DNA from: Arenibacter sp. F26102
Lineage (GTDB): Bacteria > Bacteroidota > Bacteroidia > Flavobacteriales > Flavobacteriaceae
Length of the DNA: 64,000 nucleotides
Reading direction: 5' to 3'
Assembly (NCBI RefSeq): GCF_023015865.1
Contig: NZ_JALKBC010000011.1
Span: 62,001-126,000 of the forward strand
The position numbers and the translations under genes were made by a program. Positions 1 to 64,000 of the stretch are shown piece by piece (positions within the stretch are counted from its first letter, which is position 1; each line of letters starts with the position of its first letter). Under the pieces are notes generated by a model. That model was given only the letters and a program-made list of their open reading frames with translations, was not told where the DNA came from and searched no databases.

Positions 1-760
1 CTTTTGGCTTCAGTTTTCCAAAATAAGTATTTGGAAAAGCCAACAGAATATGTAAATGTTTGGAATAATATAGATAATTCAAAAATAATAGAATACCTAC
101 AATGTGCAACCACCATGCAGATCGTTCAATCATGATTATGGCCGACATTGACATCTCTTGGAACAGGGGGACAATAAACTGACTTATAGGAAACGCTCCT
201 GCCTTGGTGTAATGTGCCGCATCCATTTGTTGTAATTGATAATCCGAGGCGTTCATGGTCAAAAAAAGCACCATTAGGACCAACTCTATATAAAGAATTA
301 GATTTCCATCTTTTTTTGGCCAACCGCTCATCTCCGGATTCAAAAATCTCCTCAATTTAATAACGTTCCTGCGAATCCAAAAAATAACTACCGCTACAAT
401 AACCAATAAGGCAAGAATTTCAAAAGAACCTATTAAAAAACTGTAGAATCCCCCGAAAAATGAGAAAATCCTATGGGTTCCAAATAGACCATCGATAATA
501 ATCTCCAATACCTCAATATTAATAATGATAAAGCCAAGATAAACTATGATATGTAGAATTCCAGGTATAGGACGTACTACCATTTTTGTCTGACCCAAGG
601 CTATCCTAAACATATTATTCCACCGTTGCGATTTATTATCGCTTGTGTCAACCTCTTTGCCCAATTTAATGTTTCGGGATAGTTTTTTTACATTTCTTGC
701 AAAAAATCCTATTCCAGCAAAAAGTATAATTGCAAAAATAATATTAGGAATATAATCCAT
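1..760 (-). CDS. Membrane (Fe-S)-binding protein, N-terminal part (cut by left edge)
   Basis: Reading the minus strand from the ATG at 758-760 gives 253 codons without a stop up to the window edge. The product starts MDYIPNIIFAIILFAGIGF and shows about five membrane segments (near residues 4-22, 68-90, 105-129, 154-172 and 216-232), with histidines at or next to membrane segments (for example H70, H219, H235) that could bind haem as in NarI-type subunits. In Bacteroidota an MCE gene is commonly followed by membrane (Fe-S)-binding proteins of the heterodisulfide-reductase/CCG-domain type, and this fits that position: it starts 11 bases after the MCE stop on the same strand. The cysteine-rich cluster domain would lie beyond base 1, so the iron-sulfur assignment rests on the family and context, not on visible cysteines. 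Confidence 0.82.
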   Translation of the reverse strand, partial: MDYIPNIIFAIILFAGIGFFARNVKKLSRNIKLGKEVDTSDNKSQRWNNMFRIALGQTKMVVRPIPGILHIIVYLGFIIINIEVLEIIIDGLFGTHRIFSFFGGFYSFLIGSFEILALLVIVAVVIFWIRRNVIKLRRFLNPEMSGWPKKDGNLILYIELVLMVLFLTMNASDYQLQQMDAAHYTKAGAFPISQFIVPLFQEMSMSAIIMIERSAWWLHIVGILLFLNYLYYSKHLHILLAFPNTYFGKLKPK

Positions 761-771
761 AATGTAATTCT

Positions 772-1728
772 CTATTTTTCGGCCGGGTCTTCTTCAGGAA
801 GGGCGTAATCTATTTGCTTCTTACCAAAAACTGAAACATTTACATAACGTTTTGGATTAAGGCGAAAATCTTGTAATAGTAAATCCAATTCCCTGGAGGC
901 ATTGGTGAGATTGTTATACAGTACTTTATCATTTACCAATTTCCCCAAAGAGCCTTCGCCCCCTTCAATTTTGGCCATCATATCATTAATGTTGCCCATA
1001 GTGGATTGTAAATTTTTTATGGTCCCACCCAAACCGGCATTGACAAGTGTATCGGATAACTTATTAAAATTCTCTGTAATGACACCTAAATTGGTAATGG
1101 ATTTATTCAGATTATCCTGATTGTCCGCTAAAAGACTATTCAGCGAATTGGCACTGCCCTGAAAACTTTTCACCAATGTGTTTAGACCAGCGATACTTTC
1201 CCTCAAGTCCTTTTTTGTTTTAGGATCCAAAATATCATTTACATTCATCAATAAGGAATCGGCATTGGTAACGGCTCCTTCCACTTTGGCCTGCAAAGGA
1301 GTCAAACGTTGTTGAACCAATTCTGTAAGCCCCGGTCTTGAACTTGACGGCAATGTATCCCCTGATTTGGCCACAACAGCACCATCAAACACAGGTTTGA
1401 TCTGGATTCCTTTGCCTCCTATAATTCCAGTGTCATATAATTCCGCATTACTATTTTTAGAAAAAGAGAAACTATTATCAACAGTAAAGGTTACCAATAG
1501 ATTGCCGGAGGCATCATTAAACCTAATATCATTTACTTTCCCAACGGAGAATCCGTTTATTGTAACCTGTGTACCGGACTGTAATCCTCCAACATGATTA
1601 TATACCGCATAGAAGGTTTTACTGTTATCGAATAGTGGTGTAGATTTTAAATAACTAAAACCAAGTATAAACAAAAGGATACCCCCTAAGACTACAATAC
1701 CGGTTTTTATTTCCCTAGATATTTTCAA
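772..1728 (-). CDS. MCE family protein (MlaD-like substrate-binding subunit)
   Basis: A 318-residue protein with one N-terminal membrane anchor (about residues 10-28), then an MCE domain (about 36-115, including NHVGGLQSGTQVTINGFSVG), then a long helical tail rich in N, S and L (about 130-290) that should form coiled coils. MCE proteins hexamerise in the periplasm and bind lipids for an ABC-type transporter that moves phospholipids between the inner and outer membranes. The single MCE domain plus helical tail is the MlaD/Mce-like arrangement usual in Bacteroidota. It lies between the amidase (56-base gap) and the Fe-S membrane protein (11-base gap), all on the minus strand, so the three probably form an operon. 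No permease or ATPase gene is visible in this window. Confidence 0.92.
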   Translation of the reverse strand: MKISREIKTGIVVLGGILLFILGFSYLKSTPLFDNSKTFYAVYNHVGGLQSGTQVTINGFSVGKVNDIRFNDASGNLLVTFTVDNSFSFSKNSNAELYDTGIIGGKGIQIKPVFDGAVVAKSGDTLPSSSRPGLTELVQQRLTPLQAKVEGAVTNADSLLMNVNDILDPKTKKDLRESIAGLNTLVKSFQGSANSLNSLLADNQDNLNKSITNLGVITENFNKLSDTLVNAGLGGTIKNLQSTMGNINDMMAKIEGGEGSLGKLVNDKVLYNNLTNASRELDLLLQDFRLNPKRYVNVSVFGKKQIDYALPEEDPAEK

Positions 1729-1784
1729 AAGATTTTATTTTCAGTTGCTAACAAAATTAGAAATAATTTTTAGAAGAGTGACTA

Positions 1785-3095
1785 TTATTCCGATACGTAT
1801 TTAAGAGCCTCCGTTTCCGAGATGCGTACACCATCTTTATAGGCCACAATATAAGAGGTGGTATATCCTTTGGCGTCGGCATTGCTCTTTAGAAGTGTTG
1901 CCTGAAAATGGGAATCCGTATTACCATACATATAACGATATAAATTGCTATAAGGTTCTTTGGAAAGGGTGTTTAGTCCTTTAAAGTTTTCAGAATGCAA
2001 TGGAATATTTTTAGAACTCGCAAAAATCTGAACCTTAAAAACAATGTTTTCAGAATTTTTGGTCGATTTTTCAACAACTTGGGGCTGCTCTTTCTTTTTT
2101 GGCTCCTTTACCATCTCCTTGGTAGAATTATCTGTTTCATTCTTTACCACAAGTACCGTTTTTGGAATGTTTTTAACGGGTTTCTGTTCCAGAACAAGTT
2201 GTTCAGATTTCTTGTCCTTTGCCCCGGTCCCCTTGGCAACCGTTTTTTCTACAGCTTCTTCCTGCTTTGGTTCAGAATCAGCCGGAGAATTTCTTAGGGC
2301 TATCTGATCGGTGTTTGATAATAAATCTACACTATAGGCTAAAATTGCATCCGCTATGGCCTTTCCCATTTCATTATGCCCTTTCTGCGAATTTAGATAG
2401 GCACCTTCGTTTTTATTGGTCAAAAATCCTGTTTCCACCAAAACACTCGGCATAAAAGTCTGGTGAAGGACAATAAAACCAGCTTGCTTAACCTTTCTGT
2501 CGGTTCTCTTTAACTTGTTCGAAAAATTATCCTGCATCAATTTGGCAAGATTAATACTTTGATCTAAAAACTCTTCCTGCATTATAGTAAGACCAATGAT
2601 AGATTCCGGAGAGTTTATGTCATATGCCGCATATCTACTCTCATAATTATCTTCCAGATAAATTACCGAGTTTTCCTTCTTCGCTATTTCAAAGTTCTGT
2701 TTATTGGCGTGAAGTCCCAAAACAAAAGTACCAGCTCCATGGGCATCGGAACTATGTGAATCACAATGTACCGAAACAAATAAATCTGCATTGGCCTTAT
2801 TGGCAATTTCCCCCCTGAGGTATAGATCTACAAAGGTATCGTCCTTTCGGGTATAAATAACCTTGATATTGGGGTTCTTCTCCAATATCTCACCCACTTT
2901 TAGAACAATCCTTAGGGCTATATTTTTTTCCAAATATCCGTTCCCCAGGTTGCCAGGGTCATGACCACCGTGCCCGGCATCCAATACAACAACAAATTTT
3001 CCGTCATTGTCATCGGCCTTGATATTTTTGCCAAAAGAAGTCAGAAAAAATGTTAAAATTATAAAAGGAATAATATAAAACAGTTTCATATTCAT
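1785..3095 (-). CDS. N-acetylmuramoyl-L-alanine amidase (Amidase_3)
   Basis: A 436-residue exported peptidoglycan amidase that cuts the bond between MurNAc and the stem peptide. Residues 1-22 form a signal peptide. The Amidase_3 domain covers about 33-255. Zinc ligands and the catalytic base are visible: H42 in LDAGHGGHDPG, E56 in YLEKNIAL, H110 in FVSVHCDSH and E221 in VLVETGFLTN. A lysine/glutamate-rich linker (about 270-345) leads to a C-terminal SPOR-like domain (about 350-436, FKVQIFASSKN) expected to bind denuded glycan at division sites. The start has MNM, so the third residue is an alternative start. It is the first gene of the minus-strand group with the MCE protein, and is divergent from lptD. 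Confidence 0.94.
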   Translation of the reverse strand: MNMKLFYIIPFIILTFFLTSFGKNIKADDNDGKFVVVLDAGHGGHDPGNLGNGYLEKNIALRIVLKVGEILEKNPNIKVIYTRKDDTFVDLYLRGEIANKANADLFVSVHCDSHSSDAHGAGTFVLGLHANKQNFEIAKKENSVIYLEDNYESRYAAYDINSPESIIGLTIMQEEFLDQSINLAKLMQDNFSNKLKRTDRKVKQAGFIVLHQTFMPSVLVETGFLTNKNEGAYLNSQKGHNEMGKAIADAILAYSVDLLSNTDQIALRNSPADSEPKQEEAVEKTVAKGTGAKDKKSEQLVLEQKPVKNIPKTVLVVKNETDNSTKEMVKEPKKKEQPQVVEKSTKNSENIVFKVQIFASSKNIPLHSENFKGLNTLSKEPYSNLYRYMYGNTDSHFQATLLKSNADAKGYTTSYIVAYKDGVRISETEALKYVSE

Positions 3096-3224
3096 ATCAC
3101 TAGAGATAATTTGATCTTTTAATTAGGTTAAATTTATCGCAATACCCTACAGGCAGAACAAAAAATATATGTAAGTTTGAACCCAAAATGTAGCTAAACC
3201 GTTACAAAAATAGGATATATAGCT

Positions 3225-5930
3225 TTGCAATCAAATAAACATCATGTACTTTTCCTATTGCTCCTATTATTTGGTGCCATTACTGCATCTGCCCAAGAAG
3301 ACCAAATTAAGCCACTGCCCATTGTAGCTCATAGAGATACAATAATTGCACCACTTCTGCCCGATCCCAAATTAAAGGACACCATTTTAAACGACACTAC
3401 GAAAATAGACTCTTTAAACGGCAAACAACCACTTCTCCTGGACAAAATAAAGTATAAGGCCAAGGACTATGTAAAGATGAGCCAAAAAGATCAAAAAATA
3501 TATCTTTATAACGAAGCCGAACTCTATTATCAGGATACCGAATTAAAGGCCGGGATAATAATAATGGACTATATAAAAAATGAAGTCTATGCTGGGCGAA
3601 TAAAAGATTCCCTTGGAAATTATACCCAACTGCCATTTTTTAAACAAGGAACAAATGAAGTAATACCAGACTCCATCAGGTTCAACTTTGACACTCAAAA
3701 AGCTATTATATGGAACTCCAGAACTGAGCAACAGGCTGGTTTGGGACAGTTGGGCAGCGATGCCATGAAGGTCTACGCAGAGATTACCAAGAAGGAAAAC
3801 GATTCCGTGTATTTCCTAAGTGAAGGTAAGCTTACCACCTCCAAAGACACCGTTAACCCAGATTATTATATTCGTGTAAAAAAAGCCAAATTTGTACCTG
3901 GAAAGAAGGTGATCGCCGGATTCAGCAATCTATATATTGCCGATGTACCCACCCCGGTAGCTCTTCCCTTTGCTTATTTTCCCTTGACCGTTGGCAGATC
4001 GGCGGGACTAATGATGCCTACTTTCGGAAGTGATCCGGACAGAGGATATTTTTTACAAAATGGTGGATACTACGTTCCCATTAGTGATTATGTTGACCTT
4101 ACCCTTACAGGGGATTTATATACCAACGGCAGTTATGGTCTTAGAACACAATCTGTCTATACCAAAAGATATAAATTTAGGGGGAATGTCAACTTTAGAT
4201 ATGAAAATTTGGTAACGAGTCAAAAAGGGTTCAGTGATTATAGCCGAAGCACTATATATAACATTCAAGTTTCACATTCCCAAGACCAAAAAAGTAATCC
4301 CAATTCCAGGTTTCAGGCATCGGTTAACCTTGGTAGTAGTTCTTATTATAGAAACTCCCTACTACAACAGAACTTGCCAAATACCCAAGTAAACAATTTA
4401 TCATCGTCCATATCCTATTCCAAAACGTTTCCGGAATATCCCTCCGTAAACCTAAGTTTAACGGCCACGCATAATCAAAATACCAATACCGGTGTGGTTG
4501 ATGTAACCTTGCCTACCTTGCAGGCGAGTATGGAGCGTATATTTCCGTTTGCACCACGTGAAGGCATAAAAAAGGGTATCATTCAAAATGTAAACTTTCA
4601 GTACAACCTGAATGCCAGAAATAGTATCAGTACCACGGAAGAAGATTTTTTAACCGCTAAAATGTTCGAGAATTCTCTTTTTGGGGCAAGGCATACCATT
4701 CCACTTAGTACCAATTTTAAAGTGGCCAAGCATTTTAGTGTAAGTGTTGGTGGTTCCTATGAAGACGTGTGGGCCATAGAGACCTATGAAAGAGGTTATG
4801 ACCAAGATACCAAGAATGAAGTAGTAACAGATACCCTTAATGGATTTGACCGCTACAATAAATATAATTTTAGTGCCAGTATTGGGACCACTTTATATGG
4901 ACTTGTCAATTTTGGCGAGGACAAAAAAATTCAGGCCATACGGCACGTCATGCGTCCGTCCGTTAGTTATGGCTACGCACCATCCTTTGAACAATATTAC
5001 GACACTTATATTGGTGCCGATGACGAATTGGAATTGTACAGTAGGTTCGAAGGTACTTTGAACGGTGCGCCGGGCCTAACTAAATCCAGTTCTATGAGCT
5101 TTTCCTTGGGCAATCAGTTTGAGGCGAAAGTCCGTGACAAAGATACTACGGCCACAAAACCGAAAAAAATATCGTTGTTGAGCAATCTTAACCTCTCTAC
5201 GGGATACAATTTTGAAGCGGATTCGCTAAAACTAAGTGCCTTGAACTTGACAGGTGGAACCAATATCCTCAACAACAAAATGGCTATTAACTTTGGTGCC
5301 AGTTTGGACCCCTATGCCATAGACAATAATGGAACGCGTATAAATACCTTTAATGTGGATAATGGGGGTAGTTTATTCCGACTTACTTCTGCCAGGGCAA
5401 ATCTTAGCTACTCTTTGAGCAGTGAGACCTTTGGAAAAAAGAAAGATGAAAAAGAGGAGGATGATAAGGATGAATACGACTATGTTGCATCTAGTGGAGG
5501 TAGGGATGATGATCTTTTTGGTAGGGCCAATGACTTTAATGAAAATAGGCCCAGCGATGAACGGGAAAAAGACTCTGAAGATGTAGAAAATCCTATTTAT
5601 GGAACTAAATTGCCTTGGGACCTACGATTGTCTTATGCGGTGAATTACAGTAATTCCAACCGCCAAAACACCATAGGCAGTCATTCCCTGATGTTTTCTG
5701 GAAACATCCAACTTTCCCCAAGATGGAAAATAGGAGGATCTTCTGGTTACGATTTCCAGAACAAAGGGTTTACCTTAACCCAATTGCGCTTTGAACGTGA
5801 TCTGAAAAGTTTTAGGATGAATTTCAACTGGACCCCATTTGGCACCTATAAACGTTGGTACTTCTTTATAGGTATTAAGAGTTCCATTTTAAAAGATTTG
5901 AAATGGGAAAACAGGAGTAAATCCAACTAG
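3225..5930 (+). CDS. lptD: LPS-assembly outer-membrane protein, OstA/LptD-like
   Basis: A 901-residue outer-membrane beta-barrel protein of the LptD/OstA type, which inserts lipopolysaccharide into the outer leaflet. A signal peptide (LQSNKHHVLFLLLLLFG then a cleavage region ASAQ) is followed by a periplasmic beta-jellyroll part (about 60-220) and a long barrel with alternating aromatic and polar strands. A strongly acidic stretch (about residues 740-790, many D/E/K) probably forms an external loop. There is no in-frame ATG in the signal-peptide region, and the best start is TTG at 3225. That TTG overlaps a promoter-like TAGCTTTG (3220-3227), so either the start or this promoter match is uncertain. 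It is divergent from the amidase/MCE group, with which it shares an envelope theme. Confidence 0.9.
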   Translation: MQSNKHHVLFLLLLLFGAITASAQEDQIKPLPIVAHRDTIIAPLLPDPKLKDTILNDTTKIDSLNGKQPLLLDKIKYKAKDYVKMSQKDQKIYLYNEAELYYQDTELKAGIIIMDYIKNEVYAGRIKDSLGNYTQLPFFKQGTNEVIPDSIRFNFDTQKAIIWNSRTEQQAGLGQLGSDAMKVYAEITKKENDSVYFLSEGKLTTSKDTVNPDYYIRVKKAKFVPGKKVIAGFSNLYIADVPTPVALPFAYFPLTVGRSAGLMMPTFGSDPDRGYFLQNGGYYVPISDYVDLTLTGDLYTNGSYGLRTQSVYTKRYKFRGNVNFRYENLVTSQKGFSDYSRSTIYNIQVSHSQDQKSNPNSRFQASVNLGSSSYYRNSLLQQNLPNTQVNNLSSSISYSKTFPEYPSVNLSLTATHNQNTNTGVVDVTLPTLQASMERIFPFAPREGIKKGIIQNVNFQYNLNARNSISTTEEDFLTAKMFENSLFGARHTIPLSTNFKVAKHFSVSVGGSYEDVWAIETYERGYDQDTKNEVVTDTLNGFDRYNKYNFSASIGTTLYGLVNFGEDKKIQAIRHVMRPSVSYGYAPSFEQYYDTYIGADDELELYSRFEGTLNGAPGLTKSSSMSFSLGNQFEAKVRDKDTTATKPKKISLLSNLNLSTGYNFEADSLKLSALNLTGGTNILNNKMAINFGASLDPYAIDNNGTRINTFNVDNGGSLFRLTSARANLSYSLSSETFGKKKDEKEEDDKDEYDYVASSGGRDDDLFGRANDFNENRPSDEREKDSEDVENPIYGTKLPWDLRLSYAVNYSNSNRQNTIGSHSLMFSGNIQLSPRWKIGGSSGYDFQNKGFTLTQLRFERDLKSFRMNFNWTPFGTYKRWYFFIGIKSSILKDLKWENRSKSN

Positions 5931-6323
5931 TAGGCGATAAAATTTATCAGATATTCCCATAAAGGTCGCCTATCCATAGACTACGACTTTAATCGCTATT
6001 TTTTCAATTTCTTTTTATGGCCATTCCCATCGACTGTGGCGAACCATTAAAATCTCTTGACTAACAATAAGGTGGGTTAATAATTCCTTACCTTTATCAA
6101 TAGGGTTATGTTGGAGTTTTGACTTTATAAATTGCCGGTGATGTGCCACTGCGATGATAAAATGGCAAATGCTTAAAAGTGCAAAATAATCAATTCCTGC
6201 AGCGAGAATTATTCGAATAAATGCCTCAGAAATTGAGTTACATATCTATTCCCGAGGTATTGCATATCGGCAAAACAATGTTCCAAAAAGCAATTTTTAT
6301 ATGTTCTTGTTGAATACAAAAAA
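5931..6323. other. Intergenic stretch before the error-prone polymerase gene
   Basis: About 390 bases without a convincing gene. On the minus strand 6015-6245 stays open for about 76 codons and reads protein-like (ending in RHSRWEWP), but it has no ATG near its 5' end and begins just after a TAG. It may be chance or a gene remnant. No clear terminator follows lptD, and no clear TAnnTTTG promoter precedes the polymerase gene. Confidence 0.4.
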
Positions 6324-9300
6324 ATGTACTTAAACTGCCACACATATTACAGCCTAAGATTTGGCACCCTTTCCGAGGTGGAACTCTTGAAATTGGCCCA
6401 AGAAAACCATGTGGATCATTTAGCACTTACGGATATCAATAATACATCGGCAGGATTAAATTTTGTCCGAAAAGCACCGGAATTTGGCATAAAACCTATT
6501 TTAGGAATCGACTTTAGAAATGGGGTCGACCAATGTTTTGTGGGTATAGCCAAAAATAATAATGGATATCAAGAACTGAACAATTTCCTATCCGACCACC
6601 TGCATCATGATAAAACATTTAAATCCCAAGCACCTTCATTTAAAGATGCCTATGTAATTTATCCATTCCAAAAAGTAGTATTGAATGAACAAAAAAGCTT
6701 TTTGGAACACGAGTATATTGGGATTTCCATCAGAGACTTAAGACGACTTCCCTTTTCCGAGATTTTGGAGTATAGGGATAAATTAGTTGTTCAACAACCT
6801 GTTACTTTTCGCAATAAACGCGATTTTAATGCACATCGTTTGTTACGTGCCATTGACAATAACATACTGCTAAGTAAACTGACCCCGGCAGAAGAAGCAG
6901 ATCCGGAAGAAAAAATGCTTCCCTTAAATGATTTGAAATCAGCTTTTTCAGAATACGCGTTTATACTGGAAAACACGGAGCGGCTAATGAAGTCCTGTAA
7001 CATCTATTTTGATTTTTCAGAAGAACGAAAACCTCAAAACCTAGTTACTTACCTTGGCGACACCACTAAGGACGAGGCTCTATTGGAAGAATTATGTCAG
7101 AAGGGCTTGCCTGAAAGGTACAAACATACCGAAATAGGCTCAGTAATTCTGGAGCGCCTCCAAAAGGAATTGGACTTAATTAAGAAAATGGGATTTGTGT
7201 CCTACTTTCTTATTAATTGGGATATTGTTTCACATGCCAGGAGACAAGGCTTCTTTTATGTAGGTCGTGGTAGTGGTGCCAATAGTATAGTGGCCTACCT
7301 ACTTCATATTACCGATGTGGACCCTATTGAGCTTGACCTTTATTTTGAACGTTTTATTAATCTATACCGCGTTAACCCACCTGATTTTGATATAGATTTT
7401 TCATGGAAGGATCGCGAAGCCATGACACAATATATTTTTGAACGCTTCCCCAACGTTTCCCTACTGGGAACTTATGTTACTTTCCAAGAAAAAGGCGTCA
7501 TACGCGAATTGGGCAAGGTGTTTGGTCTACCCAAAGAGGAAATAGATATTTTGTGTGATAGAAAATACAATATTTCCCAACTGGACAAAGTAGCGTTATT
7601 GGTACTTAAGTACGGACAATTGATCAAAGGAATGCCCAATTATCTAAGTATCCATGCCGGTGGTATACTAATTACCGAAAAACCCATTCATTATTTTTCC
7701 GCCACCCACCTCCCTCCAAAAGGATATCCAACGACGCAGTTTGACATGGTGATTGCCGAAGATGTAGGCCTATTTAAATTTGATATCCTGTCCCAGCGCG
7801 GTTTGGCAAAAATTGAGGAAACATTGGAAATCATAAACTATAACCAACCAGAGAAAAGGGACAGCTTTGATATTCATGATATTGCCCGATTTAAAAATGA
7901 CCCCAACATCAACAATTTGGTAAAGAGCGCCCAATGTATGGGCTGTTTTTATGTTGAATCCCCAGCGATGCGAATGTTGTTAAAGAAATTGGAAGTCGAT
8001 AATTATTTGGGATTGGTAGCAGCAAGTTCCATTATCAGACCAGGAGTGGCCAAAAGTGGAATGATGCGAGAATACATACTACGCCATCGGGATCCGAAAC
8101 GAGCCAAGGAAAGGGCACATCCCGTAATGCTCTCCATTATGCCCGAAACCTACGGTGTAATGGTATATCAGGAAGATGTGATTAAAGTTGCCCACTATTT
8201 CGCCGATCTTACCTTGGGTGAGGCAGATGTTCTTAGAAGAGGAATGAGTGGTAAGTTCCGGTCCAGGGAAGAGTTCCAGAAAGTAAAGGATAAGTTTGTG
8301 GACAATTGCCGAAAAAAAGGCTATGAGGATAAGCTAATTTTTGAAATATGGGACCAAGTGGCCAGCTTTGCCGGTTATGCCTTTGCCAAGGGACATTCGG
8401 CGTCCTATGCCGTCGAAAGTTATCAAACCTTATTCCTTAAAGCTTACTACCCATTGGAATATATGGTGGCCGTGCTTAACAATGGAGGAGGATTCTATAG
8501 CGCCGAATTCTATATCCATGAAGCCAGGATGTTGGGAGCCAAGATACATTCCCCTTGTATAAACAAAAGCTTTATGCTTAACTGCATTTATGAAAAAGAA
8601 CTGTACCTCGGGTTTATGTACCTAAGGGAACTGGAAGGACGGGTGGCAGATCAAATTACAACTGAAAGAAATGCAAATGGACCTTATTTATCTTTGACTA
8701 ATTTTTTGGATAGGATATCCATATCCATCGAACAATTAAGTATCCTAATCCGTATTGATGCCTTTAGGTTTACTGGGATAAATAAACACGAACTTTTATG
8801 GCAAGCACATCTGTCCATTTCCAAAGACACCAAATTGGAGCACCCCAAATTGTTTACTGCCAAACATCAACATTTTGAAATCCCTAAATTGTACTCAACG
8901 GATCTGGAAATGGCCTTTACCCAACTGGAACTCATGGGGTTTACCCTTTGTAGCCCGTTTGATATTTTGGCAGTCCCACCAACAAACCTACTTGGCAAAA
9001 GAGATATGGAAACCTACCTAGGGAAAAATATTGATATTTATGGATACTTGGTGACCGTAAAAAATACCCGCACCCATAAAGGAACCCGTATGAATTTTGC
9101 CACATTGGTAGATCAACACGGAGAAGTTTTTGATACCGTACTGTTTCCTCCAATAGCTGCAAAATACTTCTTCAGGGGAAAGGGCATTTATAGATTTTAT
9201 GGTAAAGTAGTGAGCGAATTTGGATTCTTAAGTATCGAGGTCATTAAAATGCAAAAGCAGGATCATATTTCCGACCCCAGGTATGCCGACATGAAAACCA

Positions 9301-9332
9301 GTGTTTTGAAGTTAAATTCGGACAAAAAATAG
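6324..9332 (+). CDS. DNA polymerase III alpha subunit, error-prone (DnaE2-like) type
   Basis: A 1002-residue C-family DNA polymerase, shorter than the replicative Bacteroidota DnaE (usually above 1400 residues), which matches the second, damage-inducible DnaE class. It has an N-terminal PHP domain (about 1-200), a polymerase palm with PDFDIDF (about 353-359) and KFDILSQRGL as the third-aspartate region, fingers with AGYAFAKGHSASYA, and a C-terminal OB fold (about 890-940). The PHP metal residues are altered: the usual HxH start reads LNCHTYYS and the usual LTDH reads LTDINN, so PHP exonuclease activity is unlikely. The family acts in translesion synthesis, usually with a Y-family polymerase, and none is visible here. 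I do not see a LexA-type operator that I can name. Confidence 0.9.
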   Translation: MYLNCHTYYSLRFGTLSEVELLKLAQENHVDHLALTDINNTSAGLNFVRKAPEFGIKPILGIDFRNGVDQCFVGIAKNNNGYQELNNFLSDHLHHDKTFKSQAPSFKDAYVIYPFQKVVLNEQKSFLEHEYIGISIRDLRRLPFSEILEYRDKLVVQQPVTFRNKRDFNAHRLLRAIDNNILLSKLTPAEEADPEEKMLPLNDLKSAFSEYAFILENTERLMKSCNIYFDFSEERKPQNLVTYLGDTTKDEALLEELCQKGLPERYKHTEIGSVILERLQKELDLIKKMGFVSYFLINWDIVSHARRQGFFYVGRGSGANSIVAYLLHITDVDPIELDLYFERFINLYRVNPPDFDIDFSWKDREAMTQYIFERFPNVSLLGTYVTFQEKGVIRELGKVFGLPKEEIDILCDRKYNISQLDKVALLVLKYGQLIKGMPNYLSIHAGGILITEKPIHYFSATHLPPKGYPTTQFDMVIAEDVGLFKFDILSQRGLAKIEETLEIINYNQPEKRDSFDIHDIARFKNDPNINNLVKSAQCMGCFYVESPAMRMLLKKLEVDNYLGLVAASSIIRPGVAKSGMMREYILRHRDPKRAKERAHPVMLSIMPETYGVMVYQEDVIKVAHYFADLTLGEADVLRRGMSGKFRSREEFQKVKDKFVDNCRKKGYEDKLIFEIWDQVASFAGYAFAKGHSASYAVESYQTLFLKAYYPLEYMVAVLNNGGGFYSAEFYIHEARMLGAKIHSPCINKSFMLNCIYEKELYLGFMYLRELEGRVADQITTERNANGPYLSLTNFLDRISISIEQLSILIRIDAFRFTGINKHELLWQAHLSISKDTKLEHPKLFTAKHQHFEIPKLYSTDLEMAFTQLELMGFTLCSPFDILAVPPTNLLGKRDMETYLGKNIDIYGYLVTVKNTRTHKGTRMNFATLVDQHGEVFDTVLFPPIAAKYFFRGKGIYRFYGKVVSEFGFLSIEVIKMQKQDHISDPRYADMKTSVLKLNSDKK

Positions 9333-9587
9333 AAATGGTCAGAACCCAAGATCATGTAACGACTGTACGAACGCAAATAAAACCTTGTTACCTTCAAACC
9401 CATTAATTGACACCCTCCATTTAAATTATCATATTACCATAATACAGTAGACAAAATTTCCTCATTGCATATAAGATTGCCATATTCAACGTATAACTAA
9501 TCAGAGAAAGTAGCAGTTACGACTATTTTTACTAGATTCGATGTAGTTATTATTTTGAACCTGTAATCCTAAAAAATTACGGCGATT

Positions 9588-9595
9588 TAATTTTG
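9588..9595 (+). promoter_or_regulatory. Bacteroidota -7 box TAATTTTG before the LytTR gene
   Basis: The sequence TAATTTTG matches the Bacteroidota -7 consensus TAnnTTTG and ends 15 bases before the ATG at 9611. No TTG sits at the usual -33 distance, so only the -7 half supports it. Confidence 0.4.
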
Positions 9596-9610
9596 TAACC
9601 GGTCCAACCT

Positions 9611-10462
9611 ATGATGAAACGTATAGCAGCCATATTAAAACAAGATCTGCCCTTTCTGAATTCTGCCAGAAACAAACTCTTATTGATTGGCTTTATTAGT
9701 CTGTATTCTTTCATTTTTATCAATATTTATGCGCCTTACAACATCAATAAATGGGGAGAAAATTATTATTGGGAGTTTGTCCTAATAGGCTTTAGTGTAC
9801 TTATTTTCAGTCAGTTTGTACTGCGTACAATATTTGGGCCCATAAGATTTAAAATCTATAGTTTACTTCTCTGGGGACTTATGGAAATAGGATTAATTGC
9901 CCTAATATTTGAGATTGCCTATAGTCCGCCTATGCGAGCGCTGCAAGAACAAATTTCGGAATTCATACTTAGCTTTTGGCAAATAGGTTTAGTAGTGGCG
10001 GTGCCCTATACAATGTTTTTATGGTATGCCAAAATCAAACAAAAATCACCCTTTGTTCAGGAAGTCCAACACCATAATCTTGGCTCCAATACATCGGGCA
10101 ATAAGGATTTGCTGGTCATAAACGGAGAAAATAACAAATTAATCATAGCAATTAAATATTTCCAATTATTGTATATTAAATCTGCAGGAAACTATCTGGA
10201 ACTTTTTTACATACAAGGAGAACAAACCGTTAGGGAATTGGTGAGGTTGAGTTTCAAAGAATTGGAAGGCATGATAAACGACCCGAACCTAATCCGTATC
10301 CATAGGTCATATATGGTAAATACCGCTCACATCTCCTCCTTTAAAAAAACCAAAAAAGGTTACGCCCTAAGGGTGCAGTATATTGACAATGAAACAATTC
10401 CTGTTTCTTCCGGTTACAAGGCCGATTTTGAAAAAGCCATACACTCAACAATATCCCATTAA
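9611..10462 (+). CDS. Membrane-anchored LytTR-family transcription regulator
   Basis: A 283-residue protein with about four membrane segments in residues 20-140, followed by a LytTR DNA-binding domain (about 170-283). LytTR signatures are visible as YIKSAGNYLELFY and IRIHRSYMVNT, and the C-terminus has IPVSSGYKADF. It has no receiver domain, so it is likely a one-component membrane sensor or partner of an unseen kinase. Start: ATGATG, with either Met possible. The next genes on the same strand (di-haem peroxidase at 10601, beta-helix cytochrome at 11821) are its likely targets or partners by position only. LytTR domains bind DNA through a beta-sheet fold and often control envelope or stress functions. 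Confidence 0.88.
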   Translation: MMKRIAAILKQDLPFLNSARNKLLLIGFISLYSFIFINIYAPYNINKWGENYYWEFVLIGFSVLIFSQFVLRTIFGPIRFKIYSLLLWGLMEIGLIALIFEIAYSPPMRALQEQISEFILSFWQIGLVVAVPYTMFLWYAKIKQKSPFVQEVQHHNLGSNTSGNKDLLVINGENNKLIIAIKYFQLLYIKSAGNYLELFYIQGEQTVRELVRLSFKELEGMINDPNLIRIHRSYMVNTAHISSFKKTKKGYALRVQYIDNETIPVSSGYKADFEKAIHSTISH

Positions 10463-10600
10463 TCCCAAATAGGGTTATTTCATCACAAAGAAATTAGAAT
10501 AAGTAAGTTGTTAATACAACATTATTAATTTTGAGATAATTCGAGCTAATTTTTAACCATTACAAGACAAATGGTCAAATTATAGAGGGATATTGAACCA

Positions 10601-11800
10601 ATGAAAAAAAGTAAGTTCACATTAAAATTAATTCTATCAGGTTTACTTATAGGAACCCTAGCGGGAGTGTTCTTTTCCGGGCAAAAATCCACGCCCTATT
10701 ACCCAGTTCCGCTTTTAATGAGTACCTGCCCTCCTGGATTTAAATTGAATGCGAATAATGAGTGTATTGCCCGGAATCTTTATAATCAATATGCCATAAC
10801 CAACAAGGCCGGTGTTGGAGGTTTGAAATCCGCACTACCTGAAGTTCGCGATGGTTTTTCTCCCCAAGAAATAGACTTGGGTAGGTACTTGTTTTTTGAT
10901 CCCGCTCTTTCTGCCGACCAAACCATTTCCTGTGCAACATGCCATGACCCCAACAAAGGATTTGGTGATGGTTTACCGGTTAGCAAAGGCGTGGACGGTG
11001 TTAATCTAAAAAGGGGCGCCCCTTCACTGTACAATGTGGGCTATTTAAAAAGGCTCTTTTGGGACGGTCGTGCCACAACTTTGGAAGAACAAATGTTGGA
11101 ACCCTTGTTTTCCAAGGAAGAAATGGGAAATACTCCGGAAAATTTACTGCGGACTATTAATGGAATTGAAAATTACCAAAAATTATTTGCAGAAGCATTT
11201 CCAAAAAGGCAAAGGGACGAACTTATAGCGCTCAGCGAAATTACAAGGGCCATAGCAGCTTTCCAATCCTCTTTGCTTTCCCTAAATAGTAAATATGACC
11301 AATATGCCCATGGATATGATAAAGCGTTAAATAAGCACGAAATCGAAGGACTTAACGTATTTAGGTCTTTTGTGGCCCGTTGCGCAGAGTGCCACACCCC
11401 TCCCCTCTTTACAAATCAACAATTTGCCGTTATTGGCACACCTGAACCCGATGGCCTTGCGTTGGATCCAGGTGCCGAAATACCTTATAAAGATAAAAGC
11501 CTAAGAGGAGCATTTAAAGTTCCGAGTCTTAGGAATATAGCAAAAACAGCTCCTTATATGCACTCGGGGACATTCAAAACCCTTCGTGAAACGGTGCAAT
11601 TTTATACTGACGGTCGTGGGCATGCGGTTCCTGAAGGAGAGAATTTATTGATCCATTGGCACATTTGGGAACCCAATTTAACCGATTATGAATTGGACCG
11701 CCTGGTGGATTTTCTTAAAACCCTGACAGATGAATCTTTTAAGCCCATTATACCTGAGACACTCCCTTCCGGACTCAGAACATCAAAATCATCAACTTAA
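10601..11800 (+). CDS. Di-haem cytochrome c peroxidase (MauG/CCP family)
   Basis: A 399-residue exported protein with an N-terminal signal/anchor (about 5-26). It has two haem c motifs, CATCH at 111-115 and CAECH at 261-265, the spacing expected of bacterial di-haem peroxidases (CCP/MauG), which reduce hydrogen peroxide with electrons from cytochrome c or oxidise other substrates. After the second haem, PYMHSGTFKTLRETVQFY is the usual conserved C-terminal block. A short cysteine-containing segment before the first haem (about 41-56, CPPGFKLNANNEC) is an extra. The gene starts 138 bases after the LytTR regulator and ends 20 bases before a beta-helix/cytochrome fusion, so the last two are almost certainly cotranscribed. 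Confidence 0.92.
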   Translation: MKKSKFTLKLILSGLLIGTLAGVFFSGQKSTPYYPVPLLMSTCPPGFKLNANNECIARNLYNQYAITNKAGVGGLKSALPEVRDGFSPQEIDLGRYLFFDPALSADQTISCATCHDPNKGFGDGLPVSKGVDGVNLKRGAPSLYNVGYLKRLFWDGRATTLEEQMLEPLFSKEEMGNTPENLLRTINGIENYQKLFAEAFPKRQRDELIALSEITRAIAAFQSSLLSLNSKYDQYAHGYDKALNKHEIEGLNVFRSFVARCAECHTPPLFTNQQFAVIGTPEPDGLALDPGAEIPYKDKSLRGAFKVPSLRNIAKTAPYMHSGTFKTLRETVQFYTDGRGHAVPEGENLLIHWHIWEPNLTDYELDRLVDFLKTLTDESFKPIIPETLPSGLRTSKSST

Positions 11801-11820
11801 TTAACCATCAATAAAATAAA

Positions 11821-13329
11821 ATGAAGAAAAAATCACCTTTATTAAAAATCATAGGATCTATAGTACTATTGGGTATTGGAGTGTTCTTGGGAAAATCGTT
11901 TTTTGGTCAAAAGAATGTAAATACAGTTCCTATACCCTCTACTATGAAGTATAGAAACATTGGTCTTTCCAACGATAATACCGATGTAGCTTCCCACCAA
12001 GGATTTACAGGAAAGATAATAGAAGTAAGAAAGGGGTCTTCTATTCAGAATGCTGTAAAAGAAGCAATTCCCGGTGATCTTATACGTGTTTATCCCGGAA
12101 CGTACTCGGAGAACGTTTATATTGACAAGGACAATATTAGCCTACAAGGGGTGGTAATCAATGGTGAATGGCCAACCTTGGACGGAAAAAAGGAAATTAA
12201 TGATGCGTTCCTCTATTCGGGCAATGGCATTTTAATAGAGAATTTTAAAATCATTAATTACAAAGGCAATGGTGTCATGGGCCAAGCTGGCAACAACTTT
12301 ATAATTCGCAATAACTGGATCATAGATACCGGTGTTTACGGCATTTTTCCGCAATATGGCAAAAACGGACTTATTGAACACAATGTTCTCAGTAAAATAG
12401 CGGATGCGGCCATTTACGTTGGTATGTGCGATAATGTTGATGTGTTACATAACGAAGTATTTGACAATGTTGCGGGCATAGAAATAGAAAATTCCAGGCA
12501 CTGTTTGGTCGAGAATAATTATGCGCACAATAATACCGCAGGCCTTCTGGCCTTTGTAACACCTGGTTTACCCATAAAAACCACTTTTGATGTTATTTTA
12601 CGTAACAATTTTGTGGTAAACAACAATCATGAAAACTTTGGTGCTCCAGGGTCTACCGTTTCAGGAATTCCCGCCGGAACGGGAATCCTTATAATGGCAG
12701 CCGACGATGTTGTTGTTGAAAACAATATCATAACAGGGAATAATAATACCGGGATTACCATAGTAGATCTTGCCACCGGGGCTCCCAAGGCCAATGACCC
12801 CAATTCTGAAGGAAACCCTGACAGGGTTGTAATTCTTGACAATATTATGTTCAACAATGGAAACGCTCCAACTGGTGAAATAAAGGCCATAATGCTTACC
12901 CAGATGGATACCAAGGGACCGGATATATTCGCATACGGCGGAGGTTCTGGAAGTACCATTAGGGATAAGAATAGGTATCGCACCTTTGGTTTGGATAATT
13001 ACGGTATCGCACAAATGACCGACACCAAAGATATACCGACATTGATGACTCCGTCTCCAGTGCCACCTAGATCGGTTTCCAAAGAAGAACTGGGCGAACT
13101 AACGTATTATGGTGTGTGTGCCGGTTGTCATGCCTTTGGAAATCGTTTAATTGGTCCTCCCATGGAAATTATACAGGCCATCCACCAGAACAATCCGCAG
13201 GGAATTGTAGACTATATAACTGCACCAAAAAATCTCAGGGAAGACTATCCCGAAATGCCACCACAGGACTATTTATCACATGAAGCCAAAATGGCCGTGG
13301 CGGAATATATCCTGGCCATGAAGGACTAG
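11821..13329 (+). CDS. Right-handed parallel beta-helix protein fused to a C-terminal cytochrome c domain
   Basis: A 502-residue exported protein. Residues 8-26 form a signal/anchor. Residues about 65-390 are a NosD-like right-handed beta-helix (repeated N-N and G-I turns such as GLIEHNV, CLVENNYAHNN, VVVENNIITGNNN). The last about 80 residues are a c-type cytochrome domain with CAGCH at 433-437 and a likely axial methionine in YPEMPP (about 479). Beta-helix domains of this kind bind or cut polysaccharides. A haem on the same chain suggests redox handling of a glycan or metal-bound substrate, but this is inference. It is cotranscribed with the di-haem peroxidase upstream (20-base gap), a plausible electron partner. 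Confidence 0.88.
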   Translation: MKKKSPLLKIIGSIVLLGIGVFLGKSFFGQKNVNTVPIPSTMKYRNIGLSNDNTDVASHQGFTGKIIEVRKGSSIQNAVKEAIPGDLIRVYPGTYSENVYIDKDNISLQGVVINGEWPTLDGKKEINDAFLYSGNGILIENFKIINYKGNGVMGQAGNNFIIRNNWIIDTGVYGIFPQYGKNGLIEHNVLSKIADAAIYVGMCDNVDVLHNEVFDNVAGIEIENSRHCLVENNYAHNNTAGLLAFVTPGLPIKTTFDVILRNNFVVNNNHENFGAPGSTVSGIPAGTGILIMAADDVVVENNIITGNNNTGITIVDLATGAPKANDPNSEGNPDRVVILDNIMFNNGNAPTGEIKAIMLTQMDTKGPDIFAYGGGSGSTIRDKNRYRTFGLDNYGIAQMTDTKDIPTLMTPSPVPPRSVSKEELGELTYYGVCAGCHAFGNRLIGPPMEIIQAIHQNNPQGIVDYITAPKNLREDYPEMPPQDYLSHEAKMAVAEYILAMKD

Positions 13330-13564
13330 TGTAAAATTTAGGTTCAATTATATTTTAGTAAAATGAAATCACATTTTGGAATAAAAGATAACCCCTGTAC
13401 CCGATCTGAATATTGAAGAAAAGGAAATATTTAGAGCATAACATTTCTATACCACAACCGTTGTTGCAGTTATTTATTCAGGAAGAAACTACTTGTCTTA
13501 CTTTGATTTATTCCCAAAAACTCTATTTGAACAGCGGAACAAAAAAGAAGATAAGTCCTTGTTC

Positions 13565-13597
13565 AAAAAATTAACCCTGCCCTTAGAAGGCAGGGTT
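13565..13597 (-). terminator. Rho-independent terminator for the 68-residue gene
   Basis: The arms AACCCTGCC (13573-13581) and GGCAGGGTT (13589-13597) pair perfectly over 9 bases with a 7-base loop. Read on the minus strand the hairpin is followed by AATTTTTT, so it ends transcription of the minus-strand gene at 13627-13833. Confidence 0.85.
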
Positions 13598-13626
13598 TAA
13601 AACTAAACTTTTAGATTTTCCACAGG

Positions 13627-13833
13627 CTAGCCTGCCAAATCCATCATTTTACCATTCTTTAATTTACCAAGTACGGTAACGTCCTTACTTTTCTTGTATT
13701 CTTCCAAAGCATATAACATTTGCTCCTCCGTATCCCTTCTGATTTTTATACCTCCAGTTTTTTGATTTTTATTTCGAACTTCAATATAATATCCGTCCTT
13801 TAGTTCCGTTGGTTTTGTCGCCGGCCTTCCCAT
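13627..13833 (-). CDS. Small conserved-looking protein, function unknown
   Basis: A 68-residue basic protein (start MGRPATKPTELKDGYYIEV, end KLKNGKMMDLAG). It has no signal peptide or membrane segment. The sequence alternates lysine/arginine with predicted beta then helical parts and looks like a small cytosolic, possibly nucleic-acid-binding protein, but I recognise no named domain. Support that it is a gene: a clean start, flavobacterial codon use, and a perfect terminator hairpin 30 bases after the stop on the same strand. It stands alone between the cytochrome group (plus strand) and the sugar operon (minus strand). Confidence 0.75.
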   Translation of the reverse strand: MGRPATKPTELKDGYYIEVRNKNQKTGGIKIRRDTEEQMLYALEEYKKSKDVTVLGKLKNGKMMDLAG

Positions 13834-14045
13834 ATTTAATAACTATTTTTACTGTTCAACTATTAATTAATCCTGTACTAAAAATCCATTAGTCGTATAA
13901 ACGTATGAAAACTTAACACAATAATCTCGAATAATATGGCTAATTAATGTATAATCCTAAAAAACATTGGTTTTTAACAAAATCTTGGCAGAAACACACG
14001 ATTTAAAATTTGAAAGTGCAGTTTTCAAAAAAACCCTTAAAATAG

Positions 14046-14085
14046 AAAAAAGGCTGTTAAAAGAAAAACTCTTTAAACAGCCTTT
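14046..14085 (-). terminator. Rho-independent terminator of the sugar operon
   Basis: The arms AAAGGCTGTT (14049-14058) and AACAGCCTTT (14076-14085) pair over 10 bases. On the minus strand the hairpin runs directly into a T-run (the A-run at 14046-14051). It lies just after the stop of the last gene of the operon at 14119. Confidence 0.85.
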
Positions 14086-14118
14086 GAACCTAAATTATAA
14101 AATTAACTTCCTTACTTA

Positions 14119-17100
14119 TTATTTTCCGAGAGGATGCTCTTTTAATAATTCCTCTGGGGAATAAAAGCCTTGTTTATCCTTTATTTGCTCACGAACTTCC
14201 TTTACTTTATCTGCAGTTATTACGGAGGCCTTATTTCCAAAAGTATTTCTAATATATGTTAATACGGCCGCAGTTTCGTCTGCAGTAAGCAAATTTCCAA
14301 ATGGTGTCATAGGCACTTGTCCAGGATAGGCCTTGCCATTAACCTCTATAGGTCCCATTAGTCCATTTGTTGTTAACTTTATAAGTCTATCAACATTACC
14401 AGTTACCCATTCAGATCCAGCAAGTGGAGGAAAGCCGGAAGCTTCCAGACCTTGGCCATCCGGTTGGTGGCATGTGGCACAATAGCCATCCCTCATATAT
14501 ATTTCCCTTCCTGCAACCAAAAGTTCTAAGTCTTTTCCCTTTAGATCGGTCTTTATTACCTCTTTGGGTTCTTCCCCTGCTTTGTGGCCATTTAAATGTG
14601 CCAGGGCCGATTCATAGGGTTTTTCCATCCATTTGTCCAATCCCTTTTTTCCAGCTTCAGTTATAATAGGAATTCCAACATCCCTACCCAACCAAGAAGC
14701 AGCAACCAAGGCCTCCAGTCTTACGCGAGGATTGTCATCCTTGGCTGCTTCCATTAGAAGGTCTGCTTGATCCGGGATCTGATGTCCTGCATAGCGAAGA
14801 ACACCTACTGCAGCCGCACGGGCTTTGAAATCTTTAGCGTTGAGTACTTGTTCTAGTAATTGTCCATCTACTTTATTCAAGCCCCATGTAACCCATAAAG
14901 CTTCCAGCAGATAGTGTTCATATTTGGGCTCACTTTTATCCAAGCTTGCCACCCAAGTCTTTAATTTTGACAAAACTTCTGAGGCATCCCTTGCTCTTAA
15001 TTCCCTTTTAGTTCTGTATCGGGTACGATATTCAGGAAGTTTAAGGTTTTCCAATAATTCATCTATACTGGCATCAACAATCTTGGCAGGTTCCACCAAA
15101 GGTCTAGATGGGTAGGTAATGCGATATACTCTCCCGTGTGCATGATCTCTAAGGGGATCACGGGCATTGTGCTGCATATGCCCAATAAGCACATTGTGCC
15201 AATCTATGACGTACAAAGAACCATCAGGAGCAAACTCCATATCTACAGGTCGAAAATTTTTATCGGTTGCAGAAATTAGGTCCTCTTGATGCTTGCTTAC
15301 ATAACCAGCAGTTTTAGAGTCATCTACCATTGAATGCTCCTTAATACCCAAGAAACCAATTGTATTGGCTATCAACATATTGCCTTGCGCGGCATCAGGA
15401 AAATGCCTACTTGATACAAATTCCAATCCAGAAGTTGGTCTCACCAAATGTTTCTTTTCAATAAGGTTTTCAGGTAATGGTGAACTTACCCCATAACGTG
15501 GTAAAATTGTTCCCGGCATCATCCAAGTAGCTGATGGACCTGAAGTATGTTCAAAAAATGGTTGCCCCCAATCATCGAAAGCAATACCCCATGGGTTTGG
15601 AATGGGCAATTGTGCAGTACGTTCCAAATGATGTCTTTGTGGGCTATACCTATAGAACCCACCATTAGTTCCTCTAACGGTACCATATGCAGTTTCCACA
15701 TTTGTATGCAAAAACACCCCTTCTCCCATATAGATTGCTCCTGAAGGATCGGCTGTAAACGCGCTAATTGCATGATGCGTATCGTGATCATCAAATCCAC
15801 TTAAAATGATATCCTTTGCATCGGCCTTATCATCGCCATCTGTATCCTTTAATAATACCAAGTTGGTTCCTTGAGAAACATATACTCCTTCTGGCGCAAA
15901 TTCAAATCCTATAGTAAGATGAAGTCCGTCCGCAAAGACAGTTTGCTTATCAGCCTTACCATCATTATCCGTATCCTCCAATATTAACAACTTATCATTG
16001 GGTTTACTATCGCCAGGCTTATAATGGGGGTAACTGGGCATTACCCCTACCCATAACCTTCCTTTATTATCGAAGGAAATTTGTACGGGATTGGCCAGAT
16101 CAGGAAACTCTACCTCAGAGGCAAAAAGTTCTATCTTATACCCTGGTGCCGTCTTAATTTTATCCAGTGCATCTTTCCCATATAAATACTCTGGTGTTCC
16201 ATTCTTATCACTGGCCTTATAATTGGTTTGTACTTCAGGTAGTTCCACGGTTTGAGCATCACTCTTGGCCAAATCCATTTTTTTGCCCTGTAGTGCTTCC
16301 CAAATCGCCGTATCGCGAATTGCGGTCATCTGACGTATTTTCTCTATCTCAAAAGGATAATTATCCGGACCGTATGGATCATAACGTCTTCCATAGGCAT
16401 GAACACCATTGGGGATTTTAAAATCGTTATGCCAGAACCAGTTTTTTTCATTTACGGCATCCAGCACCAATTCACGGTTTTCTTCGGCCTTACTTTCTTG
16501 GGTACCGAAAACTTTATCCGCCAACAACTTGGCAAATTTCTGGTATCCCAAATCGTTTAGCTGAAAACCGTCCTGGGTTAAATCTGTACTTTCGGATTGA
16601 TACCATTCTCTAGTGGGATCAAAAGCATTCACAAAAAGAACACCTTCTTCCGCGGCTACTTCTTTCATTGCCGCAGTGTATAGCTCTAGGTTCCCATTTT
16701 CTTTTTGTCCATTGGGCAAGTCCATCTTATCGGACAGATCTTCAAAGGCAATGGGCGATACAAGTGCCAATTGCGGAGGTGTGGCACCATTATATTTTTG
16801 ACTTAAAGTATGTTTAATAAACGCCCGTAATTCCTCTTTATAATTATCCAGGCCTTCTTGCCCTTCAAAAGACTCGGAATACCCAAAAAACCCGATAATA
16901 ATATCTGCTTTTAGGCTAGTAATCCATTCATCCGGAGAAGGAAAATGGCCAATAGGACCTGACCGGCGTCCGTCTTCACCGTCAACGAAATGTATGGCTT
17001 GCCCCGACTCATGCTGATATTTATCAGCACCAGGAAACGCCCAAGGCGAATTTCTTGAGGAATGCGGCCTAAATCCAGGTGTGTTACCACCATCACACAT

Positions 17101-17328
17101 ATTACGGATATAAAGCGAATCATTAGGGTAACGAAGATGCATTTCGGTTTCGAAATGTCCAAAGTTCATCATACGAGATCCCAAATTATTACCCACCAAC
17201 ACTATATGTGAGTTAGGTTCGATTTTTAAGGTATTGTCCTCCTCCTTACTACAGCTGTAAACGGCAAGGACTAGGAACAGCATCAGGAAAATCTTTCCCC
17301 AAGCAACTTTTTTACTAATATTCATCAT
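14119..17328 (-). CDS. SGNH-like / PVC-type haem-binding dehydrogenase / HEAT / cytochrome c fusion lipoprotein
   Basis: A 1069-residue exported protein. The N-terminus has a lipobox-like segment (VLAVYSCSKEE, Cys near 26). Residues about 35-280 form an SGNH-hydrolase-like domain in which catalytic residues are altered (GNNLG instead of GDS; DGFQLND instead of DxxH). Residues about 380-740 are a PVC-type membrane-bound dehydrogenase (Neelly) beta-propeller with LWVGVMPSYPHY and DTDNDGKADK repeats. About 770-900 are HEAT-like helices (ARAAAVGVLRYAG). A mono-haem cytochrome c follows, with CATCH at 950-954 and a likely Met ligand in VPMTPFG. Related proteins in Planctomycetes and Bacteroidota are linked to periplasmic sugar oxidation. 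It is the last gene of the minus-strand operon, 13 bases after a Gfo/Idh/MocA gene, so it may be the electron sink of that pathway. Confidence 0.88.
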   Translation of the reverse strand: MMNISKKVAWGKIFLMLFLVLAVYSCSKEEDNTLKIEPNSHIVLVGNNLGSRMMNFGHFETEMHLRYPNDSLYIRNMCDGGNTPGFRPHSSRNSPWAFPGADKYQHESGQAIHFVDGEDGRRSGPIGHFPSPDEWITSLKADIIIGFFGYSESFEGQEGLDNYKEELRAFIKHTLSQKYNGATPPQLALVSPIAFEDLSDKMDLPNGQKENGNLELYTAAMKEVAAEEGVLFVNAFDPTREWYQSESTDLTQDGFQLNDLGYQKFAKLLADKVFGTQESKAEENRELVLDAVNEKNWFWHNDFKIPNGVHAYGRRYDPYGPDNYPFEIEKIRQMTAIRDTAIWEALQGKKMDLAKSDAQTVELPEVQTNYKASDKNGTPEYLYGKDALDKIKTAPGYKIELFASEVEFPDLANPVQISFDNKGRLWVGVMPSYPHYKPGDSKPNDKLLILEDTDNDGKADKQTVFADGLHLTIGFEFAPEGVYVSQGTNLVLLKDTDGDDKADAKDIILSGFDDHDTHHAISAFTADPSGAIYMGEGVFLHTNVETAYGTVRGTNGGFYRYSPQRHHLERTAQLPIPNPWGIAFDDWGQPFFEHTSGPSATWMMPGTILPRYGVSSPLPENLIEKKHLVRPTSGLEFVSSRHFPDAAQGNMLIANTIGFLGIKEHSMVDDSKTAGYVSKHQEDLISATDKNFRPVDMEFAPDGSLYVIDWHNVLIGHMQHNARDPLRDHAHGRVYRITYPSRPLVEPAKIVDASIDELLENLKLPEYRTRYRTKRELRARDASEVLSKLKTWVASLDKSEPKYEHYLLEALWVTWGLNKVDGQLLEQVLNAKDFKARAAAVGVLRYAGHQIPDQADLLMEAAKDDNPRVRLEALVAASWLGRDVGIPIITEAGKKGLDKWMEKPYESALAHLNGHKAGEEPKEVIKTDLKGKDLELLVAGREIYMRDGYCATCHQPDGQGLEASGFPPLAGSEWVTGNVDRLIKLTTNGLMGPIEVNGKAYPGQVPMTPFGNLLTADETAAVLTYIRNTFGNKASVITADKVKEVREQIKDKQGFYSPEELLKEHPLGK

Positions 17329-17341
17329 TTTTGATATATAA

Positions 17342-18313
17342 TTAATTGATTTTCACGTGAATTCCTTCTTTTACAGACTTTTCACAAGCTTCTATAATTC
17401 GTTGACAGGTAATGGCATCTTCAAGACTTGAAAGTGGCGCCTCATTATTCCGTAGGACATTGTTGATAAAATGTGTCGCTGTATTTTTGATGGATTCCGG
17501 GTAGGATTGGTACGTTTGTGAGTGCGCACCATTGCGCTCATTTATGACCCAATCACGATAACTATAACGCGTACTACCTTTGGTTCCAATTACTTTTATG
17601 ATACAAGTCCATGGGTCCCCAGCATGGTCATCATTTGCGAAGCTAGCCGATAAATGACTCAGGGTACCGTTTTGCATTTGAATATTGGCCATTGCCACAT
17701 TTTCTTGTGGAGCTATAGTGGTATCAACGGTATGTTTTAGACAGGATACGGTTTTAGGTTGCCCGGCCAAATATAACATTGTATAACTATGATGGGTCAA
17801 TATCTGACGGATGACTCCTGGGTAGCGCGCCCTGATTTCTTCGGAATGATGAATATTGTACATCATATAAAACTGGGAAATGTCGCCCAGTTTACCACTT
17901 TCAATCATGGATTTAGCCCTTTTTATACCAGCTTCATAGATATAATTATGCACGGGCATACATTTCACCCCGGCTTTATTGACAGCTTCCTGCATGAGTT
18001 CCAGTTCAGAAATACTGGAGGCCGCGGGTTTTTCTACCAATATATGCTTTCCTGCCTTTGCTGCCCTTAAGGTATAATCGCAATGGGTTTCCATATTGGT
18101 CAATACAAAAACAGCATCTATTTCAGCATCACCCAACAAATCATCAACGGAACTGTAGGTCTTACACCCAAACTTTTCGGCTTTTTTTGCTCCCTTTTCA
18201 AAGGTTCTATTCCAAAGTCCCACGAGTTGCGCTCCTGGCAAGCTGTTAATGGCCTCCGCATGTAAATCGGCAATATCCCCTGCTCCTATTAATCCTATTC
18301 CTATATTTTTCAT
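17342..18313 (-). CDS. Gfo/Idh/MocA family oxidoreductase
   Basis: A 323-residue NAD(P)-dependent sugar or polyol dehydrogenase. The N-terminal Rossmann fold begins GIGLIGAGDIADLHAEAI, and the family motif EKPAASS sits near residue 94 (lysine of the EKP motif). The C-terminal domain is the usual alpha/beta fold with the active-site helix region LTHHSYTMLYLAG. No signal peptide. Its start overlaps the stop of the upstream epimerase gene by 4 bases, so the two are translationally coupled. It differs clearly from the other Gfo/Idh/MocA protein in this operon (20600-21754), so the pair probably act on different steps or substrates of the same sugar. The exact substrate cannot be read from sequence. 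Confidence 0.92.
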   Translation of the reverse strand: MKNIGIGLIGAGDIADLHAEAINSLPGAQLVGLWNRTFEKGAKKAEKFGCKTYSSVDDLLGDAEIDAVFVLTNMETHCDYTLRAAKAGKHILVEKPAASSISELELMQEAVNKAGVKCMPVHNYIYEAGIKRAKSMIESGKLGDISQFYMMYNIHHSEEIRARYPGVIRQILTHHSYTMLYLAGQPKTVSCLKHTVDTTIAPQENVAMANIQMQNGTLSHLSASFANDDHAGDPWTCIIKVIGTKGSTRYSYRDWVINERNGAHSQTYQSYPESIKNTATHFINNVLRNNEAPLSSLEDAITCQRIIEACEKSVKEGIHVKIN

Positions 18314-19329
18314 GAGGCAGCAGTAGAATATTTTAGAGTGCCCTTTTCTGCCATGGTCTTAAACTCCAATAATGAATTTTTTATTCCCTCGGCTATTTCG
18401 GTCAATGGTAAATCTTTAAATGTGTTTGCTATTTTTGAATGATCTAAATCGCATACAAAAAGGTTAGGTGGCGCTCCTTCGGTAATGGATAACGAAACAT
18501 AGTCTCCCATGCCCAAAGATTTAGCCTGTTCCTTAATAATTTCTAAAAATGAGGTGATCGGAATAGTTTCACCTTGTATATTAAACGCACCAAAGCCCTC
18601 ATAGGGCTGTAATACACAGGCAGCAAATTGTGCACCCACATCTTCAACAAAATGATAGTTTTCCCGTCCTTGATATGGCATTTCAAAGGGAATCACCTTT
18701 CCTGCCACCTGACCTAGGACTATAGCCTTTAAGGCATTGGTGGGCGCAGAAGTTTTTCCTTTATCCCTACCTTTCCCATAAGTAGTATTTAACCGCAGAC
18801 ATACCGTTGGTACTTTGGTATTGTCATGAAATAAACGAGCAAGATGCTCACCGGCCAATTTCCAAATTCCATAATGATTGGGTGGAGCTAAAGGGACATT
18901 TTCAGGAATGATGGATTCCGAATACATAAATCGCATACCATAAACTGCGGCAGAACTTGCAAACACAAACCGTTTCAGGTTGGTCAATTTTTCAGCTGCA
19001 TCAAAAAGTGCCATTGTACCTCCGGTATTTATTTCCATTCCACCAATATGGTCCCGGGAACAATCTGGACTTTGGTACGCCCCTAAATGTATAATGTGCG
19101 TAGGGTCCACTTCAAACAATACCCTTTCAATCTCCTTGTAATTGGAGACATCGAGAGTAACGAACTCCAAACGGGAATCCAAATCTTCACCCATCCACAA
19201 TTTCAATGGATCTGTATTATTTGAGCGTGTTGCAATAACAATTTTTCCAACCTCATTTGATTGTAAAAGTTTGTAAATTGTGACCGAACCTATGCAGCCT
19301 GTACCTCCGGTAATAAATATTTTGTGCAT
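18310..19329 (-). CDS. NAD-dependent epimerase/dehydratase (extended SDR)
   Basis: A 339-residue extended SDR enzyme. The nucleotide-binding motif is FITGGTGCIGSVTIY at the N-terminus. The catalytic residues are in the SSAAVYG region (serine/threonine) and NHYGIWKLAGEH (Y and K of YxxxK). Such enzymes epimerise, dehydrate or reduce sugars, often nucleotide-activated; here the setting suggests a free or oxidised sugar. It overlaps the following Gfo/Idh/MocA gene by 4 bases and lies 62 bases after the zinc dehydrogenase. No signal peptide, so cytosolic. Confidence 0.9.
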   Translation of the reverse strand: MHKIFITGGTGCIGSVTIYKLLQSNEVGKIVIATRSNNTDPLKLWMGEDLDSRLEFVTLDVSNYKEIERVLFEVDPTHIIHLGAYQSPDCSRDHIGGMEINTGGTMALFDAAEKLTNLKRFVFASSAAVYGMRFMYSESIIPENVPLAPPNHYGIWKLAGEHLARLFHDNTKVPTVCLRLNTTYGKGRDKGKTSAPTNALKAIVLGQVAGKVIPFEMPYQGRENYHFVEDVGAQFAACVLQPYEGFGAFNIQGETIPITSFLEIIKEQAKSLGMGDYVSLSITEGAPPNLFVCDLDHSKIANTFKDLPLTEIAEGIKNSLLEFKTMAEKGTLKYSTAAS

Positions 19330-19391
19330 AATCTTTAATGCTTGTTTTTTTAGATATTATGTTGTAGGTCTTATGTGGACCCAACGAATTT

Positions 19392-20504
19392 TTAGTTCAT
19401 TTTTACAACCGCCTTCATATTATTAGCTTTTATAGAATCCTCAAAAGCTTGATTGATGTCTTTAAAATCATAGTAATCCGTATAGTGTTCAGAAGGGAAA
19501 ATTCCAGTAACCATCAGTTTTTGTGCTGCCATATAGTCTGCCCTACAAGACCCCATAGATCCCCTCATATTCAATGAGGTACGGGTAAGGTGCGTAGCAT
19601 TGATCTGCACATCGGTTCCGTAGGTAGCAATAACACATATGTCCCCTTCCGGTTTTACAACACCAACAGCTTCTGTTAGGACTGGTGGTACACCGGAACA
19701 TTCTATAAGCAAATCTATTTTCCCGTTAGAGCCAAACGGAACACCATTATCATCTGTGATGCCATTTTGCAACTGCGTGGTCAAGGAGTTTTCCGGTGAA
19801 ACTTCTATAGTAATGAACCCTCTTTCCTTTGCTCTTTTTAAACGGATATCGCGATCGTGTGCAATACCTGTAACAGCAACCCTTGCTCCTGCCGCCCTAG
19901 CCACTTCGGCAGACATCATTCCAATGATGCCGCAACCTGTTACAACCACATCCTGACCAGGTTTAATATCGCACTTATTGTAAAGTGCGTTGGTAATAAT
20001 GGACAAAGGTTCTACTAAGGCACCTTGGGCCGGTGTTAGCCCCTTCATTAAAGGGACAACCCGATCTGATTCCAACACCACTTGTTGTCCAAATCCGCCG
20101 TTTCTATGGAAACCTATTATTTCCTTTTTGGAACATAAATTCCATTTGGATACACTGCAGGCAGGGCAATCTTCTTCCCGGCAACCCAACATGGCCAAAG
20201 GAGTAAAAATATCGCCTACTTTAAGGTCTCCATGATCCCCAGGTCCCAATTCCAATACTTCGGCACTAAATTCGTGACCAATAACACGGGGACGTTGCAC
20301 CCAGTCAAAATTGGCCTTGCCAATAGTTGCGCTATTGTCTGAACCACAAATGCCTGTGTACAGTGTTTTTGCCAATATTTCCCCTTCCTTTAATGGCGGG
20401 ATTTCCATGTCTACTACTGAGGAATTGCTCAGTACCGATTGGCCCGAGTTTGGATATATTTTTTCGTTGCTCTGAAGACAAAAGCCTTTTATAGAATTAC
20501 TCAT
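19392..20504 (-). CDS. Zinc-binding medium-chain alcohol/polyol dehydrogenase
   Basis: A 370-residue MDR-family dehydrogenase (threonine/sorbitol dehydrogenase-like). The catalytic zinc site is seen in TGICGSDN and in GHEFSAEV. The structural zinc lobe has four cysteines in the segment CREEDCPACSVSKWNLC. The NAD-binding motif is VVVTGCGIIGMMSAEVA. Enzymes of this class oxidise a hydroxyl of a sugar or polyol to a ketone with NAD. It is the fourth gene of the operon, between two sugar oxidoreductases, in line with stepwise oxidation or isomerisation of a sugar. The spacing to neighbours (62 and 95 bases) fits one transcript. Confidence 0.92.
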   Translation of the reverse strand: MSNSIKGFCLQSNEKIYPNSGQSVLSNSSVVDMEIPPLKEGEILAKTLYTGICGSDNSATIGKANFDWVQRPRVIGHEFSAEVLELGPGDHGDLKVGDIFTPLAMLGCREEDCPACSVSKWNLCSKKEIIGFHRNGGFGQQVVLESDRVVPLMKGLTPAQGALVEPLSIITNALYNKCDIKPGQDVVVTGCGIIGMMSAEVARAAGARVAVTGIAHDRDIRLKRAKERGFITIEVSPENSLTTQLQNGITDDNGVPFGSNGKIDLLIECSGVPPVLTEAVGVVKPEGDICVIATYGTDVQINATHLTRTSLNMRGSMGSCRADYMAAQKLMVTGIFPSEHYTDYYDFKDINQAFEDSIKANNMKAVVKMN

Positions 20505-20599
20505 CGGGATAATTTATTAATTTAATTCAAGTTAAATTCAAGTTGAAAAATTTAGCCTCCAACTTTACACTAATGCTTTTCCTTTGGGAAAATTTTAAG

Positions 20600-21754
20600 C
20601 TACCATTCAACACCAGTATCTTTCCAACTTTTAGTTTTGGCAGAATCCAAAACAGCTTCACATACCTTCTGTGTTTCTTGAGCCTCCTTAAAGGTAGGCG
20701 AACATGGCTTACCTTCTTCCAAAGCTTTAAGAAAATCCGCTATTTGATGTACAAAGCTATGCTCGTAACCAATGGACAAGCCTGGTACCCACCATTTGTC
20801 CATATAGGGATGATCACCATCCGTAACATGGATTGAACGCCATCCTCTTTCCTGAGACTCATCCCTATGGTCAAAATACTCTAAACGCTGAAGGTCGTGC
20901 AGGTTCCATTTTATGGAGGCATGCTCCCCATTTATTTCAAAAGTATATAATGCCTTATGACCCCTAGCGTATCTAGTAGATTCAAAAAGTCCCAAAGAGC
21001 CATTATCAAAATGGCAATGAAACATACAGGCATCATCAATAGTTACCTCTTGTTTTTCGCCGGTACCCGTATGCACCCGTTCTTTAATAAAGGTTTCGGT
21101 CATGGCAGAAACATCCTTTATACCACCGTTCAACCACATTGCAGTATCTATACAATGTGCCAATAGGTCACCTGTAACTCCAGATCCGGCTGCGTCATTA
21201 TCCAATCGCCATAACCCTTCCCCTCCTTGTGGAAGTTCTGGACTTATGGTCCAATCCTGTAAAAAATTGGCACGATAATGAAATATTTTACCCAGTTTGC
21301 CCGCATCAATTAGTCGTTTTGCAAGGCTAACGGAAGGCAATCTTCGGTAATTGAAATAAACCGTATTTGGCACTCCTGCCTTTTCAATGGCATCTACCAT
21401 AGGTTGCGCTTCCGCAACAGTACGTGCCAAAGGTTTTTCACATAAAACCATTTTTCCAGCTTCCGCGGCTGCAATGGCAATTTCGGCGTGCATATTGTTG
21501 GGAGTACAGATATCAATGGCATCAATATCATCACGGGCAATCAGCTTTTTCCAATCGGTTTCTACTGATTCATAGCCCCATTGATCGGCAAATGCTTGCG
21601 TCCGTTCTAGATTACGCCCACAAATAGCTTTTAATATAGGTTGATATTTCAGTTCTGGAAAAAAATTGCCAACCCTCCTATAGGCATTGGAATGGGTTCT
21701 TCCCATAAATCCATATCCTACCATTCCTATTCGTAATTCTTTCTTACTTGACAT
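20600..21754 (-). CDS. Gfo/Idh/MocA family oxidoreductase (ThuB-like)
   Basis: A 384-residue NAD(P)-dependent oxidoreductase. The Rossmann motif is [19 protein letters not shown], the EKP motif is [12 protein letters not shown], and the active-site helix has the H/D pair in [14 protein letters not shown]. This longer subclass often occurs beside ThuA proteins and TIM-barrel isomerases. In rhizobia ThuA and ThuB act on trehalose by forming 3-keto sugars. Here it lies between a TIM-barrel gene (63-base gap) and the zinc dehydrogenase (95-base gap) in the minus-strand operon. I infer a role in oxidising or reducing C3 of a sugar; the substrate is unknown. Confidence 0.92.
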
Positions 21755-21817
21755 GTGTACTCTATTTTTTATTTTAAATTGAATTTATATTGAACAATCG
21801 AGAAATGACTATATATT

Positions 21818-22867
21818 TTAAGTCGCTTCGTACCACCCATGAAGTTGGCGTACTTTGATCATAGCCCCTAAAATATCGTTCCAAGTTTTAGGCTGCATCA
21901 TTACCTCGTTGGGGAACATGCATCCATCCCAACAGATATGTCTTATTTTTTTGGTCAGGATTCCATTTTCATCACGCAACCAATGGCCTGCATCCACAGC
22001 GATATCCAATTTTCCGTTCGGGTCCGAGGCCTGACAATGTCTACCTGTTTTATCATGTGATCCGGATCCGAACACCGTGCCATCATTCTGGGCTACGTGA
22101 AAATCAATGGTCCATGGCCGAAGAGCGGCGGTTATGGTTTTAAGACCTTCTGTTAAAGTTGCCCTATCGCTCCAATCAAAATCTTTAGGCAATATTCTCT
22201 CATCCTCTTTATTATACCCCAATAGATACAATAAAGTATGCGCCATATCGGCCTGAAATCCTATATTGGGACGATCTACGGCCTCAAGGGTATTCACCAT
22301 GGTTTTCCAACCGTGCATTCCACCCCAACAAATTTCACCTTCAGCGGCAAGCGATTCTCCGTAATCGGCGGCTACATCGCAAGCCTCGCGGAAAGTTTGA
22401 GCAATTAATTTTGTATTGGCTACAGGATCAGCTGCCCAACTATGTGGGTCAACGGACGAATCGATGCGAATAACACCATTGGGACGTATTCCTAGATCCC
22501 GTAATTTTTTTCCTATTACACAGGCTTTACGTACCTGTGTTACAAATTGATTTCGTTCCTCCCGGGACCCCATAGCCGACCCCCCTCCAGTTCCTGCCCA
22601 TACCGGAGCAACCAAACTTCCAATCTCCAAATTTTTTGCACTGGCCTTATCTGCCAATTTCTTGATACCGTCATCATTGGAATCTATATCCAAATGGGGA
22701 TCGGCGGCAAATAGATCAAATCCATCAAATTTAACTCCATCTACCTCGGCATTGGCCGTTAACTCGATCATGGTATCTATAGAAATTGGTGGCTCTGAAT
22801 CAGGTCCTTTTCCTACCACACCTGGCCACGAAGCGTTGTGGAGTTTAGGATAGTTATTTTCTGGCAT
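21818..22867 (-). CDS. TIM-barrel sugar (phosphate) isomerase/epimerase
   Basis: A protein of about 349 residues in the AP-endonuclease-2/xylose-isomerase-like superfamily. I chose the ATG at 22867 ([11 protein letters not shown]). An in-frame ATG at 22921 would add 18 basic residues and overlap the upstream ThuA gene by 31 bases, which is less likely. Barrel strands with metal-binding acids are visible in [10 protein letters not shown] (E), IGFQADMAH (D/H) and [11 protein letters not shown] (H). The last part, [11 protein letters not shown] then [10 protein letters not shown], is the last barrel strand region. No signal peptide. It follows the ThuA gene directly and is probably translated from the same mRNA. 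It is one of three TIM-barrel isomerase paralogues in the window. Confidence 0.88.
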
Positions 22868-22890
22868 AACATTAATTTTAATTGTTCTTA

Positions 22891-24048
22891 TTATTTTCTT
22901 GGCATTATTACAGATTCCCAACCATCGAGGTCGGAAGGTTTTACATTTTTCTGATAACCCTCAAATTTAAAGGTAGTTGGCTCAAATCCTCCTACAAAAT
23001 CAATCGGATTGTCCGTTTTGATATCCTTTTCCATTTCCAGCCCCCATAAGCAGGCATTAATGAGCATTCTTCTAAAACCTTCACTCAATATGTCTTCTGA
23101 AGCCCCATGCGTAGTAGTAAAGGCACGTCCGGGCTCACCTGATTCCAATTGGTAAGTGCGCGCCCAAGCTACCGGAAGTTCTTCTTTGGTAGTGTCCGGT
23201 TCAGCATCGGGTGTCATTCCGTTCAAAACCCTTCCGCGAGCTAGGATTTTTAAATCCTTTCCTTGGGGATATGCATTATAGCCTCCGCACTGTGCCCATG
23301 CACTAGCTACTCCTAACAGTATTGGATGATCTTTATTGGATTCCTCCAAAATTAGCTTGGATGCCTGTTGATGGTTCTTTCCGTAATGTCCCACCCAGGT
23401 CTCTCCTAAAACCACCTCTCCAAATCCACCGTGCCAAGCCTTTTTTTCCCCTTCGTATTTATAATCATAGTGCCTCCAATTGGGGTTATCCGAGTTATTA
23501 AAGGCATGGGTAGAAGTCCTTAAACCTATTACTGGACGTCCCTTATGCAGATAGTCATCTATATATTGCATTTGCTTATCTTCAAAATTTGCAAACCTTG
23601 TAAATATTACCATAAGATCTGCAACTTTAAGTACGTCCAAACCTTTCAAGTTTGAGCCACCTGGAAAAATATTGCCATTATCATCCAAAGCCCATACCAC
23701 TGTACAGGTAAAACCATATCTTTTTGCCAAAATCCTAGCCAAGGCAGGCAATGTCTCCTCTCCTCTGTATTCGTGATCGGTAGCAATAAACACAATATGT
23801 TTACCTTTCCCAGGACCATCTTCTCCTTTATATGTTATGCGGAACTTATCTTCATTGCCCAGTGCTGTCAACGACTGCCTTTTCTCTCCTCCACCTACCT
23901 GAGCAACCAGCTTCGAATTAAAACCCAAGGAATTTTTCTTGTCGTGATCGGCACATGAACAAAGAAAAAAAACCATTGCGAAATACCATATTGTTCTTCG
24001 CTGGATAATCGAAAATAAAGAAGACGCAAAAATTAATGATTCTAACAT
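22891..24048 (-). CDS. ThuA-like domain lipoprotein
   Basis: A protein of 361-385 residues. The longer form starts at 24048. A start at 23976 ([13 protein letters not shown]) gives a compact lipoprotein signal with Cys in the lipobox FLCSC and may be the real one. The rest is a ThuA domain (class I glutamine-amidotransferase-like fold; trehalose-utilisation family): [28 protein letters not shown], and [16 protein letters not shown]. It probably sits in the periplasm on a lipid anchor. It leads the seven-gene minus-strand operon and has a paralogue on the plus side (27959-29095). ThuA proteins lack the classical amidotransferase catalytic Cys, and their chemistry is tied to 3-keto sugar metabolism. 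Confidence 0.9.
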
Positions 24049-24115
24049 AATAATACAAATCTAAAAACACTCATTTATCATTTTTTTCCCACCTAAACTT
24101 GCCGTTATTATATGA

Positions 24116-24210
24116 ATTCAAAGTTTGAATAATGCACTAAAAAATACTCAGCATTTCCGAGCCCTAAAGTTTATCAATATCCAATTTTTTTATCACATTT
24201 TATGCACTAT
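24116..24210. promoter_or_regulatory. Operator candidates in the divergent AraC/ThuA control region
   Basis: The 310 bases between the divergent operon and the AraC gene (24049-24358) contain a perfect 7-base inverted repeat, ATTCAAAGTTTGAAT (24116-24130), immediately followed by AATGCACTAA (24131-24140). A second copy of the ATGCACTA core lies at 24202-24209 (TATGCACTAT, 24201-24210). A related AATGCACGCTAAC is found at 29395 before the cytochrome gene. Direct ATGCAC half-sites are what an AraC-type activator could bind. Read on the minus strand the inverted repeat contains ACTTTG, a possible -7 box for the operon. Confidence 0.4.
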
Positions 24211-24358
24211 CCGTAAAATTTATTGCTATAAAAACTGACTATTGAAACTTAGCTCTACAAATCTAAAATACTATCGGGATTGATATTCCCTATATTTTAC
24301 TAAATGATGACACTTTTTTGTCTTAATTTAGCCAAAATGAAATCCAAAACGGTAATTT

Positions 24359-25243
24359 ATGAGTACTCCCAACATTGAAAAAACACTCACTACCAAGGAA
24401 ACTTTTATCTTTAAAGATATGGAAGGCCCCTACTTTAATCCTAATTGGCACTTTCATCCAGATTTCCAAATATCTTTGATTGCAGAAGGGAAGGGTACTA
24501 GATTTGTTGGAGATCACGTACAGTCTTTTGAAAAAGGAGACTTAGTGGTCACAGGCCCCAACCTGCCTCATTTATGGCGGAGCGACGAAATTTATTTTAA
24601 AAAAAACAGTAAACTCACCACCAGAGGTTTGGTCATTTATTTTGACCACGAACTTTTTAGCGAAGCCTTGTTGGGTAAGGAGGAATTCTATAACATAAAT
24701 AAATTTGTTGAAAATTCTGTAAGGGGCATGGAATTTTATGGGGAAACCCAAAATAAAATCAATAAACTTCTCCTTAAAATAAATAACGAACAAGGGTTCA
24801 AAAGAATTATAAAATTATTGGAAATAATAGATATCCTCGCCAATAGTGAGGAATACCTTCTACTTTCCAGCCCAGGCTATACCAATGTCTTTAAAGGCGA
24901 CGATGCTGACAAAATGCGTATCGTCTATGAATATGTCATGACCAATTTTAAAACCAAAATATCCTTGGAAGAAATTGCTGAAATGCTGAATATGACCACT
25001 ACCTCCTTCTGCAGGTACTTTAAACCTAGGGCCAATAAAACTTTTACTCGCTTTGTAAACGAAATTCGCATAGGTCATTCCCGCAAATTATTGCTAGAGG
25101 ACAATTTCAATATTTCCCAAATAAGTTACGAATGCGGTTTTAATGCGTTGTCCAATTTTAATAGGCAGTTTAAAGCCATTGTGCATATGAGCCCCCATGA
25201 GTATCGCAAGTTGTTCCTGAATATCAAGACCAGTATTTCTTAG
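24359..25243 (+). CDS. AraC-family transcription regulator with cupin sensor domain
   Basis: A 294-residue regulator. Residues about 15-110 are a cupin-like ligand-binding domain (NWHFHPDFQISLIAEGKG, then GDLVVTGPNLPHLW). Residues about 190-292 hold the two helix-turn-helix motifs of AraC proteins (ISLEEIAEMLNMTTTSFCRYF and ISQISYECGFNALSNFNRQF cores). The HPDF cupin start is typical of sugar-sensing AraC regulators. It is divergent from the ThuA operon (310-base gap) and precedes the transporter/isomerase/ThuA genes on its own strand, so it likely controls both arms in response to a sugar. Confidence 0.93.
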   Translation: MSTPNIEKTLTTKETFIFKDMEGPYFNPNWHFHPDFQISLIAEGKGTRFVGDHVQSFEKGDLVVTGPNLPHLWRSDEIYFKKNSKLTTRGLVIYFDHELFSEALLGKEEFYNINKFVENSVRGMEFYGETQNKINKLLLKINNEQGFKRIIKLLEIIDILANSEEYLLLSSPGYTNVFKGDDADKMRIVYEYVMTNFKTKISLEEIAEMLNMTTTSFCRYFKPRANKTFTRFVNEIRIGHSRKLLLEDNFNISQISYECGFNALSNFNRQFKAIVHMSPHEYRKLFLNIKTSIS

Positions 25244-25794
25244 TAACAACAAAAACCGTACAAACATATCCCCGAAACCTTCGCTCTTGGCCTCGAAGTA
25301 AAATCCCAAAGGAACCATTCATTTTAATGGACCTGTTATCGAGAAGAGCTTTAATTGAAGAAAATTTCAAATAATAAGCAAATTTTATCCCATCCATTAA
25401 ACCCGTAATCAATAACTTTTAAATCACAAATTAGCTTGTCCCTATATGTATACCTAATTATAGCCATATGGCATGTACTTTTCCGATACAATGACCCTAA
25501 ATTGACCCTATGGCAAAAAAGTACCATTATTTAGTAGGATATAGGAACTTTGAAAATTCAATTAGGTTTAAATTTATCAGCTTTATTAATTCAGATATAT
25601 CGAATCATGAAATTGTTGGTAACAAATGACTCAAGGCACAGGTACCAATAGTGTAATATAAGTGGACTTAAATTTTTCATTTGACAAAACAATTGAAAAT
25701 AAATTATGATTATTGTAAAAAAGAGATTAAACTTATACGCTGAAATTTAAATAGAATAATCAATCATCTTTTAATTAAAATTTTAATCAAACCA
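25244..25794. other. Long leader/intergenic region before the MFS transporter
   Basis: About 550 bases with no plausible gene on either strand. It is AT-rich. The last about 60 bases contain the AT palindrome-like tract TTTTAATTAAAATTTTAATC just before the start codon. No clear TAnnTTTG box with a -33 element is seen. The length suggests control sites or a long 5' leader for the transporter operon. Confidence 0.4.
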
Positions 25795-27063
25795 ATGGAA
25801 CATTCAAATGATCAACAAAAAACTAATGCCAATAGACTATTTTATGGTAGTTGTTTTGCATTAATTACCACAGCATTTTCTTTTAGTATAAGGGCGGGGA
25901 TTCTTCCTCAGCTGGGTGAGGAACTAAGCTTATCCGGGGAACAACTAGGCTTCATAAATTCTATGTGGTTTTTTGGTTTTCCAATATCAATGGTTATAGG
26001 AGGATTGATCTACCATAAAGTGGGTGGAAAAGCGATTATGCAATTTGCCTTTTTTGCGCATGCTCTGGGAATTATTTTGACCATATATTCTGGCAGCTAC
26101 ATAGGCCTACTCATATCCACCTTATTAATAGGTCTTGGTAATGGTTGTACAGAAGCAGCATGTAACCCCATGATAGCAGACGCCTATTCGGGTACAAGGA
26201 TGAGTAGAATGATGAACCGTTTCCATATGTGGTTCCCAGGCGGAATTGTTATAGGTAGTCTGGTATCCAAATTCATGACCGATGCAGGCTTAAGTTGGGA
26301 GACGCAGATCTGGGTGATAATGATTCCGACACTGATCTATGCCTATTTGTACTTCGGACAATCTTGGCCAAAAGCCAAAATTGAAGCAGCCGCCACTCTT
26401 GGTGGTAATTTGAAAGCCATGATATCCCCCTTATTTATATTTATGATTATTTGTATGTCCCTTACCGCTATCTCCGAATTTGGGCCGCAACAATGGGTGG
26501 GTCTTATTTTGGCCAAGAGTGGTGCAGAACCTATGATCATATTGGCACTGGTTACAGGATTAATGGCTGTAGCCCGATATTTTGGGGGAGAAGTCGTTCA
26601 TAAATTCGATCAAACGGGGGTTCTTTTAGGCTCAGCTGTTCTAGCTACCATAGGTATCTATCTTTTTAGCACTCAAACTGGAACTATGGCCTATGTTGCT
26701 GCAATTTTCTTTGCATTGGGAATAGCCTATTTCTGGCCAAACATGATTGGTTTTGTAGCTGACAAAATACCAAAAAGTGGCGCCTTGGGAATGTCTATTA
26801 TTGGTGCTGTAGGAATGTTCTCTTCTTCCATATTCCAACCAATCATTGGTGGATGGATCGATGCTGATAAGGCAGAAGCAGCTGCAGCTGGACTTACAGG
26901 CGATGAGCTCGAATTGGTAGCAGGACAAGCTACGTTAGGGACAATGGTTGCATTTCCATCTATCTTGATCGTCCTATTTACCGTACTGTGGTTTTGGGTT
27001 AAAAAACGAAAAAGCACAGATGCCGCTGAAGCTACTAGTGGCCAACCCGTTACTGACTATTAG
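25795..27063 (+). CDS. MFS transporter, probably sugar uptake
   Basis: A 422-residue inner-membrane protein with 12 predicted membrane helices and the major-facilitator motif region between helices 2 and 3 (GGLIYHKVGGKAIMQ). Helix 1 begins at about residue 13 after a short polar N-terminus. It starts the plus-strand group transporter - isomerase - ThuA protein (21- and 32-base gaps), which ends in a strong terminator. By context it imports the sugar or keto-sugar handled by the divergent operon. MFS family membership is clear; the substrate is inference. Confidence 0.9.
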   Translation: MEHSNDQQKTNANRLFYGSCFALITTAFSFSIRAGILPQLGEELSLSGEQLGFINSMWFFGFPISMVIGGLIYHKVGGKAIMQFAFFAHALGIILTIYSGSYIGLLISTLLIGLGNGCTEAACNPMIADAYSGTRMSRMMNRFHMWFPGGIVIGSLVSKFMTDAGLSWETQIWVIMIPTLIYAYLYFGQSWPKAKIEAAATLGGNLKAMISPLFIFMIICMSLTAISEFGPQQWVGLILAKSGAEPMIILALVTGLMAVARYFGGEVVHKFDQTGVLLGSAVLATIGIYLFSTQTGTMAYVAAIFFALGIAYFWPNMIGFVADKIPKSGALGMSIIGAVGMFSSSIFQPIIGGWIDADKAEAAAAGLTGDELELVAGQATLGTMVAFPSILIVLFTVLWFWVKKRKSTDAAEATSGQPVTDY

Positions 27064-27083
27064 AAATTACATAAAATTTAAGT

Positions 27084-27926
27084 ATGAAAATTGGAATGAA
27101 TATGTTGCTCTGGACTAACCATGTCACAGAGCAACACTTTGATATTGTTGATACCCTAAAAAAAACTGGGTATGATGGAGTTGAATTATTTCTAGGTGAG
27201 GGAGATGAAAAACACTATACCAAATTGGGCAATCATTTCTCCAATATGGATATGGGGGTTACAGCAGTGGCAGCTTTGGCTCCAGAAGAGAATATAGCAA
27301 GTCCCGATCAAAAAACAAGAGAGGCCGGTCTTGATAAACTAAAATGGTCCATTGATGTGGGTGCTGCGGCCAATGTAGAAGTAATTTGCGGGCCTTTTCA
27401 TTCCACTTTTGCCTATTTTACAAGGCAACCACCCACTTTGCAGGAAAAACAATGGAGTAATGAAATGTTGCAAAAAGCTGCTGATTATGCCCAGAAGGCA
27501 AATATAATACTTGCTCCCGAAGCGGTTAACAGATTTGAATGTTATCTATACAATACCATGGCCGATTTAGGGGCCATGGCCAAGGAAGTAAATCATCCTA
27601 ATTTAGGAGCAATGTTCGATACCCACCATGCGAATATTGAAGAAAAAAGTCAGTCCGAAGCCATTAAAACCATTGCGCCTTATCTAAAACATGTACATAT
27701 TAGTGAGAACGACAGAGGAACGCCAGGTGAGGGACAAGTCCATTGGGACGAAGTATTTAAGGCTTTAAAGGAAGTTAAATACGACGGTTGGTTGACTATA
27801 GAGGCTTTTAGCACCATTATTCCTGAATTTGCCAATGCCATTAATGTGTGGCGGGATTACTCCCCATCGGAAGAAATCTATACCAAAGGTTTAAAATTGA
27901 TCAAAGAAGGAATGGGCATTAAATAA
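27084..27926 (+). CDS. TIM-barrel sugar 3-epimerase/isomerase (D-tagatose 3-epimerase-like)
   Basis: A 280-residue TIM-barrel enzyme of the hydroxypyruvate isomerase / D-tagatose 3-epimerase class. The four metal ligands are recognisable: E in LAPEAVNRFE, D in AMFDTHHAN, H in KHVHISENDRG and E in WLTIEAFS. The motif HISENDRGTPGEGQVHW is typical of ketose 3-epimerases. Length and start (MKIGMNMLLWTNH) match the family. It is cytosolic. The position directly after an MFS transporter and before a ThuA protein suggests isomerisation or C3-epimerisation of the imported ketose. Confidence 0.93.
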   Translation: MKIGMNMLLWTNHVTEQHFDIVDTLKKTGYDGVELFLGEGDEKHYTKLGNHFSNMDMGVTAVAALAPEENIASPDQKTREAGLDKLKWSIDVGAAANVEVICGPFHSTFAYFTRQPPTLQEKQWSNEMLQKAADYAQKANIILAPEAVNRFECYLYNTMADLGAMAKEVNHPNLGAMFDTHHANIEEKSQSEAIKTIAPYLKHVHISENDRGTPGEGQVHWDEVFKALKEVKYDGWLTIEAFSTIIPEFANAINVWRDYSPSEEIYTKGLKLIKEGMGIK

Positions 27927-27958
27927 TAAATCCAATTCTTTACATCTAAAATAAAATA

Positions 27959-29095
27959 ATGAAAAATCATCTAATGAAAAATCTATTACCTATTCTTGTT
28001 TGCCTTTTTATGTTTGCCTGCAAAGAACAAAAAGAGGCCAAGTCCAATGAAGCAGTGACCGTGGAAACTACGGATACACCAAAGCAATGGCTAACTTTTG
28101 AAGGTAGTGATAAGAATGCAAAGCATATAGTTCTTATTTCGGGAGACGAAGAATATCGCTCTGAGGAATCAATGCCTCAATTGGCAAAAATCTTGTCCAA
28201 GCACCATGGTTTTAACTGTACCGTGTTGTTCGCACAAGATCCGGCGCTCCCTGGAACAATAGACGCTAATTATGTTAAAAACATACCTGGACTGGAAGCA
28301 TTGGACAGTGCTGATCTAATGATTATTGCCACAAGATTTAGAGCTTTGCCGGACGACCAAATGAAACATATAGATGATTATCTCAGAATGGGAAAACCTG
28401 TTATTGGACTTAGAACGGCAACACATGCCTTCAACTTTAAGGAGGAAGATGTCTCTAATTACAAACATTACGGAAACGGCTATAAAGGAGACAAAGAGGA
28501 ATGGAATGGTGGTTTCGGCCGACTCGTTCTAGGAGAAAATTGGGTTAGCCATCACGGACACCATAAACATCAAAGTACCAAAGGCTTTGTCGCAGAGGCC
28601 GGTACATCTACAGGAATAACCAATAGTATCTCTGATGGGGATGTATGGGCTTCGGCCGATGTATATGAAGTCCGCCTTCCACTTCCTGGGGATGCCCAGC
28701 CCATTATCTTGGGCAAGGTAATGAATAGAAAAGGCGATTATGACGAAAACGATATTTTCTATGGTATGCGGCCAACCGATGACGAGGCAGCCAAAACCAA
28801 CAACACGGGAAAAGATGTTAGTGCTCCCCTAATGCCCGTAGCCTGGACCAAGTCTTATCAGATTCCAGGGGGTAAGGAAGGAAAAGCCTTTACATCTACG
28901 GTTTTTTCGGCAGTAGATTTCACCATAGAAGGAACCCGACGATTGGTTGTAAACGCCGTGTATTGGACGCTAGATCTACCGGTACCGACCAAGACCAATG
29001 TAGAATTGGTAGGTTCCTATAATCCCACTAACTATGAATTTAGGAAGGACGAATACTGGGATCAAAAACAATTAAAAGTATCCGACTTTAAATAA
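27959..29095 (+). CDS. ThuA-like domain lipoprotein (second copy)
   Basis: A 378-residue lipoprotein with the lipobox FMFACKEQ (Cys about 21 from the first Met). A second Met five residues in (MKNLLPILVCL) is an equally good start. The ThuA fold is seen in KHIVLISGDEEYRSEE, PVIGLRTATHAF and GKEGKAFTSTVFSAVDF. It is a paralogue of the ThuA protein at 22891-24048, sharing the same order of blocks but with an insertion containing HHGHHKHQ, a histidine-rich stretch that could bind metal. It ends the transporter/isomerase unit and is followed by a rho-independent terminator at 29124. Confidence 0.9.
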   Translation: MKNHLMKNLLPILVCLFMFACKEQKEAKSNEAVTVETTDTPKQWLTFEGSDKNAKHIVLISGDEEYRSEESMPQLAKILSKHHGFNCTVLFAQDPALPGTIDANYVKNIPGLEALDSADLMIIATRFRALPDDQMKHIDDYLRMGKPVIGLRTATHAFNFKEEDVSNYKHYGNGYKGDKEEWNGGFGRLVLGENWVSHHGHHKHQSTKGFVAEAGTSTGITNSISDGDVWASADVYEVRLPLPGDAQPIILGKVMNRKGDYDENDIFYGMRPTDDEAAKTNNTGKDVSAPLMPVAWTKSYQIPGGKEGKAFTSTVFSAVDFTIEGTRRLVVNAVYWTLDLPVPTKTNVELVGSYNPTNYEFRKDEYWDQKQLKVSDFK

Positions 29096-29123
29096 TACTA
29101 ATTAACCAACCAATCTTTACTAG

Positions 29124-29155
29124 GCCAATAGAATAACTTCTATTGGCTTTTTTTT
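29124..29155 (+). terminator. Strong rho-independent terminator
   Basis: A perfect 10-base stem, GCCAATAGAA (29124-29133) and TTCTATTGGC (29138-29147), with a TAAC loop, followed by eight T (29148-29155). It closes the MFS - isomerase - ThuA transcript. Confidence 0.95.
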
Positions 29156-29394
29156 ATTCCTAGAACCTCAGCGATGCCAAAAATATTTCAATTTCATATT
29201 GGAATATTTATTAATTTTAGGTAATTGCCCAAACTAGAACAAGGCGATTTTATCAAGTATTTTATATCCAATTTTTAATTTGGATTGTTAGTCTACCCCC
29301 CTCTTTTTTTTGATATTAATTTTATTTTACGGACACTTCAGGCCGATCGATTGTATAAAGTTTTTTATAGCTTTTATAAATGGAATTATCAAAT

Positions 29395-29458
29395 AATGCA
29401 CGCTAACAAATAGGAAGTTGGCACCAACATACCACCTTAAGTCTAGGAAGTATGTTTG
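29395..29458 (+). promoter_or_regulatory. Control region of the cytochrome c gene
   Basis: It contains AATGCACGCTAAC (29395-29407), which resembles the ATGCAC half-sites beside the AraC gene, then the 12-base palindrome GTTGGCACCAAC (29417-29428), then TATGTTTG (29451-29458), which fits the -7 consensus TAnnTTTG, about 60 bases before the start codon. Together these suggest that the cytochrome belongs to the same AraC regulon. Confidence 0.45.
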
Positions 29459-29521
29459 CTCAGAAGTAGATCGAGAAAAATCTACAAGTAATTCGTATTA
29501 AGCAATTTAATTCAAAAGATT

Positions 29522-30124
29522 ATGAAAACATGTCATTTAATATTCTGTATGATGGGAATTATCTTTATAGCCTGTAATTCACCTAAACAAAAAGAAATTG
29601 CCACCAAAGAAATGGCGAAGACCGAAACCATACCTGTGGTCGACAAAGTAAAAAGAGGGGAGCAGCTTGTGGCTTCTGTTGGTTGTAACGATTGTCATTC
29701 CCCAAAAATAATGACTGACAGAGGTCCGGAAGTCGACCCGGATAGAAGACTATCCGGACATCCATCCGATGAGCACCTACCACCTTATGACAAGGAAACT
29801 GCAAAATCGTATGTACTATTTAGTATGGGTCTTACTGCCGCTGTTGGGCCTTGGGGGACCTCTTTTGCGGCTAATCTTACTCCTGATGAATCCGGAATCG
29901 GCAATTGGTCGGAAGCACAATTCTTAAAGGCTATAAAGGAAGGGAAGTTTAAAGGTATGGATGGCACAAGACCTATGTTACCGCCCATGCCATGGACCGA
30001 ATATCGTAATTTTTCTGATGAGGACCTTGCTGCTATTTTCGCTTATTTAAAATCGATTAAACCGATTGATAATGTAGTACCGGCAGCCATACTATCTACA
30101 CCTCAACCATTGGAAGCCAAATAG
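29522..30124 (+). CDS. Mono-haem cytochrome c lipoprotein
   Basis: A 200-residue exported protein with a lipobox (IIFIACNSP, Cys near 19) and one haem c motif, CNDCH, near residue 55. A likely axial methionine lies in RPMLPPMPW (about 155-163), and the C-terminal helix pair NFSDEDLAAIFAYLKSI is typical of class I cytochromes. It should sit in the periplasm on a lipid anchor and carry electrons. It follows the ThuA/MFS unit, is separately transcribed behind a terminator, and may accept electrons from the periplasmic dehydrogenase encoded at 14119-17328. That link is inference. Confidence 0.9.
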   Translation: MKTCHLIFCMMGIIFIACNSPKQKEIATKEMAKTETIPVVDKVKRGEQLVASVGCNDCHSPKIMTDRGPEVDPDRRLSGHPSDEHLPPYDKETAKSYVLFSMGLTAAVGPWGTSFAANLTPDESGIGNWSEAQFLKAIKEGKFKGMDGTRPMLPPMPWTEYRNFSDEDLAAIFAYLKSIKPIDNVVPAAILSTPQPLEAK

Positions 30125-30169
30125 ATATTAAATAAACGACTTTAATAATTTTAATAATAGGGTTCAATT

Positions 30170-30208
30170 ATCACATCCATCCCCAACAATTTTGGGAAGG
30201 GATGTGAT
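30170..30208. repeat. Imperfect hairpin between convergent genes
   Basis: ATCACATCC-A-TCCC pairs with GGGA-A-GGGATGTGAT (30170-30208) with one or two mismatches. It lies between the stop codons of the cytochrome (plus) and SDR (minus) genes. There is no T-run right after it on either strand, so it is a stabilising hairpin or weak terminator at most. Confidence 0.5.
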
Positions 30209-30261
30209 ATTGACTATAGTTAGGATCAATACGTTGGAAATGTCCTTAAAGATTATAAAAT

Positions 30262-31146
30262 TTAATTCCGATCTTCCTTGGGCAAGAGGGAGGACGATGT
30301 CTTTTCATATACTTTTTCTCCTCCTATTAATGTAAATTCTTCCTTGATTTTTTTTCTATTTGTCCAAACAATCCATTCTGTAAGTATTGGTAAATAGCGA
30401 ATTATTAAATTGGCCAGAACCCCCAAACTTGTTAAGGTAATTCTCTTTTTTCTTTTGATGATCATATCACAAACACTATTCGCTACGGATTGCGGCGATG
30501 CCAAATTTACATTTGTTCTTTGGGGCAGATAGATCCATGAACCATCTACGTCCAGTATTTTTTTTTCAGGATCGTTCACCGTAAAGCCAACATGGGCTAT
30601 TCCCACATGTATACCATAATCATACCACTCTATCCGCAAAGCATCCACTAAGGCCGCCTGGGCCAATTTTGATGCCGTATAGGCAGAATTATAAGGCATT
30701 CCCCGGAAACCACCTGCACTATTAATAAAAACCACGTTTCCTCGAGTCTTTTTTAAATGGTCAAGGGCGTATTTGCTTAGATAGGCAGAGCCATTAAAAT
30801 TAGTTTCCATAAGCATAATAAAATTGGAAGTAGCCATATCCTCTACTGAACCCCTACTACTAATACCTGCATTGTTGACTAGGATATCCAGTTGACCGAA
30901 ACTCCTAATAGTCTCTTGAATAAGGTAGGCACATTGATCAGGAATACGAACATCTGCAACAAAAGCCTTTACCTCATAACCCATTTTCGAAAATTCCTCA
31001 TGGGCCGTTCCCAACCTATCCTCTTCCCTTCCATTTAATACTACTTTTGCACCCCTTAGTACCAATTCCATGGCAATGGCTTTTCCTATGCCCATGCTGG
31101 ATCCGCTCACCAAGGCCACCTTATCCTTTAATGAGTGGTTCTTCAT
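30262..31146 (-). CDS. SDR family oxidoreductase
   Basis: A 294-residue classical short-chain dehydrogenase. The cofactor motif is ALVSGSSMGIGKAIAMEL. DVRIPD marks the adenine-binding aspartate region, NNAG is present, the catalytic serine is in VFINSAGG, and the catalytic Tyr/Lys are in YNSAYTASKLAQ. A C-terminal extension with a hydrophobic stretch (about 245-265, LGVLANLIIRYLPILTEWIV) may attach it to the membrane. It starts 19 bases after the quinone-oxidoreductase gene and is probably cotranscribed with it. The substrate is not identifiable. Confidence 0.92.
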   Translation of the reverse strand: MKNHSLKDKVALVSGSSMGIGKAIAMELVLRGAKVVLNGREEDRLGTAHEEFSKMGYEVKAFVADVRIPDQCAYLIQETIRSFGQLDILVNNAGISSRGSVEDMATSNFIMLMETNFNGSAYLSKYALDHLKKTRGNVVFINSAGGFRGMPYNSAYTASKLAQAALVDALRIEWYDYGIHVGIAHVGFTVNDPEKKILDVDGSWIYLPQRTNVNLASPQSVANSVCDMIIKRKKRITLTSLGVLANLIIRYLPILTEWIVWTNRKKIKEEFTLIGGEKVYEKTSSSLLPKEDRN

Positions 31147-31165
31147 ATCTTTATGTCTTTACGCT

Positions 31166-32185
31166 TTACCATTTCACCACTATTTTACCTTTAGATTTTC
31201 GCGATTCTAAAAACTCATGGGCCTCAGCCAATTGTGCCACCCCATACTCCCCCCCTACAAAGGGTTGAATAATGCCTTCTTCGGCCAATTTGATAACCGC
31301 CTTCATTGCCCTGGCCACTTTCATAGGGTTCTCTTCGCCCATTTTAAGCATGTTTACCCCTATCATTCCCCTAGAATTGCTTAAAAATTGGAGTGGGTGA
31401 TAAATTCCAAATTGGGCCAACACTCTTATTTTTCCAAAAATTGACTTTGTTTTATTCATAGAGGATACGCCGTAAGTCAACAATCTTCCGCCAGCTGCAA
31501 GAAGTTTATATCCTTTTCTTACAGAAAGGCCACCAACGGGATCAAAAATAACATCCAATCCTCCTTTTTCCAGAATGCTTTTAATCTCGGATGCAAAATC
31601 CTTTTTTGTATAATTAATAGGATGTTGTACCCCGCAACTCCTGAGGTATTCTATTTTATCCGAGGAACTGCAGGTCCCAAAAACGAGACACTTTTTATGT
31701 AGCGCCAATTGCACCAAAGCAGTACCGACACCGCCGGCAGCGGCATGAACAAGCACCTTATCCCCCTCTTGAATATTGGCCATATCATGGGACAAAAAAT
31801 AAGCAGTGGTATATTGCGTGGCAAGTGCAACTGCTGTTCCTGCGGACATGGATTCCGGTATTTGGTTGGCCACCTCATTTTGAGCTATTGCATATTCCGC
31901 ATATCCCCCAAAATGGGTTATGGCACTAACACGATCTCCAACCTGTACATTTTTAACATTGTCCCCACATTTTTCTATACGGCCAACTACCTCATAACCA
32001 AGCAAAGCTGGTAATGGTGGTGCCCCTTTATAAAGTCCAAGCCTGGCCATTACATCGGCAAAATTAATTCCGAAAGCTTCTACCTTTATCAGTACCTGAC
32101 CATTTGATATTTCCGGGATTTCGACCTCCCGAATTTCAAACGCAGTATTAGATTTGCCATATTTCACCAAATAAACGGCCTTCAT
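31166..32185 (-). CDS. Zinc-free medium-chain reductase (quinone oxidoreductase / VAT-1-like)
   Basis: A 339-residue MDR-superfamily NAD(P)-dependent reductase. The GroES-like part begins MKAVYLVKYGKSNTAFEI, and the cofactor motif is VLVHAAAGGVGTALVQLA. The zinc-site cysteine and histidine of true alcohol dehydrogenases are absent (GINFADVMARLG). This is the quinone oxidoreductase / synaptic vesicle VAT-1 type, which reduces quinones or activated double bonds with NADPH. It is the first gene of a two-gene unit with the SDR downstream. Confidence 0.92.
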   Translation of the reverse strand: MKAVYLVKYGKSNTAFEIREVEIPEISNGQVLIKVEAFGINFADVMARLGLYKGAPPLPALLGYEVVGRIEKCGDNVKNVQVGDRVSAITHFGGYAEYAIAQNEVANQIPESMSAGTAVALATQYTTAYFLSHDMANIQEGDKVLVHAAAGGVGTALVQLALHKKCLVFGTCSSSDKIEYLRSCGVQHPINYTKKDFASEIKSILEKGGLDVIFDPVGGLSVRKGYKLLAAGGRLLTYGVSSMNKTKSIFGKIRVLAQFGIYHPLQFLSNSRGMIGVNMLKMGEENPMKVARAMKAVIKLAEEGIIQPFVGGEYGVAQLAEAHEFLESRKSKGKIVVKW

Positions 32186-32478
32186 TGCTTCAATTATAGG
32201 ATATAAACAGTAAGGTAATCAATTATATAATGGGAAAAGTCGTTACCAACATTAGTTTGGGTTTGAAAAGATTAAATATTAGCTAATTCTTTTACACTGG
32301 TATGGGTATAAGGATAAAAAAAGAGGGACATTTTTTTCTAAAATTTTCACCCGATTAGGAAATGTAAAGCCCATCTTCTTAATTATAATTGTTACCATAA
32401 TTTGATGAAAAAGGTTCTCATAAGTTACATTTCTGTCAGACCAACCATAGATTGTGGGCATTCATCTATAGAAGGTAC

Positions 32479-33852
32479 TTATTGCCCATATTCTATAAAA
32501 ATAGGCTCCCCATCCGCTCTCCTTAAATATCGCTTAAGAATTTTTTGGACGTCATTGTTATCCGCTAAAGGAGTAATCAGTTTACCATAATCCATAAAAG
32601 CCTTTATTCTTTTTCTTTTGGACATATAACCAAATCCTTTGTATACCCCATTTTCCACCACAATGACCGATTTTTCATTCTTGTTTCTTCCCTCGGCCTT
32701 TATGATGAAGGTATTTTTATTATCCTCGATCGGCATTAAAGCTTGATCAACTCGTTTGTTGTAGGATTCCACAGTTTCCAATGCCCTACAGACACCCCGA
32801 CACTTTTTAATATGAAAATGAAAACAGGCCCCTGAAATCTGCTGCAGACTACAAAAACGTGGACAAAGGTCATAGGTACTGCACAATTCCTCCAAGAATG
32901 ATATGCATTCCCCTTGATTATAGAAACAAGCCAAAGGAGAATTTATCTCGCCCAATCGATCATAGAATAAGTTGGTTATACCATTTTTGTCTATTTGTGC
33001 TCCAACCCCATAGCGATATCCGATTCGTTTTTGAGCTCGATTGAATTTTGGGAGGTGTTTTTTTATTTCGTCGGATTCCAAAAGCAATGCCACAAGCTCG
33101 CTGCCAGTGTGCGTATAATCAATATGGGCAGTTTCAAAACAAAGTCGCATTTCCTTATGCGAATTACTGTAGACATGGCTCAAAACACGTTGTTTAATGT
33201 CCTTAGCTTTGCCCACATATATAATCTTTCCTTTTGCATTTTTAAAATAGTACACTCCGGTAGCATTGGGAAGGGCAGCCACCGTTAATTTAGGCCATAG
33301 AGGAGGTACGGCTGACTGCCCCGGTTGTGGCCCCAACATGAAATTAAAAATTCCGTCCTTGTCCATTGCCCATAGTTTCTCCAACAAACCAACTGTAGCC
33401 TCCGCCTTATCCTTGGCATTTTGCCCTTGGCTGATATTAATGCCCACAAAGTTGCACATGGCGCCCAAACTATAACTTTGTTGACCTGGAATAACTTTTC
33501 GGGATAATCTTAAGGTTGAAATTTTCTTGCGTTTAAAAGCACCACCAAGGGATGCCAGCTCATTTTTTATCCCGTTGAAATTAAAATTCACATGGTGCGA
33601 AACAAAAATACAGTCATTGGTAAGCTCAACAACCTCCTTTGCTATTTCATAGAATTTTGGTGCATTATAAACCATCCCGTCATTAATTCCGTTTTGACGC
33701 GATGCCCTATATTTTATGGACACTTCGGGATTTACTAAGGAAGAAAATTCCTTTACTACCTTTTCGCCATCGTGAATCAGGATACAGATTTCAGTAATCT
33801 TATTATCTTCTCCCCTCAATCCTGTGGTTTCTGTTTCAACTATGGCGTACAC
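32479..33852 (-). CDS. Degenerate DnaQ-like exonuclease domain fused to GIY-YIG (UvrC-like) nuclease
   Basis: A 457-residue two-domain protein. Residues 1-165 have the DEDDh exonuclease fold, but most catalytic residues look replaced: VETETTG for the usual VDxETTG, SHHVNFNFNGI for the usual AHNxxFDxxF, and QNAKDKAEAT for HxAxxDAxAT. Residues about 195-290 are a GIY-YIG nuclease with its motifs intact (GVYYFKNAKGKIIYVGKA, QRV, and the metal-binding glutamate in GSELVALLLES). The rest resembles the UvrC/Cho region with a cysteine group (C..FC, C.FHFHIKKCRGVC). Such fusions are usually classed with DNA repair. The GIY-YIG part is likely active and the exonuclease part probably is not. Confidence 0.88.
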   Translation of the reverse strand: MYAIVETETTGLRGEDNKITEICILIHDGEKVVKEFSSLVNPEVSIKYRASRQNGINDGMVYNAPKFYEIAKEVVELTNDCIFVSHHVNFNFNGIKNELASLGGAFKRKKISTLRLSRKVIPGQQSYSLGAMCNFVGINISQGQNAKDKAEATVGLLEKLWAMDKDGIFNFMLGPQPGQSAVPPLWPKLTVAALPNATGVYYFKNAKGKIIYVGKAKDIKQRVLSHVYSNSHKEMRLCFETAHIDYTHTGSELVALLLESDEIKKHLPKFNRAQKRIGYRYGVGAQIDKNGITNLFYDRLGEINSPLACFYNQGECISFLEELCSTYDLCPRFCSLQQISGACFHFHIKKCRGVCRALETVESYNKRVDQALMPIEDNKNTFIIKAEGRNKNEKSVIVVENGVYKGFGYMSKRKRIKAFMDYGKLITPLADNNDVQKILKRYLRRADGEPIFIEYGQ

Positions 33853-34010
33853 TAGGCAACTATATTTTGGGAGTGAAAATTAACGAATAATCAGGGCAAT
33901 GGGATGGCTTTTGGCAGATTTAACTTTTAAGCTACTACTACCTTTAAAATCGGCGGGGCTAACTGCCCACCATTTAATAAAATGAAAAACATCATTTGGA
34001 ATTTATTCTT

Positions 34011-34499
34011 TCACAAACTTTTGAAAAAAGCTCCTACCTCCTCTTTAAATATTTCCAAAGGAATACGATGCGCTAAATCTTGCCGAAGGCTAATGTGATA
34101 ATCCGTATTATCCTTTATTGTTTTTGCTATATATTGAAGGGTTCCACTTGGGTCCACTACTTCATCTTTGGCCCCCAGGACCAAGCGCTTATAAGAGCGA
34201 TCGGGATTGCTATAATCAGGCACACGTTGAAATACGGAACGGGAAACCAAGGCCGGATTGAACAATAGGGATGGTTTTTTAAATGCGATAGACAAATAAT
34301 AACCTACAAAACCACCCATACTGCTTCCTATAATCACATTTACATCCTTATCCTGGAATTGCTTTTTTAAATTTTCAATACTATCATCGTCCAATTCGTA
34401 GTTTATCGATGGAGATTTTACGGTACCATAAGTTTGAAGAATTGCTCTCTTTTCTTCACTTAAACTACCATTGAGGCCATGTATATAAAGAATATTCAT
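34011..34499 (-). CDS. YqiA/YcfP-type alpha/beta-hydrolase (small esterase)
   Basis: A 162-residue alpha/beta hydrolase of the short YqiA/UPF0227 class. It starts NILYIHGLNGSLSEEK; the nucleophile elbow is IIGSSMGGFVGYYL (Ser near 60), the acid is in VLGAKDEVVDP, and the late histidine is in LAHRIPLEIF. No signal peptide, so cytosolic. It lies 24 bases before the next upstream gene (GDSL hydrolase) on the same strand, a probable two-gene unit. The substrate is unknown. Confidence 0.88.
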   Translation of the reverse strand: MNILYIHGLNGSLSEEKRAILQTYGTVKSPSINYELDDDSIENLKKQFQDKDVNVIIGSSMGGFVGYYLSIAFKKPSLLFNPALVSRSVFQRVPDYSNPDRSYKRLVLGAKDEVVDPSGTLQYIAKTIKDNTDYHISLRQDLAHRIPLEIFKEEVGAFFKSL

Positions 34500-34523
34500 T
34501 TAAATGTTTATATGATTTTCGTA

Positions 34524-35459
34524 TTACTCCAACAAATTACGTATTTCCTTTTCTAACATTTCAGATTTGCCCAGCGCCTCTTTTAATGGCAGTCCCACAT
34601 TCATTCCCGGTCTATTGTGGCCAATTGAAGTAAGCCAAGCGTCCTTCATTATCTTTTGCCTCTCCTCTACCAACTTTAATATTTCCTTACCATTAGTAAA
34701 TTGGGGCACTACCTCTTCCATACTATTGGCTTTGGATACCTGCTCTTCCCCCAAATATAAAAGCAGCTGTTTGGCCATTATCCAATGCCCCGTATCATTG
34801 GGGTGAACGCCGTCCTTGGCCAAAAAATAATTATCATCGGTAAGGCGCATATATTCCAGATATTTTCTCATAGGCCAGTGGAGGTCTATTACCTTCCATT
34901 GATCTGAATACCGTTTACTGATAAGCCAATCCGCATAAATGTCTAGTACATTGGCGTAGGCTTCGCCCATGCGCTCATCGTAAATGGGAGGGGTTATATG
35001 TACAATGGACGCCCCATTATTCTGGACTTCTTGATTCAACCAATTTATACCTTCCTTATACTTTTGGAAACGTTTTTCATCAAAAGGCAAATATATTCCA
35101 TCGTTCATACCGTAACACGCAAATACCAAATCCGGTTTTACTTTTGTAAGAATGCGGTCCAAGCGTTCATGAAGGTCGGGACGTGGAAATTTTCCATCGG
35201 CGTGTCCTGGTTCCGACAGCCCCGATACGGTTTCACTTGGCAAGCCAACATTAATAACTTCAAAATCCCTTTCGGGGTATCGCAAGCTTAAATAGGCATC
35301 AACATAGGACACATATTGACCTGAATAGGTGATACTGTTGCCCACAAATAGGATTCGTTTAACACCCTGTGGAATTACATAAGAATTTTGGGCCTTACCA
35401 TGGAATTGTGACAAAATCAACAAGAAGAAAAGCACTGTCGAAAATTTGGTATTCATCAT
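34524..35459 (-). CDS. Secreted SGNH/GDSL hydrolase
   Basis: A 311-residue exported hydrolase. Residues 1-23 are a signal peptide ending near HGKAQ. The SGNH blocks are intact: block I ILFVGNSITYSGQ (Ser), block II VINVGLPSETVSG (Gly), block III FACYGMNDG (Asn) and block V DGVHPNDTGH (Asp and His). These enzymes remove acyl groups such as acetyl from carbohydrates or cleave esters. This one is catalytically complete, unlike the SGNH-like domain of the 1069-residue cytochrome fusion. It probably acts in the periplasm on acetylated sugars. Confidence 0.92.
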   Translation of the reverse strand: MMNTKFSTVLFFLLILSQFHGKAQNSYVIPQGVKRILFVGNSITYSGQYVSYVDAYLSLRYPERDFEVINVGLPSETVSGLSEPGHADGKFPRPDLHERLDRILTKVKPDLVFACYGMNDGIYLPFDEKRFQKYKEGINWLNQEVQNNGASIVHITPPIYDERMGEAYANVLDIYADWLISKRYSDQWKVIDLHWPMRKYLEYMRLTDDNYFLAKDGVHPNDTGHWIMAKQLLLYLGEEQVSKANSMEEVVPQFTNGKEILKLVEERQKIMKDAWLTSIGHNRPGMNVGLPLKEALGKSEMLEKEIRNLLE

Positions 35460-35613
35460 TTGTGTTCGATTTGTATATTTAAAAACTCACTCCCTTTTTG
35501 TTATCAATCCTAACTTTATACTATATTATAATGAAAGAGCCTTTTGTTTCATTCAATTAAGTCCTCTATCCTAGAAAACATATGTAACTATCCTCACTAC
35601 AAAGAAAATAGTC

Positions 35614-35952
35614 TCAAAATAAGGTTCGTATCAATACTATAATCAGCCCAAAAACATACAGGGTGGTAAAAATCAGTTTATTATATTTAGCCAGCCAATT
35701 GGGAAGAAAAATATCAAAATTATCTTTTGTAGAATCTGAATATTTCCTTGCCATTACTGTTAAGGGGCAAAACATTTTGAAAACCAAAAGAACTATACCC
35801 TCCCCTACAATCAAACCTATACCGACCCAGGTATATATATTGACATCATTGAAAATTCCTGAATACAAAATATAGAAAATCACGACCACAAAAAATAGCC
35901 AGATCAAGGTATGTACCCATTTTATTAAAAGAAGCCGATTCGCTGCATTCAT
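35614..35952 (-). CDS. Small integral membrane protein
   Basis: A 112-residue protein with four likely membrane helices (about 10-30, 39-58, and two in the C-terminal third) and a conserved-looking CPLTVMARKYS loop in the middle. The CPLT motif recalls DUF2784-like membrane proteins, but the match is weak. It lies alone between the SGNH gene and the SugE-like gene, all on the minus strand with gaps of 154 and 84 bases. No function can be assigned. Confidence 0.72.
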   Translation of the reverse strand: MNAANRLLLIKWVHTLIWLFFVVVIFYILYSGIFNDVNIYTWVGIGLIVGEGIVLLVFKMFCPLTVMARKYSDSTKDNFDIFLPNWLAKYNKLIFTTLYVFGLIIVLIRTLF

Positions 35953-36036
35953 TTTACACGTAAACCAGATGTTAACGTCTACCTATTATCATTATCAGAT
36001 GTAACCATAACTATTAATTAAACAATTGACTTTAAA

Positions 36037-36363
36037 CTAATTGGATACATACTTCAGTCCAATAATGGAACATATTAAGGTAATTATAAAGAACATTCTC
36101 CAAAAGGTGGCAGGTTCTTTAAAAATCAGGATACCAACCAATACAGTTCCAATAGCCCCAATTCCTGTCCAAACGGCATAAGCCGTCCCAATGGGCAATT
36201 CCTGTGTGGCCTTAACTAGCAGGATCATGCTTATGGCCAAGCATAACAAAAACCCAATGTACCAATAGGTTGCCTCCACTCCAGCAGCCTCTTTCGCTTT
36301 GCCAAGACAGGCGGCAAAAGCCACTTCAAACAGGCCTGCAATAATCAGAAAAAACCAATTCAT
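36037..36363 (-). CDS. sugE: SMR-family efflux protein, SugE/Gdx-like
   Basis: A 108-residue protein with four membrane helices, the normal size for small multidrug resistance proteins. The essential glutamate is in LFEVAFAACLGKA (E13), and the block GTAYAVWTGIGAIGTVLVG closely follows the SugE/Gdx subgroup (guanidinium exporters) rather than EmrE. The C-terminus IIGLKYVSN also fits SugE. No riboswitch that I recognise precedes it. It functions as an antiparallel dimer exchanging a cation for protons. Confidence 0.93.
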   Translation of the reverse strand: MNWFFLIIAGLFEVAFAACLGKAKEAAGVEATYWYIGFLLCLAISMILLVKATQELPIGTAYAVWTGIGAIGTVLVGILIFKEPATFWRMFFIITLICSIIGLKYVSN

Positions 36364-36430
36364 AAATATCCTTTAGTCGGTGTAGTTTATAATAAGGTTT
36401 TTCAACAACCTTCCCGTCGGCAAAATTATA

Positions 36431-37276
36431 TTAATCAATGTTAATTACTGGTTCCTTATTTAAATATCCCAATGACACCAAAAACTGATCTGCCTCTGAA
36501 ACAGTATTTTTATAGGCTTTAAGATTGGCATAATTAAAAAATCCATGCCCCTCCCCTTCATACAATTTAAGGTCGCACCTACTTTCCACTTTTTCCATTA
36601 CTATTTTATAATACTCGGCAGTCACAACTGGTACCAAGTGGTCCTTGGTTCCAAGAAAAAGAATCGTGGGAGGAGCATCTTTTTCAATATTGTGAAGGGG
36701 GGAAAAACTTTTATATTCGTCCCCAATCCTTTCATAACCATAGCCTCCGGGACCATTATCTACAACAGGGTTAAAAAGTACCAACGCATTGGGGATACAA
36801 TCAATGGATGCGTCATCTGCTGAATCATTGTACCCTTCAATCAATGCCGTTGCAGCCGCTAGGTGTCCACCTGCAGAGCCACCAGAAGCAATTAGCTTGT
36901 TACCGTCTATGTTAAACTTGGTCGCATTTTTTCTTATAAACCTGATGGCCGACTTAGCATCTTTTAGAGATTCGAAAGGAGTTGTTCCATTTATTTTTGA
37001 AGTACGGTAATCCGCCAAAAAACAAACTATCCCTCTTTTGGCAAAATATTGTGCCTGATGAAGGAATTGGGACCTTTTGCCACCTACCCAACCTCCGCCA
37101 AAAAAGAAAACCATGGCCGGATAAGTTTCGGTAGATTTCATATTGGGCGGATAATGTACTTCCAAAAACAATTGGGTAGTATCCACTTTCTTATAAAGAA
37201 TTTCCTCTTGGGAATTACAAATTTGGGTGCTGATTAAAGTACCAATCATTAGTGCAAAAAATAATTTTAAACGCAT
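36431..37276 (-). CDS. Secreted alpha/beta-hydrolase (BD-FAE / esterase type)
   Basis: A 281-residue exported hydrolase with a signal peptide at residues 1-22 (ends near ICNSQ). The oxyanion region is MVFFFGGGWVGGKRS (F in place of the usual H of HGGG), the nucleophile is in ASGGSAGGHLA, the acid in LFLGTKDHLVP and the histidine in YEGEGHGFFNYA. These enzymes (feruloyl/acetyl esterase-like) cut ester groups from plant or algal polysaccharides. It stands alone, 67 bases after the SugE-like stop on the same strand. Confidence 0.9.
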   Translation of the reverse strand: MRLKLFFALMIGTLISTQICNSQEEILYKKVDTTQLFLEVHYPPNMKSTETYPAMVFFFGGGWVGGKRSQFLHQAQYFAKRGIVCFLADYRTSKINGTTPFESLKDAKSAIRFIRKNATKFNIDGNKLIASGGSAGGHLAAATALIEGYNDSADDASIDCIPNALVLFNPVVDNGPGGYGYERIGDEYKSFSPLHNIEKDAPPTILFLGTKDHLVPVVTAEYYKIVMEKVESRCDLKLYEGEGHGFFNYANLKAYKNTVSEADQFLVSLGYLNKEPVINID

Positions 37277-37482
37277 TTACAGTTTTTTTAGAATGGGCAA
37301 GTTAAAATGGGTAGATTCATCAACTTAAATTAAGCTTCTAAGATAGGAAATGAATTGTAAACCATACAACCAAAAAATAATGCGGATAGGAAACTTCTGA
37401 ATGACTGCAGGTTTTATCCCTAAGGTAGTCAAAACACTACTAAACCTGTTTCCTAAAATGGTTCAATTTATTAAACTGGAAT

Positions 37483-38361
37483 TCAATTTCCTCTATGGAA
37501 TATGCCAATCAATTTTTCCCATTCACAAACCAAGGCAGCAGCTTGCATGGGTATGTGATTTCTTCCCACTACTGCGAATATTTTCTTCTCTTCCTTTAAA
37601 AATCCAGTAATTAGTTCAACCATGTGAAGGTTGCGGAAACTACTTGAATGCTTATTAATTTCATTTGTAAAAATTCCACCTGTTTCTGAAGAATTTCCAG
37701 ATGGGGTAAACCATTCTTTGGGGGCTTGCCACCATTCCCGATCATTCCCCCAATAATGAGTATAAGCCTCCTCCAAATCAGCTAATGTGGTAATGGTATC
37801 TTCCAATTGGGATATGGCATTTGCCTTGACCAGTAATTTCTCCATATGATCAATAATCTGGTCCTTGTCCATTCCCAATGTTTCCCTAACCCGCTGTGCT
37901 TCACGCAATAAAAAGAAAAGTTTTATCTGGTCTATAGGGAATAAAGTCGTCAGGTATTCTATTTCTGACATCGGACTTGGTTCTAGAGTGGCCACCTGAA
38001 TGTTTTTTTCATTGGCCAAAAACCGAACATAGCCAGATTCCCCTAATTTAGCAATCGTCTCTTCCTTGGTTGGAAGAATTCCTCTATTTGGCCCTTCAAA
38101 AAGTGCTATATCAAATTTATCCGCGTTCCATTTACTCTCTATTTCCTCAAATTGAGGATGGGACATGTCCTTGGAGTGAAAGGCCCCGTAATACATTAGT
38201 ATTGCTGTGCCAGAAGCATCCTTTAGATCTAGTTGCCATATAGTACTATCAGTCTCGACAAAATTTGAGTAATCCAGTAAAAGATCTTTACAGTCAACAG
38301 AAGTTTGACCATATACCATTGCCGACAATCCAATCAATAGTGTTAAAGCGAAATACTTCAT
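37483..38361 (-). CDS. Secreted TraB/TIKI-like protein
   Basis: I chose the ATG at 38361 (MKYFALTLLIGLSAMVYGQ), which gives a clean signal peptide; an ATG 30 bases upstream adds ten non-signal residues. The mature part (about 270 residues) has the layout of the TraB/PrgY/TIKI (GumN) superfamily: an early MYYGAFHSKD histidine, then FDIALFEGPNRG with a glutamate, an RxxxxxE-type region (RNLHMVELI), and a late FAVVGRNHIPMQ histidine. Members include metalloproteases and pheromone-shutdown proteins. The spacing between blocks is longer than usual. The function is uncertain. Confidence 0.7.
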   Translation of the reverse strand: MKYFALTLLIGLSAMVYGQTSVDCKDLLLDYSNFVETDSTIWQLDLKDASGTAILMYYGAFHSKDMSHPQFEEIESKWNADKFDIALFEGPNRGILPTKEETIAKLGESGYVRFLANEKNIQVATLEPSPMSEIEYLTTLFPIDQIKLFFLLREAQRVRETLGMDKDQIIDHMEKLLVKANAISQLEDTITTLADLEEAYTHYWGNDREWWQAPKEWFTPSGNSSETGGIFTNEINKHSSSFRNLHMVELITGFLKEEKKIFAVVGRNHIPMQAAALVCEWEKLIGIFHRGN

Positions 38362-38470
38362 CACGTAATACTTTTGATTATGCCAAGTCATCTAATAAAT
38401 AACATTCAACTTCTTCTAAACTGAAGAAATTTTGTTCCTGCCTCTTTCTAAAACACGATTCTTTACATCA

Positions 38471-39010
38471 CTACCGTTTTCGGGTGTAACGATTCTGTAC
38501 AAGCTCATTTAAAAAGACTTTTGAAGTTACCAAAGTAAATTCCAATTCCTTGGAAAGCTGCGAGAATAACGGACTTCCTCCTCCCAAAACTATGGGGATG
38601 GTTGTAATTGTCATTTCATCAATGAGATCTTCCTTTAAAAAATTCTGTATGGTTACACCACCATCTATATAAAGCTTGTGGTACCCCTTATCATGTATTT
38701 GCTTCAAGATTTCCGTTAAGCTTCCTTTAACCAATTCGGCTTTATCCCTATATTCCGCTGCCAGTGATTCCATGGTGCTACTTACTATAAAAACCGGTTT
38801 TGCATATGGCCAATCCACTTCAAAACCACAGACTGTTTCAAAAGTTTTACGCCCTATCACAAGAGCATCCACCTGGGTCATAAATTCATTATAACCCATA
38901 TCCGTTTGCTCTGGATTGGGAATGGAGGTTAGCCAATCCAATCCACCATTCCTATCGGCGATATACCCATCCAAGCTTGTTGCGATAAAGACCAAATTTC
39001 TTTTTTCCAT
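38471..39010 (-). CDS. Dihydrofolate reductase family protein (RibD C-terminal domain)
   Basis: A 179-residue protein of the DHFR/RibD-C fold. It starts with NLVFIATSLDGYIADRNGG, then VDALVIGRKTFETV, KPVFIVSS, and KLYIDGGVTIQNFLKEDLID, which are the usual NADPH-binding and core motifs. The family reduces pteridine- or pyrimidine-like substrates, or in many cases an unknown one. It is a monocistronic minus-strand gene with no close neighbour upstream (637-base gap). Confidence 0.92.
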   Translation of the reverse strand: MEKRNLVFIATSLDGYIADRNGGLDWLTSIPNPEQTDMGYNEFMTQVDALVIGRKTFETVCGFEVDWPYAKPVFIVSSTMESLAAEYRDKAELVKGSLTEILKQIHDKGYHKLYIDGGVTIQNFLKEDLIDEMTITTIPIVLGGGSPLFSQLSKELEFTLVTSKVFLNELVQNRYTRKR

Positions 39011-39647
39011 AGCGTAAATTTATTAATAAAGATACCATACGACCTTAATAAATATTGTTAAAATAGTACCACTTGCTACACTTGACCATCTTGTTATTCC
39101 CTAAAGAAAAAAATTGTGGATTAAGGAATAGAACCTTATAAGCTCCTGTCTTATAATCCTTTCCCAAAATAATCCACGCCACCAATATTATCGGGTAAAA
39201 CTAAGAAGTACCCCTTTGCCACTGTTAGGTTCAATATGTAAATCTTGTCTAAGTTGACAATTAATGGAATAGGATATAAGCACTCATCAGTTCGGAAAGT
39301 AACTCAAGCATGTGTATTGGTCTTGTAGGCCAAGAACAGCGTATTTCATCGATTAATTTGTGTGCTTTATCGTATTAATCCTTAATTTACAAATGTTATA
39401 TATTAATTGTTGTGGTAAAATACTTAAAAGATATGTTGATTATTACTGCAAAAAGTGAATTATAATCACTAAAACAAAGCTTTAATTAAATTGTTTTAGA
39501 TTGTAGGATGAAATAGTAAATTGCCAATTCATCTATATTTAAAACAGTATCGTAAAAAGAAATCATAATTTTGCAACTTTTTAGCTTTAAGTCGCTTGGA
39601 ACCAATAATATTACTAGGGTAGACCTCTTTAAAAAAACTGTAAATTA
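39011..39647. other. Long intergenic region with a possible kinase-end remnant
   Basis: About 640 bases between divergent genes. On the minus strand 39188-39283 reads as a 31-residue peptide (INCQLRQDLHIEPNSGKGV core) that resembles the last strands of a histidine-kinase ATPase domain, preceded by frame breaks. On the plus strand TAATTTTG (39566-39573) fits the -7 consensus before the large PAS sensor gene. Otherwise I see nothing. Confidence 0.4.
39188..39283 (-). pseudogene. Possible remnant of a histidine-kinase ATPase C-terminus
   Basis: Thirty-one codons starting at a GTG and ending in TAA, with the core QLRQDLHIEPNSGKGVLLSF. The pattern QL-(x)-L-x-I-x-P-x-x-G-K-G-x-x-x-x-F is what the last two strands of HATPase_c domains look like. 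A TGA precedes it in frame, and the sequence upstream in the other frames does not extend the domain. It is too short to be certain and may be chance. Confidence 0.25.
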
Positions 39648-42600
39648 ATGGTCAACAACAAAGTTGCAGCCTTCCCTTCTTTTCCTCCACTAATCCTACC
39701 CGTCAAAATATCGGAAGACATATATCAATTGGCCAATTTTATATGCGGCAGTCCAAACGCCAAGCTAATACTACTGGAGATACCCAAAAAGCTGTCAATC
39801 GCAAATGGGCGTTCCGATGATCAAGTGCCCCATATGGAGGATATGCTTTCTGATCATCTGTCTAAACAACCCAATGAATTATTCATCATAGAGGACATCC
39901 AAAAGGACCAGAGCATACAAAATTGTACGGTCAATATGGACTGTGCCGACATGAAGTTTCTTGCCGTTGTTCCTATTCCCAATGCCAATGGCTCGGTGGC
40001 AGGAATACTCTGTATCCAGGATATTAATCCAAAACAACTTACCCAAGGACAGAAGAACGCTCTTAAAAATTTGGCCAATCAAACGGCTACCTTAATAGGC
40101 CTGGGGAAGGAAAAAAAACCTAAAAAAAAGACCTTAGTTCCCAAACTTGGCTATTGGAGTCTAAATTTAAAAGATTCCTCACTGTTTTGGTCGGAAGAAG
40201 TTCACAAAATATGGGAAAGGGACAAGGACAGTTTCGAATTGAACTATGCCAATTTTTTAGATACGATTCATCCGGACGACCAAGAAACCTTTGCAAGAGT
40301 AACGAACGAGGCCATATCAAATAACAGGATTCACGATTTCACACATAGGATTATCTTGCCGGATGGTTCCATTAAATGGGTGCATGAATTGGGATTGCTG
40401 GTCTTGGATAAAGCAGGTAAACCCAAAGTATTTGAGGGCACCGTACAGGACATCAGTCAACAAAAAAGAGAAGAACATCAGTGGCGTTTGGTTGAATCTG
40501 TTGTGACCAACACAAAGGATGCAGTTTTGATTACCGAAGCAGAACCCTTTGATAAGCCAGGACCTAGAATTATCTTTGTTAACGAGGCCTTTACCAAAAT
40601 GACAGGATATACGGCCAAAGAGGTTATAGGAAAAACCCCCAGAATCCTACAGGGTCCAAAAACGGATAGAGAGGCTTTAAAAAGGTTGGGTGAGGCAATA
40701 CGAAAATGGAAACCCTACGAACTTACCATAATCAACTATAAAAAGAACGGGGAAGAATTTTGGTCCAACTTTTCCCTAAATCCAGTTGCCGATGAAACCG
40801 GTTGGTATACACATTGGATTGCCATAGAGCGGGACGTTACCGAACAAAAAAACCAAGAACTCCAAAGAAAATTATTGGCAGACATAAGTCAACATTTTAA
40901 TCAGGAAGAAACTTTGCATCTTTGTTTGACCAAAGTTCTTGAACATTTGGTGGAATTTGGAAATTACACATTTGGAGAAATTTGGCTGCCAAATATAGAT
41001 GCCAACCTATTAAAACTTACTGCCAAATACACTGACAAGGAGGCCGGATATCAATTCTACAAGAACTGTAACTCTGTCGACCCATTAGCCTATGGTCAGG
41101 GCTTACCGGGAACGGTTTGGCAAACACAGCAAGTGGAGGTTTGGGATAACATAGTTAGCAACCAGGCTTTTTTAAGGGGAAAAGCCGCGGAAATATCAGG
41201 AATGGAAATGGTTATTGGGGTACCTTTAACCCACAATAATACTATAATAGGAGTTCTTGTTCTAGGTTATGAAACCGAAAATAAGCCCCTATCCTTAAAT
41301 GAGGAATTATTTATTCAATTGGAAACTCATCTAGGGGCTGAAATTAAACGGAAGCGCCTAGAACTGGAATTGGATCAAATTTTTAAATTTGCCCCAGATA
41401 TCGTATGCGTCACAGGAACGGACGGATATATAAAGAAGATAAACCCTGCTGGAGCAAGATTATTGGAATATTCAGAAAAAGAGCTGCTAAGCAGACCTTA
41501 TCTGGAATTAATTCATCCGGACGACCGTCCGAACACTGCTGAAGCCCACAGTAAGCTAATGGACCAGCAGAAAATTAAAAATCAAGAAAATCGATATATC
41601 ACCAAAAGTGGCAAAACCATTTGGCTAAGTTGGACCGCAAGTCCTTCTCCTGAAGATGGATTAATTTTTGCCATTGCCAAGGACATTACAAAAAATAAAA
41701 AGCTACGTGAACTATTAAATATGGCCAATAAATTGGCACAAATTGGCAGTTGGGAATTGGACTTACTAACCAATACAGTTTACTGGTCCGATATTACCAA
41801 GAAAATTTATGGCGTGGATAATGAATACCAACCAAGTTCTGAACAGGCCAAAGGCTTTTATCAAATAGAACCCTATGCCAGCAAATTATCGGCCTATTTT
41901 AAAGAAGCAGTAAATAAAGGGGAAGCCTGGGATATTGAAATGCCTATTGTTACGGGAAATGGATTGGAACAATGGGTAAGAATGATTGGAAATTCTGAAT
42001 TCAAAAATAACCATTGTATCCGGATTTACGGAAGTATCCAAAACATACACGAACTTAAAGTGGCCCAGTTGGCATACAAAAAAGCCTTTAACGAAAACCA
42101 TAAAATATTGGAAAGTATAGGGGATGCCTTTATTTCCGTGGATAAGAATTGGGCTGTTAACTATTGGAACAAACAGTCAGAAGAACTACTTGGTATGAGT
42201 AGAAAAGATATCCTAGGTAAACAATTATGGGAAATAATCCCGGATAGTTCAGATTATGATTTTTATAAAAATTTAAAGAAATCACAGCATAATAAAAAGA
42301 AGATAACCTTTGAAGAGTTTCATCCTGAATTTAATTTATGGTTCGAGGTCAATGCCTACCCTTCCATAAACGGAATCTCCATATTTATTAAAGATGTTAG
42401 TGCTCGTATAGCTGCAGAAGAAAATATTAAACTATCCAACGAACGTTTTGAAAAAGCAACTGAAGCCACCAATGATGCCATTTATGACAGGAACTTAAAT
42501 GATAATATTTTATTCTTTAGCAAAGGCTTTAAAACCTTATTTGGTCACGATATAAACAACAGTTCGGATAACCTTCAACTATGGAAAAGATTACTACATC

Positions 42601-43100
42601 CAGATGATGCTCAATTGGTGCAGGTATCCTTTAATGAAGCCCTAAACAACCAACAAACCAAAAAATGGGAGGCAGAATACCGATTTCAGAAAGCAAATGG
42701 TGAATATACCCATGTAAGAGACATGGCCATTTTGGTAAGAAACCCATTAGGTAAAGCAATCCGTATCGTAGGTGCCATTTCCGATATTGGTCTGCGCAAA
42801 ATGCATGAGGAATCATTAAAGAAGTTAAATCAGGAATTAAAGGAATACAGTTTTAATATTGAAGAACAAAACAAAAAATTCAAGGAAATTGCATGGACCC
42901 AATCACATATTGTTCGGGCACCGGTAGCAAGGTTGATGGGAATAATTGAATTGTTCAAGGAGGACATGCTTGAATTCTCGGAAAAAGAAAAAATGCTGGA
43001 TCATATTCTAGATTCAGCCCATGAAATTGATGATATAATCAATGATATTGTTCAAAAGTCCAGATCGATTATCAATATTCAAAATAAGAATGAATCATAG
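39648..43100 (+). CDS. Multi-PAS/GAF sensor protein with phospho-acceptor helix but no ATPase domain
   Basis: A 1150-residue protein without a signal peptide or membrane segments. Domains in order: GAF (about 15-160), PAS_3-type (about 165-275), PAS with PAC (about 285-400, FVNEAFTKMTGYTAKEVIGKT), GAF (about 405-560), then about four more PAS domains (about 575-690, 700-825, 830-945, 950-1065), and a last helical part with SHIVRAPVARLMGIIE (His about 1087) like the H-box of HisKA domains. The chain then ends after about 60 residues; the N, G1 and G2 boxes of an ATPase domain are missing. It could be a phospho-acceptor or a sensor that pairs with another kinase. A plus-strand -7 box lies about 80 bases upstream. 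Confidence 0.85.
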   Translation: MVNNKVAAFPSFPPLILPVKISEDIYQLANFICGSPNAKLILLEIPKKLSIANGRSDDQVPHMEDMLSDHLSKQPNELFIIEDIQKDQSIQNCTVNMDCADMKFLAVVPIPNANGSVAGILCIQDINPKQLTQGQKNALKNLANQTATLIGLGKEKKPKKKTLVPKLGYWSLNLKDSSLFWSEEVHKIWERDKDSFELNYANFLDTIHPDDQETFARVTNEAISNNRIHDFTHRIILPDGSIKWVHELGLLVLDKAGKPKVFEGTVQDISQQKREEHQWRLVESVVTNTKDAVLITEAEPFDKPGPRIIFVNEAFTKMTGYTAKEVIGKTPRILQGPKTDREALKRLGEAIRKWKPYELTIINYKKNGEEFWSNFSLNPVADETGWYTHWIAIERDVTEQKNQELQRKLLADISQHFNQEETLHLCLTKVLEHLVEFGNYTFGEIWLPNIDANLLKLTAKYTDKEAGYQFYKNCNSVDPLAYGQGLPGTVWQTQQVEVWDNIVSNQAFLRGKAAEISGMEMVIGVPLTHNNTIIGVLVLGYETENKPLSLNEELFIQLETHLGAEIKRKRLELELDQIFKFAPDIVCVTGTDGYIKKINPAGARLLEYSEKELLSRPYLELIHPDDRPNTAEAHSKLMDQQKIKNQENRYITKSGKTIWLSWTASPSPEDGLIFAIAKDITKNKKLRELLNMANKLAQIGSWELDLLTNTVYWSDITKKIYGVDNEYQPSSEQAKGFYQIEPYASKLSAYFKEAVNKGEAWDIEMPIVTGNGLEQWVRMIGNSEFKNNHCIRIYGSIQNIHELKVAQLAYKKAFNENHKILESIGDAFISVDKNWAVNYWNKQSEELLGMSRKDILGKQLWEIIPDSSDYDFYKNLKKSQHNKKKITFEEFHPEFNLWFEVNAYPSINGISIFIKDVSARIAAEENIKLSNERFEKATEATNDAIYDRNLNDNILFFSKGFKTLFGHDINNSSDNLQLWKRLLHPDDAQLVQVSFNEALNNQQTKKWEAEYRFQKANGEYTHVRDMAILVRNPLGKAIRIVGAISDIGLRKMHEESLKKLNQELKEYSFNIEEQNKKFKEIAWTQSHIVRAPVARLMGIIELFKEDMLEFSEKEKMLDHILDSAHEIDDIINDIVQKSRSIINIQNKNES

Positions 43101-43140
43101 CCCTGATTTAAAGGTCCGTAAATTTCACCTCTAGGGACCT

Positions 43141-44580
43141 CTATCGTTCTCCGATAATTGCAACAACCTTCTCCATAACCTCATCCCTACCCAATAAAAC
43201 ACCTGTAATCGTTGGTTGCACCTGGTAATGGGGTACAATTCCTCTATCTATAAATTCATAATCTTTAACCGCTGTATAATAGGCCATCAAAGGAATCCCC
43301 AGTTTCAACTTGGAGTTCGGGAGGGTTACTATGGCAAATGCGCCACTATTATTCCCGTAATATCCACCACCGGTTTCATCCCCTATGAATGTGGCTCTAT
43401 GTAAGTAATGTGCTACGGCACTGAACTCGGAGGTTACCGAGAAACATGCGCCATCTATTAGTACAAATACCTCACCGGTAAACCGATTCTCTTGAGGGAT
43501 TTGAATATGTAGGTTTTCATTGTGTTCCCATCGAAACTCCCCATCCTCGGTCTGGGTAATCAATGACCTTAACTGATCATAACCCTCTGGTAATTGGGCA
43601 TGCTCCATAAAAGAAAATCTTTCGTTGGTTGCCAGTACAAGTTTATCGTAATACCTAAATTCGGTATCCATTAAATAGGACAATAACAAGGTTCCATAGC
43701 CATCCTTCCCTCCTTCATTACCTCTCAAATCCAATATTAAATTCTGAATGTTTTTATCGTTGATAGTAGCAAAAGATTGCTTCAAAAACCCTTCAAAATT
43801 ATATTTCTCGTCGTTTGGCCAAAACGTTCGTAATGTCAAGAGAGCGGTATTCCCATCCTTGAACTCCAATTGATAAGGTATTTCATTCATTTCTTCGTCA
43901 TCAATTTCCTTTATCCTTTGGTAAGAGACCACCGGTAGATCCATAATACCATTCCGCCGGTGGTCCATATATGTAATACTAATTTTGTCTTGGCCCTTTC
44001 CTTCCTCCAAATAAAAATTAGAAAATAAGGCGCTGAAGTATCTATTCAGTTCATAATACTTGAAGCTCTGGTTATGTCCGTCAGAAAACAGATTGTTCAA
44101 CAACCCGTTAATAATATCCTTTATCGCCATACCATTTATAGCGATAATTTCCGTTCCTGGTTTAATTTTAATGGAACTGTCATAGCTGGAGAGCACATAA
44201 GCTTTATGTCCTTCCAAAAATAATTTTAAGGGAAATAGGTTTTCCGTATTGTAATAATATATAAACCCATTATCCTCTGAAGGCATTAGCTTGGTGTGTC
44301 CACATCCAATTTTTGCCACTATAGGATTCAATTTCTTATAAAACTCCTGCTGGGTCAGTGGTCCAGCGAGCGCTTTGGCAACCACATTAAAGCTGTCATC
44401 CAAAACAGATTTGTCTTCATATCTATAGATCCCGGGGTGTGCCTCCTCCAATGCCGTCCTGAATAGTTGAAAATCTTCCTTTAACTGGGGAAGTGTTAAG
44501 ACACTTTGTCCTGCTACGTTCAGGCCGCCAAAGAGTTGAGCAAACATAAAACCACACTGTAATATTACTTTTGCTTTCAT
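43141..44580 (-). CDS. S41-family (C-terminal processing) peptidase
   Basis: A 479-residue exported serine peptidase. A signal peptide (about 1-24, ends near VAGQS) is followed by a helical N-terminal part, a PDZ-like segment (PGTEIIAINGMAIKDIING) and the tail-specific protease domain (about 250-460) with LILDLRGNEGGKDG and VFVLIDGACFSVTSEFSA (nucleophile Ser), then FIGDETGGGYYGN. It is convergent with the large PAS sensor (40-base gap), and its start faces the sensor kinase at 45154 across a 573-base divergent region. In Bacteroidota such peptidases occur as stand-alone secreted enzymes. The substrate is unknown. Confidence 0.9.
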   Translation of the reverse strand: MKAKVILQCGFMFAQLFGGLNVAGQSVLTLPQLKEDFQLFRTALEEAHPGIYRYEDKSVLDDSFNVVAKALAGPLTQQEFYKKLNPIVAKIGCGHTKLMPSEDNGFIYYYNTENLFPLKLFLEGHKAYVLSSYDSSIKIKPGTEIIAINGMAIKDIINGLLNNLFSDGHNQSFKYYELNRYFSALFSNFYLEEGKGQDKISITYMDHRRNGIMDLPVVSYQRIKEIDDEEMNEIPYQLEFKDGNTALLTLRTFWPNDEKYNFEGFLKQSFATINDKNIQNLILDLRGNEGGKDGYGTLLLSYLMDTEFRYYDKLVLATNERFSFMEHAQLPEGYDQLRSLITQTEDGEFRWEHNENLHIQIPQENRFTGEVFVLIDGACFSVTSEFSAVAHYLHRATFIGDETGGGYYGNNSGAFAIVTLPNSKLKLGIPLMAYYTAVKDYEFIDRGIVPHYQVQPTITGVLLGRDEVMEKVVAIIGER

Positions 44581-44818
44581 AAATTTTAATATTTCAAATG
44601 ATTACACCCAAAAAATACCCTCTTCACATAATCCCATCTTATGGACGTCCCCAGTGTAGAGAAAACTAATATTCAAGTTTACAAAGGTCAAGATATAGGT
44701 AAGACCATGCAATCACATAAGAATGTGGTATTTAATTAGGGGGATTAAAGACTTGGCAAATAATCATTAAATAATTATGTCGCCATAATCTATTTCCAGA
44801 TTTGAGAAAGTCCATTTT

Positions 44819-44864
44819 CACATATATATGCTATTTCCTGAATTGCCAACTTGGTCTACATTTG
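44819..44864 (+). promoter_or_regulatory. Regulon promoter A, before the sensor kinase
   Basis: CACATATATATG (44819-44830) contains the inverted repeat CATAtaTATG. Exactly 30 bases later comes TTTG (44861-44864) inside TACATTTG, a perfect TAnnTTTG -7 box. The same CATAnnTATG-30-TTTG layout precedes the response regulator, the PKD lipoprotein and the small-protein unit. The downstream TTTGTCCTG is identical to that of site C. The kinase ATG is 290 bases further on, leaving a long leader. Confidence 0.7.
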
Positions 44865-44971
44865 TCCTGTTCGATTGCTTGGTTGTTTAAGTAAATTGAA
44901 AAAAATTCCTTAAACAGCTAAGCTCATTAAAATGAAAAGGGTTTATTCATCAATCAAAAAAAATCACCATC

Positions 44972-45037
44972 ATGTTAGCACTTTTTATTCTTCTATTAAA
45001 ATTATTAATGGACCTGTGGATTACAATATTATTTTAA
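44972..45037 (+). CDS. Possible 21-residue hydrophobic leader peptide
   Basis: A small open frame within the long leader of the kinase mRNA: MLALFILLLKLLMDLWITIL ending in F then stop. It reads as one membrane helix. Its start is preceded by AATCAAAAAAAATCACCATC, and the same AATCAAAAAAAAT stretch precedes the 41-residue gene at 51329, which makes translation more believable. It could be a small membrane protein, a leader peptide or chance. Confidence 0.3.
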   Translation: MLALFILLLKLLMDLWITILF

Positions 45038-45153
45038 ATAAAACTTGAATCTATAACCACATGAAACGACTTCCTAGACAACAAATCATTTAAGATTTTT
45101 TATAGATTGGATGTCAAATCTTTGCGTAATTTTAATATAAACCATGTGGTTGC

Positions 45154-48100
45154 ATGAGCATAAGAATTCTTTTTTGCTTGTTATGTTTCCAAACCTATAT
45201 TTTTGGACAGAACTCTTATGTTTTCAATAGATTTTCTACCGCAGATGGTTTGGCCACCAACAAGGTGAAATGTGTTTGGCAGGACCCAAAAGGTTTTCTC
45301 TGGATTGGCACCGAGGTGGGTATACAGCGTTTTGATGGCAGAAAATTTTTATCCTATGTTGGTCCTGAAAATTACCAGCTACCTCCAAGCATCGGCGTTG
45401 ATCAAATTTTAGATGCTGGCAATGGCGACCTATGGCTCTTGCAAGGAGGACAGATCGGGAAATTCAATACTGTAGATTTTCATTATACCTCCGTTCCAAT
45501 TCGAAGTTTTGGCAGCATCCCCCCTAGATCAGAATTCAAGCTCTATGTAGACAGTAAGAATCAAGTATTCTTATGCGCTTCCAAATATGGCCTATTATGG
45601 TACGATGACAATTCCAAGTCATTTGTAGAATCCAATTTACCTATAAAAATTCCCAGAGGTTGGGGAGTTATATCCCTTTTTGAGGATAAGGAAAAAGGGG
45701 AATATTGGATCTGTAGTGAACAGGGTCTTGCCGTATACCGTAGTGCCAGTGGGGAGGTATTTCACAGGCACAATAATCCGGAGGGCATACCCCTATTGAA
45801 CGACAAGGCAATTACAAACTCCGGGGATTTTATTAAAGACAAAAATGGTACTTGGTGGCTTACGTATTGGGACTACAGTCCACACAAGGAACACCCCGTT
45901 CTTCTACATTTCGACCCAAATACCAACAAAATCCTACCGGATACCTTGGGAAGCAAATGGGCTACAAATAAATATACGGTTCTAAAGCAAATTCTGGAGA
46001 CCAGTTCCGGACAGATATGGATAGGAGGGGAAAATTCATTGTTGAGCTATGACAATGACCTTCAAGGTTTTTACCAACATCTTAAGTCAAACCCTCTCGA
46101 GTTCGACATTAAATGTAATCAGACAAGACATATCTTTGAGGACAGGGAAGGCAATATTTGGTTGAGTACGGAGAATGGGCTTTATGTTATGAATCCCAAC
46201 CAGAAGGATGTTTACAGTCTTGTGGTCATTGATGGCCTAGGGCTGGACTCACCTGTAAATGCCATACTGGAAACCCAGGACAAGGAAAACTGGATTGGAA
46301 CTTGGGGCAAGGGTATTCTATTTTATAATGATAATTTCATAAAATTGGATGCTAATCCCTATGTGGGACTGGGGAATGAATCCATAACCAAATTCTCTGC
46401 CATCTGGGACCTTCAACAGCACAGTGAATCCGGATATGTTTGGTCTGCCTGTCAAGGAGGCGCATTGGCCGTTTTTGACCCTAATAATAAAAAGGCTTTA
46501 CACTGGTTGCTTCCACCTGTTTTTAGTAATTCTACCATTCGGCAGTTAAAAGAAGACCACAATGGAAACCTTTGGTTTGGTACCCAAAGCGGGCGTTTGG
46601 TAAAATGGAACAAAAGCGATCCCATTGCCGATGAAAACTTTGAGGAGTTACATCATTTCAACACCATTATTTACAGACTCCATGTAGATGATCAAGGTAG
46701 GTTATGGGTGGGGACGCACAAGCAAGGCGTATATGTTATTGATGTGAACACCAATGAGATCTTATTTCATTTTAATAAGGAGTTTAGTGACAGTTATGGG
46801 ATTGCGGACAATACTATTTTCGATATCCAGCAATATAATGACAGTGTTTTTTTCTTGGGGACCGAGGCATTGAATATACTCAACATTAAAACTGCCAAGG
46901 TTAAAAAAATTACTTCCTACGAAGGCTTATATGGATCAAGGGTGTTGCAACTGATGATTGATCACGAAGGCATTGCTTGGATGATTACCAGCAATGGTCT
47001 TAGCAGTTATAACTACGACAAGAATATCATTAGTTCCTATAGCAACCTCCATGGGGTAATCTATGCGGAAAAGACCAACAGTGCCAAATGGATGATGCAA
47101 AACGGGGAGATATGGTTTGGTGGTGAGGATGTAGTGTTTGGTTTTTCGCCCGAAAAGCTGAATTTTAAACATAAACCCCCAAAAGTGAGCATTACCGATT
47201 TTAAGCTGTTCAATACTTACTTGCCTGTAGATTCGATAATGACCCAAAAAGAAATCATTTTTAATCACTATCAAAATTCATTTACTTTCTATTTTTCCGC
47301 CCTGAGCTTTTCCCATCAAAAAAAGTTACAATACTTCTATCGCATTCCGGGAGTTAACAAAGATTGGGTAAAGGCCGAAAGAGATCTGGCAGCAACCTAT
47401 ACCACTATGCCCTCAGGAAAATATACCTTCCAAGTAAAATGTATGAACCTGCAGGGACTTGAGCCCGATGAGATCACCAGTGTCGATTTCCGAATACTGC
47501 CGCCATTCTATCTCACTTGGTGGTTTATCTCCTTAATCTCATTAACGGTAATTGGAATTGCCTATTTTATGTATCGACTTAAGGTAAACCGCATATTGGC
47601 GGTTGAAAACTTAAGGAACAAAGTGGCAAGAGACCTACATGATGACATGGGCTCTACCCTGAGCACTATAAACATCCTCAGTTCTATGGCCAAAAGCAAA
47701 ATGAACCATGATACCGTAACCAGTGGCAACTACCTTTCTAAGATTACCGATAACAGCCAAAGGATGATGGAGGCCATGGATGATATTGTTTGGAGCATTA
47801 AACCGGACAACGATAACATGCACAGGGTAATTGCAAGGATGAGGGAATACGCTACTGGGATTTTGGAGGCGCGGAACATAGAGTTCAACTTTGAGGTAGA
47901 TGATAAAATAAATGATTTAAAACTGGATATGGAAGCTAGGCGCGACCTCTTTCTAATTTTCAAGGAAGCCATCAACAACATTGCTAAATATTCCCAAGCC
48001 AAACGGGCAGAGGTGCTTTTTACCTATCGGGATAGGTGGTTAAAATTGCAGATCATGGACAACGGAATAGGCTTCGAGGTAGAAAAAGTAGATAATGGAA

Positions 48101-48210
48101 ATGGTCTGGACAATATGGCTAAAAGGGCATCCAATCTAAAAGGACAATTGAAAATAGACAGTAAGACAGATCTGGGAACAGAAATCTGTTTGGGCATACC
48201 GGTAAGATAA
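45154..48210 (+). CDS. Two-component sensor kinase with Reg_prop beta-propellers (NarX/HisKA_3 class)
   Basis: A 1018-residue protein. It has a signal peptide (about 1-18, ends FGQNS), then a periplasmic sensor of about 14 Reg_prop repeats (for example GFLWIGTEVGIQRFD, GNIWLSTENGLYVMN, GNLWFGTQSGRLVKW; about 20-680), a Y_Y_Y domain (about 700-785), one membrane helix (about 787-808) and a cytosolic HisKA_3 domain (ARDLHDDMGSTLS, His about 828). The ATPase domain (about 920-1018) has the N box KEAINNIAKYS and G boxes DNGIGFE and NGLDNMAKRA. It phosphorylates the NarL-type regulator encoded 71 bases downstream. In Bacteroidota this kinase form senses glycans or envelope signals; the ligand here is unknown. 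Confidence 0.93.
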   Translation: MSIRILFCLLCFQTYIFGQNSYVFNRFSTADGLATNKVKCVWQDPKGFLWIGTEVGIQRFDGRKFLSYVGPENYQLPPSIGVDQILDAGNGDLWLLQGGQIGKFNTVDFHYTSVPIRSFGSIPPRSEFKLYVDSKNQVFLCASKYGLLWYDDNSKSFVESNLPIKIPRGWGVISLFEDKEKGEYWICSEQGLAVYRSASGEVFHRHNNPEGIPLLNDKAITNSGDFIKDKNGTWWLTYWDYSPHKEHPVLLHFDPNTNKILPDTLGSKWATNKYTVLKQILETSSGQIWIGGENSLLSYDNDLQGFYQHLKSNPLEFDIKCNQTRHIFEDREGNIWLSTENGLYVMNPNQKDVYSLVVIDGLGLDSPVNAILETQDKENWIGTWGKGILFYNDNFIKLDANPYVGLGNESITKFSAIWDLQQHSESGYVWSACQGGALAVFDPNNKKALHWLLPPVFSNSTIRQLKEDHNGNLWFGTQSGRLVKWNKSDPIADENFEELHHFNTIIYRLHVDDQGRLWVGTHKQGVYVIDVNTNEILFHFNKEFSDSYGIADNTIFDIQQYNDSVFFLGTEALNILNIKTAKVKKITSYEGLYGSRVLQLMIDHEGIAWMITSNGLSSYNYDKNIISSYSNLHGVIYAEKTNSAKWMMQNGEIWFGGEDVVFGFSPEKLNFKHKPPKVSITDFKLFNTYLPVDSIMTQKEIIFNHYQNSFTFYFSALSFSHQKKLQYFYRIPGVNKDWVKAERDLAATYTTMPSGKYTFQVKCMNLQGLEPDEITSVDFRILPPFYLTWWFISLISLTVIGIAYFMYRLKVNRILAVENLRNKVARDLHDDMGSTLSTINILSSMAKSKMNHDTVTSGNYLSKITDNSQRMMEAMDDIVWSIKPDNDNMHRVIARMREYATGILEARNIEFNFEVDDKINDLKLDMEARRDLFLIFKEAINNIAKYSQAKRAEVLFTYRDRWLKLQIMDNGIGFEVEKVDNGNGLDNMAKRASNLKGQLKIDSKTDLGTEICLGIPVR

Positions 48211-48222
48211 AGGTCTTTTTAA

Positions 48223-48266
48223 CATATTTATGTGATTTTATTTTATGGGATTCGGACTTAACTTTA
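48223..48266 (+). promoter_or_regulatory. Regulon promoter B, before the response regulator
   Basis: CATATTTATG (48223-48232), then TGATT, and exactly 30 bases after the repeat TTTA (48263-48266) in TAACTTTA, one base off the -7 consensus. The start codon at 48282 is only about 15 bases further, so the mRNA from here would be almost leaderless. It implies a separate, autoregulated transcript for the regulator inside the kinase-regulator operon. Confidence 0.6.
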
Positions 48267-48281
48267 CAAAAAGCGACAGTT

Positions 48282-48914
48282 ATGATAAGTGTAGTAATCT
48301 ATGAGGATAATCCCCAATTTCGTGAGGGACTTACCATGTTGATCAATGGTAGCGATGGATTTTCCGTTTTGGCAACGTACAAAAATTGCAACAATGTTGC
48401 CGAAGAAGTGAAAAAATGGTCACCCGATGTAGTATTGATGGATATCAACATGCCAGGGACAGACGGACTGGAAGGCCTTAAGAAAATAAGGGCAGTAGAT
48501 GCAGAAGTTAAAGTATTGATGCTAACCGTCTTTGACGACAATAAAAATGTTTTTGAGGCTTTGAGAAACGGGGCCAATGGTTATTTGTTGAAGAAGACCC
48601 CTCCGGCCAAACTATTGGAATATATACAAGATGCCACCTTGGGGGGTGCTCCCATGACCTCCTCCATTGCCACACAAGTACTAAAGATGTTCCAGGTAAT
48701 TCCGCAGACCAAGAACCAGGACTATTGCCTTAGTGAACGGGAAACACAGGTACTGCAACTTTTGGTAGATGGGTTCAGCTATAAAATGATTGCTGCAGAG
48801 CTCTTCATCGCAATAGACACCGTACGGTCGCACATTAAAAAAATCTACGAAAAACTTCATGTTAACAGCAAGAGTGAAGCTGTAGCAAAGGCTTTTAAGG
48901 ATAGGCTATTATAA
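48282..48914 (+). CDS. NarL/FixJ-family response regulator
   Basis: A 210-residue regulator. The receiver domain (1-120) has the acidic pair E8/D9 (YEDNPQF), the phospho-acceptor D54 in VVLMDINMPGTDG, the conserved Thr in VLMLTVFDD and the Lys in YLLKKTPP. The output domain (about 145-205) is a LuxR-type helix-turn-helix with LSERETQVLQLLVDGFSYKM and DTVRSHIKKIYEKL. It is the cognate partner of the Reg_prop kinase. Dimers of such regulators bind short inverted repeats, which fits the CATAnnTATG sites in front of the kinase, the regulator itself, the PKD lipoprotein and the small-protein unit. Confidence 0.95.
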   Translation: MISVVIYEDNPQFREGLTMLINGSDGFSVLATYKNCNNVAEEVKKWSPDVVLMDINMPGTDGLEGLKKIRAVDAEVKVLMLTVFDDNKNVFEALRNGANGYLLKKTPPAKLLEYIQDATLGGAPMTSSIATQVLKMFQVIPQTKNQDYCLSERETQVLQLLVDGFSYKMIAAELFIAIDTVRSHIKKIYEKLHVNSKSEAVAKAFKDRLL

Positions 48915-48955
48915 CATAAACTTGATTTAAACCTACAAATTAGCGCTCAAATTCA

Positions 48956-48999
48956 CATACTTATGCGATTGTAGGTACTAAAGTTCCTGACTTCCTTTG
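48956..48999 (+). promoter_or_regulatory. Regulon promoter C, before the PKD/beta-helix lipoprotein
   Basis: CATACTTATGCGATTG (48956-48971), then exactly 30 bases after the repeat TTTG (48996-48999). It shares CACATACnTATGCGATTG with site D and TTTGTCCTG with site A. The start codon at 49039 lies 40 bases further. Confidence 0.7.
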
Positions 49000-49038
49000 T
49001 CCTGAAAAAAATTGAAACAATAACTCAATATCAGGATA

Positions 49039-51132
49039 ATGAAAACAAATCTAATTCTACTTACCATCTTCTTCTTAATGATAATTGGCTGTTCTGAGGA
49101 CGACAGCAGTGAAATTCCAGCAAACACTTTGGAGGCAAAGGTTGTCAGCGAGTATCAAGGAGAAATCCTTACCGGTGAGACCTTGGTCTTGGATGGATCC
49201 AAATCCAAGGATAAGGCTGGTAAACCATTCCAGTACTTATGGAAAATAAAGGCCAAGCCCAACGGCAGTTTAACCGAGTTGGAGGAAGAAGTAACGGCCA
49301 AACCTAAATTTACCCCAGACAAAGCGGGGAATTATTCGGTGGAACTAAAAATTTTCAATTCCGAATTCTATGATACGGATGAACTTGCCATTTTAGTAAA
49401 AGACAGAGAAAACCCTCCCTTACAGGAAACTATAATTATTTCGGAAAACATTACGGAACGTCTTCATTTGGCCAATGTATTTGAGGACCCTGGCAAATTC
49501 GATTATTTGGTAACAAGTGATATACATGTAACGGCCCTACTTACCATAGATCCAAACGTAGTTATTGCCTTTGAACAAAATACCGCTATGTATATAGACA
49601 ATCCTGGGGCCATCATAACAACCCCAGCGGCCAGCTCGTTTATCACCTTTACGGGTAAGAATAAGGTTCCTGGCTATTGGAAGGGATTGATTATAAATTC
49701 CAATAGTCCCTTAAACAAGTTAGACCGGGTTACCATTGAATACGGAGGTGGTGCCATTGCCCATGGTATGGAGGTTGCTACTGGTTTGGGTATCGCCAAC
49801 GAGGGTCCGGGCCACCTTAACCTAGTCTCCTCGATTATTCAGTATAGTGCTGCCTTTGCCATGGCCGTTGAAGTTGGAGCTAAGTGGAACACCGAATCCT
49901 TTAATGCCTATAGGAACAACAAAAAAATTATGAGGATACCTGCCTCACAGTTTGGGGTTGTATCCAGCTTGTCCGAATTTCAAAATAATGAAGAAGACAA
50001 TATAGAAATCATCGGTGACCAAATCGATGATACTGAAGAAACCGTATGGAGCGATTTTTACAACGGCTCGGGTCTTTCTTTAGATGCAAAATACATTGTA
50101 AAGGGAAAAGTAGAGGTTATTTCCGGGCTAAGGATTTTGGGTGGCCTTGAATTGTACATGGACAAGGACTCTGAAATCAACATTACCAAGAGAGGCTATT
50201 TAATTGCCCTTGGCAGTCCTCAGGACCCCATTAAATTCCTTGGAAATGAATCCGTAAGCGGAGGTTATTGGAAAGGTATCTCCATTATGTCCAACGACAT
50301 GAAAAACGAATTGGACAACGTAGAAATACACAATGCCGGAAGCGAAATTATGGACGGATTGCAGTATAAGACTGCCGTTGGATTGGGAGGGGCCAATGAG
50401 GCTAAATTAAAGTTATTTAGCTCCAAAATCGTAGGCAGTGGTGGCAATGGAATTTACCTTGAAAACGGCGCTGAACTTGTACACATAGACCAAATTAGGT
50501 TTCATGAAAACCAAGGTCCGGCCATTACCATGGCTGCCAACCAGGTGAAAAAACTTAACAATGCCACAGGAATGGAATTTATAGGCAACGGTCATAATGG
50601 AGTTGAAATTCTAGGATCTACTTTGTTCAGTCCGGATGGAAGCGAGACTGTTTGGCCCTCCCTGCATTTTGGCGCTAGCTATTTGGTGAGTGGCAATTTG
50701 GGCATCCAATCCGGCTTAAAAATACTTCCCGGAGCTGTATTTAAGTTTGCCGAAGATAAAATGTTAGGGGTGTTCCCAAACGGATATTTAATTGCCAAAG
50801 GCACAGATACCAACAAGATTGTTTTTACTGGGGCCAATGCCAGCAAAGGTTTCTGGAACGGAATCCGTATTCAATCGGACAACATTAAAAACCTGCTAGA
50901 CCAAACGGAGGTGCTCTACGCCGGAAAATCTGAAATGCCAGGGGTAGGCAAAATAGCTAGTATTGGTCTTGACGGGGATTACTTGGCCAATTTAACCATC
51001 ATAAATTCAAAAATTGCTCATGGACATGGCTACGGAATTGCCTTGGAAGACAACAGAACGTCCTTGAACTCGGATTATGACATAGTAAATATTTTTGAGG
51101 ACCTAAGCCTTGGAAATGTATCCCTACCCTAA
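49039..51132 (+). CDS. PKD-like / beta-helix surface lipoprotein with three internal repeats
   Basis: A 697-residue lipoprotein with signal and lipobox MIIGCSEDD (Cys near 18). Residues about 35-125 form a PKD-like Ig domain (FQYLWKIKAKPNGS, then AGNYSVELKIFN). The rest is built of three modules of about 200 residues, each with the order VF-fEd-LIA-G-I-FtG-GYW-GI-I-S-LD-vEi-AG. Examples are KVPGYWKGLIINSNS, SGGYWKGISIMSND and SKGFWNGIRIQSDN. This suggests a right-handed beta-helix. The protein probably sits on the cell surface and binds or displays something. Site C directly precedes it, so it should be switched on by the adjacent two-component system. Confidence 0.88.
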   Translation: MKTNLILLTIFFLMIIGCSEDDSSEIPANTLEAKVVSEYQGEILTGETLVLDGSKSKDKAGKPFQYLWKIKAKPNGSLTELEEEVTAKPKFTPDKAGNYSVELKIFNSEFYDTDELAILVKDRENPPLQETIIISENITERLHLANVFEDPGKFDYLVTSDIHVTALLTIDPNVVIAFEQNTAMYIDNPGAIITTPAASSFITFTGKNKVPGYWKGLIINSNSPLNKLDRVTIEYGGGAIAHGMEVATGLGIANEGPGHLNLVSSIIQYSAAFAMAVEVGAKWNTESFNAYRNNKKIMRIPASQFGVVSSLSEFQNNEEDNIEIIGDQIDDTEETVWSDFYNGSGLSLDAKYIVKGKVEVISGLRILGGLELYMDKDSEINITKRGYLIALGSPQDPIKFLGNESVSGGYWKGISIMSNDMKNELDNVEIHNAGSEIMDGLQYKTAVGLGGANEAKLKLFSSKIVGSGGNGIYLENGAELVHIDQIRFHENQGPAITMAANQVKKLNNATGMEFIGNGHNGVEILGSTLFSPDGSETVWPSLHFGASYLVSGNLGIQSGLKILPGAVFKFAEDKMLGVFPNGYLIAKGTDTNKIVFTGANASKGFWNGIRIQSDNIKNLLDQTEVLYAGKSEMPGVGKIASIGLDGDYLANLTIINSKIAHGHGYGIALEDNRTSLNSDYDIVNIFEDLSLGNVSLP

Positions 51133-51254
51133 TGAAATATGGTATATATAACGTGCCTATCCTTTTTCCATTATTAACAATGAGCGGTATAAAATAAATG
51201 TTATTTAGGATGTGATTGGCGGCATAAATTGGATAGGGATCCATCAATCTTCCA

Positions 51255-51298
51255 CATACATATGCGATTGTGGGCCGTGGAATTCCAAACGATCTTTG
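51255..51298 (+). promoter_or_regulatory. Regulon promoter D, before the small-protein / GIN lipoprotein unit
   Basis: CATACATATGCGATTG (51255-51270), then exactly 30 bases after the repeat TTTG (51295-51298). With site C it shares CACATACnTATGCGATTGTnGG. The ATG of the 41-residue gene is at 51329. Confidence 0.7.
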
Positions 51299-51328
51299 TT
51301 TCAATTATTAATCAAAAAAAATAAAGTC

Positions 51329-51454
51329 ATGAAAGCATTTGATAATTACCGAAGAATACCCACAGAATCTAATAAACATGTCTTCTTTTCAAAAACGAAA
51401 TACGGCAAAAGAAGTCAATGGTCGGCCTTAAGACGTTTCACGGCCGCTTATTAA
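51329..51454 (+). CDS. Small basic protein (41 residues), unknown function
   Basis: It starts at MKAFDNYRRIPTES and ends SALRRFTAAY. It is rich in K/R and aromatic residues, with no signal peptide. Reasons to call it: it is the first frame after promoter D; it has a purine-rich AT leader (AATCAAAAAAAAT) also seen before the small frame at 44972; and the stop is followed at once by a hairpin (51462-51489). A longer frame from 51212 starts upstream of the promoter and is rejected. Possible roles include a nucleic-acid-binding peptide, a toxin-like peptide or a regulator of the system; none is shown. Confidence 0.55.
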   Translation: MKAFDNYRRIPTESNKHVFFSKTKYGKRSQWSALRRFTAAY

Positions 51455-51461
51455 AAATAGA

Positions 51462-51489
51462 AAAATGGTGGTGTCTTAAGCACCATTTT
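51462..51489 (+). terminator. Hairpin after the 41-residue gene (attenuator-like)
   Basis: AAAATGGTG (51462-51470) pairs perfectly with CACCATTTT (51481-51489) across a 10-base loop, followed by AATTT then an A-run. The T-run is poor, so it probably gives partial termination or mRNA stability between the first small gene and the lipoprotein gene. Confidence 0.55.
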
Positions 51490-51520
51490 AATTTAAAAAA
51501 AATCTCAAAATAAATGTACT

Positions 51521-51613
51521 ATGAAAAATCTAGGTATTGAATTTTACAGAAAATGTATATACGTTATATATACCATTTTTCTAATCTATTTACTGATATC
51601 AGCAAAGAAATAA
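51521..51613 (+). CDS. Possible 30-residue membrane miniprotein
   Basis: An open frame MKNLGIEFYRKCIYVIYTIF followed by LIYLLISAKK. It has a basic amphipathic start, one hydrophobic helix (about 13-27) and a basic tail, the layout of a single-span small membrane protein. It ends 20 bases before the GIN lipoprotein start. The frame itself is short enough to be chance; the layout and position make it worth keeping. Confidence 0.4.
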   Translation: MKNLGIEFYRKCIYVIYTIFLIYLLISAKK

Positions 51614-51633
51614 TCAATCTAAAAAAACAAGAA

Positions 51634-52362
51634 ATGGGTTCTACATCAAAAATAAGTTTAGTAATTGCCTTTTCTATTCTACTATGGTCCTGTGAAAAGG
51701 ATACTATTACGGCCTCCTCTGAAATTACCACTAAGGACTTTGAATTCTCTGGCTATACTTCCTTGGAAGTTAATGATAATTTTAAGGTATACATAGACTT
51801 TTCGGAAACCGAGGAAAAATTGAGAGTTCAGGCGAACGACAATCTTCACGAATATGTCATAGTAAACAAGGAAAGCAACAAGTTAACCGTGAAACTGGAC
51901 AATGATCTTAGCATAAAAGGAAAGGAAACCTTAAACGTGTTTATTACCACCAAGAAAATCAATAATTTTACTATTAAGGGTAACACAAAATTGGTATTGG
52001 AAAATCTTTTGGAAACAGATAATCTAAAAATACATCTAACAGGGAATACCTTTATTTCCGGCCCTTTGGAGGTAGAAAGCCTTGATGTGGATGCCACAGG
52101 AAACTGTATGGTAGATTTTTCAGGAAGTGTAAAAACTATGGATGTGGAGCTAAAAGGGAACTCTGAAATATCAGATTACGACCTCAGCATTGAAACGCTA
52201 AAAATTGACCTCTCCGGTAACAGCAATGCCTATCTTACGGTAAACAATTCCATTTCAGTCGATGCCAGTGGAAATAGTGTGCTATCCTATAAGGGCAATG
52301 CCACCATTATACATCAGAAATTGTCCTCAAGTTCTAAAATCGTAAAAAAGGATAATGGTTAG
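51634..52362 (+). CDS. GIN-domain (DUF2807, putative auto-transporter adhesin head) lipoprotein
   Basis: I chose the ATG at 51634 (MGSTSKISLVIAFSILLWSC), giving 242 residues with a lipobox Cys in LLWSCEKD; an earlier in-frame ATG at 51553 would hide the signal peptide. The mature part is a stack of short beta turns with repeats such as LKIHLTGNTFISG, LDVDATGNCMVDFSG, MDVELKGNSEISD and KIDLSGNSNAYL, typical of the head GIN domain (DUF2807), a beta-helix-like fold found in many Bacteroidota surface lipoproteins. It ends the unit that begins at promoter D, so it is probably also under the two-component system. Confidence 0.9.
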   Translation: MGSTSKISLVIAFSILLWSCEKDTITASSEITTKDFEFSGYTSLEVNDNFKVYIDFSETEEKLRVQANDNLHEYVIVNKESNKLTVKLDNDLSIKGKETLNVFITTKKINNFTIKGNTKLVLENLLETDNLKIHLTGNTFISGPLEVESLDVDATGNCMVDFSGSVKTMDVELKGNSEISDYDLSIETLKIDLSGNSNAYLTVNNSISVDASGNSVLSYKGNATIIHQKLSSSSKIVKKDNG

Positions 52363-52588
52363 GATTCAATTTTTTGATATCACAACAATCTGTGTGGAAA
52401 AAGAAAAGACAAACGCTTAATATCCATTGATGAAGGTATAATGCAGATATATTTGCTCAAACCCAAATCATAAGTAATACGTACCTGGGAATAGGTGGTT
52501 ATAATATCCCTAAGAAAACTTGAGCAATATAGCGCCCGTGTATTTTGCAATTAGTAGCAATCTGCATGGGCTTTGCTATTTTATTAAA

Positions 52589-53830
52589 TTAGTTCAGCGG
52601 TAAGGTAAAATTAAAATCGCTTCCTTTACCTTCTTCGCTTTCCACCCATATTCTACCGCCCAGCTTTTCAATAAATTCCTTACAGAGCACCAATCCAAAA
52701 CCCGAGCCTTTTTCATTTAAGGTACCTGGCAATGGTGTATTGGCAGTTATATGAAATAAATTATCAAGTGTTTTGTCATCCATTCCAACACCACTATCAG
52801 AAATGGTCACTTTGACTTGGTTTTCTTCCTCGACGGCAGAAATACTAATAGTGCCACCTGGTTTGCTATATTTAATAGCATTGGATACAAGATTCCTCAT
52901 GATGGTCTTTAGTATTTTAATATCCGAAACCACCTCAATATCAACAGATTCGATGACATTTATAGTTATACCTTTTGTTCTCTCAATGGATCTTGAAAGA
53001 TTCAATATTTCCTGGATAACATTAGCAATACTAATTTTCTCTGATTTAAAGCTGATTTGTCCGGACTGTGATTTTGCCCAGTCCAATAAATTTTCGAGCA
53101 AAACAAGGGTATTTCTGGCAGTAGATTCTATTAGGCCTAAATACTTTTCAGAATTTTCAACTTCCGATTTTTCAATGGCAATATTCAAAATCTCGCATAA
53201 TGCTAAGATATTATTGAATGGACTTCTTAAGTCATGGGCTATAATTGCAAACAATTTATCCTTGGTAGCATTGAGTTCCCTCAATTGAACTTCACTATCT
53301 TTTAATGCCTGTTCTGCCAATTTGCTTTCAGTAATATCTCGTATTACCCCAACCAAGAATTTTTTATCATTGGTATCAATAAACCTTGATTTCCTGGTAG
53401 AAAGAATTTTCTTCCTGTTTTCCTCTATGGTAAGGGACTCCTCATTAATGATATCAGTTCCCTCCAAAAGTACCTGCTTATCAATACTTAAAAAACTTTC
53501 CCTCTCATCAACAGGCACATTTTCTGCCAAGGTTTTTCCTATTATTTCAGCTCTTGGAAGATTGAACAGATCGCAAAAGGCATTATTTACAAGCAGCAGC
53601 CTACTATCATCGTCCTTTACAAATACCGCGTCCCCCATATTATTAAGAATGGTATTGGCGTATTTATCACTTTCCTCTTCCTTTTCTTCTTCACTATGAA
53701 AGGATAAAAGAGATTGAAGTATTTCATTCTGTTTTTGGAGTTCAGTAATCTGATCCTCCATTTCGCGGTAGGACTTGTCCTTATTCTTCTTATGGCGCTT
53801 AAATCGGCTGTGTAAAGGAAACCACATCAA
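52589..53830 (-). CDS. PAS-domain histidine kinase (soluble)
   Basis: A 413-residue kinase without membrane segments. It has an N-terminal coiled coil (about 15-60), a PAS domain (about 60-175, NMGDAVFVKDDDSRLLLVNN), a HisKA domain (about 190-255, FAIIAHDLRSPFNNILALCE; His in AHDLRSP) and an ATPase domain (about 295-413, MRNLVSNAIKYSKPGG, DSGVGMDD, GSGFGLVLCKEFIEKLGG). All boxes are intact. No response regulator is adjacent. The N-terminus (WFPLHSRFKRHKKNK) is basic and may bind membrane or nucleic acid. It is convergent with the GIN lipoprotein gene. Confidence 0.93.
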   Translation of the reverse strand: MMWFPLHSRFKRHKKNKDKSYREMEDQITELQKQNEILQSLLSFHSEEEKEEESDKYANTILNNMGDAVFVKDDDSRLLLVNNAFCDLFNLPRAEIIGKTLAENVPVDERESFLSIDKQVLLEGTDIINEESLTIEENRKKILSTRKSRFIDTNDKKFLVGVIRDITESKLAEQALKDSEVQLRELNATKDKLFAIIAHDLRSPFNNILALCEILNIAIEKSEVENSEKYLGLIESTARNTLVLLENLLDWAKSQSGQISFKSEKISIANVIQEILNLSRSIERTKGITINVIESVDIEVVSDIKILKTIMRNLVSNAIKYSKPGGTISISAVEEENQVKVTISDSGVGMDDKTLDNLFHITANTPLPGTLNEKGSGFGLVLCKEFIEKLGGRIWVESEEGKGSDFNFTLPLN

Positions 53831-54150
53831 ATTATTACTTTTTTAGGCTAAGACCGTAAAGCTACGATTTTCATCAATTATAATGATACCAAATTATCAT
53901 AGAATTCCACTTTAAGAGTAAAAATAAGTTCAACACAGAGTTTTGGATGGGTTTATATCTAGATGGCATTCCAAATTTCTATAGACCGTCCAGCAATGTG
54001 CAGGCAAATTACCGGGGACGAGATAATCACTTTGTAAAAGTCCCTTTGACCCAAGAATGGACTTTAAAAGGGATTCGTAAATGTAAGGGGCATAGGCATA
54101 AATTTTCTCTAAACAAGAATAAACAGATTACTTCGCTGCGCCTTCCTGAC

Positions 54151-54245
54151 GGCAGGTAAACCTGCCTGTCGGCTAGGCAGGCTCCCCTTTCTTTCGCGCC
54201 AACTGGAGCAAAATTCATTCCCCTTTTGGAACAAAGAGGGGAGCC
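54151..54245. repeat. Nested palindromic intergenic element
   Basis: GGCAGG-TAAA-CCTGCC (54151-54166) overlaps CCTGCCT-GTCGGCT-AGGCAGG (54161-54181). The two hairpins share one arm and exclude each other. An outer pair GGCTCCCCTTTCTTT (starting about 54180) and AAAGAGGGGAGCC (54233-54245) follows. It is GC-rich compared with the surroundings and typical of dispersed palindromic repeats in flavobacterial intergenic DNA. Confidence 0.75.
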
Positions 54246-54309
54246 GTTCGCTGATTTACACTCAATGATTTCTCTCCCAATAATCATTGCATTACCCTCG
54301 AACGGAAAT

Positions 54310-54358
54310 TGTTGGTCACTTCGACAGAGTCCCTTTTCGGGACGACGAGAAGTCACAC
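54310..54358. repeat. Imperfect palindrome
   Basis: GTCACTTC...GTCCC-TTTTC-GGGAC...GAAGTCAC: the inner 5-base arms pair perfectly and the outer arms pair with one mismatch. The coordinates are approximate by a base or two. It is part of the repeat-rich stretch before the 54787 lipoprotein gene. Confidence 0.6.
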
Positions 54359-54369
54359 ATAATAGGCTG

Positions 54370-54495
54370 GAGTTACTTGTGTGATTTAGCTCATGCTGCA
54401 TTTATTTTAGGAGTATTCCGGACCTTTCGGTTGAGCTACTTGTGCAATTTAGCTCATGCCGTATTTATTCTAGGGGTATTCGTGAACCTTCGCTA
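54370..54495. repeat. Two tandem copies of a 63-bp repeat
   Basis: Unit 1 (54370-54432) begins GAGTTACTTGTG and unit 2 (54433-54495) begins GAGCTACTTGTG. Both contain ATTTAGCTCATGC and GTATTC. They differ at about a fifth of positions. Sixty-three bases equals 21 codons, so the frame stays open and reads as a 21-residue repeat, but no start or fold supports a protein. Confidence 0.8.
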
Positions 54496-54786
54496 AAGCT
54501 ACGGTTTCTCCTCACTATCGTTCGTTCGAAATGACTGTTTCGGCAACTTTCAACTTTTAAACTTTCAATATAAGTCTTTAGTCTAGGCCCTAGCATCTAT
54601 ACTCTAGATTCTTACTTCTCTCACTACTCAATTTTCATTACTCATTACTCATTACTCTCTACTACCCCACCTATTCGATTTCTACTCCGCCTGTCTGCCG
54701 ATAGGCTGGCTCAATCTTCGTGAGGACTTTTGACTTATAGATAGCGATGTACCCAATAAGAATCTAATAGATACCATTTGATATCC

Positions 54787-56247
54787 TTAATTTAAGGACA
54801 CCTTTATGCCTGAAATAAAATAATCTGGATTGTCCGTCCCAAAAGCCATAAAAACGTACAGCGTATTATTTTTGATAATTGGGGAGACAAAGGCCCCTAG
54901 GTGATCCCAAGCCCAATCATATTCAGGGTACTTGTTGTGCAATTGCACTGGGTTTACCAATAATGGACTTCTACTATCATGGTCCCAGCTACCTCCGTTC
55001 CACTTCACCAGTCCGTATTCCCTATTCCTCGAAGTTAAATAGGTAGACCCTAACTCTTCACCCCCAAGGAGTATGTAGAGTTCCGAATTAAATTCCAAAT
55101 ATGCCGCATCATCCGCTTTTCCCCTTAAATAACCACTGCTAGTATTTCCTTTGTGAATAATATTGGAAGAGATAATACTTTGATTAAAATTCAGGGCATC
55201 CAACAAATTTGAAGCAACGATCTCATGGATTTCCCGATCAATAAAACTTGGATTTCTTCGGTGAAATAATATTCTGTACTCATTATTAAATTTTGTTATG
55301 GCCAAAGGAAAACTGTTTTGATCCAAGCCGTTCCATTCCGGAATCATAATTTCGGTTGGCTGCTGCAAAATGTTCAAATCTTCATCCAAAATCATATAGG
55401 CAGAAGTATAATTATTGTTCGGCTGCTGTACCCCTAGCAACACCAGTAAACTACCATCTTCCAACCTAAACGGATTACCCGTGGAAAACACGTTACCATT
55501 TGCTATGGCAAAGGGAATGGTCATGGTCTCCAATACCAAGTCATCATGAAAGGTCCAATCTTCTAAATTAGTACTGCTGGCATAATAAATACTTCTTTTG
55601 GTATGTGGACCGAATACTACAGGAGTCAATAGAATATAGGTGCCATCTGATTTTTCAATGATACCGCCTGGTTGAATATAATGGAGATTTTCTTCGGATG
55701 CTACGGTAGGATAAGGGCTAAATATTGGCCTATCATTTATAATTTCGTAGTTGACAAAAGGATTAAAAAATTCCAAGGTCGCACCTATTCTGGTATTTAA
55801 ACTTCCCAGATAGGTATTACCTAAGCTGATCCAACCCTCCGTTGTATTTACACTTACAATTTCAACTACAGTTGAAGCTTCACCATTTTGGGTTACAAAC
55901 CAACTTTGATTATTGGTGCCCTGCACCAATAGGTTTTCCAAGTATGAATAATTGGTTTTGATCCTGTTATTTACCTGGTCATATTCTGTTATCTGAATGG
56001 GGTACTTTCTGTCGATATTACTGGATCTGTCGGAGATTAGACTGTTGGAAAAAAAGCTGTTCAAACTCCCGGCCGGAAAAACCTCTTCTGGCAATAATAC
56101 CTCTTCCACAGGCACTTCCTCCTCCTCTTCTTCTGGCAAAGTTTCTTCCTCTGTTGGTATTTCTTCTACATTTGTCACTGGGATAACATTGTCCGAATTA
56201 CAAGCAATAATCAATAACAGTATTGTATAAAGTAGTAGTTTTTTCAT
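54787..56247 (-). CDS. Large lipoprotein with propeller-like (glycoside hydrolase 43/32-like?) fold
   Basis: A 486-residue lipoprotein (LLLIIACNSDN, lipobox Cys near 16). After the anchor comes a very acidic linker (about 25-60, mostly E, P and V) that would lift the domain off the membrane. The body has propeller-like repeats, for example YIQPGGIIEKSDGTYILLTP, IYYASSTNLEDWTFHDD and NPFRLEDGSLLVLLG. The STNLEDWTF pattern (sample - person - activity) is common in five-bladed GH43/GH32/DUF-type glycan enzymes, but I cannot locate the catalytic acids with certainty. It is flanked on both sides by repeat-rich DNA, which may mean an inserted gene. Confidence 0.7.
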   Translation of the reverse strand: MKKLLLYTILLLIIACNSDNVIPVTNVEEIPTEEETLPEEEEEEVPVEEVLLPEEVFPAGSLNSFFSNSLISDRSSNIDRKYPIQITEYDQVNNRIKTNYSYLENLLVQGTNNQSWFVTQNGEASTVVEIVSVNTTEGWISLGNTYLGSLNTRIGATLEFFNPFVNYEIINDRPIFSPYPTVASEENLHYIQPGGIIEKSDGTYILLTPVVFGPHTKRSIYYASSTNLEDWTFHDDLVLETMTIPFAIANGNVFSTGNPFRLEDGSLLVLLGVQQPNNNYTSAYMILDEDLNILQQPTEIMIPEWNGLDQNSFPLAITKFNNEYRILFHRRNPSFIDREIHEIVASNLLDALNFNQSIISSNIIHKGNTSSGYLRGKADDAAYLEFNSELYILLGGEELGSTYLTSRNREYGLVKWNGGSWDHDSRSPLLVNPVQLHNKYPEYDWAWDHLGAFVSPIIKNNTLYVFMAFGTDNPDYFISGIKVSLN

Positions 56248-56880
56248 TAACTGGGTTGGTAGGTTACCCTAGATAGGATAGGTTGGAAGATGGAATTAAT
56301 TCCTTTATATCCCGGGAATATTGGGGTCATATTTGGTTTAAAGATGGGGTTGGTTTTATATGAACGTAAACATACGTTGTTTTAGTGGAACAACGCAGAA
56401 CAAAATTAAAGTCGGTTCATGTTTCCATCAAGGGTCAAAACTTCTTATGAACATACCTTAGAAGAATATTGACTACTGAACACTCCCGAACCCCGCCAAA
56501 ATACAGGGCAGGTACTTCCACTAAAAAAACGGTACATGTTCTCTTAAAAGGGGAATTTGTTGCGTTCTGATAACAAACAGATTGCCGCGCTGCGCTCGCA
56601 ACGACGACAGCAAGGGCTCCTTCCCTTGGTTAAGCCTGTCCCGCGTTTTCCGCGGGAGGACAAGGTGGCTTCGCCATAAGCGAAGACGGAAGGGATTGAA
56701 AGTGCGGGCCTTGGGATTAGGACAATATATAGAGGACCTGACGGCTGTTAATAATATTAAACTAACATATTAATATTGCCTAGTGGCTAATGGCTTTTGC
56801 CTGAAAAACACCGACCACCGATTACTGAAAATTATGCACTACTCAATTCTCAATACCATCCATCCAATGCCAAATAAGTT
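56248..56880. other. Repeat-rich non-coding region downstream of the 85-residue gene
   Basis: About 630 bases. The middle (56580-56700) is GC-rich and contains ATTGCCGCGCTGCGCTCGCA, the perfect hairpin TCCCGCG-TTTTC-CGCGGGA (56639-56657) and CTTCGC-CATAA-GCGAAG (56669-56685), followed by GGAAGGGATTGAAAG. The last phrase resembles a short element often seen in Bacteroidota intergenic DNA. The rest is AT-rich with no gene. Confidence 0.65.
56639..56685. repeat. Pair of perfect GC-rich hairpins
   Basis: TCCCGCG/CGCGGGA (56639-56657, loop TTTTC) and CTTCGC/GCGAAG (56669-56685, loop CATAA), 11 bases apart, in the repeat-rich stretch. They could form a structured RNA or a dispersed palindromic unit. 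Confidence 0.75.
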
Positions 56881-57138
56881 TCATTCCAAAGAAACCCGTT
56901 CCCATCCCGCTTCAGGGAGTTCGTAGCGATCCAATTTCATTACCTTTCTTTCTCCATCGTAATATTTATATACCAAATACACACAATCATCCGAACTTTC
57001 AATATAAAATAGGCCCAAGCGCTTTGGAAAGGGGAGTCGCATCAACTCGCATTCCTTGTTCAATTGGTGCGCACCTATTTCCATTAGCAGGCGTTTAATG
57101 GCATATCGATCATGATTTCTGTACACAATATTTTTCAT
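56881..57138 (-). CDS. Small protein, function unknown
   Basis: An 85-residue protein: start MKNIVYRNHDRYAIKRLLME, then GAHQLNKECELMRLPFPKR, LGLFYIESSDDCVYLVYKYY, ending LPEAGWERVSLE. It has no signal or membrane segment. The predicted form is a helix followed by four beta strands. I recognise no named family. It is divergent from the SRAP gene (107-base gap), and may share control with it. Confidence rests on codon use and a clean frame. Confidence 0.65.
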   Translation of the reverse strand: MKNIVYRNHDRYAIKRLLMEIGAHQLNKECELMRLPFPKRLGLFYIESSDDCVYLVYKYYDGERKVMKLDRYELPEAGWERVSLE

Positions 57139-57245
57139 TATTTGGAAATAATCCTATTTTATGGATATTTTCCAAATTTACGATTTTTTGATTTTGAAGT
57201 CAATCCAGAAAAGTTAAATTCTTAAATTAGGGTAAAACTATTATT

Positions 57246-57989
57246 ATGTGTTTCGGTACCAGGGTAACCACCTCCATAAAGGATGTGGAGAAATTTTATA
57301 ATGTTTCCAAATTAATGGGCAAGACCCCAATAGAAAGAGAACTCACCTATCACCATGCCAATGGATGGGCACATCCCTTGTTATGGATCATTCCCCAAGA
57401 AAGTAGTGGCCATATTACCCCCTCTATGTGGGGCATAATGCCACAGAACTCCACAGGGGCCGATTACAAAAATTATTACAAGGAGGCCGCCAAGTTTGGG
57501 GCGGGACTAAATGCCCGATCGGAAAAACTTTTTGATCATTTTATTTACCGCTTCAGTGCCATGACCAAGCGTTGTGTAATTCCCGTAAACGGATTTTATG
57601 AACCCCATACGGCACCCAAAAAGTTTAAGATTCCTTTTTATTTTGAACGAAAAAATGAGGCCCTTATGAGCCTGGCCGGACTCTACACTACAACCAAGGA
57701 CGGTTATAACACCTTTACCATCTTGACCAAGGCCGCCACTCCCCTCTTCAAGAAAATCCACAATACCAAAAATAGGAGACCCATAATTTTAAGGGACGAG
57801 GATGTGGACGTTTGGTTGAACAACGACCTAAACGAAGAAGAAATCCGTAATGTCATGGAAGATGATATGGAGGATGTGGCCATAAAGGCCTATCCTATAA
57901 GCAAGGATCTTTACAATCCAAAAGTAGATTCCAACAGGGAAGATATTATTGAGAAAGTACAATACGAGGAATTGGAGATTGAGTATTAG
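57246..57989 (+). CDS. SOS response-associated peptidase (SRAP/HMCES/YedK family)
   Basis: A 247-residue SRAP protein. The catalytic Cys2 is directly after the initiator Met (MCFGTRV), as required for crosslinking to abasic DNA. The core motifs are NARSEKL, RCVIPVNGFYE (Asn/Glu) and the histidine region KIHNTKNRRPIIL. The family protects cells by forming a covalent bond with abasic sites in single-stranded DNA. It begins a plus-strand DNA-repair/photoreceptor group (FAD protein 58047, DUF2256 59319, photolyase 59452), although the spacing (57 bases to the next start) only suggests, not proves, cotranscription. Confidence 0.95.
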   Translation: MCFGTRVTTSIKDVEKFYNVSKLMGKTPIERELTYHHANGWAHPLLWIIPQESSGHITPSMWGIMPQNSTGADYKNYYKEAAKFGAGLNARSEKLFDHFIYRFSAMTKRCVIPVNGFYEPHTAPKKFKIPFYFERKNEALMSLAGLYTTTKDGYNTFTILTKAATPLFKKIHNTKNRRPIILRDEDVDVWLNNDLNEEEIRNVMEDDMEDVAIKAYPISKDLYNPKVDSNREDIIEKVQYEELEIEY

Positions 57990-58046
57990 GATTACTACAC
58001 AAAAGATAGATAGGCACATGAATCTTACAAAAACCAAAATACCGCA

Positions 58047-59135
58047 GTGATAAACTTTCCTACAGATATACTGGCAATAGAAAACAGGATACGACAAATA
58101 GATCCTGTAAAATATTCCAACACCCGAAATCATAAAGATGGAGCGGTAACCCACTTGAGCCCTTATATCTCCAGAGGTGTAATATCAACAAGACAGGTTT
58201 ATCAGCACATAAAAACGTTGGACCTACCTTGGTACAAAACGGAAAAACTAATTCAAGAGTTGGCTTGGAGAGATTATTGGCAACAAGTTTGGGTAGCAAA
58301 AAAAGAGGATATCAGGCAAGATTTAAAAAACATACAAACTCCCATATCAAATTATCAAATACCAAAGGCTATTCTACATGCCAACACCGGTATTGAGGAG
58401 GTGGACATTGCCATAAAACAACTCTACACTTTGGGATATATGCATAACCATATGCGCATGTATGTGGCATCAATTTGTTGCAACATTGCCAATTCACATT
58501 GGTTAGAGCCTGCCAAATGGATGTATAGTCATCTACTGGATGGTGATCTGGCCAGTAATTTTTTAAGTTGGCAATGGGTGTCAGGTGCATTTTCCAACAA
58601 AAAATACTATGCCAATCAGAACAACATTAACAACTTTTTTAAAAGCACCCAACAAAACACTTTTTTGGATGTTGAATATAGCGCATTTGGTAACCTTGAC
58701 ATCCCCGAGATATTAAAGGAAACCGTTCCTTTTGAGTTTGATATGAAGCTTCCCGATACTGGAAACCCGACGCTGGAAAAGAATAAAGCAACTTTAATTT
58801 ATAACTATTACAATATTGATCCGTATTGGTATAAAGACCAAGAGGTACAACGGGTTTTTTTAATAGAACCCTCCTTTTTCGCCAAAAACCCGGTGAATCA
58901 AAAATGTATTAATTTCGCCATTGAACTGACAAAAAATATAGAAGACACAAAACTATTTGTTGGGGAATTTTCCAAATTAACCGAGTTCGTAAATCCTGAC
59001 CATATTATTTTTAAAGAGCACCCTTGTAACCGTCATTACCAAGGTAAGGAAGTACCCAGGAAATGGATGAGTTCTTTAACAGGTTTTTACCCTTCATTTT
59101 TCTCTTTCTGGAAAAAATGCAAAAAGGAATTGTAG
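58047..59135 (+). CDS. Photolyase-like FAD-binding protein without the N-terminal antenna domain
   Basis: A 362-residue protein starting at GTG (58047). Its N-terminal about 215 residues match the C-terminal FAD-binding domain of photolyases: HLSPYISRGVIS, LAWRDYWQQVW, MHNHMRMYVAS and LLDGDLASNFLSWQWVSGAF. The normal antenna domain is missing before it. After a short linker, residues about 270-362 form another alpha/beta part (RVFLIEPSFFAKNPVNQ), so the domain order is FAD domain first. It probably binds FAD and may repair DNA or sense light. It is upstream of a DUF2256 gene and a second photolyase-like gene on the same strand, a linkage seen in other bacteria. Confidence 0.85.
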   Translation: MINFPTDILAIENRIRQIDPVKYSNTRNHKDGAVTHLSPYISRGVISTRQVYQHIKTLDLPWYKTEKLIQELAWRDYWQQVWVAKKEDIRQDLKNIQTPISNYQIPKAILHANTGIEEVDIAIKQLYTLGYMHNHMRMYVASICCNIANSHWLEPAKWMYSHLLDGDLASNFLSWQWVSGAFSNKKYYANQNNINNFFKSTQQNTFLDVEYSAFGNLDIPEILKETVPFEFDMKLPDTGNPTLEKNKATLIYNYYNIDPYWYKDQEVQRVFLIEPSFFAKNPVNQKCINFAIELTKNIEDTKLFVGEFSKLTEFVNPDHIIFKEHPCNRHYQGKEVPRKWMSSLTGFYPSFFSFWKKCKKEL

Positions 59136-59318
59136 GTTTCAAAAAATAATTGCCGGAGCCATAGTTTATAGGTGTGCGGGACTTCATAATTTATGATCCT
59201 GGAATTCATAAAAAGAAAAGGCAACGCCCCTTGGAGTTCTGACCTATTTTTAGTAGCCTATAACATTACCTATGGGAGATTTTGCGTTGAAAACAAAAGA
59301 ACATGTACTATTACTACA

Positions 59319-59465
59319 ATGAAAAAAAGTGATCTGCCCATAAAAATATGTCCGGTATGCAAAAGACCATTTGCTTGGCGTAAGAAATGGGAAAAAAATT
59401 GGGAAGATGTAAAATACTGTAGCGAAAGGTGTAGACGAAATAAAAACAATTATGAAAGCAATTAA
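59319..59465 (+). CDS. DUF2256 small zinc-ribbon-like protein
   Basis: A 48-residue protein starting at MKKSDLP (59319). The in-frame ATG at 59193 would add 42 unrelated residues and is unlikely. The four cysteines are in ICPVCKRPF and KYCSERCRR, and between them [11 protein letters not shown] is the DUF2256 signature. The layout suggests a zinc-binding knuckle. Its stop overlaps the start of the photolyase gene by 14 bases, so translation is coupled. DUF2256 proteins are usually found next to photolyase/cryptochrome genes, as here; the molecular role is unknown. Confidence 0.9.
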
Positions 59466-60936
59466 CCTCATATTTCCACATCAGCTTTTCGAAGAAAGCA
59501 CACTAACCACAAATGGCAATGAAGTTTATTTAATTGAAGAATATCTTTTCTTCAAACAATACCTCTTCCACAAACAAAAAATAGCTTTCCATAGGGCCTC
59601 TATGAAATATTATCAGCATTTTTTGGAAGAAAAAGGCATTAAGGTCAATTATATAGAAACCAACAACAAATTATCCGATATCAGTATATTTCATGAAGAA
59701 ATAAAAAGTAAAGAAATAACTGAAATAAACATTATTGACCCTGTTGATAATTGGCTAGAAAAGAGGATTAGAATCATTGCCAAAAACTATAAGCTCAATA
59801 TTTTTAACAGTCCGTTATTTATTAATACAAAAGAAGACCTTTCCACTTTTTTTAGGGCGGATAAAAAATCATTCTTCCAAACTACTTTTTATAAACAGCA
59901 ACGCAAAAAGATGGATATTCTTTTAGATGATGAGGACCTACCCAAAGGTGGAAAATGGACCTACGATACGGATAACCGCAAAAAATATCCTAAGGAAAAA
60001 ACACCTCCGAGCATCCATTTTCCTGAGGCAACCTCTTTTTGGACCGAATCCGTATCGTATACAGAAAAACACTTTAAGGACAATCCAGGACTATTATCAA
60101 AAGAACCCATTTATCCCATAAACCATGAACAAGCCGAGAATTGGTTTGTTCAATTTTTAGAGTATCGATTCTTTGATTTTGGCATTTATGAAGATTCGAT
60201 TGTAAAACAGCATTCCTTTTTAAACCACAGTATCCTTTCCCCCCTTCTAAATGTGGGGCTGATATTGCCAAACCGTGTTGTGACCCAAAGTTTGTCTTTT
60301 GCAGAAAAGGAGAATATCCCTATTAATTCCACCGAAGGTTTCATTAGGCAACTTATTGGATGGAGAGAATTTATCCGAGGAATGTATGAATGCAAGGGCA
60401 GCTACTCCAGAACGAAGAATTTTTGGGGTTTTGAAAGAAAAATACCAAAGAGCTTTTACGATGGAAGCACCGGTGTGGCGCCAATTGACGAGACCATTAA
60501 AAAAGTATTGAAGACTAGCTATTGTAACCACATAGAAAGATTGATGATCTTAGGTAATTTTATGCTCTTGTGCGAATTTGATCCAGATGAAGTATACAAA
60601 TGGTTCATGGAGCTATTTATTGATGCCTATGATTGGGTAATGGTCCCCAATGTTTATGGCATGAGTCAGTTCTCAGATGGTGGCACCTTTGCTACCAAAC
60701 CTTATGTAGGGGCTTCCAACTATATCAATAAAATGAGCAATTACCCCAAAGGTGATTGGGAAAAAATTTGGGACGGCCTATTTTGGCGTTTTATAGCCGA
60801 ACATCAGGAATTTTTTAAATCAAATCCAAGAACCTCCATGCTATATTATAACTATAACCGGATGTCCGAGGATAAAAGAAGCCTGCATATTAAAAATGCC
60901 GAAAAGTTTATAGAAAAAATAATGCGTGCTGATTAG
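59452..60936 (+). CDS. Cryptochrome/photolyase-family protein (FeS-BCP/PhrB class) with altered cluster site
   Basis: A 494-residue protein of the prokaryotic (6-4) photolyase/FeS-BCP group. The N-terminal antenna-like domain begins [15 protein letters not shown]-domain motifs are [48 protein letters not shown] and [19 protein letters not shown]. Relatives carry three cysteines just after this last motif (YCxxCxYD...C) that bind a 4Fe-4S cluster; here the segment reads [20 protein letters not shown] with no cysteine. Only the cysteine before HIERLM remains. The cluster is therefore probably lost. It overlaps the DUF2256 gene by 14 bases. Confidence 0.9.
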
Positions 60937-61040
60937 CCAAGCCGTTGTGTTATTCCTTCCCTAAAGCCTTCAATTAAACGAAGAAAGCGTAATTTAAGAA
61001 TTTCAAACCAGATACAAATACTAACAGGTAATTGGTAGGA

Positions 61041-62048
61041 TTAATTACTTTTCTCTATCGCAAAAGCCCTAGCCGGGTTTACGGAAATCAATAGCATAAT
61101 TTCATTTTCCGTAAAACCCCCGGCCCTAAGATCAGGAAGGAGTTTGGTAAAAATATTGGTATAGGGGGCAAGGGTCTGTTCTTGCTTTTGGGGATCGTAC
61201 CAACCTGCATCATGGGATATGAGAATGCGATCTAAAATACTGTGTTCTTTGGCAAACAGCAATTTCTCAAAGTGCCTGTCCACATCCCAGCCCAATCCGT
61301 CCAGACTTATCCAACAGCCCATGGCGGCCGCCTTTAGGTAAGTATTGTTATCATCTTCCGCCTGGGCATGTACCCATATAAATGAGTTTGGGGAAACTCC
61401 TATTTCCTTAAGAATCTGCAGTTGCGGCCACAAGCCCACGGCTTTTCCGGTATGGGAGGCTATGGTTAATCCCGTTTCCAAACTGCTAAGGGCAGCCGCT
61501 TTAACCAATTTCTGGTGTAGGGTATCCAAAGGGTCGGCAGTATCTACGCCAATCTTGATAAAGCCAGGTTTTATAGAAGTACCATCTATTCCGTTCTTAA
61601 ATTCATTGATCCACTTATTCGCTAAATCTACAGCGCTTATTTCTTGGACATATTTGGGAAGGAATTTATTATTGCGTGCACCATACAGTCCGGTATTGGT
61701 TATGATTTTCAGTCCTGTCTTAACTGCCAGTTTTTCCAAGAGCAGCACATCCCTACCTAAGTAGTCAGGAGTGGCATCCACAAAATAATTCACTTTAAAG
61801 GCTTCCAGTTCATCCAAATTAGGAGATACTTCCGCAATAATGGCATCATGGTTCCAGGAATTGGGTTGTATACTATCGGCCCCAATAAAATCGACCAAAA
61901 TATGCTCGTGTGACAACCATATTTGGGAGGAGTCTACGGGGCGAATTCCTTGTACATCCTGAATGTATGGTTGTTGCGCGAAAAATGAACCTCCAAAGGC
62001 TATCACAACAAATGAAAATAGAATAAAGCATTTTGGAGGCGCGCTCAT
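61041..62048 (-). CDS. Phosphotriesterase-family metal hydrolase, secreted
   Basis: A 335-residue exported amidohydrolase-fold protein. Signal peptide: about 1-25 (ends FFAQQ). The binuclear metal site is complete: HxH in LSHEHILVDF, the bridging lysine in GFIKIGVD, histidines in ASHTGKA and FIWVHAQAED, and the aspartate in LISHDAGWYD. The family (phosphotriesterase/PHP) includes lactonases and organophosphate hydrolases; the natural substrate is often a lactone. It precedes a secreted TIM-barrel protein downstream of it in the map (start-to-stop gap 35 bases), both minus strand, so the two likely form an operon led by the TIM-barrel gene. Confidence 0.92.
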   Translation of the reverse strand: MSAPPKCFILFSFVVIAFGGSFFAQQPYIQDVQGIRPVDSSQIWLSHEHILVDFIGADSIQPNSWNHDAIIAEVSPNLDELEAFKVNYFVDATPDYLGRDVLLLEKLAVKTGLKIITNTGLYGARNNKFLPKYVQEISAVDLANKWINEFKNGIDGTSIKPGFIKIGVDTADPLDTLHQKLVKAAALSSLETGLTIASHTGKAVGLWPQLQILKEIGVSPNSFIWVHAQAEDDNNTYLKAAAMGCWISLDGLGWDVDRHFEKLLFAKEHSILDRILISHDAGWYDPQKQEQTLAPYTNIFTKLLPDLRAGGFTENEIMLLISVNPARAFAIEKSN

Positions 62049-62083
62049 TTTTTAAACAACATTTTTTTTACATCTAAGCCCAC

Positions 62084-62941
62084 TTATTTCATGGCGTCCA
62101 ATGCTCCGTTTACATAACCCACGCATTCGGCAAGGCCTGCAAAAACATCATCGGTATCCTTTTCAAATTCCATGGCCATTACACCTGTATAGTTAACTCC
62201 TTTCAAGGCTTTGAGAACTGCTGGAATATCCAACACCCCTCTTCCAAACTCGACCGACTTGCCATCGGCCTCCGATTTGTCCACATCTTTAAGATGGACA
62301 TCATACAAGCGGTCAGCATATTTTTTAATGTTCTTTACTGGATCTAACCCCAATCTTTGTACGTGACCTACATCTATACAAAGTCCAATACGGGAGTCGA
62401 GCATTTTAATTTTATTGTAAACCACTTCAGGTGTAGGGTAAACCTCATCTCCTGGTCCATGATTATGTATTGCCAACTTTATATTGGTCTCCTTTACTTT
62501 CATTTCAACCAAATGCAATAAGTCGTGATTGGGTACTCCTATAATCATTTTCATTTTGGCCGCTTTGGCGTAACGAAAAGCGTTTTCAACTTCTTGGGCC
62601 GTTTTCATATAGACCACTCCGGCTCCATAAAGGTTTATTCCTGCCTTATCGAATTTTGCCGTTATGCTTTGGATCTCTTCCTCGCTGCTCTCCAATGGCA
62701 TATGCATGCTTTTGAGCGCAATCTGCTTAAGATTTAATCGCTTGGCCATTGCCAATGTTTCATCCAAACTAAATTTTCGAGTGGAATAGGATGCCAATCC
62801 CAGGGTAAGGCTTCTTGCTTCCGTGCCTACATGACCTGACCCTAAAATATCCTTGAACGGACTAGCGGTCAAAACTGAACTAGTAGCCAATAGGCCACCA
62901 AGACCAAGTGTTTTTAAAAATGAATTTCTTGAGTATTGCAT
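62084..62941 (-). CDS. Secreted TIM-barrel sugar isomerase/epimerase-like protein
   Basis: A 285-residue protein of the xylose-isomerase-like TIM-barrel superfamily with a twin-arginine-like or Sec N-terminus (YSRNSFLKTLGLGGLLATSS). Barrel strands with metal ligands are IAIHNHGPGDE, IGLCIDVGHVQ, YDVHLKDVDKS and VMAMEFEKD. An exported form of this fold is common in Bacteroidota beside Gfo/Idh/MocA proteins that act on sugars in the periplasm. Here the partner is the phosphotriesterase-like hydrolase encoded just downstream. Confidence 0.9.
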   Translation of the reverse strand: MQYSRNSFLKTLGLGGLLATSSVLTASPFKDILGSGHVGTEARSLTLGLASYSTRKFSLDETLAMAKRLNLKQIALKSMHMPLESSEEEIQSITAKFDKAGINLYGAGVVYMKTAQEVENAFRYAKAAKMKMIIGVPNHDLLHLVEMKVKETNIKLAIHNHGPGDEVYPTPEVVYNKIKMLDSRIGLCIDVGHVQRLGLDPVKNIKKYADRLYDVHLKDVDKSEADGKSVEFGRGVLDIPAVLKALKGVNYTGVMAMEFEKDTDDVFAGLAECVGYVNGALDAMK

Positions 62942-63013
62942 TGGATATGGTTTTAAAGTGTGGTTATTAGAACTGTCCCTAATATTACCGTAAGATATAA
63001 AATCTTTTGTGTT

Positions 63014-63550
63014 CTATAAACGATTGGAGTTATCTAGCTCATAAATAATATTGTCCTCATCGGCGGAGTCCTTTCTGCTTGCATTCCACTTAAAATGATT
63101 TCTAAGCAGCAATTTTTTTGAGCTTTCATTTTGTTTACTGGTGAACGCTTCCACGAATTCCAACTTCAATTGGTTGAACCCAAAGTGGAGCACTGCTTTC
63201 ATAGCCTCGTCCATTATGCCCTTGCCCTGAAATTCCGGACTAAGGTCGTACCCCACTTCTGCTGTTTTACGATCCTTGGAAAAATTCCAGAGGACGATAT
63301 TTCCTATCATTGCAGGATTATTTTTTATGGAAATGCACCATTGGTACAGCTGCCCATTCATTATTCCGTTGTTGGTCTTTGCTATAAAGGCGCGTGCCTT
63401 TTCCTTAGTTTCCGCAGGCTGTCTTTTAACAAACTTGTTTACCTCCTTATCCGAACGTAGATAACATATCATCTCCCAGTCCGTCTCCTCCAACCTACGT
63501 AAGAGAAGTCGGTTGGTTTCCAATTCCTGAAAATTCTCCGTTGTGGTCAT
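63014..63550 (-). CDS. GNAT-family N-acetyltransferase (RimJ/RimL type)
   Basis: I chose the ATG at 63550 (MTTTENFQELETNRLLLRRL), giving 178 residues; a farther ATG at 63661 would add 37 residues that do not fit the fold. The RimJ/RimL-like GNAT domain has the acetyl-CoA signature in YDLSPEFQGKGIMDEAM (Q-x-x-G-x-G/A region) and an early ETNRLLLRRLEETDWE. The family acetylates N-termini, ribosomal proteins or small amines. Neighbours give no substrate clue. Confidence 0.92.
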   Translation of the reverse strand: MTTTENFQELETNRLLLRRLEETDWEMICYLRSDKEVNKFVKRQPAETKEKARAFIAKTNNGIMNGQLYQWCISIKNNPAMIGNIVLWNFSKDRKTAEVGYDLSPEFQGKGIMDEAMKAVLHFGFNQLKLEFVEAFTSKQNESSKKLLLRNHFKWNASRKDSADEDNIIYELDNSNRL

Positions 63551-63693
63551 TTCATAAAGATATAATCTTCTTTTTAGGTTTAGATTGGTAGGGCTATAAT
63601 AAGTTCTCCTCGTATTTGTAGTAAGTACAAAATATATGTAGGAAGGAAAAGCGAATATCACCTCCTACCTATCAAATAACAATAGCCCAGTAT

Positions 63694-64000
63694 TTAATTG
63701 GACTCTGTATACTTTTTAAAGTTATTTAGGATGGCTTGCCATCCTCCCTTTTGCATTTCCAATGAATTTTCAGATTCAGCATCAAAGCTTACTTTTACAT
63801 CTGTCCTGTCCCCTACCTTATTAAAGGTGACCTTTACTTGTCTCCCATCGGACAGGGTATAGCAAAATTTCTCTCCTGGAACCACTTCATCATAAATGGC
63901 TTCAAAATCGAACCCAAAACTACCATCCTTGGCTTCCATTCGTGCCGAATATTTTCCGCCCACATGCATTTCATTTGAGGCATGAGGACATTGCCAGTCG
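63694..64000 (-). CDS. SRPBCC (AHSA1-like) domain protein, C-terminal part (cut by right edge)
   Basis: The frame stays open to base 64000: before the internal Met at 63969 it reads TWQCPHASNEMHVGGKYSAR, so that Met is not the start. What remains (about 102 residues) has the C-terminal AHSA1/START signature: VGGKYSARMEAKDGSFGFDF, EVVPGEKFCYTL, VTFNKVGDRTDVKVSFD and GGWQAILNNFKKYTESN. These proteins bind hydrophobic ligands in a cavity. The N-terminal part lies beyond the window. Confidence 0.9.
   Translation of the reverse strand, partial: DWQCPHASNEMHVGGKYSARMEAKDGSFGFDFEAIYDEVVPGEKFCYTLSDGRQVKVTFNKVGDRTDVKVSFDAESENSLEMQKGGWQAILNNFKKYTESN

Follow-up and report, generated by a model that had tools for sequence, protein, structure and literature searches.

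A candidate autoregulated two-component regulon with tiny proteins in Arenibacter, marked by a conserved operator-promoter element

A sensor kinase and a NarL-type response regulator are encoded close together in the window, the 64,000-nucleotide stretch of Arenibacter sp. F26102 DNA analyzed here, amid genes that share an operator-promoter element. From sequence comparisons, we consider it highly probable that they form an autoregulated two-component regulon in which the regulator acts via the palindrome CACAT-N4-ATGTG on its own promoter, that of the kinase and those of target genes.

Results

The window contains exactly four copies of the decamer CATANNTATG, at 44821, 48223, 48956 and 51255. 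By itself it is weak evidence, with a mean of 1.53 copies in shuffled sequences and 6 of 100 shuffles reaching four. Combined with a 30-base spacing to TTTG or TTTA, the four observed cases compare with a shuffle mean of 0.062, and none of 1000 shuffles reached four. An earlier note on this DNA had described these four CATAnnTATG sites, followed by TTTG (44861, 48996 and 51295) or TTTA (48263), and the observation was confirmed, as was the presence of TTTGTCCTG at both 44861 and 48996. The GATT reported 3′ of the repeat was likewise found in three of the four sites, with the correction that the common GATTG includes the −33 TTG of the promoter. The full element reads TTT-CACAT-N4-ATGTG-ATTG-N20-TAnnTTTG, with the palindrome centered at −43.5, where a class II activator would sit, in agreement with the activator-like placement that had been proposed. 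The spacer bases of the window sites are unlike one another.

Scanning of the own genome with the full element gave 11 matches with up to three mismatches (7 in the control) and 6 with up to two (1 in the control). The latter six, five in the window and one on another contig 5′ of a second tiny ORF, are candidate targets. The earlier count of four sites stood but had overlooked the fifth (44727-44682, minus strand, at an S41 peptidase gene) and the unlinked sixth. Many unrelated promoters carrying the motif, which the earlier note had set against its own reading, were looked for in this genome with the full element and not found. The TA of the −7 box is complete at two of the six sites and incomplete at the other four (TTCCTTTG, GATCTTTG, GACCTTTG and TTACTTTG). 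As a genome-wide marker, the decamer CATANNTATG with a loose spacing of 26–34 bases was rejected (46 matches vs. 46 in the reversed control), and the longer element is needed.

Motif scanning placed the kinase operator-promoter (CACATATATATGCT, with the −7 box TACATTTG at 44857-44864) at 44819..44864 on the plus strand. The kinase itself (45154..48210, plus strand, 1018 aa) combines a Reg_prop propeller with Y_Y_Y, HisKA_3 and HATPase_c domains, as found by a Pfam domain scan. Its site has the 30-base gap in all nine Arenibacter loci L072–L080, and a gap of 29 in A. certesii (L081). The regulator operator-promoter, also on the plus strand at 48221..48266 (AACATATTTATGTG, −7 box TAACTTTA), was found in the same way, and its palindrome is kept 5′ of orthologous regulators. 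It precedes the gene for the 210-aa regulator (48282..48914, plus strand), in which a domain scan and alignment identified a receiver and a GerE helix-turn-helix with the recognition helix TVRSHIKKIYEKLHV.

Two further plus-strand sites from the motif scan lie downstream. The first, at 48954..48999 (CACATACTTATGCG, −7 box TTCCTTTG), precedes a PKD/right-handed beta-helix lipoprotein of 697 aa (49039..51132, plus strand), called a lipoprotein from its sequence; its Beta_helix domain scored 30.8 bits (cutoff 25.9) and its PKD domain 21.6 bits, under the cutoff of 27. This site is present 5′ of the orthologous genes in eight of the nine loci L072–L080, in A. certesii and in Kriegella; in L077, the gene after the site encodes an S41 peptidase in place of the lipoprotein. 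The second, at 51253..51298 (CACATACATATGCG, −7 box GATCTTTG) and conserved in 9/9 of the same Arenibacter loci, precedes a plus-strand unit of a 41-residue basic protein as first ORF (51329..51454), a 30-residue hydrophobic peptide ORF (51521..51613) and a DUF2807 (head GIN/Toastrack) lipoprotein (51634..52362; PF10988, 116.9 bits, cutoff 24.2), whose start was set at an internal ATG giving a lipoprotein-like signal. The fifth site, found in the own-genome scan with one mismatch at 44682..44727 on the minus strand (CACATTCTTATGTGATTG...GACCTTTG), points toward the gene of a 479-aa S41-family peptidase (43141..44580, minus strand; PF03572, 63.1 bits, cutoff 24), and a counterpart also lies 5′ of the orthologous S41 gene in other Arenibacter.

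The tiny ORFs are coding. Median dN/dS was 0.14 for the 41-residue ORF (44 pairs) and 0.10 for the 30-residue ORF (42 pairs), so both are under purifying selection. Homologues of the 41-residue protein were present in 10 of the 40 genomes searched (own included), all of which have the regulator; its structure prediction gave a low-confidence helix (mean pLDDT 65.3, pTM 0.25). In the kinase leader, the conserved ORF is a hydrophobic one of 21 aa (44972..45037, plus strand), open and aligned in nine of ten Arenibacter sequences compared, with an early stop in L076 and a median dN/dS of 0.23 (35 pairs). The 38-aa ORF at 44932 is not the conserved one: outside the window it occurs in L072, where it has 39 aa, and it is absent from the other listed sequences. 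Judged by eye, tiny proteins of other families appear to have in common a W and RR[FY] motif at the C-terminus. No cyclase homologue was detected in the 2201 bases examined beside the second tiny protein in G003.

Across Bacteroidota, the palindrome lies 5′ of the regulator or the kinase gene in 68 of 70 loci (all but L151 and L130, which have no site of 10/12 letters) and 5′ of both in 34. At least 10 of its 12 letters were found in 60/71 regulator upstream regions, compared with 12/1420 shuffles, after 10 of 81 loci whose available DNA contains no regulator had been left out, and in 45/77 kinase upstream regions, compared with 19/1540 shuffles. Since kinase scoring covered 250 nt and their sites lie 330–560 nt upstream (560 bases in L078), Arenibacter kinases count as misses. 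Under one rule for sites with spacing, the window, L163 and L072–L151 together gave 251 sites vs. 3 for the reversed palindrome. Among 466 oriented sites in 70 loci outside Arenibacter, the gap to TTTG was 30 bases in 76, 29 in 21, 28 in 2 and 31 in 1; this tally is unbiased, and one made under the site rule used for target clusters is biased towards 30. In a matrix of the 76 gap-30 sites, selected on TTTG but not on TA or TTG, the TA bases reached 61% and 76% and the TTG bases 97%, 91% and 75%, with 75–97% per base for the −33 ATTG. In 22 loci, mainly of Chitinophagaceae, the kinase palindrome lies 44–46 bases from TTTG, and there may be a second, operator-free kinase promoter near the kinase start.

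Target genes were clustered by a loose site rule (8/10 arm letters with the 30-base gap) and BLAST links, and some members were scanned with Pfam. Genes recurring after the site encode DUF2807 (Toastrack) lipoproteins, S41 peptidases, cytochrome c, sigma factors and varied tiny proteins. A DUF2807-related gene follows it in 26 loci, in varying gene orders; of the 16 members of the DUF2807 cluster outside Arenibacter, eight were scanned and all eight contained DUF2807.

The number of sites tracks the regulator gene. Within the genus, the 11 genomes with the regulator have 2–10 sites each, and the seven without it have 0, 1, 0, 1, 0, 0 and 0. Across 40 genomes, 70 matches were found in the 11 with the regulator (5 in the reversed control), vs. 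9 in the other 29 (14 in the control). In a 395-genome phylum sample, 48 matches with at most one mismatch were found in 37 genomes and none in the reversed control. An orthologue above 300 bits is present in four of these genomes, all with matches; 33 of the remaining 391 have one or two near matches each. These 33 refute the notion that the element is exclusive to close orthologues throughout the phylum, and other regulators may therefore read it. Distant regulators passing a 1e-60 cut-off, which lumps orthologues (>300 bits) with more distant proteins, occur in 20 genomes, three of them with matches.

The regulator has a NarL-type architecture, with Response_reg at 91.7 bits and GerE at 63.6 bits, each over its cutoff, and did not reach the cutoff as a named equivalog of NarL (150.8 bits, cutoff 250) or MadR (124.6 bits, cutoff 300). 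The best-scoring solved regulators were NarL, ChrA, VraR and DesR. In the alignment, R182, S183 and K186 correspond to K188, V189 and K192 of NarL, residues that contact bases. The recognition helix is near-invariant in the 70 orthologues aligned, the split regulator of L090 having been left out of the 71. Twenty more distant regulators were compared, drawn from the 25 below 300 bits, the own-genome paralogues L261–L263 not counted. Three of them have Ser183, with a site of 9, 10 and 10 of 10 letters; in the 17 that lack it the helix differs, and the best site has at most 8 of 10. Ser183 is no absolute rule, given that two of the 70 orthologues have Thr (L148 and L151), and L148 carries an 11/12 palindrome 5′ of its kinase. 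Two distant regulators (L243 and L258) have a perfect palindrome of their own, so this probable specificity is common to a wider group.

Discussion

The earlier note had proposed that the encoded regulator reads the repeat and drives its own gene, its kinase and surface outputs. Conservation of the site before regulator or kinase, its tracking of the regulator gene and its co-variation with the DNA-reading helix support that proposal. The propeller kinase (45154-48210) would phosphorylate the NarL-type regulator (48282-48914), a dimer of which would bind CACAT-N4-ATGTG, centered at −43.5 and directly 5′ of the −33 TTG, and recruit or position the Bacteroidota housekeeping polymerase at the TTG-N20-TAnnTTTG promoter. 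Outputs in the window would be the kinase, the regulator, the S41 peptidase, the PKD/beta-helix lipoprotein and the unit of two tiny proteins and the DUF2807 lipoprotein; on the other contig, the output would be the second tiny protein, encoded ahead of a cyclase-domain membrane protein. The system may serve in envelope sensing.

It is improbable, in our judgment, that the regulator uses the same operator as a repressor, occupying the −33 region and blocking polymerase until a signal frees it. The palindrome adjoins the −33 TTG, so a steric block is possible, and autoregulation fits either sign, but the operator reaches neither the −33 TTG nor the −7 box, and the mostly exact spacing of 30 bases is needed for activation and not for repression. 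In addition, four of this genome's six promoters have imperfect −7 boxes that resemble those of activator-dependent promoters, and activation is what NarL-type regulators mostly bring about when bound at such positions. We regard as very unlikely a sigma-factor or general promoter type rather than an operator of this regulator: although TAnnTTTG accompanies the element and one or two matches occur in 33/391 genomes without a close orthologue, site number tracks the regulator gene (70 vs. 5 in the control with it, 9 vs. 14 without), the palindrome also stands 5′ of kinases at 44–46 bases from TTTG, and the available text on F. johnsoniae promoters mentions no such palindrome and describes the −33 motif as no more than weak (PMC6847099). 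The shared sequences are almost certainly not the outcome of recent duplications, or of chance in an AT-rich genome, for although the decamer alone is not rare (6/100 shuffles reach four), 0/1000 shuffles do so with the spacing, the spacer bases differ among sites, and the element is kept at the same distance outside the genus in other families of the phylum.

If the regulator is an activator, this operator would offer a natural setting in which to test how activation from a class II position acts on the unusual polymerase of Bacteroidota. A single operator with fixed promoter geometry, kept between families, points to the regulator and lists its targets; it predicts targets in genomes with the kinase-regulator pair, and scanning for it exposes unannotated tiny proteins. 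Our literature search turned up no account of a regulon governed by a propeller kinase and a separate NarL-type regulator in Bacteroidota, and a landmark kept in distantly related members of the phylum makes this undescribed gene-control circuit directly testable. It is possible, though on balance doubtful, that envelope-stress circuits have in this regulon a Bacteroidota-wide counterpart, a near-invariant regulator-operator pair into which each lineage plugs its own tiny proteins. In Arenibacter these would be a single basic family of about 40 residues, encoded before both the Toastrack lipoprotein and the membrane cyclase, with feedback on the kinase or tuning of the adjacent gene's product as its possible role.

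Among known systems, Bacteroides hybrid two-component systems with Reg_prop sensors have a similar periplasmic propeller and Y_Y_Y sensor, but in the present system the kinase is a protein apart from the regulator, which is of the NarL and not the AraC type. With the NarL family (NarL, UhpA, FixJ and RcsB) the regulator shares the receiver and GerE architecture and a palindromic site; it differs in its own probable specificity for CACAT-N4-ATGTG and in the Bacteroidota promoter. The housekeeping promoter of the phylum, as given in the available part of its description, has TTG spanning −35 to −33 and TAnnTTTG spanning −12 to −5. Both are present here, but the −33 ATTG is strongly kept (75–97%) and, in the available text, far less evident in F. 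johnsoniae (PMC6847099).

By analogy, the regulon would work like the LiaRS/VraSR envelope-stress circuits, yet we do not file it with them. As in LiaFSR and VraTSR of Firmicutes, a NarL-type regulator is paired with a HisKA_3 kinase and a Toastrack-domain protein is among the outputs, here DUF2807, which that domain unifies with DUF4097 and DUF2154 in the available text of PMC11237479. As a LiaS/VraS equivalog, the kinase scored 65.7 bits with the LiaS model, far under the cutoff of 450, and LiaF, LiaI, PspA and PspC were absent from the 9 window proteins and 20 downstream proteins scanned. Compared at the level of proteins, the circuit differs from LiaFSR and VraTSR in its large Reg_prop/Y_Y_Y propeller as sensor half and in the addition of tiny proteins and S41 peptidases.

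Predicted Operator Sites in the Window and the Own Genome

All four CATAnnTATG decamers reported in an earlier note, each 30 bases before TTTG or TTTA, were located in the window where that note had placed them. The decamer without the spacing may occur by chance; its combination with exactly 30 bases and TTTG or TTTA went beyond chance (four sites, against an average of 0.062 per shuffle and none of 1000 shuffles with as many). When the own genome (GCF_023015865.1) was scanned for CACATANNTATGNGATT-N25-TTTG, 11 matches were obtained with up to three mismatches (7 in a reversed control) and 6 with up to two (control, 1). Besides the four sites already reported, the six included a fifth within the window and one on a different contig, so that the earlier set was correct but incomplete. 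The fifth site, on the minus strand (44727 to 44682), points into an S41 peptidase gene (43141-44580), and hence two putative operators in opposite orientations lie upstream of the kinase, a Reg_prop/HisKA_3 sensor (45154-48210, plus strand). Downstream of the sixth come a 40-residue ORF and a gene for a membrane protein that carries a class III cyclase domain.

Conservation Upstream of the Regulator and the Kinase

With the kinase as the query, 80 named loci were retrieved (best 80 out of 98) from nine Arenibacter genomes, A. certesii, Kriegella, Yeosuana, Prolixibacteraceae, Chitinophagaceae, Cyclobacteriaceae and others; the NarL-type response regulator (48282-48914, plus strand, in the window) was present in 71 of the resulting 81 loci, window included. 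A match to CACATANNTATGTG in 10 or more of its 12 letters was found before the regulator, from 150 bases before to 20 after its start, in 60/71 loci (shuffles 12/1420, none above 10), and within 250 bases before the kinase in 45/77 (shuffles 19/1540). Among the 70 loci where both regions could be measured, the palindrome preceded at least one of the two genes in 68 and both in 34, L130 and L151 having it at this threshold before neither. Before the kinase, a site 330-560 bases upstream that keeps the 30-base gap was present in the window and in all Arenibacter loci L072-L080, including L078, and one with a 29-base gap in A. certesii and Kriegella. When a single rule was applied to spacing and arms, 251 sites were counted across the window, L163 and L072-L151, versus 3 for the reversed palindrome.

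The distance from palindrome to TTTG, determined for 466 oriented sites, had a sharp maximum at 30: it was 30 in 76, 29 in 21, 28 in 2 and 31 in 1. A smaller second peak at 44-46 comprised 30 rows, including 22 kinase promoters that came mainly from Chitinophagaceae, and differs in that the palindrome is usually followed by GTTTT, not ATTG; TA was complete in the -7 box of 22/22 of these kinase promoters. Judged from the sequence, this is a second architecture with a putative operator at about -58, located upstream of the kinase in L090, L091, L097, L101, L102, L104, L111-L119, L126, L128, L129, L131, L136, L143 and L149.

Anatomy of the Element

The consensus of 76 sites from 70 loci outside Arenibacter, for which TTTG was a selection requirement, was TTT-CACAT-A-W-T-Y-ATGTG-ATTG-N20-TAnnTTTG. 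Excerpts of two Flavobacterium studies assign TAnnTTTG to positions -12 to -5 (PMC9723704; PMC6847099). With this placement, the centre of the palindrome would fall at -43.5, and GATTG would have its TTG at -35 to -33. Class II activators are positioned at -41.5, near this predicted centre. The additional bases after the repeat (GATTG) that the earlier note had described are indeed shared, but they include the predicted -33 element, since their TTG sits where it belongs. For F. johnsoniae in general, an excerpt of PMC6847099 describes a much less evident -33 motif; the strong conservation of this motif in the element may therefore also reflect contact with the regulator. The full TA of the -7 box was present in 2/6 own-genome sites (TACATTTG, TAACTTTA) and absent in 4/6.

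Right upstream of the kinase start (45100-45154), a CAAATCTTTGCGTAATTTTAATATAAACCA stretch is well kept across ten aligned Arenibacter sequences; it may be a second, regulator-independent kinase promoter.

Link Between the Element and the Regulator

Forty genomes, own included, were searched for the regulator and the element. The 11 of 18 genus genomes that carry the regulator (own included) had 2 to 10 element matches each with up to two mismatches, 70 in total against 5 in the control, and the 7 genus genomes without it had 0, 1, 0, 1, 0, 0 and 0. All 29 genomes without the regulator together gave 9 matches, versus 14 for the control. Across a phylum sample of 395 genomes, an orthologue above 300 bits was present in 4, each of which had 1-4 matches (up to one mismatch); one or two matches were also found in 33/391 of the other genomes, with none for the reversed control, and thus the element also occurs in genomes without a close orthologue.

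The DNA-reading helix TVRSHIKKIYEKLHVNSKSEAVAKAF was almost invariant across 70 orthologues. Among more distant regulators (20 of 25 matches fetched, 47-57% identity), the three with Ser183, which aligns with NarL Val189, had an upstream palindrome of 9, 10 and 10 of 10 (L242, L243 and L258), and the 17 without it had at most 8 of 10. As an exception, L148 has Thr183, yet carries an 11/12 site upstream of the kinase. Three other regulators of the own genome were matched at E < 1e-15, with 25-32% identity.

The distribution of the regulator was patchy (at E 1e-50, 11/18 genus genomes and 0/22 of the remaining genomes searched), close relatives nonetheless being found in Prolixibacteraceae and Chitinophagaceae loci; horizontal transfer is possible.

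Genes and Tiny Proteins Downstream of the Sites

In the loci fetched, genes downstream of sites fell into recurring BLAST clusters, defined under a loose site rule and scanned in part. DUF2807 lipoproteins followed the site in 26 loci. Arenibacter and the window account for 10 of these; among the remaining 16, DUF2807 was identified in all 8 that were scanned. An S41 peptidase came after 15 sites from 14 loci, with 10 of the sites belonging to Arenibacter or the window, and an RHS-repeat lipoprotein after 12 sites from 10 loci. Further clusters comprised the PKD/beta-helix lipoprotein (11), cytochrome c lipoproteins (11), sigma-70/ECF-like factors (10) and outer-membrane barrel proteins (7); from the RHS, cytochrome, sigma and barrel clusters, a single member each was scanned. 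Because gene order differs between lineages, the association is carried by the site and not by synteny. In other Arenibacter genomes, cytochrome-c-like genes come after the site (L165, L169, L188, L229), and in five such genomes (L224-L228, one member scanned) an alpha/beta hydrolase gene follows a weaker site, CACATCTTTATGCGATTT...GTTTA and variants.

A 41-residue ORF was detected in 10/40 genomes (own included), each of which also carries the regulator; the median dN/dS of this ORF was 0.14 (44 pairs), and that of the 30-residue hydrophobic ORF next to it 0.10 (42 pairs). Similar 39-40-residue ORFs follow a putative operator on another contig in genomes G000, G003 and G006, with a cyclase gene downstream in G000 and G006; in the 2201 bases examined in G003, no cyclase homologue was found nearby. 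G007 and G016 have the putative operator and the cyclase homologue, but no recognisable tiny ORF. In A. certesii, a 39-residue ORF (51% identity) lies between the putative operator and the DUF2807 homologue. An alignment of ten tiny proteins showed invariant M1, E13, W31 and R36, the two groups sharing only 25-31% identity. The kinase leader contains a hydrophobic ORF of 21 residues, which was open in 9/10 sequences (dN/dS 0.23). NCBIfam contained no family matching the 41-, 30- or 40-residue proteins. In other families, the first ORF behind the site is often a different tiny one; as an uncontrolled fraction from mechanical ORF calls, this held for 68/160 sites that have any ORF at a distance of up to 140 bases, counting Arenibacter. 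A separate tiny-protein family with a common start (MKGKYIT, MNKKFIT, MSGKFIS) follows the putative operator in L107, L114, L126, L131 and L139 (minus strand), mainly Chitinophagaceae.

Comparison With Known Systems

No description of this proposed regulon, nor the palindrome in six written forms, was found in the literature searched, most subscription papers being outside its reach. An excerpt of PMC11237479 assigns DUF2807 to the Toastrack domain, for which links to LiaRS/VraSR envelope-stress systems have been noted repeatedly. The regulator studied here is NarL-type, VraR being among the solved members, and its kinase has a HisKA_3 domain, so that a surface or envelope-sensing circuit would be the most likely role. 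Unlike in the Lia system, the sensor is a propeller, and LiaF, PspA and PspC were absent among the genes scanned; we therefore regard the circuit as Lia-like in its probable working and do not class it as a Lia system.
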